This document shows, one piece after another, positions 1 through 64,000 of a DNA stretch of 64,000 nt. Every line of letters begins with the position of its first letter. Position 1 is the stretch's first letter. Both the position numbers and the translations under genes were made by a program. The notes beneath the pieces were generated by a model. It was given only the letters and a program-made list of their open reading frames with translations. It was not told where the DNA came from and searched no databases. The DNA comes from Chrysoperla carnea (Eukaryota; Arthropoda; Insecta; Neuroptera; Chrysopidae). The stretch lies in NCBI RefSeq assembly GCF_905475395.1, contig NC_058337.1, positions 118,228,368-118,292,367 of the forward strand, given 5' to 3'.

Positions 1-37
1 AGTATACAGATCTAATAAAAAGATTGAAACGTTACTA

Positions 38-275
38 AGTCTTACATTCTCTGTCACTGCCCATCTCTTGCCACAAGGAAGTGGACTCACTTAAACCAGC
101 CTTTCTTTGACTCCTCCTGCAAAGCACTCCTGCTGTTCTTAAACAGTTCTAAATGGTTCTCATGGAGTAGTGGTCGGAGATAGGCCAATCTTTTTTTCGA
201 TATCACAACGGACCCAGTGATCTAATTGTGTCCCACCCTAGCACAGCCACTCTAACCTAATCTAACCTATGGACG
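38..275 (+). mobile_element. 3' end of a non-LTR retrotransposon (LINE), 5'-truncated
   Basis: From about 38 to 180 the plus strand reads as the C-terminal tail of a LINE reverse-transcriptase protein: a C-x-C-P-S-L-A segment followed by a leucine-rich LLLFLNSSKWF stretch and a stop at 181-183. A tail of about 90 bases ending in repeated CTAACCTAAT-like units follows. The pattern is typical of jockey/R1/I-type elements, as recalled from the families. The element continues left of the window or is truncated there. It lies immediately downstream of the THAP gene on the opposite strand. Confidence 0.5.
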
Positions 276-291
276 TGAATAAAGACATTGA

Positions 292-1957
292 TTACCTTAA
301 AAGTTCATCTGTATATACACCTTCACAACACAATGTATTTTCGTAGCTTTCAAATGGTGCCCTAGTAATTTTCTCCTCACTCGGCTTGATCCCAAAGGCC
401 TCTTCAAACAACAAATTTGCTTTCTCCATACGATTTTCAGCTTTACTTGGTTTCAACAATTTCGAATTTAATAATACATACGTTGGTGTAAAAGGTATAG
501 GTGCCAAATTGAATTCTGGTACACTATTTATCGTGACCTGATCCCGTAAATCACTATCAATTGGTTCCAAAATAAATAAATTCGGTTTAATCTCATCGAA
601 TTTATCTGCTTCAATCTTTTCCCGACCAACTTGTGATAACAGGACACAATCAACTACCGGCGTCCGTTCTTCCAAACATAAATCATAACTGTTTATTTTA
701 AAATTTCTTGGTGTTTCACGTTTCGGTTGAATGTTGGTTTCGGGTTTTAAATCAGGTGATGGTGATTTTTTAATATCAGTATTTTTAATTTTTTTATCTG
801 ATTTTGAGTATGTATGATCTCGCAGATTTAAGCTCGTATTTTCTCGTAATTGTGGCCTATCATCAGGTTTATCATTTAAGTACGCATGATCAGTATGATG
901 TTCAAGTACCTGTTCAAGGACCGGTGTTAGTTTTTCATTTTCATCGACTTTAGCCCCACGTTTCTTTTGACTGTTTAGCGAATAATTATGTTCATCATGA
1001 CGTAAAATGGTTGGCACTGTCTTATTGGCCGAAGGTTCCTTTCCAGCACTTAATCGAGTATAAGTATGATCAGTTTTCCCAGGTTTTGTTGCTGAATATC
1101 GATGATCTGTAGATACTTCGTTTCTTTGTGGCTCAGGTTTTGATGTTGAATATGTGTGATCATTGGTTTTAATCACCTTTGTTGGGGGTTGAGTATTCCC
1201 AAGAGCTTTTCGTTCACGGAAATTGTATTTGTTAGTTGGCTCGCTTATTTTTTGTAAAGGTGATTTTCGTTTTTTGCGAAGTACTTTCTTTTTCTGCTTG
1301 TTAAGTGTTTTATCGAAAATTGATGGAACTGCGCACGGTTTTAATATTAAACGGCCACATGGATCAATATTGAAATCGCTTGTTTTGAAATGTTTTGAAC
1401 AAATCACATGAAATGGTTTCACTTCTAAATTTTTTTGATTTAATACCGTTAACCATTTTTCTTGACGATCCTTATCTTTTGGAAAGCTGTAAATAAATTA
1501 TTTATCAAACATAATAGATCATTTTATATAGGATGCATGTAAACTAATCGCATCTAACCCTGTGATCGAGTTAGCAAGGGTCTGGAGATTTTTTGGCCCT
1601 TGAGTTCACCTTGTGTTTAGTAGCAGCACTCGATTACTATTCGGTAAGGATTATTAATAACCTGTATTTTATTGTGGAAAATAATGATTGTTACTCTTTT
1701 CAAATTTTAATCTCGACATTAATGCATTTTCGAATTTAATTTTATTAAAATAATTCTTAGAGCATGGTTAAATACTTAAATTACACCCTGTATAAAAGAA
1801 ACGTGGACTAAACTCAAAAAAATTTTTAAAGATCTTAATTTGAAATAGATTCATCTAAATTTTAAATTAAAAAAAGAATTACTTACTTATAAAAGAATAC
1901 TTCAGTATCATTTGTAAATTTTTGCCCACATCCAAAAGCTGAACATAGTTTAACCAT
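292..1957 (-). CDS. THAP-domain zinc-finger protein with multiple HCF-1-binding motifs
   Basis: Two exons on the complement: exon 1 1887-1957 and exon 2 292-1486, joined in phase at GTAAGT/CAG, give 421 residues. The N-terminus is a complete THAP domain (a C2CH DNA-binding zinc finger): Cys5, Cys10, Cys53 and His56 are the expected ligands, Pro26 and Trp35 are the invariant core residues, and AVPSIF at 76-81 is the closing signature. A basic stretch (KKKVLRKKRK) follows as a likely nuclear signal. Residues 133-250 hold six [D/E]HxY tetrapeptides, the motif by which THAP proteins bind the transcription coregulator HCF-1. The rest is low-complexity and charged with no fold I recognise. It is probably a sequence-specific transcription regulator. 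The stop at 292-294 overlaps a plausible splice donor (AAG|GTAATC), so the gene may continue to the left. Domain certain, targets unknown. Confidence 0.88.
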
Positions 1958-2969
1958 GTTAAAAATATTCAAATTTTGATAATAATTTTTGCAAAATAAT
2001 TTCAATTTATTAGATTTCTTTTTTGAAGTGCATAATTTCTGCACAACGATTAAATTAAATTTTCAAAAAAAAAAAAAAATTAGTCATCCCGAAAAATACT
2101 TTAGATTTGTGTTCAAAATATACATGATGTCGATCGAATTTTTTAATACTAAACATTCAAAATATTTTTGATATTTTGTTTATAGAGACTTCAGGAAAGT
2201 TCTATTATTTTCATACATAATTTGTTTTTTATTTTTTATTTAATCATTTGGGTAAGTTGAATTAAATTTAATTAGCACGTTTTTATTTAATTAGAAATTG
2301 TTTAAATACAAATATCGAGTAATTATTATCCTAACAAAATTTTTAACCTTAAAATCATCGAATGGTTTTTTTTTAACCTATAAAATTTTAATCAAGTTTT
2401 AACTGTTTCTCAATTTATGTAATAAAATTTAGTTTTTGATAAGAAATATTTAGGAGTGCCATTTAAAGGACGTTTCGATACAGGTAAATGTTATAAAAGT
2501 ATTATATTACTATCAATTCAATAAAAAATATTTTTGGGAGTAAACTTTTTTGATCCTTGATATTGTACGGAAATATTTGTTTCGAAAAGAAAAGTGTATA
2601 TTAGAAATAATTGTAAAATGCCGACTAAAAAAATTGCTTCTCATCTGAGTTAAAACACTATCGAAACTATTTATTTTGAACTAAAACTTTATGGTAAATG
2701 TTATCGCTATTTTGGCCGGTTTTACCCAAATTAAATTCTATTTTTTTTCGTAATACTATAAACTTATGTTTAAAGTTTCATGCATAATACTGCATAATTG
2801 ATTCAGCGAAAATTTGAAGGAAATAGTAAATACGTAAAGAGTGGCTTTTGAGCCTGACGAGAACGTTTGTTTTACAATTTAATGATTTTATATTTTTTGT
2901 CATCATTATAACTTGAGCATGTAGGGAAGTAAGTCTGAAACTCGAATTGTATATTAAATTAAAATTTTT
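1958..2969. other. AT-rich intergenic stretch, no gene seen
   Basis: This region upstream of the THAP gene is very AT-rich, with short homopolymer runs. I see no open frame with a recognisable domain and no clear repeat. It should include the THAP promoter, but no TATA box or other definite motif stands out. Confidence 0.5.
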
Positions 2970-3570
2970 AACCGACTTCAAACAAAAAAGGAGGAGGTTA
3001 TCAATTCGACTGTATATTTTTTTAATGTTAGTTACCTCAGAACTTTTGAATGAGTGAACCGATTTTGATGATTCTTTATCTATTTGAAAGCTAGTGCTTC
3101 CCGTGTGGTCCCATTTCATTTTGGTCGAGTTCTGATAACGATATCCATGAGAAAATCATTAAAGTCTTAAATTTGTATTAAGTATGCACGACAAGAGGAC
3201 GAATAACTCAAAATCACGGCAACCGATTTCGATGATTCTTTTTTTTAGTGATAAATTAGTTAGTGTACTTCAGGTTCACTAAAAATCACAAAAAACCGAC
3301 TTTAAAAGAAAAACTTTTCCAAAACAAATTAAAATGCACTAAAAAGTAAAAAAATAACAATAATATAATGTAGTTAAAATTATTGTTATTTTTGGAGTTG
3401 GTGTCAGCCAAGCTAATGTAGCAAATTGTTCTGTCCGAGTTGTTTCCTTGGCTGACACCGACTCCAAAAATAATAATAATTTTAACTACATTATATTATC
3501 GTTATTTTTTTACATTTTAATGCATTTAATTTTAATTTGTTTTGGAAAAGTTTTTCTTTTGAAGTCGGTT
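2970..3570. mobile_element. Composite interspersed repeat with terminal hairpin (copy 1)
   Basis: The element starts at AACCGACTTC and ends at GAAGTCGGTT, so its ends are inverted. Its right half (about 3294-3570) is a hairpin with two arms of about 105 bases around a short spacer containing GGCTGACACC-like sequence. A second copy lies at 25160-25743 in the opposite orientation with the same arrangement. The left part belongs to a repeat seen in many insects that begins ACCGACTTC and contains an AGGAGGTT block. No coding capacity is visible, so it is probably a non-autonomous DNA element. Confidence 0.75.
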
Positions 3571-3800
3571 TTCTTTTTGTTAAAAGTTTTTATTAATTTT
3601 GATCAGTACAATGTTCGAAGAGTTTTTACCTGCAGTCAACAGAACCATTTGAAACACTCATCCCTCAGTTTTAAGGTTTATGGGTGGATATTCCTTCATT
3701 TTGTTAAAATAATTCAATATCAATTGTGGCTTTTTTCGGAAGTGGATCAACTTCTTAATTAATTATATCGATTTTTATTTTATTTGAATACAGGGAAAAA

Positions 3801-4513
3801 ATGGGTGATTGTAATGGCTTAACAGATGCTGAAGCGAAAGCTTGCTGTGTAAATCCAGATCCAACGACAAAGGATTTCATAATGCAACAAACAATGTATC
3901 GGATAAAAGATCCGAGAGAATCTTTAAAATTTTACACAAACGTTTTGGGAATGCGTTTATTACAAAAATTAGATTTTCCTGAAATGAAATTCACAATTTA
4001 TTTTATGGGATACCAAAATGCTGAAGATATTCCAACGGATAATGAAGAACGTACTAAATGGACTTTAAGTCGTCAAGCTACAATTGAATTGACACAGTAA
4101 GTTCTACCCCTCTAAAAAAGTCTGAAAAAGGAGTTTTTAATCTCCTACCTTCAAAATTTCCTAAAAATAAATTAAGATGTGGGAGAAGGCATAGTGGGTT
4201 CATATATTATGTTTACTTTTGACAAGTTTTTTTTTAATTATTGTAATTTAAATTACCTTACAGTAACTGGGGAACTGAATCCAATCCTGATGTAAAATAT
4301 CATAATGGAAATTCTGATCCACGTGGATTTGGTCATATTGGTATAATGGTACCAGATGTGGAGAAGGCTTGTGCACGATTTGAAAGTTTGGGTGTGGAAT
4401 TTGTGAAAAAACCCCAAGATGGTAAAATGAAAGGATTGGCGTTTATTAAGGATCCAGATGGTTATTGGATTGAAATATTTAACGCTAATTCCATTGCTAA
4501 AATGGTTAATTAG
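3801..4513 (+). CDS. Glo1: Glyoxalase I (lactoylglutathione lyase)
   Basis: Two exons, 3801-4096 and 4264-4513, joined at CA|GTAAGT and ACAG|T, give 181 residues, close to the human enzyme's 184. Glyoxalase I isomerises the methylglyoxal-glutathione hemithioacetal to S-lactoylglutathione in the cytosol, detoxifying a glycolysis by-product. The sequence shows the single-polypeptide two-domain vicinal-oxygen-chelate fold typical of animals: the KDP...SLKFY start of the first module and the [12 protein letters not shown] start of the second. The four metal ligands are present at Gln30, Glu96, His123 and Glu169, with Glu169 in the DPDGYWIEI motif. The intron falls inside ELT-HNWGTE, which rejoins perfectly. 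An ACAG just before the start codon (about 3790-3793) may be the 3' splice site of a 5'UTR intron. The coding region appears intact. Confidence 0.97.
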
Positions 4514-4988
4514 ATGATTGTTTTGTTCATGAGTGGTACTAGTATTATTCTCAGAATTAATGCTCTACTAGGACTTTCATCAATACCGTAATTTTTTTTT
4601 TGGAATTGACGTTTCTTTGGAGACCACCTATATTATTATACGAGGGAAGAGTCTATTTAACGAAATTTTTCCCATGATTTTGTTAATTGTTTAAGTATAA
4701 AAGTTTATATTGTTATATTATTATATACATTGCGCATGTAGAAAAAAATATATATTTTATTATAATATCCTTTTGATTAAGCTAGAAATTTTATTTATTT
4801 GGACCAAATGAGCGTAAAATTGTAATAGACCTTTATCACATTTTTTTTTTAAATGAAAGTAAATGTCTTGATAAATGGGCTAATTTTTCCCCCCGATTTT
4901 TCATCATCCCAATAGGATTTGCATCATCCCATATTAACAAAAATTATGGAATTTTGAAACTAATCAAAGATTTGTTTGTATCTCTTTT

Positions 4989-5212
4989 TAGCACAGTAGA
5001 ATTTAGCATGGAATTCTTATGTCAAGTATAGTATATAACGTCAAATACTGTGTCCGACCTCTATCTAATTGGTGGTTTATAATGCTTATATCATCAGTAA
5101 TTCTTGCCCGATTTTAGTTTCACATAAAAACTATTGTTGGAATTTTTCTCTTTCTAGCACAATAGAATTTAGCATGGAATTCTTATGTCAAGTATAGTAT
5201 ATGCCGTCAAAT
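4989..5212. repeat. 58-bp direct repeat, two units
   Basis: Units at 4989-5046 and 5155-5212 share TAGCACA(G/A)TAGAATTTAGC and the bases that follow, ending in CGTCAAAT, with only three or four differences. The spacer of about 108 bp is unrelated. This is probably a local duplication or two fragments of one interspersed element. Confidence 0.7.
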
Positions 5213-6481
5213 TGTCCCAGTTTGTTAATTTCCGGTAAAAGATTCTGCGGGATGCCAGTTTACAATCTGACGGAAATTAAATATTACCGTGACATATATA
5301 CGAATGTGATTTCTATAACTACTCAGTTGATCACGGTGTATAGGTATATACAGAGTGCCCCAAGAGTAGCTCGCGCCCTTGCTTAGATTGGAAAAAATTA
5401 ATATTTTCTTGGCCAGAAGCACAATATTATTTTATAAGACCAACAGTGCCACTTTGGCGCCGAGATCTTAACTTTAAGTCCAATAGGTTGTGAGAAAAGA
5501 AAGATTTAGAAAAGATTAAGGAGGGTTAACAGACAATTTGTAATAAAATAAAAACACAAATTTATAAAAAATATATAAATAATTTATTTTTAAATATTTA
5601 CCCACAACCAAAATTTGTTAACAAATATTTATGAAAAAAAAAATTTTAAATAGAGATTCTAATGGACGGAGTTTAAACATTTATATATTAAATAATAATT
5701 AAATTCTTTTATTCGTATTCTCAGTCTTCCGTATAATTCTACGTATATAATATATATATATATTTTTTAAGGCCATATTAACGTAGTTTTATTAATTTTT
5801 CGTTGCCCAAATTATAATATAAAAAATGTCAAATTAATAAAAAAAGTAATATATATTTTTTAGAGAGCTTTCTTTTTTAATCCAAATTTTCAAAATTTCC
5901 AAATGGAAAATTCTGATTTTCCACTTCTTTGTATTAAATCATCAAATTTTAACTCTGCTTAAAATTATTACAATACTTTGTGGCTGTGTTCGTTTTGGAC
6001 GCTTACACGCTTTTTTTTCGTTACTCTTAGGACTTTTTATATAAGAAATGATTCGTATTTGTTTCGGGCAGATATCAATCAAATAAATAGATATCACATA
6101 TCTTCTATCTTTGTCAAAAAACGGTGTTTGATAAAGGTAAAATATATTAAATTTCTTTACTGGAATATTTTTTGACAACTGTACGAAACAAAAGCAAATC
6201 GATGAAAAGGCCTATTGTGTATTATGTGTATTGTATGAGCTCAACTATTAGCTCGCTTTGTCAGCACTCTCAGCGTCTTAAAGTCATAATAAACACTAAG
6301 TACATGACATAAGCGTGCTTTAAGCAACGTGTAAGAACGTTTATAACAGCACAACCTATAACAGTTTAAATGGATTAAGAATATCAACCCAAATTAGATT
6401 TCTTTTTTTTATTGGTAACACTTAAAAATTAAATTCAATTCTGTGGAATTTTATTGTTCGTCATATTTGATAAAAATCGAT

Positions 6482-6596
6482 GTGTGTTTTAAGATTCAAT
6501 CCAGCACTTTGCCTACCTCAGGTTACTAAGGTGACGTTGCTTTTTAATCAATCAGCTGAATGTATTTCAGCATGCTGGATTGATTTTAGAACACAC
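6482..6596. mobile_element. Small MITE-like hairpin, 115 bp
   Basis: The ends are inverted repeats of about 24 bp: GTGTGTTTTAAGATTCAATC at the left, and a right end whose complement begins GTGTGTTCTAAAATCAATC. Both arms close on TCCAGCA/TGCTGGA. There is no coding content. A structured RNA is the alternative, but with a single copy I cannot decide between them. Confidence 0.45.
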
Positions 6597-8507
6597 CCTC
6601 AAATAATTATAATTTTTTTTCCGATTTCTTTACGTCAAAGTAATTTCAGTTTTAACCCACGATTGTAGTCATTATTCTTAATTCAATTAGCAAATCTTTT
6701 ATTGCGTATTTTATAAATATCTTCTTGAATTGCGTATTCACTGCAAAGTAAACATTAATGACTTTTTCTTTACAATTTGAAGTGGTATAAACGGTTTATT
6801 AAACTAAACTATTTACGCTTACGCATAATATTTACTGTGATAATAAGAGCCATTTATGCTTGTATAAATAGTTCAGTTCAACATCGTTTGAATAGGCGTG
6901 GATTCCGAAATTGATTTAATTCGCTGTTTGCTTTATCATGGACGCTTAGTTTACTCGATTAGTCCGCCAACCCTCTGAACCTAAGCATGGTTTAGATCAC
7001 TTCAAATAGTAAGGAACAAAGGTCAAAAGCCAATAATAAATTTAGTCCCATTTAAACTTATAAATTGTTGAAACAAAACTCTTTAGACAAAATATTTTCC
7101 TCGATTGGCGTTGTATTACAATGTTTTCCAACGTAACAAAACATTTGTCTAAAAAGTTTTGCTGCACTAACGTTTTCATGGCTTTACCAAATCTATTCGG
7201 GCGAAAATTTCAAATAAATTATATTTGTAATTTACTTTCTAATCAATACGCATCTTCAAATTAACCAAATAAGAGTAAGATCAACTGTCATTTTGATTTC
7301 AGATTCATGAAAGGAGATCGTTTCTGTATATATAAATATCATCTTCCATTAAACTGAAGAATAAAATGACTGTCAAAACGACTTACTCGCGCGATTTTTT
7401 AAGGATAAATAAACGGCGTTTAAGAGAATTACCACCTTATTCTCAGAATCTTATTAAAAATAATGACATCCACGATGGATTTTTAATTTATCTTTCGTAT
7501 AAATTCATTTATGTTTTTTTTTTTTTTTTTATTGTAAGTTATGCTATTTTTGTATAGTAATAAATCAGTTTTTTAAAGTTTTTGTAATCAAAACGCAATC
7601 TGTCACGGCGTACTACACTCTCTGACCACGATGATCAGAAAATATAGTTACTAAAATTCAGATCCAAATAGAAAACTATATCTTATTGTAAAAGTTCGGT
7701 TAAACAGAAAATGATTTATCGCTGCGATTTGAAAATTTAAGTTTTAAGAGACTATGTAAGTTCCCAAATTGTTCTTTAGACATATCCTCTTTTTCTTTTC
7801 CGTTTTCTTGTCTAACAAATAGAAGCTTTGACATTTCTTCAATTCTTCTTGATCGAAAATTACTGAACATGTCAAAATTTAAGAAATAGAAAATTTAAAG
7901 TAAATAATTTGCATCACGCTCCGGCCATTTCGCCGAACCAGGAGAATTTGTTTTAAGAATTTGATAGAGTTTTAAGGTATGTAGTCATACATATCAAAAA
8001 TGTGTTTATTTCATCATACTAAGAATTGACGACAAAAAAGGAATTATTTAAAAAGATTAACAAAACGGTAGTCTTTTTTCTATTCAGTTAATCTTTTGAT
8101 TACTAGTCTAATATTTTGTAAATGGCAAGAAAATTGAATTATTTTTAGTTTAAAACTGAATATCTTAAGATTACTTGAAACTAAATAGCCTCAAAAGTCA
8201 AAACTAATTCCATTTTTAACTGCCAGGATTAGTGTCCCCATTTCAAGAATTATTAATATCACAGACTCTTTATCAATTTTCAATTTCTAGACCAATGATG
8301 TGTTAGTTTATGAAGGAAATCGAACACAACACTTTCTCCAAACCTGTTACGTGAGCCAACCGAAGATACAAAAAAAAGTTAGGTAATTTTTTTATATTTC
8401 CAATTCTAGTTTAATCAAAAGTGTAAAATAATATTTGAAGATATGTGCACGTCGCGACAGAATGCGTTATTGTAATTACCCAAATTTATTATTATCTAAA
8501 AATTATT

Positions 8508-11500
8508 TTAAACGTTTCGATGTATAATAAAATCCCACGTATCTTTCCATCGTAAATTTAAAATATCCTGTGTCGATAAATCGACTAAACCATAACTTAA
8601 TACAATAAATTTAATAAAAACATGTATCACACAACATGTCCAACCAACTATAAATATTAAATATAAATATTTGATAACGTAAAGATAATAAACTTTAAAG
8701 TTTAATATATTATTTGATAATAAATAATAGATATGTTGAATGAAGGTAATCATTAATAATAATTGAAATGTAAATGCTGGTAAATAATGATGTAAAAATA
8801 ATGTACGTTCAATAAAAAAATATGGTAAATAATGACATAAATAACCGCATACAAATATTTCACCGTACAGTTGATATTCATGCCATACTGGTTCTGGAAT
8901 ATCGTAGCATTGTCTACGACGACGTAATAAATAAAATACTAATAATGAACAATATAATATCATGCATATTGTGGATGAATACCAAAGTACTATGTTGCCT
9001 AATAAATGGATTTGAGCCTAAAACAAAAATAATAAAATTTAAGATGATTTTAATTAACTTCAAGAATCCAGCCACCAATATTAACTTATTACTCTATACT
9101 CCATAACATATAACCCAATATTTCCCTCATGCCAAACAAACACTTTATTTTCGGAACTATAAGCCACTAAACAAGTTAAAAACGTATTCCTTTAAAAACA
9201 CCCGTTTTGAATTGATTTAATAATATAAAAGAGGGGCACCGCAAATGAGTCTCTAGCACCTAGACTAGGGTGTTCTCTGTGTCCTCCTTGAGAACAAACC
9301 TGTTACCGTAAGAGATGTTATTTTAAGCAGATAAAGCTATTGGATTCGGTCGAGACCAGACGCCAGGCAGAAAGTCCATGGCTTCATTGTCGAGATTGCC
9401 CCCAGGATTGATGGATCCAAATTTTCGGACCCAAACAGACTAAACCTGACACTGATGAAAATTAATTCCAAAGTGGCCCTGTACCCAGATCTTTTAAATA
9501 ATTTACAAAACAACCTACGATCATGAAGATCATGGGAAAATCTGTTAGATTTTACTTACATTACTAGTATTTGACACCCAATAAGCAATACCACGTGTCA
9601 TCAACGGCCATTCTAATGGTTCACTACTATACATATGTGATTGGTCCCCACTATTTGGCGGTTGGAAAAACAACATTTTCTTTTGTAACTCTTGAAATTT
9701 TGCCCAAAATGATAATTGTGTTGCACTTGTTGGAATCATTTCAGCATTTACTAATTGACGTTCGCGTTCTTTCTGATCGTCAGCTAAAAACAAAAACAAA
9801 AATTATTATTACATTTAATAAAAGAGTTTGGTATTTTGAAATGGCGATCAGGGCTAACACTATCGATTAGTGGAGGAAATAAGGCATTTGACCCATGAAT
9901 CGATTCCTCGGCAGTAGATTCTTATGGGAGCTGATGATGATATTCATGGGAACTTGTGCTTTTTCGATTTAAACCCATAATGTGGGTCAGAATTACCATA
10001 CTTCCGGACACCACATTCTCTTTATTTAATATTTAAAATAAAATATTGAATTTTATATTTAGCACAATTCTAAGCATTTTATGATCCTTGACATTTTTTA
10101 TCTATCCCCACCGTTTTCGAGACATAAGCATTTGATAAAATAAGCGATCGTTTCTGACGAAAATAAAGATTAATTTGTGGTTCCGGACAAAAGTTAAAAT
10201 TTGAAAGCTATTGGATATTTTATTTTGACGATTCTAGGAATTTTTAAAATCGGAAAAATCCGTTTTATTTTCAAACGCTTATATATCGAAAAAGGCTTTT
10301 ATTTTTTATAAATGGTTTTTTAGGAGTCTATAATGACGTATACAGAGTGGCCACTCACTTTTTGTATATCTATGTTCTTCAACATTCCATATGGTATCAT
10401 CTTGATTAATAATTTTATCCGTCACGATTTCATGTTGATTGAAACCCCATTCAGGAAGCTGTCGACCAGTGAATCGCAATGCTTGACTAGAATTTACATG
10501 AACAAAACGTACATGTGATTGAATAGTATGCCATTCATCACTGCCGCCATATTGATCACGATTAATAATATCAACTCGCCATAAATTTTGAGCAGGCATT
10601 GACACATTATAATCAATATAACATGATACTTCTTGACATTGTGGTGACATTGGAGCTGCTACATCGTGTGAATTTAATGCCCGACTTGTAATACCATGTA
10701 CAAGTTGAATAATGTCACCATGACGAATTGTGTCGACTGTTTCACCCACAACTAAATCATTTTTTTCTGGACGTTTGACAATCCACCAGTTATTGACATC
10801 TTTAAATGAGTAACACGTAACTTGTTGTTGATGACTTGAGCCCCGTTTATCGGTATAGCGTACGGGGTAAACGTGAGGATGTGAATGTAACCAACAAGTA
10901 CGGCCATGAGTATGCCTGTAACAAATAACAGGCATTTTGAAGACAGCTACAAAGAAAAATCGCATTTGTCGAGGGTTTTTTAAATTGTGTAAATTTTGCT
11001 TGTTCAACGAATTCATACTTTTAAAGTGTTTTAAATGGTTTTGGTTTTACTTACCTAAGAGTAATTTGTGATCCATGACTAATCAAAAGTGGCTGCCCTT
11101 TGGTAATAGACGCCAAACCACCTTCCAACGAAGCTTGAAATGCACTAGTCATCACTGAATCATGTGAACCAGCCTTATTTAACACCAACAAATGTACATA
11201 AAATACACTTAAATATACTCCAACTGTACAAACAGTGGCAACAAAAATTTGAGCAAATAACATTAATTGCAGCATACGATCCGAATATTTTGGATTTGGT
11301 AAAATATTCCAAAACATTTTAACCAAAATTCCAACACCCAAAAACATTGCGTATATACCAGAAAATTTTATACACATTGCACATGTAAACGAAATAAATG
11401 CTAAACTTAACCAAAAATACCATTGTATACAATATGGTCGATCGTAATAACGGCGAAAATATAATATGCAAAGGATTCCAAACAGCGAAAACATAATTAA

Positions 11501-12587
11501 CATGGACTCCATAAGCATAAAACGTGATTGTGTTAATAAAGCATTATCACAAAGAATTAAAATACTACCTAATACGGCACTAGGTACTGATACTCCAATT
11601 TCTAACAAAATATTGTACACAATCGGAATTAGTAAACTTCCACAAACAGCTGGAACTAAGCGTAATGCGAATAAAGGAACAGTGTCTGCGTAAACGTTAC
11701 CAATTCGATCAAATTTACTATTGCCATTGTAACCAGCTAAATATGCTACAGCGGCAATCATTTGTTTGCCCAATGGAGGATGTGGATCGAAAAAAAATGT
11801 TCTTTTCATGTATAAAGATACATATTTTCCATAATGTAATTCGTCAAACCTGTAAAAGAAAAATATCTAATTATATTTTTGACGATTCTTAACATTTTTT
11901 GACTCCCCCATCAAACAATACAATATTTGTTGAGGTCATTTTTTAATAGATGGAGCTTCTGGAGAAATATTCAGATGCATAGATTAAAATGGTCCACCCT
12001 ATATATCGAAAACAGTGAGATTGGATAAAAAATGTTAAGGATCAAAAGATGCGAAAACGTGTCATTTGTCATTCGGGCTTGGAGTTCGTCAATCCTGATG
12101 TTAAATTAGCATTGTTTGCTACATGCTTTTTCATGCAATGGATTTTAGGAATGAAAGTAGGTCCCCATTTAGAGTTAGCCCCCGAAAAGATTATTGAAGA
12201 AAAATGCATTTTATATTTTGATAAGGTATTTAAAAAAAAAAAAATTTAATAGACTTACACAATGTTTCGTGGCTCTTCAAGACGATACAATCGTAAACAT
12301 AACGCAATTAAAAATATACACACAGAAAAAATATCAATTTCAATATTAATTCGAAACTTATTAGAAATTTCTTTGAATGAAGGAATTTCCGTAGTATTTC
12401 CCACAATTTTTACATTATTATTATCACCTTGCCCCTTCAAATAATCATAACGATTAGTCGTATCCTCTTCATGTTGTATCGATTTTTTCTCCTGATCGTA
12501 TGGTAATTTTTGTTTGATATTATTTCCATCAATCGAATGGTTTGGTTTACGATGCTTACGATTACGAATTTCTGTTTCTGACCCCAT
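8508..12587 (-). CDS. POMT1: Protein O-mannosyltransferase 1 (GT39 family)
   Basis: Five exons on the complement: 12259-12587, 11055-11849, 10359-10915, 9560-9783 and 8508-9017. All joins are in phase and give 804 residues (human about 747). POMT1 with POMT2 transfers mannose from dolichol-phosphate-mannose to Ser/Thr of secretory proteins such as dystroglycan in the ER membrane. The fly orthologue is rotated abdomen. Seen here are the loop-1 acidic pair Asp112-Glu113 in the [10 protein letters not shown] motif, the HPPLGK motif, multiple hydrophobic spans, and an [13 protein letters not shown] segment that fits POMT1 better than POMT2. The MIR region (about 375-560) has [12 protein letters not shown] and [11 protein letters not shown], and a C-terminal four-span block carries HHYLPA. 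The first ATG in frame was chosen at 12587, in good context (ATTATGG). Intron 4 holds a LINE fragment. Confidence 0.95.
9230..9465 (-). mobile_element. LINE 3'-end fragment (family A) in POMT1 intron 4
   Basis: Read on the complement, this is the terminal part of a non-LTR element ending in a sequence complementary to GGGGCACCGCAAATGAGTC. The same end occurs at 32286, 37799 and 63142. It is 5'-truncated with no intact frame and sits between exons 4 and 5 of POMT1, antisense to neither exon. Confidence 0.65.
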
Positions 12588-12775
12588 AATCGAACGAATT
12601 ATCAAAAATATTGCATTTTAAAATGAAATGTTTTTAATAAATAAATGAGGTTAAATATATTTTGACATGTGGCAAGTTGTCACTCCTACGGTTAAGTAAA
12701 CAAAAGGTAGCTTCTAATAAGCATAGAACGTGGTTTTTGTAACGAACGAACGATTAACGGTACTTTTTTTTATTA
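12588..12775. promoter_or_regulatory. Bidirectional promoter region POMT1 / WRNIP1
   Basis: The two start codons face away from each other across 188 bp, which must hold both 5'UTRs and both promoters unless a 5'UTR intron exists. The stretch is AT-rich without an obvious TATA box for either side, as is usual for housekeeping head-to-head pairs. The start sites themselves are not visible from sequence. Confidence 0.6.
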
Positions 12776-15205
12776 ATGGATTCAAATATTTCTTGTCCAG
12801 TATGTGACAAAAAGTTTCCAAAAACTGAAATTGATAAGCATATCGATAAATGTCTTTTTTTAAATTCTTCAACCATTACCCCTACACAAAAACCAAAACC
12901 GGTTGCAAGTATTTTTTCTAAACGTCCAAATAAAGATAATGGGGAAGAAAGTCCTTCAAAAAAAATTAAAACTGATAACAACAAAAATGAACAGGTAGTT
13001 TTTGAAAAAAAAAAATTGATTATATTTTTGAAAAAAATCATTTTTTTAGATCAAAAGTTCGTCAAAAAATTTATCAACACCGTCAATTCCATTAGCAGAA
13101 AAAGTTCGCCCAACGAGTTTAGATGAATATGTGGGACAAGAACATTTAACTGGCGAGGGAAAATTATTGAAAACTTTGTTGAATCGACTTGATATACCTA
13201 GTATGATTTTATGGGGACCACCGGGATGTGGAAAAGTATGTATTTTCCATAAAATTAATTTATTGAAATCTTACTAATGCAAAAATATGGCTTGAATGTT
13301 TCTTTATGAAGTCTCAAATTATTTTTTTTTCCGTAATGTAGTAGGGATGGGCGATCTCGATTCGATACTGCGAAGATCGATCTTTTGTATCGATTTAACA
13401 TTAATCGATTCTTCATGCTAAGAATCGACTAGTGTCGCCATACGCGAATTTGTGGTTCTGCGAATCTGCGGCTACGCAAAATGGCTATTTCCTACGTGTT
13501 TTTATATAACAGTGTATGTAAAGAAAGTGTAAAATAAAACAATGTTTTAGACAATTTTGTTTTCATCATTAAGACTTTACAAAGTGTGGGACAAAATATA
13601 ATTTAAAAAAAATTTCTTTCTAAATCGATTCATTTGCAGTTCATTTTTAAGTGAACTGATTCTCGATAAGCCGATTTAAGAACAATCCAAGAATCGATTA
13701 TTTTGAAAGAATCGCCCATTCCTTATAGGAGGGGACAGGAAGATACAGCATCCCCTCACTCCGACTAAAGTTATCAAGTGTTTAACTAACCCAACCCCCC
13801 TTTTCACCCTCTGTAGCTCAAAAAATTTTTGATTCCTCTTCCTCCTGTTAAGGCAAATGTTGATTACGCCGTTTGACACATGAATTGAATTTGTAATTTA
13901 TTGTAGACAACAATTGCCTCCATAATTTCGAAAAAATGTAAAGAAAATTCTCAACATTTACGATTCGTTACACTATCCGCAACAATGGCAGGCGTTAACG
14001 ATATTAAAGAAGCAGTAAAAATAGCAAAAAATGAAATGCAGCTTAAAAGAAAAACCATTCTCTTCCTAGACGAAATCCACCGTTTCAATAAACTTCAACA
14101 AGATATTTTTTTGCCGCATGTTGAAAGTGGAACTATTACCTTAATTGGAGCTACCACTGAAAATCCATCATTTAGTTTAAATTCCGCACTCTTAAGTCGC
14201 TGTCGAGTGATTGTTTTAGAAAAATTATCTGTGGATAATTTAAAATCAATTCTAGAACGTGCGTTGTGCAATTGTAATGTTGATATAATCGATAACAGCG
14301 ATATAATCAGTGCAAATAAGGCAATTAAGCGAAATGCTGTTGAGTGGCTGGCAGAAATATGTGATGGCGATGGTAGAGTTGCGTTAAATACTTTACAAAT
14401 TGCGTTAAATACATTTTCTGATACAAAATCGAATGATAATATAATTACTTTGGAGAAAATTAAAGATAGTTTAGAAAAATCGCATATGTTGTACGATAAA
14501 CGTGGCGAAGAGCATTATAATTTAATGTCGGCAGTGCATAAATCAATTCGAGCTTCGGATCAAAATGCTGCGTTGTATTGGGTAACTAGAATGCTTGTAA
14601 GTGGAGAGGACCCGTTGTATATTGCTCGACGGTTGTTACGGGCTGCGAGTGAAGATGTCGGTAAGTGTTTTAGTAATTAACAAAAAAGGCTTGGTTCAAG
14701 AAGTATTCATAATGTACCTTGGCAAGACTTGCAATATTGCAGGATATGTCCTTATTTCAAAGGTTTAAAATATATCCTTTTTCCAAAGGTTTAGCTGATC
14801 CAAATGCGTTAACTGTCGCAACATCAACCCTTCACGCTTGTCAATTTGTTGGCATGCCCGAATGCGAGATATTTTTAGTACAGTGTGCCATATACTTAGC
14901 GCGTGCTCCTAAGTCACGTGAAATGGATCGTGTGCTCGGTGAATGTAAAAATTTTATTAAAAATTTTAAAGGTCCACAGCCGGGCGTACCACTAAGATTA
15001 CGTAATGCACCAACTAAACTAATGAAAGATTTGGGTAGGTTTTTATTATGTTAGTCTTGTTAAAGTTTTTGGGTTCAAAATTTTGTACTTTTTAGGATAT
15101 GGAAAAGGATATAATATGCTTCCAAAATCTGTAACAAATCTTTCATCAATGCCCGAAGGATTAGAAAATGTTGATTTTTTTAAACGAAAAAATTATAATA
15201 GTTAA
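12776..15205 (+). CDS. WRNIP1: WRNIP1 / MgsA-RarA family AAA+ ATPase
   Basis: Five exons (12776-12994, 13050-13235, 13907-14660, 14789-15034, 15096-15205) give 504 residues, shorter than the 665 of human WRNIP1 because the linker is reduced. WRNIP1 binds ubiquitin and stalled replication forks and acts with Werner helicase and DNA polymerase delta in the nucleus. The N-terminus is a UBZ zinc finger (Cys7, Cys10, His22, Cys26). The Walker A motif GPPGCGKT is at 129-136, split by intron 2 between Lys and Thr. Walker B (LFLDEIHR) has Asp190-Glu191, and sensor 1 is GATTENPSF. The C-terminal oligomerisation region has LADPNALT, GMPECE and NAPTKLMKDLGYGKGY. Two similar CAAAG|GTTT acceptors precede exon 4; the second (14789) keeps the family sequence EDVGLADP. 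The gene is intact and divergent from POMT1. Confidence 0.95.
13342..13725. mobile_element. hAT-like MITE in WRNIP1 intron 2
   Basis: The left end reads TAGGGATGGGCGATCTCG, and the complement of the right end reads TAAGGAATGGGCGATTC. These imperfect terminal inverted repeats are of the GGGATGGGCGAT type often seen on hAT-superfamily elements. It is 384 bp long with several ATCGATT blocks inside and no transposase. I could not see a clean 8-bp target duplication. Confidence 0.6.
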
Positions 15206-15433
15206 TTAATTTTTTCATGTGATTTTATCTTTTAATATTAAATTTTTTTATAAATTCTACATTATAAATATATTTTGTTAAAGAAGATTTATTATTTCTG
15301 TTTACCAATGTATTCCTTACTATTTTTCTTACCGTATCTTTGAAAAACTGTTTCCTTTAAGGAAACAATAGCCATACAGTAATCTAAAATTTTTTCCGTT
15401 ATATTAAAATGGATGACGTCTGAGGACAACGAA

Positions 15434-15990
15434 TTTTTTTTATATTTTTAATTCATAGTTTACACCGTTATAACAAAGTAAAAAATATAAATACTGCTTA
15501 AAAATGCTGTATTTAAGTGTAAAAAAATATTTAAAATACAGAATAATTTTGAGATATTTAAACGCAGTTTTTTGGCGCTCTCTGTTGATGACGTATAAGT
15601 ACGTGATCTGTCAATTGGCGACAGTTCAATGTATAATTTACACTTTAAAAAAATGAATTTACAACACAGAATTTACACTCGTTATTATTAAGTTTTCTAA
15701 TAAAAATCCGTAGAATAGTATAATTTAATGAAATACCATATAAAATGTAAGTAATTAATATCATACAGTATGTTAACAAATAGCCCGTACTTTGATGTCA
15801 CGTCCGTATAAAACTTTTGAGTTTCCGTTTTAGAAATTTTTAAATGCCCTCACTGAATTTATACTTTTATTAATTAATTTTAAGTAATAAAAAAGATATT
15901 AATTACTAAAATAATGGTTTATTTGAAATGTCCAGTCAATAAAGTTACAGAAGAAAAAAATTTGAACCAAATTTAAATTTCATGAATATT
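15434..15990. repeat. Interspersed repeat B, uninterrupted copy
   Basis: About 560 bp are repeated with high similarity at 60822-61701. Shared landmarks include TTTACACCGTTATAACAAAG, TTTTGGCGCTCTCTGTTGAT, GATGTCACGTCCGTATAAAA and ATGCCCTCACTGAATTT. There is no open frame. The copy is important because it shows the empty site for the palindromic insertion in the other copy: here TTTAAAATAC runs straight into AGAATAATTTTGAG. Confidence 0.85.
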
Positions 15991-16145
15991 CCCCACGACG
16001 CCTCAAGTTCTGGCAAAATATAACAAGTTATATTAAAATCTCGCAATTCAGCAAATCGATGATATTTAAAGTAAACAATTTTGTGTTAATTAACTTGGCT
16101 ATAAAATTTGTTTACTCCATTTATATGAAATATATATCAAGGTAT

Positions 16146-16440
16146 ATTAAGTTTAGTCCCAAGTTTGTAACGCTTAGAAATATTAATGATACGATCCAAA
16201 TTTTGATATAGGTGTTCATAAAATCACTTAATTATTCCTTTTCCATCCGTCATCACGTTAACTCAATAACGAAAAGAGATATATCTACCTGAAATTTTTA
16301 TAGCGTGCTCAGAACGTAAAAGTTCGAGTTCATAAATAAGGAACATAGATGTCTTTTGGGTCCGCTGTATTATGTCTATAAGTCCGTAAACCAAAATCCT
16401 ACTCCCCGGAACTTTGAGGAGAAGTTCTCTTGAATATAAT
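16146..16440. repeat. Interspersed repeat C, copy 1
   Basis: Starts AAGTTTAGTCCCAAGTTTGT and runs through a block with GGTGTTCATAAAATCAC and AACGAAAAGAGATAT. Similar copies occur at 22336-22620 and 62667-62995. This copy is the most diverged of the three. The family, with its GTCTGTCTGTC-CAACACGATAACTC core, is common in insect genomes; it is non-coding. Confidence 0.7.
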
Positions 16441-17386
16441 GTTAATTTAACAGGTTTAGAACTGTTTAATTTTATTTAATTGCTACAAGGAAAAAATTCG
16501 TATCCTTAATGCTTGGTTCTGTTAAAAAGGAACATTTAATTCACGGGAGAAATTCCTGGTCTTCGATTTTAAAATTCTAAATCAGAATTAAAAATTTTAA
16601 TTATCTCAAAAAGTATAATCATTTAATTTTCCCACCAAAAAATTAAAATTTTGTTCTGAAAAATCAAAAAATTCATAGTTAGCTCCAGAAATTTGTCATA
16701 GCAACTCTTTCAAACATGGAAAACAAATTTTTTTGTAAATAAATTTTAGCGAAATGTTTTTTGAAAACGATTTTATATTAATTTTTAAGTGCAAAAAAAG
16801 GATGCTTTTAAAAACAGATCGCATAATTCCATAATCGCGAACAGTAATTAGAAACATTTTAAAAAAACAAAAATATTAATTTGTAGGTTAAGATAAATAA
16901 TAAAGATCCGAAAAAATTTTTTTGCATATTTAATAAAGGGATACAAAAAATACGCAATAATTAATTTAAGGTGAGTGACCTGAAAAAGGTTTGTAATTTT
17001 TTCATTTGAACCCTTCAAAAATAATTATTTAAAAAAAAAAAAAAAAAACAAAAACGTCCTAGGTGTGGTACGACTGATTATAAAAATGGAAAGTAAATAA
17101 AATAATAAATTTTAATTGGAATGATTTAAATAAATTATTGAATTTAAAAAAAAAGGACGATATCTCAATAATTCAGGTGTTAAATTAACAAAAAATAAAA
17201 ATGTCGTATGTTTATTTGAAAAATTTTTTTTTCAATATGGTTGAATTAAATGATGCATGCGCAGTTAGCTAAAATCGACACTTTGTTTCTGGACGGCGTT
17301 GTTGCTTGGCTTGTATAGTTCTGCTTTTGTACTAAGAGTTCTCTCTTCAGTACAAAGCTGTGTTGATTTTTATTAAAATTGATATC

Positions 17387-20300
17387 ATGGATAATCTAGA
17401 AACTACATCAAATAGCCAAGAAAATGAATTTGTAAGTACAAGAATATTGTTTAAAATTCATTTTATCACAATTTCATTACATCTATTTTACATAATCAAT
17501 TATATTTATATGAATTTACTAGTGAACTTGTTCTCAACTTTTTATTAAAATTTTTCTAAGTCAGAAAATGGCGACAGAAACTAAGTCCCACGTTTCATGT
17601 ATAAGGAGAATGTAATATTTTCAATATTATTAAAATACATGAAAAAATGAAAATTTTTATTTTTCTTTGCGTTTCATAACATTTTATGAGAATTATATAA
17701 AAAAAAATTTTTAATTTTTTTTTAATTAATTTTATTTTTTGTCAGAAAAAGCCATCAAATGGTCATTCGGAGGGTAGTGGACAGGTGAATGGCGTGAGCA
17801 ATGGATACAGTGGTGATGGTAGCAGTAGCAAACATCATAAGAGCAGTAGTCATAAGGATAAACATCGTGACCGTGACCGGGATCGAGATCACAAAAAAGA
17901 CCATAAATCATCTAGCCGGGATAAGGATAAGGACCGTGATCGTGACAAGGACAAGGACCGGGATAAGCATAGCTCATCTAAGGATAAGGTAAGATTTAAG
18001 TATATCTACCTTTATTTCAGTCCTTTTATGTATAACGAGTCTACGATTCTCATACTATCTAAGACAGATCATATCATTTTCTTTACGCCTCGATCGTAAT
18101 CGAATTCGAGAAGTTCAACAAGATATAAATTCTAATTGGATAACTATATATTTACCGAAAACTCGATAAGATGTTAAAGAATAAAATTTATTTCGATATC
18201 TTGCTTATTTTTAAAGATATCGAAAGATTTTAATAGAAATGGAGGCATCTTTTAACTCTTTTTTTATTGAAAACACAATTATGGCAACCTGCATGTCTTT
18301 AAACCCTATATTTTTTATAGTTTTGGAGAAAATGGACATCAATTTTTTTGTTGTAATTTGCGCCCTTGCGGGTAATCAATTATATTTACGAAAAAATGTT
18401 TCAAACAAAAGTTTGCTTCTTTTTTTATAAGGAACATTTTTTATACAGTGTGTCCCCGGATAGAAGATGGATCTTATTGGACCAAGACCCAATTGAAATA
18501 TTGGCCTATATTACTCATTTACGAACTCAAACTCGCTTTTTACGTCCTAAGAACGCTATAGTTTTAGCTTGACATCTCATCACGCTTTTTAGTTTGGCTG
18601 ATTTCTAACACCCGGTATTTTAATCTTTGATATCTTAAAATTCTTAATGTTCGATAACATTTGTAACAAAATCAAAGAGTTATTGCAGATCATTCCATTT
18701 CTAAGCTAAAACTTGCAGATTATTCTATTTCTAAGCAAACTAGATTAAAGTAATTGAGACTTTCGTTAACAATTATTGATTAAAATAATCTGCAATCAAT
18801 CTAAGATTGTTAAGAAAGTTAAATGATTTTTTAATAATTTTGGTAGCGATCAAAAAATTTTTCAACACTGTTTTTCAGTCTTGAAAGAATACTTTTGTCC
18901 AGAGACTCCAACTCAAAACCGCAAAACCTGGATACCCTTTTTAAGAATGAACGTCACAAACGCATGATGTAATGTTATGAAATACTTATAAGCAATTTTT
19001 CTAGTACCGGAGTTGTGTTAGGAGTGGGGCCTGATTTCTCGGTGAATACTCTGTGGCAATTGAAATTACATTATTTAATTATTATAAAACTAAATCACAT
19101 TAAAATTAAAGCCACAATAAAATGGTTTGGAAACGTTGTTTTAATCATTATAATAATATCCGGCGTGGTCTTAACAACTGCAAAATTTTCTGACAAATGT
19201 AATTTTTATATTGCCAAAAGGATTTGAAAAAATCGACCTAAAATAGTTTCAATTAAAGAAAAATATTTTAGCTATTCTTTCTGGGTATATACTAGTAAAC
19301 GAAGTAAACGGAACCTCTCTTTAGTGCCAGGCGAACATCTTCCCTGCCTAATTTCAATAAGAAAATATATATCCAAAATTCAGTCCTCAGTAAATGATTA
19401 ATTGAAACTGAATCTATTCAGCAAATTGATCTCCTATTACCATCGAATCTAGATAGATCAAGTCTGGCTAACGCCATATCAAGTATGCTTAGAATTGAAC
19501 TTATTTACTCAGATGTATTTGTGGCCTTTTTTTGAAAACAAAATTTGCCCAATGATGACAAAATAAATTCGCATAAAGTTGATTTTAAAATTGAAAGCAA
19601 TTGTTCTTAAGTAATCGGAAAAAGGGTTACGCAATTGTGAACATTTTTTAAAATAGGTTACTTCATGTGCGGAGATTATGAGAGCTGAGGGCAAAATTTG
19701 AAAACGTAAAATGAATAATTTGTAAATGCTGCAAACATCTTAAAACAACTTCAGGTTCCTAGATGATATACCTAATTTTCCATTTCGTTCACTAGATGTC
19801 AGAAGTGCCATTTCTTATTACTTAGGAATTCTTATTTCCTATCTTAGGTGCTAATTAAAAGCATATATAGATTATACGAGGTCGTCTATAGACCGAGATA
19901 TTTTTCCGTAACTTTTCATAAGAAGTTTAACAACATAAGACTTTGAATTTATTAAAATTTATTGTTTTCGTTTATATCTACATTAAAATTTTTTAATTAA
20001 TAATTATTACGAAAACCCCTGTCTTCCCTTTTTTTGCCTTTATAACGTTCTATGAATTTTAGAGTTTTAAATTACCAATGACAATCGCTCTGACGTCTGG
20101 TAACGAAAATAGGAAGAATTATTTTGAAATGTAACTTATTTAACCACCAGAAACGTCTTTCTAATATGTTCAAATTCAATAAACATCGATTGAAATACAT
20201 TTTATTTTCTTTTTAATTGTTATAGGATAAGTCAAAAGATCATAAATCATCTAGTCGTGACAAAGACAGAGACAGAGATCGTGACAAAGATAAACATTCG

Positions 20301-23300
20301 TCAGATAAACATCGTAGTAAAGATAAGGATCGACATCATGATGACAAAGATAAAAAATCATCGTCTTCATCATCAAAAGATAAAGATAAAGATCACAAAA
20401 GTAGTAGTCATAGTTCGTCACGTGACAAAGATAAAGAACATAAATCAAGTTCAAGTAGTCATGATAAGCATAAACATAGTTCGTCATCGTCAAAAGATAA
20501 AGATAGAGATAAGGATAAGGATCGTCATAGTTCATCAAAAGACAAAGATAAAGATCGTAAAAGCTCTTCATCGTCCAAACATCATTCATCATCATCATCT
20601 TCAAAAGACAAAGATCGACATCGTGATCGATCCGATAAAGATAGTAAACGTGATAAAGATAAAGAACGTGACAAAGATAAAGATCGTGACAGATCAAAAC
20701 ATGAAAATGGTGAGAAAAAACGTGACAAAGTCGAAGTTAAAGAGGAAAAATTCACTCAACCACAACTGCCTTTGGTCAGTGAAGAACTTGCCCCACAGCC
20801 ACTTGCAGATGTCGATCCTTTGGACATTAAAAATGAGCCTGAATATTATAATTCACAGGATATGTCAGCTGCTAGTAGCTGTGATTATAGTTTTTCACAA
20901 TTTAATAAATCAGAGCCGAATTTTAAGGAGTTTGGACAGAAAGATACAAGTCAAATGAATGGCGAAGATGATCGACGTAATGATTTTGATGATGAAGATA
21001 TGGGAGATGAACGGGCTGATGGTGATAATGACGGGGATGCTGATTATACGGAGGAAGATAGCCAAGATTTACAAATTAAAGAAGAGCAACAGGATGAAGA
21101 TGAAGGCAGTGATGACGATTTACCATTGGTATGTATTAACAAATTTTAGAGAGAAATAATTAAATTTGAAATTTACTATACACCCCCCCCCCCCTCTTCT
21201 AAAAATTCTTGTAGTGATCTAGATTTGTTTGAGGGTAAAAGATATTTCAATTTCACTAGGATATTCATTTAATTTAAATTTTGAACGAATAGCATGTTCT
21301 AAAGGTGCAATCGCCAAAATCGCATGTGCCGTGCGAGGGATCTTTCTAAAAAATTAGTTGTAAATAATTTACGAAAGAAATAAACGTAGTTTAGAATATC
21401 TAAAACTAGTCCATTTTTAAATTGCCCAATGATGACGAAACAAACTCGCATAAAGTGGATTTGAAGAGTGGAAACGATTGTTTATAAGTAATCGGTAAAA
21501 GGATTACGCAATTGTGGAAACTTTTTTAAATAGGTTACTTCATGTGCGGAGATTATGAGAGCTGAGGGCAAAATTTATTCACAAAACGTATTTAAAGTAT
21601 AAGGATGAATTTTTGTTCAACTTCGAGTTGAGACATTGTTATTGAAATAAATACCACGACACTCGAAATAAAATTGTATATTAATAAATTCTATTTAAAA
21701 AATATACAACAGATTTACATTTCGCTAAATATCGATATTTCGATTGCAACGCAATCATCGTCAGTAGCTAAATTTATTCATATAACACATTTATTGAAAA
21801 AAGAAATTTTCAAATCTACTAAATAATTTGTTGTGAAATGTTTACAAAAAATTTGGTGTCTTGAGAAATTTATTTCTTCAAGTTTGCAACGTATTTTCTA
21901 ATTTGTTTTTGCAGTATGCAACGTATTTCTAATTTTTTTTTTTGTTCTTTAGGCAGCTCGTGCTCCAACACCAACAAAACGTAAAGTCGAAGAAGATGAT
22001 GACGATGACGAGGATGTACCATTGATGGCTAGAAAAAAAGTGAAAAAAGAAAAGAAAGAGAAGAAAGCTAAAAAACGTTCTGCTGATTCAGATTATGATG
22101 ATGGCGGAGGAGATTACGATGATTATGAAGATGAAAAACCTAAAAAGAAAAAACAAAAGGTCAAGAAAGAAATTAAAAAGGAGATTAAAAAAGAAATTAA
22201 AAATGAACCAGCTGATAATACTAGCCCTAAGAAAAAGAAAAAGAAAGATGAACAAGAACCAGAAGTTTGGAAATGGTAAGTAATTTCATTTTTTCATTTG
22301 ATATTGTTATACTTTCACTTAGAGTGTTTACACAAGTTTAGTCCCAAGTTTGTAACGTTTAAAAATATTGATGCTATGAACAAAATTTTGGTATAGGTGT
22401 TCATAAAATCACCTAATTAGTCCATTTTCGGTTGTCTGACTGTCTGTCTGTCTATCAACACGATAACTCAAAAACGAAAAAAGATATCAAGCTGAAATTT
22501 TTACAGCGTACTAAGGTTGTAAAAAGTGAGGTTGAATTCGAAAATGAGCAACATAGGTCAATTGGGTTTTTTGTAAACCGTTAGAGATAGAACAAAAGTT
22601 CAAATGTAAAAAATTTTCTTTATAAAAAACAAAACAACTTTTGTTTGAAACATTTTTTCGTAAACATCACTGTTTACTCGTGAGGGCGCTAATTAGGCGT
22701 AAATTGTATAGTATGTGTTATACGAGTATATCAGTTATGTATGTGTGACATGTATGTATTTGTAATGTGATAAAGAAATTAACACTGTCTATGCATGATA
22801 TTTCAACAATTAACTCAGTCAATTGTTTGTTTTCACTTGTTACTTATTAATTTTTGAGAGACAACTTCTACATACCAAAAAAAGTCAGTTTGTATTGCAA
22901 ATTGAACTATCAAGAATTATTCATTAGAGCATATTTCGCAAAATAAAATATCAAATAAATCAGGATGAATCCACAAAAGATATAATCGAAATTTTTATGT
23001 CGAAATATTAAAAATAATAATTAAGAAAATAGCTAAGCCAAAAACAGGCGTTTCTTTGGAGGTGTTTTACAAACGCCTAGAATATGACTTACTTCCTCAG
23101 ATGTATTTGTAGCCCTTTTTTTTTAAACAAAATTGCCCAATGATGACCAATCAAACTCGCATAAAGTGGATTTTAAGAGTGTAAACGATTGTTGATAAGT
23201 AATCGGTAAAAGGATTACGCGATTGTGGATACTTTTTAAAATAGGTTACTTCATGTGCGGAGATTATGAGAGCTGAGGGCAAAATTTGAAAACGTATTAT

Positions 23301-26300
23301 AGATAATTTCTAAATGCTTCAAAAAAACTTTAAAAACAATTCAAGCTGCAACTAATTTATAGGCTGAGCACACATAAGAATTTTACGAAACAGACAAGAA
23401 ATTATTTTAATGTGTTCTCAGTCATTTAGAGATTTTAGAGATTTTTTATATCTCTAAATTCTTTCTGATTTTCACGTTTTTTTCTATTGAAATCTACCGG
23501 TATAAATGGAAAATTAATATATTTCCATATTGGGCTTATAATCTAGGGTTAAAGGGAATGAAGTTGCGGACTCGTTGGCACCAAGAGGAGTCGTCTCAAA
23601 CTCTCAAAATATTATTTCTATAGCAATATGATTCCGTAATTTACCGAATCCAGGAATGGCTGTGAGAAGCTCATCTTGATTACTGGGACCTTGCGCAGGG
23701 TATGCGGCAGCCCAAACTATCGCCATTTGACTGTGCTCGTCTGAAAGTTACTAGAGCACACTTGTCAATGATTAGGTTGGAACTCTTGACAGGTCACTTG
23801 AAACTACCACCTTCATAATATGAGGACCTCCGATGATTCCACTTTTAGAGCCTGTATGAGAAACGATGAAATCTCCATACATGTTATTTGTACCTGCAGA
23901 AATCTGTTGGGCGTCAGGTTTGGAATGTTTGGGTCCGAAACCTTAGATTTAGCAATCCTGGGAGAAATCCCAGCGAAAAAGCTTTGGAATCTCTTCGTGT
24001 CGTCCTCGGCAGAAAGCTATAGCTTGATCTGCTTAAAGCATCTATCAAAGGACCTCTTAGTCTAGGTGCTAAGGACCCATTTGTGAGACCAGTCATGTTT
24101 TATTATTTTTATATTTTAACTAGCTGGGAACTACCCGCTTTGCTGGGCAACATCCCCACTTACACCCCTCCCTCCACATTTCCTTGCGTTGGATAACAGT
24201 TTTGTAATGTACACGTCATGCTCTTTTATTTGATACCCCACTTAGGTATATTTGTAAATATTCGATATTTCCTTCCCACTTTCTCGCTACACCTTTCTAC
24301 CCTCCGAAGGTTAAAAAAATTTCTAAATGTAATTTAAAACATTCTGACCAAGTTTTGAACTATTAAAAGCCATAATTGAAAAATATGAATTTTTTATTCA
24401 TGAACACCCCCGCAACCCCCCTTGTGGGTGGAATTTCGTAAAATCCGTTCTTAGCTGACCTCTACTTGGCAAAAGGAATATTCCTGCCAAATTTCAAGTC
24501 TCTAGGTCTTATAGTTCCAGAGATATCGTGATGAGTGACTATCTATATCTATAGAAAGTCTCCTATATATATATAAGACTAGCTGTTACCCGCCCGCTTT
24601 GCTGGGCAACATCCCCACTTGCACCCCTCCCTCCACATTTCCTTGCGTTGGATAACAGTTTTGTAATGTACACGTCATGCTCTTTTATTTGATATCCCAC
24701 TTAAGTATATTTGTAAATATTCGATAATTCCTTCCCACTTTCTCGCTACACCTTTCTACCCTCCGAAGGTTAAAAAAATCTTCTAAATGTAATTTAAAAC
24801 ATTCTGACCAAGTTTTGAACTATTAAAAGCCATAATTGAAAAATATGAATTTTTTATTCATGAACACCCCCGCAACCCCCCTTGTGGGTGGAATTTCGTA
24901 AAATCCGTTCTTAGCTGACCTCTACTTGGCAAAAGGAATATTCCTGCCAAATTTCAAGTCTCTAGGTCTTATAGTTCCAGAGATATCGTGATGAGTGACT
25001 ATCTATCTATATCTATAGAAAGTCTCCTATATATATAAGATAACTTATTAAATGAATTTTTAATTAGTATTAGATTAGTTACAATATCATTGTAACTAGA
25101 GCAGTCAGTGTATTTAATTTGCATTATTTATTAATAAAAAAAACTTTTAACAAAAAGAAAACCGACTTCAAAAGAAAAACTTTTCCAAAACAAATTAAAA
25201 TGCACTAAAAAGTAAAAAATAACGATAATATAATGTAGTTAAAATTATTGTTCTCAAACAACTCTGACAGAACAGTTTGCTACATTAGTTTGTCTGACAC
25301 CGACTCCAAAAATAACAATAATTTTAACTACATTATATTATCGTTATTTTTTACTTTTTAGTGCATTTTAATTTGTTTTGGAAAAGTTTTTCTTTTGAAG
25401 TCGGTTTTGTAAAGTTTTTTTATTTTGTGATTTTTAGTGAACCTGAAGTGCTCTAACTAATTTATCACTAAAAAAAAATCATCGAAATCGGCTGGTGTGG
25501 TATTGAGTTATTCGTTCTCTTGTCGTGCATACTTAATGTAAATTTAAGACTTTTATGATTTTCTCATGAATACCGTTATCAGAACTCGACCAAAATGAAA
25601 TGGGACCACACGGGAAGCACTAGCTTTCAAATAGATAAAGAATTATCAAAATCGGTTCTCCCAGTCGAAAGTTCTGAGGTAACAAACATAAAAAAAAATA
25701 CAGTCGAATTGAGAACCTCCTTCTTTTTTGTTTGAAGTCGGTTAAAAAGTGAAAGTTAATTGTTGCTTTCCAATATATAATATGTCAAATATCTGTCTTA
25801 AAAACCCGCGTTTATTTTAAAAAAAAAAAGTAGATCAATTTAAAACTAGGTGTCTCTACTCTCTTAATATATTTTTATCGACCATGTTTCACTAACTTGA
25901 TTTTACCACTTAGCAGAGATAATTTTATTTTCTAAAAATTATGAACAAAATCTTCTCATGGAGTAAAATTAAATATTTGAATAATTTAGTATTTCAACAA
26001 AATAAAATTTTTAATAAAAATACATTTCAATATAATTTTAATTCATTATTGTTAGTATATGATTATAGGTTAGAATTTATTAAAAAATATCGTACAAAAT
26101 TGAAAAGTCGTGGGTGAGAAAATTTGATATTTTTATTAATAGAAAACTATTTGTATGGTATAAATCTTATCAAAATTGGGTGTTTATGAATGATTCTCAC
26201 TGCCATTACTTGAATAATACAACTTTCGAAAGTTTTATCGACATTTCATCAAAACCACAGTTGATAAAAAATCCATAAGAGCACGCCACTTTTTTAACTA

Positions 26301-29300
26301 ACCCGCGTTTTTTTATTTTGACTCATAAAATATGGTAAAAATTTTAAAGAAAGGACAAAAGAAACTTCTGACGATATGATATAATCTTCGTTGGGACAAT
26401 CTCGCTGGAAATAACTTCCAACACACAATCTAGCCGTTAAAAAAATGCAATTTAAAAAAAAATTTGTAAAACAATTTAGCAAAAATGCATTTATCTCAAC
26501 AATGTCTAAATATTCCATGTTTATATTTCTAATATTTCTATCAGTTTAGAACATGGAATCTTATACGCATACATACGTGGACCATTATAATCTATAATGA
26601 TTAATAGCTCGTTTTGTACTTAAACCAATAAAAAAATAATTGTAATAAATATGCCGAGTTTGATGGGGGACTGATCCGTAAAAAAACTGATACAAAATCA
26701 GATTTTTATAATACAAGTTGTTTTCAAGAGAAAAAAATAGTTGCTTGGCCTTAAAAAAAAATACGACGAAATGTATTTGCTTCCCCTTTAAAGCCTGAAG
26801 ATACATTCTATGTGATTAACCAAACTTGAAATTTTGCGATAGCGTATATATCGACAGTATATGAAAGTTACAACTTATTAATTTTATTTTAAGGTGGGAG
26901 GAAGAAAAGAAAGATGATGGTACAAAATGGAAATTCTTAGAACATAAAGGTCCCGTATTTGCTCCACCCTATGAACGTATACCAGAAAATGTAAAATTCT
27001 ATTACGATGGTAAAGAAATGCGGTTATCTCAGGACGCGGAAGAAGTTGCTGGATTTTATGCCAGAATGTTGGATCACGATTATACCAGCAAAGATGTATT
27101 CAACAATAATTTCTTCAAAGATTGGCGTAAATGTATGACAGAAAAAGAAAAAGCCAAGATTACCGACCTCAAAAAATGTAATTTCAAACCAATGCAAGCA
27201 TACTTTTTGGATTTATCTGAAAAGAATCGCAATCGGACGAAGGAGGAAAAGGAACAACTAAAACAACAAAATGCTGAGCTTCTAGAAGAATATGGTTATT
27301 GTCTAATTGATGGACATCGCGAGAAAATTGGTAACTTTAAAATTGAACCACCCGGTCTATTTCGGGGTCGTGGGGAACATCCTAAAATGGGTATGTTAAA
27401 AAGACGTGTCATGCCTGAAGATGTGTCAATTAATTGTTCGAAAGATTCGAAATACCCAACACCACCGCCAGGACATAAATGGAAGGATGTACGTCATGAT
27501 CCTACAGTTACATGGTTAGCCAGTTGGACTGAAAATGTACAAAATCAAGTGAAATATGTGATGTTAAATCCAAGTTCTAAATTAAAAGGTGAAAAAGATT
27601 GGCAGAAATATGAAACGGCTCGAAGATTGGCTAAATCTATTGATAAAATCAGAAAGTAAGTATTTCAACATTAAATATTTCAGTTTTTCAAGAAATCCAA
27701 CAAGATTTCTTAGAAGTGTCAAATGATTATAAAATAAATTCTAAGATTGATTATAAAGAAATTTTAAGGAGAAATTTATTTTCAATAGCAGTAAAATTTT
27801 GAAGTAAATTTTAGATTTACTTTAAAGCAACAAAATTTTAATTTATTTTACGTTGATTTTTACAGAGAGTATCGGGAGGATTGGAAATCCAAAGAAATGA
27901 GGATACGACAACGTGCCGTTGCTCTATACTTCATCGATAAGTTAGCGTTGAGAGCTGGTAATGAAAAAGATGAAGATCAAGCTGATACAGTAGGTTGCTG
28001 TTCTCTGCGTGTCGAACATATTTCATTACATGAAAGAAGAGATGACAAGTAAGTTCAGATTTTGTTTTTGTTTTTTGTCTTAGCAAAACAATTTTTTTTC
28101 CTGTGTCAGATTAAAATGCCCAATGATGACAAAATAATTTCGCATAAAGTTGATTTTAGGAGTGGAAACGATTGTTTTCAAGTAATCGGAAAAAGGATTG
28201 CGCAATTGTTGAAACTTTTGAAATAGGTTACTTCATGTGCGGAGATTATGAGAGCTGAGGGCAAAATTTTTAATATTTAAATTAATTTTTTAAATATTTT
28301 TTTATTCCTCTAGTTGGCTAGAAAATCTAAAACTATCGGTGCATTTTTTCATCTTTTCTTCTTGGATTGTAATCCAAACTATTTTCTCCTTTTTTCAGAG
28401 AATATGTGGTTGTTTTTGATTTTCTCGGTAAAGATTCCATACGTTACTACAACGAAGTGCCAGTTGAAAAGCGTGTATTTAAAAATTTACAATTATTTAT
28501 GGAAAATAAATCGCCGTCAGATGATTTATTTGATCGATTAAATACCGCAGTCATGAACAAACATTTAAACGAACTTATGGAAGGTTTAACAGCTAAAGTA
28601 TTTCGTACATATAACGCTTCATGGACCCTACAACAACAATTAGACGAATTAACCGATCCAGATGCTTCAATACCAGAAAAAATTCTACAATATAATCGTG
28701 CTAATCGTGCTGTGGCTATTTTGTGTAACCATCAAAGGAGTGTACCCAAGGGACATAATAAATCTATGGAAAAATTAAAAGAAAAAATTGAACAGAAGAG
28801 AGAACAAATTGCTGATGGAGAGCAACAAGTTAAAGATGCTAAACGTGCTGCTAAGGGGGGTAGTGTTAAAGAACAAGTGAATTATGATAAAAAGAAGAAA
28901 ATGTTAGAACGTTTAAAAGACCAATTGAAAAAATTAGAATTACAAGAAACAGATCGTGATGAGAATAAAACAATTGCTTTGGGTACGTCCAAATTGAATT
29001 ATTTGGATCCAAGAATTTCTGTTGCCTGGTAAGTGTTTTAAATTTTGTTTTTATCGCTAAATATTTTTGTCCTCAAATAGTTTTACTATGTTGTAAAAAA
29101 AAAATTTCTCATTTCAACCTATCCCGTGGCCTTTTTATTTTGTGTTTGGAATGAAATTTCGTTCTTTTTCACATAAATTGATTGTTAGTCTAAAAGCTGA
29201 ATGAAAACTTGTTTAATACTTCTACGATAGTTGAATACGAAGTGAAGCCCTGGCTGAAAAGTTGCGGAATTTGTCTAACCTATATTAAAATGTTCGTGTC

Positions 29301-30035
29301 CTCAAATTTAATATTGAAAAAAATTAAAAACCCAGTTTTTTTAGCGGTTTTGTCTTAATAAAAATTAATTAGCCATAAATAAAAAAAATATATTTTCCAA
29401 ACATAAAAAATATATTTGAGGCACTAAAAAAAGACTTGTTTAAAAAATGTTATTAAAAATAACGCCCGATGATGACAAAATAATTACGCTTAAAGTGGGT
29501 TTTAAGAGTGGAAACGATTGTTTACAAGTAATCGGTAAAAGGATTACGCAATTGTGGAAACTTTTGAAATAGGTTACTTCATGTGCGGAGATTATGAGAG
29601 CTGAGGGCAAAAAATTCAATAATAATACGTTAATTAAGAGGGGGGGGGGGCGGTTCTTATTCAAATTATATGAGAGCTTAGATCATGTGAAATATTCTCC
29701 TGAAAAAAAAAGTTATTTGAAACTTTTTACTGAATTTTTGAAGACGCATTCAACACGATGTTGTTTTCGACAATAAAATTCTTTCTTGTCAAACTTCTCC
29801 TGTTTTATAATTCTGGCGATAATTGCTTATCGCAGACAATGTAATCCGAAGCTTATGCGTATGTAAAAGAGGCGCATCCATTATACCCAACCCTTAAATC
29901 TAACCTAATCTTGAATTTATTTTTACTTTCAGGTGCAAGAAACATGATGTACCAATAGAAAAAATTTATAACAAAACACAACGTGATAAATTTCGTTGGG
30001 CTATCGACATGGCTACCGAGGATTATGTGTTTTAA
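17387..30035 (+). CDS. Top1: DNA topoisomerase I (type IB)
   Basis: Eight exons: 17387-17431, 17746-17988, 20226-21128, 21953-22275, 26894-27655, 27866-28048, 28399-29028, 29933-30035. All are in phase and give 1063 residues. The enzyme nicks one DNA strand, lets supercoils relax and reseals, in nucleus and nucleolus. Residues to about 500 are a disordered, K/D/R/H/S-rich nuclear-localisation domain, longer than the human one of about 215 residues. The core and linker follow, with catalytic Arg807, Lys831, Arg889 and His931. The C-terminal domain has the nucleophile Tyr1021 in [10 protein letters not shown], 42 residues from the end as in human TOP1. SUMO-type motifs (DIKNEP, QIKEE, EIKNEP) lie in the N-domain. 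The first ATG in the frame is used. Five of the seven introns carry one copy of a C/D-box-like RNA unit, so Top1 appears to be a small-RNA host gene. Intron 4 (4.6 kb) is rich in repeats. Confidence 0.97.
19547..19692 (+). ncRNA. C/D-box snoRNA-like unit, copy 1 (Top1 intron 2)
   Basis: 146 nt bounded by GCCC and GGGC, with a C box ATGATGA at 19552-19558 and a D box CTGA at 19685-19688 directly before the closing stem. The stem may extend through flanking TTT/AAA. It shows the conserved internal hairpin (CAATTG...GTAATC...GGTTAC...CAATTG) and the 3' block shared by all five units. Flanks are also shared with copy 3, so the two arose by duplication of a larger intron piece. It is in the sense orientation, so it could be trimmed from the spliced intron. 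Function is inferred from box geometry only. Confidence 0.65.
20226..20760 (+). repeat. Coding low-complexity tract in Top1 exon 3
   Basis: Roughly 180 codons built from K-D-R-D, H-K-S-S-S and S-S-S-K-D-K permutations, continuing the same composition as exon 2 (17800-17988). The frame stays open, so this is an expanded but functional basic/acidic low-complexity segment of the Top1 N-terminal domain rather than a non-coding microsatellite. Confidence 0.8.
21424..21569 (+). ncRNA. C/D-box snoRNA-like unit, copy 2 (Top1 intron 3)
   Basis: 146 nt from GCCC to GGGC. The C box ATGATGA is at 21429-21435 and the D box CTGA at 21562-21565. The unit sits 296 nt after exon 3 and about 384 nt before exon 4. 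Relative to copy 1 the central half has many substitutions, yet the last 42 nt are identical. Confidence 0.65.
22336..22620. repeat. Interspersed repeat C, copy 2 (Top1 intron 4)
   Basis: Same order as the other copies: AAGTTTAGTCCCAAGTTTG, then ATAGGTGTTCATAAAATCAC, a GTCTGTCTGTC tract, CACGATAACTCAAAAACG and GAGCAACATAGGTCAATTGG. It is non-coding and closest to the copy at 62667. Confidence 0.75.
23135..23280 (+). ncRNA. C/D-box snoRNA-like unit, copy 3 (Top1 intron 4)
   Basis: 146 nt with a GCCC/GGGC terminal stem, a C box ATGATGA and a D box CTGA right before GGGC. The internal stem partner reads CGATTG here, pairing with CGATTG through wobbles. About 40 nt upstream (CAGATGTATTTGT) and about 60 nt downstream match copy 1, showing a segmental duplication between introns 2 and 4. 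Confidence 0.65.
23547..24088 (+). mobile_element. LINE 3' fragment (family A), plus orientation
   Basis: The sequence begins with a decayed RNase H segment ([12 protein letters not shown]) and continues into the zinc-knuckle-like tail (TGHLKL, then [12 protein letters not shown]-like remnants in shifted frames). It ends near a CTAGGTGCTAAGGACCCATT tail. Several frameshifts and stops make it a pseudogene. It is related to the fragments at 9230, 49690 and 63142 but points the other way. Confidence 0.7.
24119..25036. repeat. Tandem duplication of a ~459-bp interspersed element
   Basis: Unit 1 (24119-24577) and unit 2 (24578-25036) are nearly identical. Each starts ACTAGCTG, then CCGCTTTGCTGGGCAACATC, and ends in TATAGAAAGTCTCCTATATA. 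The ACTAGCTG-CCCGC-GCTTTGCTGGG opening is a widespread insect repeat terminus. Differences are few (for example an inserted CGCC at the start of unit 2), so the duplication is young. It is non-coding and inside Top1 intron 4. Confidence 0.85.
25160..25743. mobile_element. Composite interspersed repeat with terminal hairpin (copy 2)
   Basis: Inverted relative to the copy at 2970-3570. The hairpin part comes first (arms about 25160-25250 and 25310-25410, spacer containing CTGACACCGACTCC), followed by the part carrying GGGACCACACGGGAAGCACT. It ends TTTGAAGTCGGTT. It lies in Top1 intron 4. Confidence 0.75.
28118..28262 (+). ncRNA. C/D-box snoRNA-like unit, copy 4 (Top1 intron 6)
   Basis: 145 nt, filling nearly half of the 350-nt intron 6 and ending 136 nt before exon 7. 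GCCC/GGGC stem, ATGATGA C box and CTGA D box are intact. The inner stem has GTAATC against GATTGC, which still pairs by a U-G wobble. The 3' 42 nt are identical to the other copies. A short intron dominated by the unit is the usual setting for an intron-encoded snoRNA. Confidence 0.68.
29464..29608 (+). ncRNA. C/D-box snoRNA-like unit, copy 5 (Top1 intron 7)
   Basis: 145 nt. The C box is preceded by CG instead of A (GCCC-G-ATGATGA). D box and closing GGGC are intact. The internal stem-loop is CGATTG 29515-29520, GTAATC 29528-29533, GATTAC 29542-29547, CAATTG 29549-29554. The unit ends 324 nt before exon 8. A G-run (about 29640) follows downstream. Confidence 0.65.
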
Positions 30036-32285
30036 TTTAATTTATATTTAATTTGTAAGAGTGAATTTAGAAATGACATGAAAAAGGACATGCGTAAAAC
30101 AAAATAGCATACATATATATACATTACTTATATATATTTGTAATATTTAATATTCAAAAGTAATTTTTGTTTTCATTTTTTTTCTTTTTTTTTGGTGCAA
30201 TTCTCACACACACACTGTTACACACTGTAATAATGTATGCACATGGTGTGCGCGTGCATGGTTTTTGTGCGTGTTTTCATGTGTTCTTTATTTGCAATCA
30301 AAAACATAATATTTTGAACATTCTTATTTAAGGAAAAATTCTCTTTATTTTAAGAGAATTTATAGTAATTATTATAATTTAAAAAAAACATTCGTTTAAT
30401 TTAATTGTATATTTAATTATTATATATATTATGTATATAGAGGTGATTTTAAAATACAAATCGAAAAATTTTAAGAGGAAAAATCGATATTTGGACTGCT
30501 AAATATCTAGAAAAACATACTTAAAACATACTAATCGACAAAATGTAATCAATGGCTAGGTCTTGTTGACGCATTTCTATAAATTTAAAATATGAATCAA
30601 CGGGCTGATAAAAAATTCCGTTATGATGGGACATAAAAAAGTTCCTTAAAAGGCAACAATAGCATATTTTTGAGCCAAATGGGTTACATTTTATGCGTCC
30701 ATAGTACTGTGTATAACTCAACTCTCAACAGTAACCATAAATATTAATCCATACAATTTTTAGTATCTTTATTTCTTTTGTTAACCACGAAAAATTTAGT
30801 ATAATTTGTTGTCGGATTTTATTACGTGGGTTAAATTATGCTACATTTAACTTATTCCGAGTTGGATAGCGCACATATTAAAATAAAAGTTTCAGAAAAA
30901 GCTCTTGTTGATAGCAAATTATCCTTTGAAATTCTGTATAACAATAACGAAAAAAAGCTTATGAATTTTGGTATGTATTTTAAAATTAACTCTATTCATA
31001 ACTTTTTTAGAATAATTTAAACAAAACGGAAAATTACAATGGAAGACATAAGTTTTAAAACTGTTGAAGTTTTTTGTCCTTTTTTTATTTTATTTCTGTA
31101 GAATAGAGAATTTTTTAATTATAAATACAAAATTCTTTTCAATATGAAATCGATTTTTTTTCTCTTTTAGAGATTTTATTTTGAATATGGCCACTTTTTC
31201 TACTTAGAATTTTCTGAGAGCACTTTTCAATATTGAAAAAAATTGGCTCAAAGCTATGTTTTGAATTTGAATAATTGCACTAAATGATTTTTAAATTTCA
31301 TTCAAAAGATATCAAAGTTAAAATATTTAATTTTTTTACCGACATTTTCTGAAAGAAACATTGACATAAACTTTATCGTGAATTTTAGTAAAACCGTTGA
31401 TTGCAATTTTCATTTTTTAGATTTTCATCAAAATTGTGTTTGTAGTAATTAAGAGGGCGGGGAGTTAATTATTAAAAAATTTATTCGTTTAATTAATTTT
31501 TAAACGTACTTTTTTCTGCAATGGAAAACTACAAATTAAAAAATTTCTTTTCTGAGCCAACCTAGAATTTCTTGTTGTGGCCTCCATAGTTAACCAGTAT
31601 ACTTAGTTTTTCCTAAATACTAAAAATCAAATTCTTAACATGGGGCATAAACAGTCGATATATAGTTAATATTAAAACGCACACTACTAAATGTGGGAGG
31701 GGCTATGAATTTATATCACTCCTACCATAAAATAAAACATTTCATAAAGAAAATATTTTTTTACAGAAATATGGACAAGAAACATGGGCGTAACTAGATA
31801 ATTATTTTCTAAAATGAGCAATTTAATAATGTTAATAAGTAAGCTCGGGACCACAATCGTCAAAGAACAGGTGTCGATTTTAACGGATATTATTAAAATG
31901 AAATTAATGCCTGTCAATTTTGACTCACGCTTGTGTGTATCCTTGGCCTAATAGTAATTCAGTACATTCTAGTCACTGAGAAAATAATGTTGATACTGCT
32001 TCTAAATTTCGGCGCTAAAAGAACCAGCATCATTTTCTCCGTGGGCAGGGAATATTAATAGTTCATAGCGCCAATTATAAGGACCCACCTTCCATTTTGG
32101 GGTGTGTTACGAAATTTGGGTCATGTTTCTATTGGATCCTAATTTTAAAATTAAGATCAGTTTTTTGGGGTTAGTGTGGGTTTCCCGTTTATCCAAAAAA
32201 AAAAAATATTGATTAAAAAGTATTTGCGAACAAATGAAAAATGCAAAAATTATAAGAGAGTAATAATAATAATAATAAAACATCA

Positions 32286-32400
32286 TAAGAGAGGTACCGG
32301 AAATGGGCCCCTTGCACCACCTATACCAAGGGGTCCTCTGTACTCTCCTTGAGACCAACCTGTCATCCGAAAGCGAGACATCTCCGGTTAAGAGGATCCG
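32286..32400 (-). mobile_element. LINE 3'-end fragment (family A)
   Basis: About 115 bp matching the element's 3' end: GAGGTACCGGAAATGGGCCC, a CCTTGAGACCAACCTGTCA block, then a break. It is shorter and more diverged than the copies at 9230 and 63142. Confidence 0.5.
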
Positions 32401-35315
32401 GGTAATGATCCATTTTTTAGAAAATCTTACGTTGTCAAAACTTGTTTTGATTTATGTTTTTCACATTTTTGGAGATATTTATAATTTTTTTGGAGATATA
32501 TGAGATCACCTACGAGAACCTAACACGATCTTAAAACGCAGAGTAGATTTCAATCAAATAGTTGAAATCGCTATCGGACTATTATGAGATTTAAGACTTA
32601 AAACACCTAAACAGAGAGGTTATATGTATACGGTAGTTACGTCCATGCATAAATGAGATAGTGAACAACTAAATACCGTAAATTTTAGAAAATCAATTAT
32701 AATTAAGTATTATTATGTAGTTAATTATCATAATTAATTAAAAAGGAACTCATGTAAATAATATTTTTAAAAACATTTTTGTAATTAGTATCACTGTCTT
32801 TTTTTCTTCAGTTTTAAAAATTTTATATCAATTCAAACAATTTTTATTTTAATATGGGTGTTTAAGTATTTAGCAATTTCTTTCTAATTTTCATTACGGG
32901 ATCATCCCAAATTTTGTGCATTTAGTTCAAAGAGTATCTCTAATATGCGTGTATTTTTATGTATTTATTTATATAATTGCAATTTTGTACAATAAAAGTT
33001 TGTTCCTCACTGTAGAGCTTTGAGGAAGTCACTAAAGTTGACGAAGCGTGGGCGAAAAATAAAATAAGATCTTTTTTAACTACACGCAGGAGATTCTTCG
33101 AACTATCCATTTATAATTATGTTTAACTTAAGACCTTAATTTGAACAATATAACTAAATTTTGTACATATTTTTCAAAGGATAATCCCCGTAATTTATAT
33201 GATGATCCCTTATTTCAAAGGACAAAATCAGATCTCTCATTACTTTGCCATTGTATTATGAGCAAAAATTTTCAGTGTTGAAAATATTGTGTCTAAATAC
33301 AAGTTTCCTTTATTAAAATTTGTAGGACCGCAGCATAATTAAACGGGAACGAAACAAAAGTAATTAGAAAAACTATAGAAATAATCTTATAGAATTCGAA
33401 AAATTTGTATGCTTTTTTCATAGAAATATTTCTAAATTGAGTAAATGTATTTCGATGATCTAGTTTCTATAACTTTGGAAATGTGAGTAAAGCTCAAAAT
33501 CAGTCTAATGATTGAGAAATTTCGGAACTAAATATCGAATCGAAAAAAAATTGGATCCTTTTAGGTATACATTAATGTTGAAGTTAGAAAATACGCAAAA
33601 ATGATTTTTTTTAAATTGTACCCCGCCGAGAAAAGGATCTCCCACCGAGCTGCGGTACCGCTTAATTTTATTTATTCTAATTTGTACTTTGATAATAATA
33701 CATCACTGAAATATATCGAAATAGTTTTGTTTAAATGTAAGCCATTTTAAATTTGGTTTTGTGTACACAGTTTTTTTAACTTGTATGCCAAGAAGACATT
33801 TTTATATGTGTTGGAATGATTTTAAATGTAATTCATTTGATTCATTGAAATGAATCGTTCTATTGATTCTATCTTTATAAGACGAATCAATTCCTAAATC
33901 AACACTGTCTTATTTTATCCAAAACTTTAAATGCAGTAAATGATCGTGGTTGAATGATTAAGCGATTTCGGCGAGAACTCCTCCAAAGATGTGCCACCAT
34001 AAATTATCGATATATACGGTGTTAGCTTTTATAAAGATCGTTGTCGTCTGAAGATAATTAGATACGTCCTTGCAAACTTGTACAAATTAATATGAGAATA
34101 GGCTTTTCTTTTCATTAACTGTTTTTACACTACAAATTACGTTTTTTCTTGTTACATATTTTCTTTTGGGCAAGGAAGAAAAGTACGTGTACAAAAAGAT
34201 TGATGGTAGTACGCTTACCAAGTTTGCATGAGCGTGTGTAGTCACTTTAAATCGCAAATTTTATCTACTATGATCAATGATTTCAATTTATCGACAAAAA
34301 TTCACTGCATAAAAAAGATCATCCCGAGAATGTTTTTATACTGACGCTTAATTCTTGTTTTGGTTCAAATTCGATTACTTGAGAAGATTTTAAAATTTAG
34401 TAGCTTTTCTCCCACATAACGATCAAATAACTCGACATACAGATATTAGTAATCAAACAGGCTACACTTGAAAAATAAGCACCGTGCTACATCTAAAAAC
34501 AAATCGAAAAACATCGAGCGTTAGCATAAACACATTTAACTTATGAATATATTTTTATTAGTAACTAATAATAATTTATAATTTACAATATTTTTTATTA
34601 AAAAAGAAAAAAAAACAAATAGCTTATGAATTTAATTTATAAATAATGAAATTTTAGGAACACATATTTCAAAATTTAATTTAGATTGATTATATTATAT
34701 TATTATATGGAAATTATAAAGATGACTACTATTTTTCACGTGAAAATTTCAAAAAAAAAAAAAAATAAATAAATAAATCTAATTATTTTATATTAATTAT
34801 TAATTAATAAAAATAAGGCTAATAAAATAGTTGAAACTCATGTTTTAAAACAAAAAAAAAGTGAATGTTGTCGTCAAAAAATAAGATTATTATTCTGTAT
34901 ATTACAGACTTCTTACATAAATATATTGATTAAATAAATTGTATTAAAAAACATTTTGGTGTTTTATTAGTCATATTTTCCCCAAAAATATGGATTTATG
35001 TACAGTGTTAAGGATATGCCTTTTGGAGGTCTATACTTACCAATTCCCTTTCCTACTTTTATTGAAATATGTTTTTTTCCGGATTTTATGAATTTGAATA
35101 TCCGTACAGCCTGGTACAGCATCTCAAGATCAAACTCAGTGAGTGACTTAGCTTGTTCTCCGCATCTGCTACCGTTATTTTAAAGAATTATCAAGTTGGC
35201 AAGCATGCGCCTCGTGATCAACGTCTCTTGGAGGATATAGAGAATAATATATTGTCGGCACCATAACGTTGAGACATTCTGTCCCATGCCAACTGGCCAT
35301 ATAGGAGGAGGATAT

Positions 35316-36875
35316 TTAGTCCATTGAAATGTTACATTGACTGAATATTTTTGGGAGGACGCGATTTTATTTGTGGGACATGTAGGGGAGGTTAATACAA
35401 CCTTAACCCCAAGTTTGTGGGGTTGGCGCCCTTGTCCCCCGCCCGCCATCTTGAAAAAAGGGGTGGAAACATATTTTGCTGTATCTCGTAAAATATTGAT
35501 TTCTCAAAAAATTTGCAAAGACATAATTTGTAGCAAATTATCGTGGCTACAATTTTGTGTATGTGAATTTTTGCGATAAACTTAAAATTTAAAAAGTTAT
35601 GAGCAAAAAAGTAACAAAATCAAAAATTTCTTTTTTTGCTTAATAACTTTTTTTCTTGGTATTTTATCATAAATTTAGGTGAGAGAATAGCAATATTATA
35701 GAGAATACGTTTATGAACATTTTTCCGCAAATTTTATTAATTTTTGTTAATTTTTAACGTAGTTACAGCGCTCCAAAGTTGACCGAGTTTATCAATGCGC
35801 ATGATAACTCGACCAAAACAACATGTTTACCTTACTCTCGTTTTTTAATAACATATTTAATAAGCTGTTTCTTCTTCATGCTATTCTTTTAGTTGTGCTA
35901 CATATAGTTGTGATACAAACGATTCTCCAAAACAGTAACAAAAATTTCATTCAGTTTATCATCGCTTCCGCCAACACAGGATGTAGCCCGTTTCCACAGT
36001 CTCCGAGTGTATCACCAGGTCCAATCATGGCTTGGAAAATACAATAATCCTGAATATCGGGGTTGGAAAGAGCATGGAAACATTTGGATGCCAATCCAAA
36101 GTTCGAAGTGCTCCACAGTGTGCCTCTATTGCTCTGGAGAAACCTGTACCAACATTATGGAAGGAACAAAATTAATAGAAGAAAATGAATTTGAATAAGA
36201 ATTACCAACGATGACTCCAACTTTAACTCCTGTCATTCCTCAAACCTTCACATTCGATGTTGAATTACAATCTGAGCCACAGCCTGGAGAATCTAAGCCA
36301 CAACTTGGAGAATCTGAACGACAACCTGGACCATCGAAGAAGAGTAGAATGGGATGGCTAGCTATTCTATTTTAATTACTGATTGATAATATGATTAAGT
36401 CGGAGATATTGGAGCGCTGTAACTACGTTAAAAATTAACAAAAATTAATAAAATTTGCGGAAAAATGTTCATAAACGTATTCTCTATAATATTGCTCTCA
36501 CCTAAATTTATGATAAAATACCAAGAAAAAAAGTTATTAAGCAAAAAAAGAAATTTTTGATTTTGTTACTTTTTTGCTCATAACTTTTTAAATTTTAAGT
36601 TTATCGCAAAAATTCACATACACAAAATTGTAGCCACGATAATTTGCTACAAATTATGTCTTTGCAAATTTTTTGAGAAATCAATATTTTACGAGATACA
36701 GCAAAATATGTGTCCACCCCTTTTTTCAAGATGGCGGGCGGGGGACAAGGGCGCCAACCCCACAAACTTGGGGTTAAGGTTGTATTGACCTCCCCTACAT
36801 GTCCCACAAATAAAATCGAGTCCTCCCCAAAAATGTTCAGTTCGGCCCTAAAATTGTAACATTTCAATGGACTAA
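35316..36875. mobile_element. DNA transposon relic with ~460-bp terminal inverted repeats
   Basis: Arms at 35316-35774 and 36410-36875 are near-perfect inverted copies, running from TTAGTCCATTGAAATGTTAC at the outside to CGTAGTTACAGCGCTCC at the inside. An ATT triplet flanks each end and may be a 3-bp target duplication. The 635-bp centre has a frame (about 35963-36198) reading ARFHSLRVYHQVQ, then GWKEHGN and a Cys-rich end CSTVCLYCSGETCTN, and a second piece (about 36211-36375) with PGPSKKSRMG. The first resembles the Cys-rich C-terminal tail of a widespread, poorly named transposon-associated protein family, here internally deleted. The element is probably non-autonomous. Confidence 0.75.
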
Positions 36876-37798
36876 TTACATATATGCTCTTTTATGCAGA
36901 TATTACATATTTTTGAAAACTTGAAAGGCATATATCTCATTTAAATAAAAAGCATCTTTTAATCAGAAATATACTAGCATGATCCTTGCGGAATAAGCTT
37001 TAGAATGAGGGTTAAATCATGGAATTTGATAAAGGTATAAGGGAGATCTTGTGGGCCGATAGAAAAATAATATGGGGAGGGGGTAAGTTTTTTAAAAATT
37101 TAATTCCAACGAAGATATTTGTGTGTTAAAGCATCTTCCATAACCCTTCTATCACGTATTAGTAATTCAACCTTCAAAATAAATTACTTGCGTTCCAGTA
37201 AATACTCTAGTATGACGGCATTATCTTTGACTAGGTTTTACTACGTGCGGAGGTTGTTTTTTTCTACAACAAGCATTTTCTTAGTTCATCAATCCTGAAA
37301 ATAGAATGTTTGGAACTCGAAATTTAGTTTTATTTTTTTTTTAGTTTAGTTTTTGAGAATAAATTTTCTATATCAACACTGTCGGTCTATATTTAATACT
37401 AGCAGTTTCTCATCCACCTAGCTTCGCAATTTCAACTTCAGATTGAAAATAAAGACTTCATTCCCCCTTCTCTAATACAATAAATCGACGGTCCATGGTC
37501 CTCGATGATATAGCTTTCAATAAGTGAAAAATTTTTTTAAATCGGTCCAGTAGCTTATCCATTATAAACAAAAAGAAATCAAATCTTTTCTCTTTATACA
37601 ATTAGTGTGTAGATAAGCCTATGATTGATTATGCTGATATTTTCGATTGAGTGCGTTATAAGATAGTTATTTTTGCATTTACAAAAACAATTATTAATGA
37701 TATTCCATTTAATGGCTTTCTTTAATGTAGCCTTAAACTTTTCTAAGTAAAATGTTTTGAATAAATAATACTGCACATTTTAGGATAATAATACAGAT

Positions 37799-37960
37799 AA
37801 GAGGGGTACCGCAAATGAGTCCCTAGCACTCAAACGAAAGGATCCTTTCTACCCCTTTGAGAACAACCTGTCACCCAGAGATGAAACGCGTCCGGATAGG
37901 AAGAGATGCTATTTTAAACAGATAAAGCATTAGCATCCTTTCAAGGACTTAATGTGTGTA
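37799..37960 (-). mobile_element. LINE 3'-end fragment (family A)
   Basis: Begins GAGGGGTACCGCAAATGAGT and continues through AGATGCTATTTTAAACAGAT, matching the copies at 9230 and 63142 in order. It is 5'-truncated and non-coding. Confidence 0.6.
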
Positions 37961-40656
37961 ACGTGTGTCGTAAACAATACTCAGAAATAATTTTTCATCG
38001 CATTTTTATTGATTTTAATATTTACATTTATAACATACATAGCAATAATAACTATTTTTTGTTCATATTTCCTAGAAATTTTTTATAATTGTGTTGTAAA
38101 TTATGAAATGAGACGTGTTCAATGATGTGTATGTAGAAATTAGTCACTATTTATAGTAATTACTCTATAGACTTATATAAATGAGTTCGAGAAATGATAA
38201 AAAGGATTACTTTTGGGAATATTCCTTAAATATGTTTTTTATTTAAATATCCTTAAATATTATCAAAAATTTTACTTATAATATTGATATCATTAAAACT
38301 TATATATACAAATATCAAAGGAAATAATAATTATTAATTACTTATTTTATTATAGTACTTAAAAATTGAAAACGTAAAAAAATATATACAGGAATTACTT
38401 AAAAACGTAAATATATTTTTTTTAAATCCATTTCTTTTGTGTATAAGAAGTAAAAAATAAATATATACAATTTAAATAATAATAAAATAATATTAATACT
38501 ATTTTGATAAAAAAAAAACTTAGAACCTTTTTTATTTGCATACAAAAAAGCAGTTTTAGGTCTACATCAATCATTAAATTGCACTGGATCCGTATGGTAA
38601 ATTCATTTGACGTCTTTTTGGGATTATGTTTACTTATTACGGTTAAGTAGACCTAACCTTAAGTTTACTGAGAATGAGAAACCGATTTCCTCATTTAGGC
38701 AATAGTAAAGATAACACATTGTCTAAATCTTTATTACGACCCGCGAAAGTAAATAGTTTTCTGTTTGTCAGAGCGTTAAATATTGTTTAGATGTTACGAA
38801 TACCCACAATTTTATAAGCAGTTATAGCAAAAAAAAAAAAAATTTTTTTTGGTTTGAAAAAGTTAACAAAATTTAATTGGTGTTATGGTCTGTTATAATG
38901 AATGGATTTAGCCTATACAAATTTTATAGATATAAGTAAACTCAAGCTGAACAACATGCATTTTTTAGAACAACGTGGGAAATTCAAATGTTACTTATAA
39001 GAAATGAATTTCACACAAGTATGTTTCAGAACACATTTCACAACTTATTAACATCACGCGGAACTGCAAAATTTTCATTCTAAATATTTTTTCTCTAGCT
39101 ATAACAGTTTAAATTGTGAGGCATTCTGTTTAACTCCGAATTCACAAGCGAGATTTTAGAAGACGTAAATTTTTATAACATGCGCAAAACATCCGGGCGG
39201 AGTTCATGAAGATGTAGAACTTAATAGCGCGCGATGTTTTTGTTTGCTGATTATTTTTCTCTGTGGCAAGGGTCTTTAAAACTATATACAAATTTATCCA
39301 TATGAGTAAAGATAAAGAAATGCTTCTTTATCTTAACTGATATACACAAATAAAACAACTAAGTTCGGGCACTCAAGTTCTACAATTTCTTCTTTATCTA
39401 AACAGTGCAGCACGTTTCTCTTTTGAGTAGGAAAATATTCGCAATCTGGAAGCAAAATTCGAGACAAAAAAATCCTTAAAACTTATTTACGTACATTATT
39501 ATAAAACTACGAGAGAGAAAATTGATGAGAAAAATTATGTAAATCGAAAAGTTTTTTTCGTACAAAATTAATCAATACTCTAAAAATGTTTAGGAAAAAT
39601 TTATTCATTTCTATTTTTGAGTCCTTTTTAAGAAATGAATATTTACTACTTTTAAAAAGGAGTTGTTAATTAATTTATTCACTGACCCTATATTTACACC
39701 AATTAACTAACTCACTTAACCTCCATCTTTTTATCATAGTATCACTCAGACGTAACGCACTAGAGCACTACCTCGTCTAATAATTATATAATACATATAC
39801 AAATTACAAATACGTGTGATAATTGGCATTACAATATTTTTTAAATGTTAAATAAAAGAAATTTTACCACCAAAGAATGAAAAAATACATTAAATTTTCT
39901 GTTTTTTTTCATCATTAAATGAATTTTTCCGATCTTTAGTGTTTAACAATGATATATGGCTTGCTTGTACAAAGTGTACCATAATAAATAGTGTTGTATA
40001 ATGATATGATAAATGGTCATAGATTGTACACTCTGCAGAAAAAGAAGAAAAGAAAGAATAAAGAAACTTTCAGAGTTTTTGTTCATAATTCATTATTGTT
40101 TCCATTTTCGGTGAAATTTTACATTGTCAGAATATATTCAGGGCCATGAGTAAAACATTAGCATAACAATGTAGACTCTAGACATAAGAACGTCTATTTA
40201 GAGTTTGGAAGGGACAAAGGTTTAAATCAGGGGTAGATATCTGAATATTAAATCTTTCTTAACTTTAAATCTCCGAGCGAGCATTTCTACTATCTATAAA
40301 TATAGTTTCCATGAAGATGAAAACATACTCAGAACGAGTAGTCACTGTAGTTTAATTTGGGTGTTAAAAAACCTAATTTTACGATTAGCATGTGAGAGAC
40401 TCAGAGATCGACACCCGACACCTACAAAACATTTTAATCAAATATTATGTAATATTTTAATCAAAGCTTCATGCGTAAACTGTGAAGCTTCAGCAAACGT
40501 TATTAGAATTTTTGCAGTATACATATAAAAATTATTTATTGAGAGTTTAATTTACAGAACGCATTTATAAAATACTTCATTACACGGGTTTACTAAGCGA
40601 GTGTTTTATTATCCGGGCAACAAACATCTCTTGTATGAACTCGAAAAATATCTAAA

Positions 40657-41146
40657 GGCGGTTTTCCATTAAACGGACAGCTGAGTTTATTTTATGTGAA
40701 AACAAAACTTAAACAAATCCAAAACTCTTGTTTCTATCAAGGTTACATTTTCTTCGCGTATTCTTTTCGGTCCTTTACCACTGGTTGTCGCGAGAAAGTC
40801 AAAGCTCAGTTTTCTTCAATAACCAGCCAACATCTTTAGATAAGCAGATTTTTTTAATTCTTAGTTGTGGCTGATTGAAATTAAAATCCTTGAAAAAAAA
40901 AGTAAGCTCATATATGTGCGATGTCTATAAAGCAAGACGAAAATAGAAAAGAGAACACGCCCGTTTCAACTAAACAGACTGTAGTTTCAAAACACGTTGA
41001 AACTTTTTGATTTTGCTTCCGAGCGGGACCGGAAAAACAAAACCCCAACTTCAAGAAACATGCAAAACACGCTAGTCTTCAAACAGTTTACGAAAAGTTA
41101 CAGTTTTGTTTTAGTTTTGTCTATTTAGTGGAAAACCGAATAAGGC
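40657..41146. mobile_element. MITE with GGTTTTCCA-type inverted ends
   Basis: The left end reads GCGGTTTTCCATTAAACGGA, and the complement of the right end reads CGGTTTTCCACTAAATAGAC. About 490 bp, no frame. The flanks (about 40603-40655 and 41149-41200) are themselves a diverged direct repeat containing GCAACAAACAT and CGAAAAATATCT, so the element lies between two copies of another sequence, or is a larger element with internal inverted repeats. Confidence 0.55.
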
Positions 41147-42381
41147 GTTTTATTATCTGAGCAACAAACATTTATTGTGTGGACACGAAAAATATCTGAC
41201 ACACTCATTTCTATTATTTTTTATAAATAAATTTTACGAGGGCCCTGAATATATTCTTATGATATTCTATGATGAGGGCAGTGCTCCATTTCGCTTTAAA
41301 GTAACGAGAAGTTTAGAACTAACATTTCAACCAAAATTTCCTATGGTTAAATTTTTGTGGTTTTTGAAGCTCCCTTATCGGTTTTTATAAAAATCAAAGC
41401 CAATGAATGAATGGTACATCGAACAGAAAAAATTTCCATATTCCTTGTTGCAATACAATTTTGTTTTTACTATTTGCATAGATATTTATAGAAAACGAAG
41501 ATTTCTTACAACCAATAGAAAACTACCAAACCGATCTCACTCTGAATAGTTTTTTCAGCCAAATAAAAAACTGTGCCAAATAACAAAGATGCAACACTTT
41601 TTTACTTATAGATAAATTTTATTGTAGTATGTCTGCTCGAATGAAGAAAACTGTTGACCAAGTATAAAATTCGAATAAAATATAGACTAATGTTTAACCA
41701 TCTCAAGTACTCTCTTAAGTGTTTTTTATAAACATCTATGATCAATTACATGTTGGAAAATAAAAACATGAATAAATACTGGTTTTTGTTTTGTATTAAT
41801 TAATAATTGAATATGTTTGTAATATATTTTAATTATTTAAAATTGTAATAACTTTTTTTTATATTTTCTTTAGTAATAAATAATAAATCTAATTTATTAT
41901 GTCATTTATGCCACCATATTTTAATATAGTCAAGAGATTCTTTATCAGGTTTTGTCATATACACTCAAATGCAATCAATATATTTGAGGCAATAAATCAC
42001 ATTCTAAGTGTACTCATCTGATTCATATTTTGCTATGGGGTACATCTTAGGGCTTGTCCCTTGATTAACTGTTACAGATGATTTTTATTTTTGAAATGAC
42101 ACTTCAAAACAAGTTTTAATGAAGGAAACGAACCCAAAAATTTTTTACAAAATAAAGATTTTGTAATAAAAGAACAACCATGTTAATATCAAAATTTTGT
42201 AGGAATTTTTTTTCCTAGAAAGTTAATTAAAATAAAATAAATAAAATGAATTTTTTTTTACAAATAAATTACGAGGATCATTTTGGTTATCATATTCATC
42301 TAGAAATTTTGAGAGATAAAAATTATTTGTTTTTTAATTTGAAATAAAATGACAACCATTTTTTAAAATAATTTCGGTGGG

Positions 42382-42407
42382 TTTTTTTTTTTTTTTTTTT
42401 TTTTTTT
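42382..42407. repeat. Poly(T) run of 26
   Basis: An uninterrupted run of 26 T preceded by GGTGGG. It could be the poly(A) tail of an antisense retroinsertion, but I see no recognisable element next to it. Confidence 0.8.
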
Positions 42408-42667
42408 AATTAAAAAGACACAGTTTTGTGGCTGTGTATGACAGATTTTCACAAAATTTCAAGTTGAATATTTATAAACATAAGATTAATTTTTAAAATT
42501 CGAAGAAAATGAATAATTTTTATAAAATTGACTGTATAAGTCGTTGTACATAGTTTAATAAGCAGTCGAAAATCGATAAAATATTTACTGTCAAAATTTA
42601 TAGCCCAATAAAATCATTTATGCTTAAATAATATACAAATATAGGATTTTAACTCTAATAGTAGGAA

Positions 42668-43158
42668 AGGTGAGCGACAAAAAATTGCAAACATTAACTA
42701 AAAGCTGATTTTGTAATATTTAAGTTGTATTGGTAGAGTAGAGAAATAACCGGTCGTCAGTCAGCCGATTTCTTTAGCGTTTGGCGCGGGGGCGACGACC
42801 TGAACTCTGCAAAAAACATACAAATATTTTCTAAAATCTGAAAATTTGTATATTGGTGCAGGATATTATTATGACGCCGATTAGACGTGAAAAGTTTAAC
42901 GCGTGACTGAAGCGCCAAGTTACAGATATATACTGATTGACTATATTGTGTATGTTTATAATAATATTCTGCATCAATATACAAAATTTTAGATTATACA
43001 AAATACTTGTACGTTTTTTGCAGAGTTAAAGCCGCCCCCGCGACAAACGCTACAGAAACCGACTGACTGATAACAGGATATTTCTATACTCTCCCAATAT
43101 AACGTAAATATTACAAATTTACCTTTTTGAAAATGCTTGCTTTTTTTGTCGCTAACCT
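42668..43158. mobile_element. ~490-bp MITE with long inverted arms
   Basis: The left arm starts AGGTGAGCGACAAAAAATTG. The right arm ends TTTTTGTCGCTAACCT. Arms of about 190 bp pair with moderate divergence, including GGCGCGGGGGCGACGACC against GCCGCCCCCGCGACAAACGC. The centre is about 100 bp. There is no open frame with meaning. Confidence 0.7.
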
Positions 43159-44315
43159 CTAAGACTATAAGATACCTGTTAGACTCAAGTTGATTTTTTC
43201 ATTGAATGTAAAGACAAAATATATACTTCTTTTTACATTTTAAAGTGTTATGTCATATTTGCTACTCTTTTCTCTTTTATAATTGCGATAGTTCTCCTAT
43301 TTTTTTTATATAAACTTTGTAGTTAGTTCTTATATAAATTTTGTACATATTATTTTATATACTTAAGTCGCGATTTACTTTTTTTGAAGAATTGCATATT
43401 GACACCCTACAACGACACTTAAACGACATAGTAACCCAAATTAAAATAAAATCTATTATTTTAATGTTTTATATAATTCATTAACAAAATTTTTGTTGTC
43501 AATATACAATATTGTAAAAAACATTTCTTAAACATAGTTCCCATCATAAAATCCCATCCTTCTAATCTGTTTAGAAGTTAACTTTCTAAGGTTATTATAA
43601 ACGTTGTTAGCAAGGTTTAGCGTATGATTCATCTCGGATAAAAAAATATCCAATCCATAGAAAAAGACTGATAGTGATCTGTTTGTTAGCTGCAAAATTT
43701 TATTGCCCGTAAAACGCTAGCTAATCAAAAAATATTTAGTTCAAGTTTACGCCATTTATCTATGTAATCATTCGTCATTAAAGCAAAGCGATGGTTGCTT
43801 CGTCTTTTTTCATGCCTCAGTAAAATGTTATATATCCTCCAATATCGATGGTTGAACAATGAATCTTGTACAAAGTGTACCATTACAAGTTGTGTTGTGA
43901 AATGGAAATTTTTTATTTTTACACCGATTACATTTTGATTTTAAAATCTTTATAAAAGATTAATATTATATCTGATAATTTCTAAAGAGAACATGGGAAG
44001 ATTCTTTGCCACCATAGAAAAAAGTTTTAGTAGTGTTATAGACTTTGTATATACAAAATCAAGATATATGATACCCAGCTGCTATTTCATGTTTTTCTAG
44101 TACTTCTGCTATCACAGTTATTAGATGTAGGTAAAATACATCCGATTTAAGCGCAATTTGCTTGCATCGACTTCAATTGTTACCCAACAGAAGTTAAAAC
44201 TCAGGCTAATTATTCTGAAGTCAATATCATTTCTTTATATATAGTCAATTTTACAAAAAAATCCCTTAGCATTAACTTAGTGACCTCAAAATGTTTTAGT
44301 ATGTAATTAAAAAAA

Positions 44316-47300
44316 TTAAGAAGGAGGCGGATTTGGATTTGGAGGTGCTGGATACGGTCCTGGAGTCATATACTGATTATATCCCGGTGCCGTATTATAT
44401 TGATTATAATCATTGTAGCCAGGATACATTGGTTGAGGTTGTTGTGGATGTGGAGCACCTTGTGGCGTTGGCGGCGGAGGATATGGCGCATACTGAGGCG
44501 GAGCATAACCAGGTCTTATTGGTGGTGGTGGTCCATAACCACCAACTGGAGCAGGTGGTACACTTGGTGGTGCTCCATAATTATCACTTGGCGGTCCCGG
44601 AGGCGGTGCTCCTGAGTATGGTGGCATCATTTCAGGCCGATGAAATGCACTACCGTATGGAGCGAAATTTTGATTGTAAGGGGGACCCGGTGGCGGTGGT
44701 GGATATGGTTGATAGCCTGTGTTTGGATACGGCATTCCTGAAATTAAATAGAAAATCAGGTAATTTTGTATAGGTTTATCGAAGTTAATTTGAAAACTTA
44801 CCCGTATAATTTGGTGGGGGATATTGTGCGGGCTGACCATAATTCATTGTATTATTCATTGGAGGCGGACCCATGACATGACCTCCTTGAGGTTGTTGCG
44901 GTGGGTAAGTTTGTTGTGGAGTATTTGGTGGAAGTGGTGTGCTAGTTGCCGGTGGTGGAATAATTTTTTGTTCACCAGGTGGATCCTAGAAATGTATTAT
45001 TTTATTATCAATGGAATTGGTTTGTTTTAAATTCAAAAAAAAAAAAAACGGAACAAGCTATACAGGTAAAGGAAACGCAAATAGCTATACAGGTGATTTT
45101 TTTTTAAAGTTCCATATGCTTGAAACTCGAAAAATATGTTTTATCGATAAAAATGCTTCGAGCAAAAAATGTTAGTTGTATAGGCTCACATCTTAAGCAG
45201 CTATTAAACTTTAGCTAGATTTTCAGGCTCAATGAAAAACTCACTCTACTCTATAACTGATAATAGATGAATAAACACTTTAAATTAGAAAGTTGATTCC
45301 ACAAATTGTACAGTTTAGGCAAAAACGGACTGAATAGTATTATCCAAAATTGTTTTTCGTATCAAAATTGTTATTTCATTGTTTCTTCGGAATTTAAAAT
45401 GTTTTGTTTTTCTATAAAGACCATTTTTGTTCAAATTGAAAGAAGAAACGCGCAAAAAACTAAATTTTTGTTATCAATTATTGTCTACGCTATTTGGTTT
45501 ACAAAAAATGTTTGCGTTTTTATAAAGAACAACTTTCTAATTTAATGTGTTCATCTAAATGTTTACCAACTATGAATCTAGCAGTGACGTTTTAACTGAA
45601 CTAGAAAACTTAGATCGAATTAAATACCCGTATAAGATGTGTGCCTTTGAAACTAACATTTTTCGTGCAAAGCATTTTAATTTATTGATTAAACTTATTT
45701 TTCGAGTTTCACGTATATGTGAATGCAAAAAAACATCCTGTATATTATTATTTTGTGAAGCCAATCGGTTAAAATCATAAGAAATTAATATCATATTGCA
45801 TCTATTCGTTTCTCAAAGGGAAAAAGACTAAAAGTTGTATAAAAACCCACCCTTCGATAATCTGGTGTAGACGATTGTTGTTGAGCACTTTCAGGGACCA
45901 CTTCTGATGATTTAATAGTTTTATCTGATGCGGGAACATTTTTCGATTCCATATTATGGTAAGTATTCACTGGTTGTTGCATTTCCATACTTTGATAGGA
46001 CGTTGGTGGGGCCTGCTGAGGTTGCTGCTGTACAGCAGGTGCTGTTGAATACGGTACTGGTTGTGGATTGTATCCGTAACCACCGCCATAAGGTGCAGGT
46101 GCATTAGTATTTGGTGGAACTGGTTGGCCATAATTATAATTAGGGTACATATTATTTGGATCAGTAGGTGGTACCGGAGGTTGATGGAATGGAGGCGGAC
46201 CATGCTGATACATTTGATTTTGTTGTTCTACTCCTGAGTTCACTCCACTATTCGGAATGTTCGAATCCAATTTATTGGGTGATTCGTTATCAGACGAATC
46301 TAGTTCAATTGTTGGAGGTGTTTCGATAATTGGTGGAGGTGGTGGTTTTTTCTTAGCATTTTTCCTTGGTTTTGGTTTGATTTGTTCGATAACCACACCA
46401 TCTTTCAACGGCATCACAGATTGAGTTTTCTTTGGGATAATTGAAACTTCAGGGCCTAATTCCCCGGACATTAACGCTGATTCTGCTGTAATTTTATCCA
46501 ATGATGATTGTAATGATGGCTGCTTTAAATCCCCAGGTGCACTCGAACCTATGGAAGAAGTTGTTTGTTCCAAGCGCGACAAAGCTGAAGGCGTCATAGC
46601 TTTTGTTTTACCAAAATTATGTCGATAGTTTTTTAAACTCGACTTTGGCCCCGTGCCAGCTGATACTGAAGGTGATTTTGTCAGAGTTGTATTATTAAAC
46701 AGATCGTTTGCATTTAATTGATGAGATTCTTGAAATGTATCAACTGGAATCATTTCAGATTTATCTAGGGACTTGACTTCTAGAATTTGGAAACCTGAAC
46801 TTTTTGTTTCCCCACTACTACTACTACTACTCATCTTCCCATGTATAGGAAAGGGTTTGTCCATATCGAGACAAATTTCATTCGAAGTTTCAAAAATTTG
46901 TGGCACATTAGTCAAAGGTGGATTTGATTCTTCACTAGGTGTTGGCGTAGGTGTCATCATCATGGTATCTTCAGTTGTTGAATTAGGTGGAGGTGGTAAA
47001 GTATCACTCCCACCTTCGACCGAACCATCCATAGATTTGTTACTATCCATTGTGGAGTCAAATTCATTAGCTTTTGGTTCCGATTCATTAAATTCCATTT
47101 CAGTTCCTTGATCCAATTCAGATTCTGGTTCAGGTTCAGGAGCTGTTGTTGGTGTAGTTGGTCCAGGTGGTATTGAAGAAGAGGCTGAAGGAGGTTGATC
47201 TTCATCACTGGATTGTATAACATGTGTTTCCGCATCTTCATCTTCAGGATTTTCTTTACTTTTCATTTCAATATCTTCATCTTGTGGTTTAGTAATAAAA

Positions 47301-50300
47301 GGCTTCGCTTTACCTAATTGTACGTTCTTTTGTTGCGGTCCACCGATTTTGTTGGGTGGATAACGTATATTTTGTATACGAGCATTCATTGGTCGAATTG
47401 GTGCTTTATTTGGAGGTATTTTAACACCACCCATGGGAGGAGTTCCAACTCCACTAACTTGAGTGAATGGTTTTATACTTTTTGGTTGATTTCCTGGCAA
47501 TTTTGGAGTAATTGTAACAGCAGAATTATTTTTCAATGGTAAGGGAATTGACGATTTTTGTTGACGGGGATTTACTGTAAAATAATTTTCAAAAATTATT
47601 CCATTCTATATACAAACTTAAAAATTTTTTTTGAAATGGCAAATCACTTACCTTTTTTAAGCAGGGAACCATCTGAACTTGCTTCATCTGAACTTTTTGG
47701 TGTACCAGCTCCAGGTGATATTTTTCCACCTAAATGTCCGCTCATTGCAGCACCACCACAATTACCAACATTACCACTATTCCCCCCTCCACTACCTCCT
47801 CCAGTATTTCCACGCATTTTCATTGCCGTACGTATTGCAACAATTTTTCCACATTCCAATTGCATATAAATACCTTTAGGGGATTTTAAAACTAAAACTT
47901 TTTGACCGGCTTTTAATACGATATTACCACGTTCACCTCCATTTGTTGGTATTACAACATCTGAAAAAAAAAACATGAAAACATTGATTAATCATTAATA
48001 ATACAATGAATAAGCCCGAAAAAAAGTGTCGAAAGTGTAAAGGTGGCGAAACAGCACCGATTTGAATGAAACTTTTTGTAACAAGTTTATACGACCCCAA
48101 CGAACATTTAGCCAACTTAGCCTGGTCAAAAAGACTCACAGGGCCTCAGCGGGGAGCATATGTAGCTCAAATTTTTTTGAAATGCATTTTTTGGCTTAAA
48201 ATTGTCATCTGGTAAGTATTTTTGGTCGCTGAATACGAATCCGATGTCAAATTACACGAATTCTGTCACTTATTCCAAAAATCATGTCATTTTTTACCCG
48301 GAATATCATTTTATAAAAATCTGCAATCATTTCTGGAGGTGATTACCTCAACCCAAATCTTATCAACCATTTGATGCTTCTTTTGCTCTCCCTCTCTTTA
48401 ACGTTTCATCAATCAATAGTCAACGGATTGATTGGGTTCTATTTTCTAATTTGACGTACGTTTAAAAAATATTGGGAGATTTTACCTAATGGTAGTGTCA
48501 TTTCTTGTGCGGTCATTCCTTGTCGTTGCCAAACTTCGGCAGGTATCCATCGTGTACGGCGTTGTCCATCACGAACTAACTGAGAATTCAACTCGGCCTG
48601 CATTGGTCGTACCTAACACAAAATAAAAAGTATTAGCTTCAATGCACCATGAAACTGATCACATGACTTACCGATGCAATAGGTTTATTATGCATGGAAC
48701 CATCACCGGCCATTCCACGCATACCACGCATCATTCCAGTACCGCCAATACCTCCATGATAATTATAAGAGACATTACGAGCTGCATTATTAACTGCTTG
48801 TTTTTCCATTTCATAGCTCCGTTTTGCCATACGTTTTTCAGCTTGTGATAATTTCTTTTCCTTACGATCGACCAACAATGATTCATGTTGAAAAGGTTCT
48901 TTACTTAATACTTGACTGTGATTATCTAATATCTACAAAAAACATTATAATATTAATAGAAGAAAGTCAGCTAGGTAAGTCCACTGCAATTTTTAAGTTT
49001 TATAACTCTTGTGAAATTTATTTGAAACAACTCTATCAAATTATCCTAATTTTAATGGATGCCATTTTAGCTATAAAAAATTATTATTCCAAGCTTTGAA
49101 TACATCTGAAACTACTTTTATTTTAAGTTTCGGAAAAAAAACTTTGTGACTATGTGGAAAAAAATGTATACGATACTTTAAGAAAGGATTTTTGACGTTC
49201 TAATCGAATAACTATGGAAGACGATCTTACGTCTCTCTTATCAGTGCAATTTTGCTTCATATCTAGTTATCTAGTCGTAAAAGAATTAAATTTAACAACA
49301 TCGTCGTACGTACCTTCTGCATAACAATATCAATATATTTATCTTTGACATTACTAAAATCTTTCACTTCAGATTCTTTTTCATCATCCCAACATAGGTT
49401 CGTAACATCTTTCATACTTAAATGTGCATCTGGATTACATTCGTCGACAACGCGATCAGACATACCTAATGATTTACGAAAAAAACAATAGTAATTAAAT
49501 TATTTTTGAATTTCTTCGACATTATTTAAATATCGTACTTACCTTGTTTATTAATTTGTCGATCATATATTTTCTTTTCCAAACAATTGTCCATGACTAA
49601 CCGATACACAAAACATGGCTTCTTTTGTCCATACCTTTAAAGAAATAGAAAAGAATTCAAGATAAGGGCACTTTTTTAATGAAATTAATATTTTTATAAC
49701 ATTTAGAGCAGGCGTCGTCAACCTATAAATCGCTTGACAGATGAACCTAACGTTTCTGATGTCCTGTAGGTTTTTGTAGCGCAAATAACATGTATGAAGA
49801 TTTCATCGTCCTTCTACAAGTGAAATCATCAGAAATATAGTAATTCAATCAAAGAGATTATATATATAGAGTGCGCATTCGATGAAATTCATGTTCCAAT
49901 ATTAGAAAGAGATACAGTAAGTTTCAGGCGTGCACAGTCCCAGTAATCAAGATGGGCTTGTCGTAGCCATTTTTTGATTCGGTAATTTACGAAACATGTT
50001 GCTATGGGAATGATAGGCTAAAACGAAAGGGGCGTTTGAAACGATCCTTCTCGTGCCAAAGGGACTGCTGCTTTATTCCGGACGATTCACTTCCTCGAAG
50101 CATTCATAGTGTCATATTTAGTCGAAATAAAAAGTATAAAATAAAATACTCAGAATTGTGTTCATAATATTTTCATATAAGTTGATTTTTAACAATCATA
50201 TAAGATTGAGCACTTACCGGTAAACACGGCATACAGCTTGCGTATCATGACATGGATTCCAGGATGCATCAAACACAACCACACGATTGGCACCAACTAA

Positions 50301-53300
50301 ATTAATCCCTAGAGATCCAGCGCGTGTTGATACCATAAATAAATAAATACTATCGTTCGCATTAAATTCGTTGATTAGTTTTTCTCGTTCTAACGCCGAT
50401 GTGGATCCATCTAAACGATAATAGTTTACATTACGTGCCCATTTAACGCCTTCCTCTTGTCCTGGTACATCATTTTTTTGTAGTAATTCCTCAATTAAAT
50501 TTAACGTAAACAGAGATTGGCTAAATAATAAGATACGATCCCCAAGTGCCATACTCTCACGAATAATACAAAATAAGATTTCCATTTTTGCGGAATTTTC
50601 AATACATCCAGGAACGTAGCCTTTTAGTAATTCAACGGCCCAATCATAATTAATACCAGCATCTTCCTTAAGTTTTGCTGTTGGAAATATTTCTTTAGGT
50701 TCTTCTTCTTTAACACCTTCTTCAGGTTCTTCTTTTGTCTCTGGTTTTTCTTCTTTTTCAATTTTTACATCATCGAGTTTTTCCTCTTTTTTCACATCCA
50801 TCAAAATATCTTTGACATCTTCTTTAGTGTCCATATCCTCCTTTTTCTCTTCCTTTACTTCCATTGGCATATCAGGAACAGTACCCGTTGTAGGAGTTTC
50901 TGTTGCTGTTGTGACTGGTGTAGGATTTGGTTGTTGTCCCCATGATGGAGTTCCATATTGATTATTATAGTTTGTCGACGGTGGCGGCGGACCATAGCCT
51001 CCGTACATTTGATAAGGAGGAGGAGGTGCTCCGTAGCCATAGCTTTGAGGATTATAGCCACCCGCAGGTGGGTAATATGGTTGCTGCCCAGGTTCAGTTT
51101 TTATTTCAAACGGTTGATTCCCTTGATACGGTTGTCCACCGCCGTAGGGCGCAGCTGTAGTAGTAGTTGTCGTCGAATTTGACGATGTATAATACTGATT
51201 CGATTCATTTGGTTCAGTCTTAATTTCTGTTACGTAATTTCCCGCCGTGGATACTGGAGTAATTCCACCAGAATCACTTGGTGCATTATAACTTGAATTA
51301 TTTGGTGGGTAATAATTTGAATTATTTTGATTTGGAGAATTTGTTGCATTATAGGATGGGAAATTTTGAGAATTTTGTGAGTTTTCTTGTTGCGAATATG
51401 GTGGATATCCAGAATAGCCCGGATACTGTGATGAATTATTACTAGAATTGTCAGGATATTGAGAGTTTTCTGTTGGATACTGTGATGTATTCGATGGCGG
51501 CCCTCCACTAGGATAAGGTGATGCTGTTGGAGGAGGAGGAGGATATGGTGTGCTTGGGGCAGATGTTGTATTGGAATAAGTCGCATTGTCATACGAATTT
51601 GAAGGATATGATGTACTCCCAGTCGTTTGCGATGTTGGTGGCGGAGCAGGAAATTGTGTATTTCCCGGTGGTGTGTATTGCGATGTATTAGTTTCTCCGG
51701 GTGGATATTGTGTTGCTGGAGGATAAGTCGATGTAGAGTATGTAGGATTTGTAGAATTATTAGCTGAATATTGTGAAGGACTTTGTTGAGGGTATTGAGT
51801 TGTATCCGAGTTAGCTACCGTTTGAGGTGGATATTGGGATGAATTCGAAAACTGATTATTAGTAGCTGGGTATTGTGAATTACCCCCTGTTGGTGGAGGA
51901 TATTGTGAATTACTATTATTTTCAGATGGCGGGTATTGTGGGTTATCACCAAATCCCGTAGAGGAGGTCGTTGATTGTTGACTATTATCTGGAGTACTTG
52001 GAGGAGCAGTTCCTGAGTTTGACCAATTATTATTCGGCCAACTTGTATTTCCTTGATAATTTGGATAATTTTGATTATAATATCCGCCCGCAGGAGGTGG
52101 TGGATTTTGATTTCCATATTGTCCCGCTGAATTGTTTGTTGGGTAAAATTGATTTGAGTTATTGTATTGGTTATTGGGATAGTTTTGGTTATAATTATTT
52201 TGATATTCACCAGGGGTTGTACTGGGGGCTGGAGTTGAAGGTGTTGATGGAGGAGCCGGTGTAGACGCAGATGACGGAGGATATGGGGTATAACTTTGTG
52301 GAGTCGATGATGGAAATGGTGACATTGTTGGTTGAGGTGTTGTTGTAGTTGATGAAGTTGTTGATGATTGAGAATTTGATGAGAATTGTGCATTTGTAGT
52401 TGGAATGGAAACACTAGCAGTAGTTGTAGTAGTATCACCTCCAGCGGGAGTTGGTGGTAATGAACATGACACTGATGACGAATCGGATGTGATTCCTTCA
52501 GCACAAGCTTGAATACTATCCTCTATAGATGATAAACTTGATATTTTCTGCAACAAAAATAACAATGAGTACATTCTTTCCAATTGTTTAACACCCGAAC
52601 CACAAAAAAGGGTGCTATAAGTTTGACCGCTGTGTGTCTATCTTCTGTGTCTAAACGGATGAACGTATTGGGATTTTTTGTTTCGTTTGAAAGGCTATTT
52701 AATGGGGAGTTTTCTTAGTTATGTTTCAAGTGCGAAATGAGGGTTCCGTACCCAGAACAACTAACAAAAAGGCCATGTTCCTCAAAATCGGTTCAGTTTG
52801 GAGAAGACTCTAAGGAAAAAGGTAATTTAATTGAGAGTGTTCTTAGATACGTTTCAAGTGCGAGTTCTATGCCAGAAAAATTTCTCGTGGGTTTTTTAAA
52901 TTTCTTTCGTAGTCTAAATCGATTATAACAACATCGTATGTAACGACGAATCTGTTATTACAGAGAAGGATTATTTTTACTGAAAGAGCCACTAAATTAG
53001 CTTCTATTGACTTAGTTCTTAAAACATAATTATTCTGTAGAGAGAAAATGTACGTATCGCTTATAACGACCATCATTGTAGGTTCCTTCAATATCGTTAT
53101 AATCGATTTTAAATGTATGTTAGAAATTTATTACCTTTTTCTCTTTTTCTTTTTTCGGTGCTTTTGTTTTACCACGACTACGTTTTGGAGTTGTAGTAGT
53201 TGAAGTTGTTGTCGATGGTGTGGTACTAGTTGTAGTTGTTGTTGTTGGTAAATTTGTGGAAGATGAGGATGGAGTCCCTGTACCGACAACTTCCTCTAAA

Positions 53301-56300
53301 TCAATATCAACAGCTTCACTTTCTTCACGTTTTTTCAAGAAGTAATATAATACATCTGGATGATTCCAAATCTAAAACATAACACAAATAAAATTAAAGT
53401 AAGAAAAAATAACAAGAAAGACAACAAAAAAAGATTAATACTAACCTTACAACAAACTGCAAACGCCTTCAAAGGATTTGGTACAGTTTTCGTCCGTACA
53501 ACATCATTCATAAAAGTATCGTACAATTGTCGTTGAAATGCAGTCATGCGTACTAACATCACGTACTCCTCTTTTTGTGGTAATGTCACTTGAAGAACAG
53601 AATGTGATCGCCGTTGTACAAAACCTTCTAACAAGGAATGTAATACATGTGCACGAAACCGCATTAATCGGACATCTTGCGGTGTTGAATCTACACACTG
53701 ACCATTTTGTATAGGACGTTCAAACATATTCGAGAATTCAGTCTTTGTACCCAAATAATTTGGGCGAACAAAATCTACCATACACCAATATTCGAGTAAA
53801 TTATTTTGTAACGGATATCCAGTTAAAACAACTCGACGCTTGGAACGTATCTGTTTCAAAGCTACTGATATTGAAGCGTGTGAGTTTTTAATTCGATGAC
53901 CTTCATCGCAAATTACGAGATCAGGTCCTGGTTTTACTAGAGCTTCATGTATTTCATCGAATAATTGTTTATTTTTATCATCTTCTTCTAGATCTACACT
54001 TTCACCCGCAATTGCGTTTGGGTTGTTCGCTATTGTGGTAGTTTTCTTTTTCTTTTTAGCACGAGAATTACGTTTCAAACTTAAGAGCCGATATAATTCA
54101 TACCCCATTAATAATACACCGCCATCTTTGTGCCATTCCTGCAAGAGTATTTAAAAACATTGGTTAAATTTTTTGCTTAAACGCCTGCAAGTTTTATAGG
54201 TATGTGACGGACTTCCACATAGCATGTAGCTTGTACACCGACATTCCGAAAAAGGATTGAAACTCTGCTCTGCTCACATCAAATGTTATCCTTTAATCAA
54301 CATTCCTAATCTACTACAATAATTTTAATTCTGTTTATTTCGAAATATAACGATTTGAAATTTTTATAATTCAAATGCGATCGCCTTTTATATCAATACA
54401 AATTTTTAAAAAATTTGATAAACGGAGTATAGATTACTCACTGAACCTTGAATTTGAAATAAACTCAAGGCAAATTCATGGCATTATAAATTTTCAAACC
54501 CCATATCTTTTACATCTTTACAACCATTCACATGCAACCACCGTGGTGATACATGGGGACGTTAAGGCTACAACCATTCGCAATCACAATTGACCTGTGA
54601 TATACAGTTTTGGCTAAAAATGAAATATAATTCTAATTGTGGGCAGTTGTAATCGATTTCGAAAATCGTTACTAAACACTTGCAAGACTTTCCATTATTT
54701 TTATTTTGTTTGTTTTATCCTATTTCAAAATATTCAAATACAAAATAAATAATTTATTACTTACTTGTATAATTTTCGCTCGAGCCGCAAGACTTTTATG
54801 ACTGTCGTTAAGTACATGAATATTAAAGTTTCTAGGGCGTACTTCACCATGTGCGAGTAAAGGACTATTTGTTGCATCTGTTGGTAACCACATATTATAT
54901 TCGGCAACCCAATTTTGTAACGTATTTATGGGCATTATACATAAAATTGTTTTAGCTGATGTGTGCCGTAAAAAAATGTCGGAGAAACAAACCACCTAGA
55001 AATATTAAAAAAAAAAAAAACAACCAAATATTAATAAGTGTTTTTCTTGGATATTTGTAAAGAATTGGATTGGGTTAGAATAGTTCATAAAAGCCTCAAA
55101 AAAATTAGAAAATTAACAAAGAGCTTAAATGAAAGTTTGTCAAATTGGTCAGAATTTGTGAAACAAAAATTCATGAGTTTTGTACGGTGATAATGTATCC
55201 AAACTTCTCACGAGACTAATACTAGTGATCAAACAATTTATTGAACATATTTGATTCTATTGATTTCTTTTTTCCCGAAACTATAATTGGCACACAGGTG
55301 TAAAATTAATTCGTTAAAGAAGCTGAAGGCTATACCAGAAAACGTTCAGTGAGTGACATCAAATTGAACCTATCTTGAAGGAGACAAACTAAATATTGAA
55401 GATTAAACGAAAATTGCGTTTTATTGAATTAGGATTTATTAGATAGTTTACAGGAAGTAATGACTTATTTTTTGAACTATTAATTTCAAAAATAAAACTT
55501 AATTTAAATTCCGAAACAAATTGAGACTTGAAGACCATATAATAATAATATATCAACAAAATCGCTTTACCTGTAAAGTTTTACCCAAACCCATAGAATG
55601 TGCTAAAATACAACCGAATCCCGTGGAAGTATTAAAACGTTCCACACTTTCAATGACGTTATCAAACAAAAAGCGTACACCACCAATTTGATGTGGTTTT
55701 ATAACTCGAGCTATTTGCGGTGCTAAAAATATATCAGCTTCATTTTCTGGATGACCAACGTTTATTAACACCCGTCCTTGTTCATCCGGTACATTGTACG
55801 CATCATTTGTGTGCATTCCTATGAAATTATTTTTTAAAATTAACATAAGTATTCAATAAACATTTTCTTCAAAGTTACCTGAATTATGAGGGTCTTCTTC
55901 AGGTTCAGGTTCTTCTTCCTCCTCGGATAAAACAATACAATCATCGTCCGAGGAACTAACATCAATCGTTTCCACATCTATTATTGGAAAAATTGTTTAG
56001 AATCGCACAACACTGCGTTTGAAGTAGTGACTTACCTTTCTTTGCCGGTGTTTCAGTTACGGGTGGTGTCTTTTTGGCAACTGGAGCAATTGATACTGAT
56101 GGAGTTATATGTCCTTTGCCGCTGAGGAAGTTCCGTTGAGGTCCAGTTCCACGATTCTGTGCATATTGCTTAAATAATATTGCAAAAAAGTAAGAAAAAA
56201 GCCTCATCAGAAAAATTCTACACTCAATTCACGGTGAGAAAGACTTTGAGCTTTGTAAATTCTGAAACATCTCCAAAAATGTATAATCGGGCTGAAACCA

Positions 56301-58501
56301 TGGTTCTTAAAGACTTTTAATACTTTTAGAGAGTTTGATTTGTCCATATCCACTTCTAAAGCTCTACACCAAATCCCCGCAGCCCCATGAGTGTTATATG
56401 ATATTGTGACATTACAATATGATAGCCTAAGTTTCGAGAATTTTCGCGAATGCATTCGAATTTTTTAAAGTTTAGAGAATATTATGAAAATTTGCGAATG
56501 TTATCTATTTTACATCTACAATGTTTTAGAATATTTTTGAGATGTAATAGAATCATTCCGAAGGTTCTAGAATATTTAAGAATAAGGTTCGGCAATGTTC
56601 CAGAATGATATGATTTTTTTTAAGATGAGAGAATGGTCTAGAATGTTTCCGAATATTATAAAATCGTCTAGAAGGTTAATGCCTTTGAACGTCAATTTTC
56701 GGTCGAAGCCAAGCCGAAGGAATCTTACTGTCCACGAAATGGAATTAGCAGAGGTGCGAGAGAATGTGGCTGGTTGAACTATTAAACCAAAGTAGAATGA
56801 AGAAAATATTATTGTGCCGTTTTGCCAGATTATGCCACTGTATCTTTCTCTCTGTGAACGAAGTTTACATCTACTGTGAGGAGGAACATTGTAATTTTGC
56901 ATACCTGTAAATTAATACTTTTATGCGTTCGAATCATTTCAAACATGTTTTGTTGCCCTTTCGGTACACGAGTCATTGGTTTTGTTTCACCATTTGGTAA
57001 TTTAACAAGTACAGTATTAGCACCCGGGCCGCCTGAACGATTTGCTCCACACGCTGCTTGTGTACCAGATGGTCCAGAACCACCAGGTCGTAATACTGAT
57101 ACCGATGAGGATGAACCTTGACCTTGTAGTAAGGATATTACCTTGTTTTGAGTACGATTATTTTGTCGGTTAAATGCTATCTGTCGTTGAACCTAAAATC
57201 ATTTAAGTTAGGTTTTCAGAACATGTACTTATCGTAAATAAGAAAAAGGTCTTAAATGAAATAATAGCTTAAAATTTTGTTCCTGGTAATATAAAAAAAA
57301 GAGCAAAACTTTCGTATATAATATACCTCTCGAATAATCCTTTGTTGTTCCTGTACACGCCGTAAACGTTCCATTTCCTGTCGTTGAGCAGCCAATGTGG
57401 CCTCATCTAATTTCGTTTCATCCATAACTTCGCGAATATTACGTCGTAAATTACCTATTTTTCGTTCCACGCCTGTAAATATAATCATATTTATAACTGG
57501 TTATCGATTTTGTTTTCATGATTCTAACAAAACTCTTATAATTTAACAAAACATCTAAGTAATATAAGATTCCTTCCATAAAAATAAGAAAAAAAAGTGC
57601 TCGAGACAATATTTCAAGGTAAATATGTCGCATTCGTACTAATACCAAACAAAAAATAATTAGGTACAATATGGTTTGCTATTCACTTACCCTGTGCTTC
57701 TTCGTCATCTGATTCACTTCCAATCTTTTTTGCAGCCGTTACAGACACTTCACTCTCTGGTTCATCTAAATTCATTTTCCTAGTTGACTGTTCTCCTTTT
57801 TTAACTGGTTGCACACTAATTTCTCCCATTTCACGTAATTTTTCGGTAATATCATAATCATATTCAGACGTATTATCGGATTCTTTTGATACTGAATTAC
57901 TGTCTTTATCGATATTTTCAGTTTTAATTTCAGTAATTGTATCATCGAAATTAATGCCTTGCGTTAATTTCTCGATAAAATCACTTTTTTCAATATCAAT
58001 TGAATCCTCTGTAGTTGGTTTTGGAGTTTCACTTTTACTTTTCTTTGATTCGGACATTTCGTCCTCAGATTCTTCTGATTCCTCGTATTCATCATCAGTT
58101 AATTCATCAACGGAATTAAGTAGTTCTATATTTTTACTTATTTCCATTTCCTCCTCTTTCGATACCTTTGAAACTTCTTTTTCGGTTTCTTCATTTTCAA
58201 GTCCTGTTTTATGTTTTTTCGAATTGGCTTCTGTATTCTGTTCATCCCCTTTTCTTTTAATCGTCACTTCTGATGGCAATGTTATATGCTCATATTCTTC
58301 GTCTAACGGAACATCATCTTGTGCAGCCTTTTCATCTAAATCGGTGATGTCCTCGTCCGATAGCTCTTCACCAGACATTGAAAAATCAGTTTCTGAATCT
58401 TCAACATTTTGTAATTCATCCTTACCTTCAGATGAATTTTGTTTCTTGGGCACGACTCTCTCAATTGTAACGTCACCAATTCGTTGCAAAACTGGATCCA
58501 T
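44316..58501 (-). CDS. RAD54L2: SNF2-family helicase ARIP4 / RAD54L2 orthologue
   Basis: Eighteen complement exons, all in phase, 2828 aa (human 1467): 57691-58501, 57327-57472, 56905-57192, 56036-56168, 55879-55977, 55571-55818, 54765-54995, 53446-54138, 53135-53371, 50218-52547, 49543-49634, 49314-49465, 48672-48932, 48486-48612, 47652-47960, 45851-47574, 44802-44985, 44316-44737. ARIP4 is a nuclear Rad54-like DNA-dependent ATPase and steroid-receptor coregulator. Lobe 1 has [11 protein letters not shown], Walker A SMGLGKT (Lys572), DEGH at 730-733 and LTGYPLQNN. Lobe 2 has [25 protein letters not shown] and VYRYGQKKP. Family-specific [11 protein letters not shown] and [10 protein letters not shown] follow, then a conserved C-terminal module ([20 protein letters not shown]). 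An acidic N-terminus, a prion-like insert between the lobes (about 963-1598) and P/G/Y-rich tails are disordered. First in-frame ATG used. Confidence 0.95.
49695..50110 (-). mobile_element. LINE 3' fragment (family A) in ARIP4 intron 10
   Basis: On the complement it carries decayed RNase H and tail sequence like that at 63142-63650: shared landmarks are AGATTTCATCGTCC, CCCAGTAATCAAGATG and TTTGATTCGGTAATTTACG. Many stops. It sits between ARIP4 exons 10 and 11. Confidence 0.65.
50600..52460 (-). repeat. Coding prion-like tract inside ARIP4 exon 10
   Basis: Most of this exon encodes T/S-rich, then N/Q/Y/P/S-rich sequence with many SQYP, QYPP and NNSSQ repeats, followed by a K/E-rich acidic hinge. 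The frame is open throughout 2.3 kb. It separates the two RecA-like lobes. Composition resembles prion-like phase-separating domains. Confidence 0.8.
52590..52870. repeat. Interspersed repeat D in ARIP4 intron 9
   Basis: Contains AACACCCGAACCACAAAAAA, GTGTCTATC, AAACGGATGAACGTATTGGG and a twice-used TTCTTAG(T/A)TA(T/C)GTTTCAAGTGCGA block (about 52710 and 52840). This order is that of a widespread insect repeat of the form ACACCC...GGGTGCTATAAGTTTGACC. Non-coding. Confidence 0.55.
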
Positions 58502-60821
58502 TTTCACTCCAAGATTCCCCCCAATTTAAGGGAAATTATATATTAAAATTAACTCATAGCTAAGTACGTTTTAAAAAGGATTCCATTATTTTAAAATTAT
58601 TTTACTTAATTTAAAAACAAAATTGCACTAATTAATATTAATTAAACATTTTATTAAATAATATTATCCATTTTAAAAATCAATCAATTGATTTTAATAC
58701 ACTTTAAAATAAAATTTTAATAATAAATTCGATTTTAAAGATCAAAAACTTTCAATTACAGATAAAAATTTTAACACAATACTTCGATTTTTTCCACAAA
58801 TTTCGCTAGAATTTTAATTTTTTATTGACAACCGTATTATTTTCGTTTAATTTTTTGAAATTGATTTTGTAAATATTGTAATTGATCTGTTATTAATTTA
58901 TATCGGCATTAATTACTTTTAGGGAAGCCATTACCCATATAATAAAGATTCACAATAGACAGAAAGTTAGGTTATCGAATATATCACTAGATAGCACTGA
59001 CATTTCATTCGGATATTTTGACAAACGTTGGGTGAATTCATCCGAATCTGTTATATAATAAGATTAAATTGTCAAAAATATAATACAGATTCTCAACAAT
59101 TAATTGAAAGGGTACAACAAAAAATTGTTCCTATAAATATTTCCTAAAAGCTTTAATCCACTTTTTGCACCTTTAAAAAATATATCCAAAATTTTCACAT
59201 TTGCAACATAAACACATAAACGTAACCTAAAATTGAAACTTAATTGAAATTCGCGGTCAATGCGGCAAACGACAGCTTTACTTTTCTGGAACAAAGCGCT
59301 ATATCTAGTTCAAGTTTTTTAACGCAAAGAATTTGAAGGTTCACATTTTATATAGGAAATGTTACTCAAGCAGTTTAGATATCGCAGTAAATATAGAAAA
59401 AATAACGAATTCTAAGAACTTTAAAATTTTAAGTGTGGCTTTACGTAAGTTAGATGTCTACGAAGTAAATCAGCGGGGGTAATAAACAGTTTAGAAACCA
59501 CTTGTGGAAATGGTGCAGGATTCTACTGTTCCGGTTCCCCACCCCTTTAAGAACCGCATCTTTACATGTATAAAGTCGGAGATCTATCTGGAACAGAAGG
59601 TTATGGATCTATAATAATTATTCGCTCTGTTGAGAGGTGATTAAATGTGTTTCAAAAAAGATTACTGTGCGCCACATATCAGCATTTTCTAAAACAGTGA
59701 GGTCGTATTTCGGCCCCCTTGAGGGTTCAAAATTCCAATCGGGGATTGTCTATGGATACTTCTGAATTATTTTCTCAGATCTGGGTACCGAACCCCTCTG
59801 GCGTAAAGGAGGACGAGAAAGCAGACTCGGTGGAAAACGGGAAAGTTATTATAAACGCTTCTCTCACTTGAGCTTGTTATTGCTAGATATTGCAGGGTGA
59901 AATTATCGAAAGAAATTATCTTGTGAATGAATTTCCCTTTATTTATGAAGGAATTCTTTTTTTTTTTGTTTACCTTGGAACAAATTGAAAAATTATCAGT
60001 CAAAGATCTTGGCAAAAAGTTTAATAAAATAATCAGTTTTATATGTTTATTTTAGCATGAACGCATCCTAATATAGTTAGTATTACATGTCTCTTTCTAA
60101 ATAAAGACAATAGTGTCAACAATTTTTTTTTTTCATTTGTTATTACCGTCTTAAAGTACCTTTTTTTTCATGCATGTGTTTGTGTACGATGCAAATATAG
60201 GCATGGTTAGTTGAACACGTTTTTTTGTATTATTTTAAATACCCTACCCATATTTTTTTCTTTAAAAAAAATTTTTATTGTCAAAAATTTTTACATTTTC
60301 TGAATCCATCCAAAAAATAATACGAAAGGGCGTTTTCATAATACAGATATAATAATCATAATAATCGTATGGAACTACCCTTAACATTTATTTTATAAAA
60401 AATTTTGAACCCAAAAGTTTCACTTAAAATGTACCTATACAATATTTTTGTAAGAACTCTTTTGCCAATAATTTATGGTTGTATTAATTGTAATAATTAT
60501 TTAGAAATTCATGGTGCCTGTAATTTTTATGAAAGAAGGCGAAGTATTTATTTGGAGCGTATGCAAAAAAAACAAAGAATTTCAAATTGGTTAATTTGCA
60601 TAAAAAATCCTTAAAATAATGAAAATTCTCAATTAAAAAAAAAACTCTATTTTATTATTTTATTAGATATAATTATGAATAATCTAATTTTAAATAATTC
60701 CGCAACTATTCATGTTCTTAAAAGCGCCCCCATCATATATGTACTAAAAAACGGCGTGGATATGAACTAAAGGCATGACCAATATCTTTCTGATAATGTA
60801 AATAGGAAATATTCATGTATT
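58502..60821. other. Intergenic region upstream of ARIP4, no gene seen
   Basis: 58502-58930 is extremely AT-rich and should contain the ARIP4 promoter and 5'UTR. Beyond, I see AT-rich DNA with T-runs and no frame of recognisable family. The open frame at 60405-60614 has no features that support it. Confidence 0.5.
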
Positions 60822-61701
60822 TTTTTATATTTTTAATTCATTGTTTACACCGTTATAACAAAGTAAAAAATATAAATACTGCTTAAAAATGCTGTATTTA
60901 AGTGTAAACAAATATTTAAAATACGAATAAAACAACAAATGTAATATTTGTATATATAAATTTATTTGCATAATCCACTTTTTTTTAAAAAATTTTTCAA
61001 AGAAAAATTAAATTGTTGTGTATACATTCGATCACTTGGATCATCTTCAGAACATATATGTTCTGAAGATGATCCAAGTGATCGAATGTATACACAACAA
61101 TTTAATTTTTCTTTGAAAAATTTTTTAAAAAAAAGTGGATTATGCAAATAAATTTATATATACAAATATTACATTTGTTGTTTTATTCTTATCATGGAAT
61201 TCCACAAAGTAAATCTCAACACATTGAATTATTTAAAATACATTAAAATTTTGAGATATTTAAACGCAGTTTTTTGGCGCTCTCTGTTGATGACGTATAA
61301 GTACGTGATCTGTTATTTGGTGACAGTTCAATGTATAATTTACACTTTAAAAAAATGAATCTACAACACAGAATTTACACTCGTTATTATTAAGTTTTCT
61401 AATAAAAAGCCGTAGAATAGTATAATTTAATGAAATACCACATAAAATGTAAGTAAATAAAATCATACAGTATGTCAACAAATTTGACAAGCCCGTACTA
61501 TGATGTCACGTCCGTATAAAAATTTGAATTTCCGTTTTAGAAATTTTTAAATGCCCTCACTGAATTTGTACTTTTATTAATTAATTTTAAGTAATTAAAA
61601 AGATATTAATTACTAAAATAATGGTTTAGTTGAAATGTCCAGTTATTAAAGTTACGGAAGAAAAATATTTGAACCAAATTTAAATTTCATGAATATTCCC
61701 T
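60822..61701. repeat. Interspersed repeat B, copy split by an insertion
   Basis: Same sequence as 15434-15990, interrupted after TTTAAAATAC (60924) and resumed after a duplicated TTTAAAATAC (61241). Outside the insertion the two copies agree closely, including the TTTTGGCGCTCTCTGTTGAT and GTCACGTCCGTATAAAA blocks. Confidence 0.85.
60925..61230. mobile_element. Palindromic retroinsertion with 11-bp target duplication
   Basis: 60925-61188 is a perfect 264-bp palindrome centred between 61056 and 61057 with no spacer. A 42-bp unpaired tail (61189-61230) follows. The flanking 11-mer ATTTAAAATAC occurs at 60914-60924 and 61231-61241 and is single in the uninterrupted copy at 15434. Each arm holds ATCATCTTCAGAAC, a motif style (CTGAAGATGATCC...GATCGAA) that I associate with Penelope-like and other retroelement ends. 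Both strands encode the same meaningless 61-codon frame because of the symmetry. The class is inferred from structure only. Confidence 0.8.
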
Positions 61702-61828
61702 ATTACTGCATTGATACGTTGGGTTCGGTATAAAAAGCACGGAAGCTCTATCGATGTTAAATTTATAGATACGGTAATAAAACCTGTAGAACATTATCAT
61801 AGACCTTTTCATTTTAAAAATTGATTAC

Positions 61829-62003
61829 CTTTTTGTTTAGGGCAGACCACACGCAGATTTTCGGGAAGACCACATTGAACTTCTACTAAAAACTGAATAT
61901 AATCGGTCAAACTTCGAATCTTTTGAACGCTACAAAAAGTGTTTTCTACTAATAAAACGTATTTAATCGTAAAATCTCGAAAATAAGCCATTAAAGTATA
62001 CAT
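61829..62003 (-). CDS. Candidate first coding exon of an unidentified gene
   Basis: An open frame from ATG (62003) to a donor AAAAG|GTAATC at 61829 encodes 58 residues starting MYTLMAYFRDF and ending CGLPENLRVVCPKQKG. It reads like real protein (balanced composition, no low complexity), and it faces U2A' head to head across 111 bp, a common arrangement of housekeeping genes. I do not recognise the family and have no second exon: the sequence to the left is repeat B. An ATG in another frame lies a few bases upstream. Treat as tentative. Confidence 0.35.
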
Positions 62004-62114
62004 AACATCCAATCATTATTGGATTTCTTTAGTTTGAGTTGAATTATATCAATAAAACTTGATTTGTTCAAAATTTACTTCATAAAACGAGTTAAATAAA
62101 ACTTAACCTACAAA
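62004..62114. promoter_or_regulatory. Probable promoter / 5'UTR of U2A'
   Basis: 111 bp between the unidentified minus-strand exon and the U2A' start codon. AT-rich, no TATA box or other firm motif. If the minus-strand exon is real this is a bidirectional promoter. Confidence 0.4.
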
Positions 62115-64000
62115 ATGGTGAAATTAACATCAGAATTAATAACACAATCCATGCAATATATAAATCCTGTACGAGACCGGGAATTAGATTTAAGAGGTAT
62201 TTATTTTCAAACAATGATTTAATAAAAATTTTAATTTTTTTGCGTTATGTTTTTTAGGTTATAAAATACCACAAATCGAGAATTTGGGTGCCACATTAGA
62301 TCAGTTTGATACATTGGATTTTTCCGATAATGATATAAGAAAATTGGATAATTTTCCATATTTAAAGCGTTTGAAATGCTTATTAATGAATAATAATCGA
62401 ATTGTGTAAGTATTGGTTTTAGTTAAGGGAATTTTGGTTTTTGAAAACGGTAAGCAATACGACGCTTAATTAAACGTTATTTGTTTTTATCATGCGCACA
62501 AAAAATTATCAGCGTATTTGATTTCAAAACAAATTAAACATAAATATGAGAAAAACTGGAAGCCCATTTTATCTCTTGTTTTATAGAACCCAATAGTGCA
62601 ATGAATGAAGTTACAAAAATAATATTAAATGTTTTTATACCAAGAATATATATAATATGTAAGGTATACTAAGTTTAGTCCCAAGTTTGTAACGCTTAAA
62701 AATATTAATGCTATGAACAAAATTTTGGTATAGGTGTTTATAAAATCACCTAATTAGTCCATTTTCGGTTGTCTGTCCGCCTGTCCGTCTGTCTGCCAAC
62801 ACGATAACTCAAAAACGAAAAAAGCTATCAAGCTGAAATACAGCGCACTCAGGACGTAAAAAGTGAGTTCAAGTTTGTAAATGAGCAACATAGGTCAATT
62901 GGGCCCTGACCTATGAGTCCATAGGACCCATCTTGTAAACCGTTAGAGATAGAACAAAAGTTTAAATGTAAAAAATCTTCCTTATCAAAAAATAAACAAC
63001 TAGTTGAAAAATAAACTTAAAACCAAATGGCCATTGATGGTTTTCTTTACACTCTGTGCTGATCATGAGTTTCCTCTTGTGCTTAAAAATTAACTTAAAA
63101 AATAGCTCAGCTAATCGAAATAGAAGAAATAATAATAAATTATAAGGGGTACCGCAAATGAGTCCCTGACACGTAGACCAATGGGTAAGAGATGCTATTT
63201 TAAGCTGATGAAGCTAAAGGATTCTGTCGTGGTTAGACGCCACGAAAGTCCACAGATTGATGGATCCAAGGTTTCGGGCCCAAACATTCTGAAACTGACA
63301 CCCTGCAAATTTCTGTAGGTGCAAACAACACTTGCGGAGGTTTCATCATCCTCCATACAAGCGCTACAAGTGGGATTAGTAGAGATTCCCACGTTTTTAT
63401 TGTGGTAATTCAATCGATAGTGTCCTGCCAAGAGTCCCACAATTTATACACAGTTTGGCCTGTCGCATGCCCTGCCCAAAGACCCAGTAATTAAGATGTG
63501 TTTCTCGTAGCCACACTTTGATTCGGTAAATAACGGAACATCTTGCCATGAGAATGACGAGCTCAGTTGAAAGGGGAATTTGTGACGATCCCTCTTGTGC
63601 AAACGAGTCCGCTGCTTCATTCTTTTTGACTGTGTTATTCAGTGCCAGGCAATTCAGTTTTTCGAAGTATATTCATAGACTATTCTGGATTGAATGCGAC
63701 CTGACTATCTAAAAATAGTCGAAATAGATAAATTTAATTAAAACTGAAATTATAAATTTAATATAATTTTTTAACATGTTTGTTTAGACGCATTGCTGAA
63801 GGCTTAGAAGAATGTATACCAAACCTAGAAAGTTTGATATTAACTGGAAATCAAATTGAAGAATTATGTGACATTGATCCATTAATTCCGTTAACAAAAT
63901 TAACAACATTAAGTTTACTCCACAATCCAATCACAGCCAAAGCCCATTATCGTTTATATATTGCATTTAAATTGCCACAAGTCACATTATTAGATTTTTG
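62115..64000 (+). CDS. SNRPA1: U2 small nuclear ribonucleoprotein A' (5' part, cut by window end)
   Basis: Exons 62115-62196, 62258-62405 and 63788 to the window end (open) join in phase. U2A' is the leucine-rich-repeat protein that, with U2B'', binds stem-loop IV of U2 snRNA in the spliceosome. The start MVKLTSELI, the NPVRDRELDLRGYKIPQIEN segment, NLGATLDQFDTLDFSDNDIR, LLMNNNRIV, LILTGNQIEELCDIDPL and LSLLHNPIT with the capping motif HYRLY are the expected LRRs in order. The C-terminal region lies to the right of the window. Intron 2 (1.38 kb) holds repeat C copy 3 and a LINE fragment. Confidence 0.96.
62667..62995. repeat. Interspersed repeat C, copy 3 (U2A' intron 2)
   Basis: AAGTTTAGTCCCAAGTTTGT, ATAGGTGTTTATAAAATCAC, CTGTCCGTCTGTCTGCCAAC, ACGATAACTCAAAAACG and GAGCAACATAGGTCAATTGG in the same order as at 22336. 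Non-coding. Confidence 0.75.
63142..63655 (-). mobile_element. LINE 3' fragment (family A), longest copy, U2A' intron 2
   Basis: On the complement: a decayed RNase H segment (EAADSFAQEGSSQIPL, from about 63640) and then the tail GLLAGHYRLNYH with a Cys-x2-Cys pair and EDDETSASVVC, the usual C-terminal zinc-knuckle-like region of I/jockey/R1-type elements. The non-coding end is complementary to GGGGTACCGCAAATGAGTCC. It is antisense to U2A', 5'-truncated and frameshifted. Confidence 0.75.

Follow-up and report, generated by a model that had tools for sequence, protein, structure and literature searches.

Five probable SNORD97-like box C/D RNAs in introns of the Top1 gene of Chrysoperla carnea

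Results

Five short units in the introns of a DNA topoisomerase I gene (Top1) of Chrysoperla carnea very probably encode box C/D guide RNAs that belong to the SNORD97/SCARNA97 family, have multiplied in this host and would guide 2′-O-methylation of tRNA-Met at C34. This reading builds on their sequence, their placement, their similarity to the family and the register of their guide, as observed in the window, the whole 64-kb stretch of DNA that we analyzed (Table 1). The first-pass annotation had described five sense units of 145–146 nt, one apiece in Top1 introns 2, 3, 4, 6 and 7, and had favored a box C/D RNA over a transposon; it gave neither a family nor a target.

That placement held on a gene model in which eight GT/AG-bounded coding exons join into an open frame of 1063 aa, with one sense unit in each of the five introns (introns are counted between coding exons, UTR introns lying outside the model). 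The identity of the host is evident from exon 5, which matches Pfam Topoisom_I_N (E = 6.8e-100) and, among known structures, DNA topoisomerase I chains (E = 1.8e-125), as well as from exon 7, which matches Pfam Topoisom_I (E = 1.1e-62). The two shortest introns of Top1, intron 1 at 314 nt and intron 5 at 210 nt, contain no unit.

Table 1. Coordinates of the Top1 gene, the SNORD97-like units and the duplicated segment, as positions in the window
Feature	Position	Strand	C box	Guide	D box	Nucleotide facing C34	RF01291 match and remarks
Top1 coding span	17387–30035	+					8 coding exons
Top1 coding exons 1–4	17387–17431, 17746–17988, 20226–21128, 21953–22275	+
Top1 coding exons 5–8	26894–27655, 27866–28048, 28399–29028, 29933–30035	+
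SNORD97-like copy 1, intron 2	19547–19692	+	19552–19558	19673–19683	19685–19688	19680	39.7 bits, full length
SNORD97-like copy 2, intron 3	21424–21569	+	21429–21435	21550–21560	21562–21565	21557	33.9 bits, E = 0.011, full length
SNORD97-like copy 3, intron 4	23135–23280	+	23140–23146	23261–23271	23273–23276	23268	30.7 bits, E = 0.054, full length
SNORD97-like copy 4, intron 6	28118–28262	+	28123–28129	28243–28253	28255–28258	28250	30.9 bits, E = 0.047, full length
SNORD97-like copy 5, intron 7	29464–29608	+	29469–29475	29589–29599	29601–29604	29596	23.6 bits, E = 1.9, full length; weakest, not significant alone
Segment around copy 1 with flanks common to copy 3	19487–19753 vs 23075–23343	+					85.3% over 272 nt, unit included

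All units lie on the + strand, as had been claimed, whereas the constant length claimed with it is true to 1 nt (146 nt in copies 1–3, 145 nt in copies 4 and 5). Each begins with GCCC, a single purine and ATGATGA and ends with CTGA followed at once by GGGC, a layout that both reading and alignment confirmed in all five. It comprises a C box (RUGAUGA), a D box (CUGA) and a terminal stem of four GCCC/GGGC pairs, which is unchanged throughout. Pairwise identity among the units is 86.2–94.5%, and no stretch free of variation is longer than the 42 nt at the 3′ end, which contain guide, D box and stem; column shuffling gave an invariant run of at least 42 nt in 30 of 100000 trials. Searching the window with a profile of the five units (E ≤10) returned those five alone, consistent with the earlier statement that no copy lies outside Top1 there. 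Some other repeats in the window do recur outside Top1. When the window was scanned for pairs of C/D-like boxes closed by a stem of at least 3, further candidates came up besides the five units: two on the + strand, which lie in Top1 exon 4 and have stems of 3, and three on the − strand with stems of 3, 4 and 3. A TAGGTTA stretch is also present, for which a telomerase-RNA reading was considered.

The Rfam model of SNORD97 (RF01291) aligned over its full length (positions 1–142 of 142) to all five units, the best match having E = 0.00055 in an 11-kb scan with 4227 families (E = 8e-06 against copy 1 alone). A covariance-model search had been proposed as a check, and its outcome was mixed: every unit aligned end to end, but none attained the gathering score of 45 bits, nor did any Rfam family attain its own anywhere in the window. 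Because of these sub-gathering scores we call the units SNORD97-like; on sequence grounds, they are probable diverged SNORD97 homologs. Their length, unusual for a C/D RNA, is explained by the 142 positions of the SNORD97 model itself, and the scaRNA or processing roles that had been left open are less likely than a role as tRNA-Met guide. A 20-nt pattern derived from SNORD97 was found at two loci in viral_contigs and six in genome_contigs; none of the eight matched SNORD97 at the gathering score, and by judgement we took them as chance.

Outside the units, similarity falls off, with a mean pairwise identity of 0.90 within the unit, 0.42 in the left 30 nt and 0.54 in the right 30 nt. Copies 1 and 3 are alike beyond their ends (left, 46/60 identical, 77%; right, 44/60, 73%), and these common flanks appear to be left over from a duplication that took in more than the RNA itself. 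Taken together, the flanks suggest intragenic duplication along with conversion or bare-unit copying. Ordinary intragenic snoRNA duplication could also have left one or two active copies and a set of decaying ones, an account that is compatible with our main explanation, carries no dosage meaning and is possible, if less than probable. Copy 1 is indeed the richest in private changes (in 7 of the 30 variable columns it alone differs) and copy 5 is the weakest match to the family model, but all five units keep an intact C box, guide, D box and terminal stem, and the 3′ end is invariant even though the flanks common to copies 1 and 3 have drifted.

In every unit, the guide AGAUUAUGAGA precedes the canonical D box and matches the SNORD97 consensus at all 11 nt. 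It forms 11 Watson–Crick pairs with the anticodon arm of tRNA-Met(CAT), placing the N+5 nucleotide on C34, as judged with two tRNA genes that are not the host's own and that were picked for carrying the anticodon arm of eukaryotes. A box C/D guide is expected to span at least 10 nt directly before the D box with N+5 on the target, and this was found in all units with these genes from outside the host. Elsewhere in the window, by comparison, 361 further CTGA sites paired over at most 7 nt with the first of the two. No tRNA genes were found in the 64-kb window.

The internal region of the units folds as a long hairpin, with folding energies at z = −2.16 to −4.28; of 200 shuffles, 6, 2, 0, 0 and 0 folded equally well. 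Covariation was dropped as support for this hairpin, with a single double change and 109 of 500 shuffles as good. The internal pyrimidine fraction is 0.40–0.43, compared to 0.65 in the Rfam consensus, and a pyrimidine-rich Cajal-body region of the kind that marks SCARNA97 is absent from all five units. The long hairpin, this departure from the consensus, the sub-gathering scores and a ‘no’ for Met(CAU) N34 of Drosophila in table 2 of PMC9889914 would fit a diverged relative that acts on an rRNA or snRNA instead of, or besides, tRNA-Met, or one whose hairpin serves as a scaffold or in processing. Judged by the pairing with tRNA-Met, we consider this alternative improbable, as every unit keeps the 11-nt guide unaltered and aligned to C34.

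Box C/D RNA as the class, over a transposon, is well supported by the full-length if sub-gathering RF01291 alignments, the N+5 register to tRNA-Met C34 and the invariant 42-nt 3′ end, which bears out the first-pass annotation on this point. A family of transposable elements or MITEs bounded by GCCC/GGGC would explain why there are several copies, each sharply delimited and with short inverted sequences at its borders, but is very improbable given that every copy is sense and confined to Top1 within the 64 kb, that the snoRNA family aligns at full length and that copies 1 and 3 are alike beyond the unit ends, unlike transposition. By eye, no obvious target-site duplications were seen in the flanks.

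Discussion

Intronic snoRNAs are generally released by debranching and exonuclease trimming. For the units described here, the excised Top1 intron would likewise be debranched and trimmed by exonucleases to the GCCC/GGGC terminal stem, and the released RNA would form a particle with the box C/D proteins. In this particle, the guide next to the D box would base-pair with elongator tRNA-Met(CAT) at its anticodon arm and so present the wobble C34 to fibrillarin for 2′-O-methylation. We infer RNP assembly, the tRNA-Met target and methylation from the human family, for which PMC6601510 reports that knockout and restoration showed tRNA-Met C34 to be the target of SNORD97/SCARNA97.

Human SNORD97 (RF01291; EIF4G2 intron) resembles the units in its length (142 model positions), its UUGCCC/GGGCAA terminal stem, its C box and the same guide before the D box, and, according to PMC6601510, in being intronic and sense. 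In contrast, the units sit in Top1, number five, carry a canonical CTGA where the model consensus has AUGA, and have the hairpin in place of a pyrimidine-rich internal part. Human SCARNA97 (SNORD133; LARP4 intron) is described in PMC6601510 as acting on the same nucleotide, with a guide that strongly resembles the SNORD97 one; at 216 nt, it includes a 93-nt pyrimidine-rich Cajal-body signal, which the units lack. According to the same paper, the guide is invariant across the family except in bird SNORD97. The paper names candidates of the same family in Drosophila, silkworm and honey bee, states that the insect anticodon arms can pair, and gives one candidate gene, with no host gene named in its text, where we find five copies. 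Paralogs in separate introns of one host, as here, are described in PMC2653536 for intragenic (cis) snoRNA duplication in a chicken gas5-like host, albeit for other snoRNA families, another host and another animal group.

The RNA family is known, and five copies in a Top1 host are the unusual arrangement. Within the open-licence literature, judged by title and start of abstract, we found no report of Top1 as a snoRNA host. On this basis Top1 as host gene and the copy number of five appear new; Top1 may already be on record as a host elsewhere. The five units also offer Top1 as a host gene and, on a small scale, a tidy example of a snoRNA expanding within one gene.

In PMC6601510 the insect counterpart is a sequence candidate only, and the Drosophila site is entered as ‘no’ in table 2 of the later PMC9889914, so that C34 modification is not established in insects. 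With five guide copies in one species, each with its boxes and guide undamaged, this discrepancy should be easy to test. We speculate that carrying more than one copy increases the dose of the guide or safeguards it. Going further, an arthropod lineage might have multiplied its guide for tRNA-Met wobble methylation inside Top1, with conversion keeping the copies alike and guide dose thereby tied to Top1 transcription; we regard this as unlikely, yet worth stating. Angiogenin is not known from insects. If the multiplied guide, its conversion and its dose tied to Top1 were true, this species would be a natural place to test whether snoRNA-guided Cm34 operates in insects, and against what Cm34 guards tRNA-Met where angiogenin is absent.

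Putative SNORD97-family guide RNAs in Top1 introns

The five units are very probably intron-encoded guide RNAs of the SNORD97 family, multiplied within Top1, as judged from their sequences. The first-pass annotation had described five 145-146 nt units with a C-box, D-box and terminal-stem layout in Top1 introns 2, 3, 4, 6 and 7; coordinates, strand, lengths and motifs all proved correct, and our eight-exon gene model places the units in the same coding introns. Its proposal of a box C/D RNA family was supported by SNORD97 (RF01291) alignments spanning model positions 1-142 of 142 on every unit, albeit below the gathering score. In the Top1 model, eight coding exons separated by GT...AG introns give an open frame of 1063 aa. 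Since Pfam topoisomerase I domains fall on exons 5 and 7, and exon 5 matches DNA topoisomerase I structures, the host protein is topoisomerase I. Its N-terminal region (exons 2 and 3) is a very long tail rich in Ser/Lys/Asp/Arg repeats. The two shortest introns, 1 (314 nt) and 5 (210 nt), carry no unit, and the distance from unit to 3′ splice site ranged from 136 to 3613 nt across copies, so spacing is not fixed.

Features of the Top1 region, with SNORD97 scores and fold statistics (shuffles folding as well, out of 200)
Feature	Position	Strand	Intron	Bits	E	Fold z	Shuffles
Copy 1	19547-19692	+	2	39.7	0.00055	-2.75	2
Copy 2	21424-21569	+	3	33.9	0.011	-2.16	6
Copy 3	23135-23280	+	4	30.7	0.054	-3.58	0
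Copy 4	28118-28262	+	6	30.9	0.047	-4.28	0
Copy 5	29464-29608	+	7	23.6	1.9	-3.43	0
N-terminal tail	17746-21128						
Direct repeat	24110-24573, 24568-25037		4				
Foldback-like	25158-25408		4				
Dispersed repeat	22334-22639		4				
Dispersed repeat, distal	62671-63001						

No family reached its gathering score in an Rfam scan of the window. Rescanning 19000-30000 with an E-value threshold gave 18 matches, of which the four highest by bits were SNORD97 on copies 1, 2, 4 and 3, with copy 5 eighth. All five scores lie below the gathering score of 45, so that test does not formally place the units in SNORD97, and the putative assignment of copy 5 rests on likeness to the other four. Scanned alone, copy 1 matched SNORD97 at E 8e-06; the next best of its 13 Rfam matches stood at 0.51 by E-value and 19.1 by bits. 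The alignment is good at the C box, across the UUGCCC/GGGCAA terminal stem and in AGAUUAUGAGA, which precedes the D box.

Mean pairwise identity was 0.90 across units, dropping to 0.42 (left) and 0.54 (right) over 30 nt on either side, and conservation ends at the terminal stem plus a few A/T bases. Only 30 of 146 alignment columns vary; the final 42, containing guide, D box and 3′ stem, are invariant (a run that long arose in 30 of 100000 column shuffles). Searched against the window with an E-value cutoff of 10, a profile of the units matched these five and nothing else.

Pairing with tRNA-Met and predicted fold

No tRNA genes were found in the window. We used two tRNA-Met(CAT) genes, located on viral contigs and not the host's, chosen for carrying what we take to be the eukaryotic anticodon arm; pairing therefore tests register, not target discovery. 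All units formed 11 nt of Watson-Crick pairing with both genes, the fifth nucleotide upstream of CTGA facing C34 each time, and 361 other CTGA sites (both strands of the window) paired over at most 7 nt with the first gene. Each unit carries one exact copy of the guide 11-mer, and the rest of the window has none.

In the relevant passages of Vitali and Kiss (PMC6601510), C34 of tRNA-Met is shown to be the target of human SNORD97 and SCARNA97, invertebrates including insects yielded only one common SNORD97/SCARNA97 candidate gene, the guide is common to homologs except bird SNORD97, and insect anticodon arms are able to pair with it. The same passages describe a pyrimidine-rich Cajal-body signal in SCARNA97. 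Internal pyrimidine fractions of 0.40-0.43, versus 0.65 in the Rfam consensus, indicate that the units, unlike SCARNA97, lack this signal, and a nucleolar RNA would be the simpler expectation.

The units are predicted to fold into a long internal hairpin. Pairing held in 96.4% of alignment cells versus 39-51% in slid controls, with the structure derived from the same five sequences; covariation amounted to one double change, equalled in 109 of 500 shuffles.

Origin of the copies

Copies 1 and 3 (19487-19753 versus 23075-23343) have flanks identical at 46/60 and 44/60 positions, compared with 14-51% in the 18 other flank comparisons. Among 60 random intron pairs the median was 0.37 and the highest 0.76, so a single flank value does not prove shared origin; the 272-nt match across both flanks and the unit is the stronger sign. 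Flank likeness is at odds with unit likeness, which is highest for copies 2 and 3 (138/146; copies 1 and 3, 128/146). This suggests faster change of copy 1 (seven columns are private to it), conversion keeping some copies alike, or an origin of copy 3 (or 2) by copying of the unit alone, without flanks. The grouping columns (two joining copies 2 and 3 against the rest, one copies 1 and 3, four copies 4 and 5) are too few to choose among these. Intragenic snoRNA duplication has a vertebrate precedent in the part of PMC2653536 consulted.

Intron 4 also holds a ~465-nt repeat in two head-to-tail direct copies (96.4% identical) and a ~250-nt foldback-like segment matching its own reverse complement at 86.7%. 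A dispersed repeat recurs 40 kb away at ~90% identity, and further intron-4 pieces recur in inverted form near 63 kb and 50 kb. This dispersed repeat recurs outside Top1, whereas the five units do not within the window.

Standing of the functional reading

In PMC9889914 (Table 2), Drosophila Met(CAU) N34 is listed as 'no' by previous RiboMethSeq and the human position as Cm, and the available passages of a Drosophila Trm7 paper (PMC7038984) mention the human guide and not Drosophila tRNA-Met; Cm34 is therefore not an established modification in insects. According to the passages of PMC6601510, loss of SNORD97 and SCARNA97 together caused no detectable growth defect in human cells, so strong selection on copy number has no evident reason. 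This knockout result, the random flank pair at 0.76 and the non-significance of copy 5 alone slightly tempered our confidence in SNORD97-family guides and slightly raised the standing of a transposable-element or MITE family with GCCC/GGGC ends, which is still very improbable. They likewise temper the idea that the lineage multiplied a putative tRNA-Met guide inside Top1, kept alike by conversion and with dose tied to Top1 transcription, which we consider unlikely. Top1 was not found reported as a snoRNA host in open-licence literature, judged mostly from listings. The kind of RNA is known, the five-copy number appears new and the Top1 host is perhaps new, making the finding one of modest interest.
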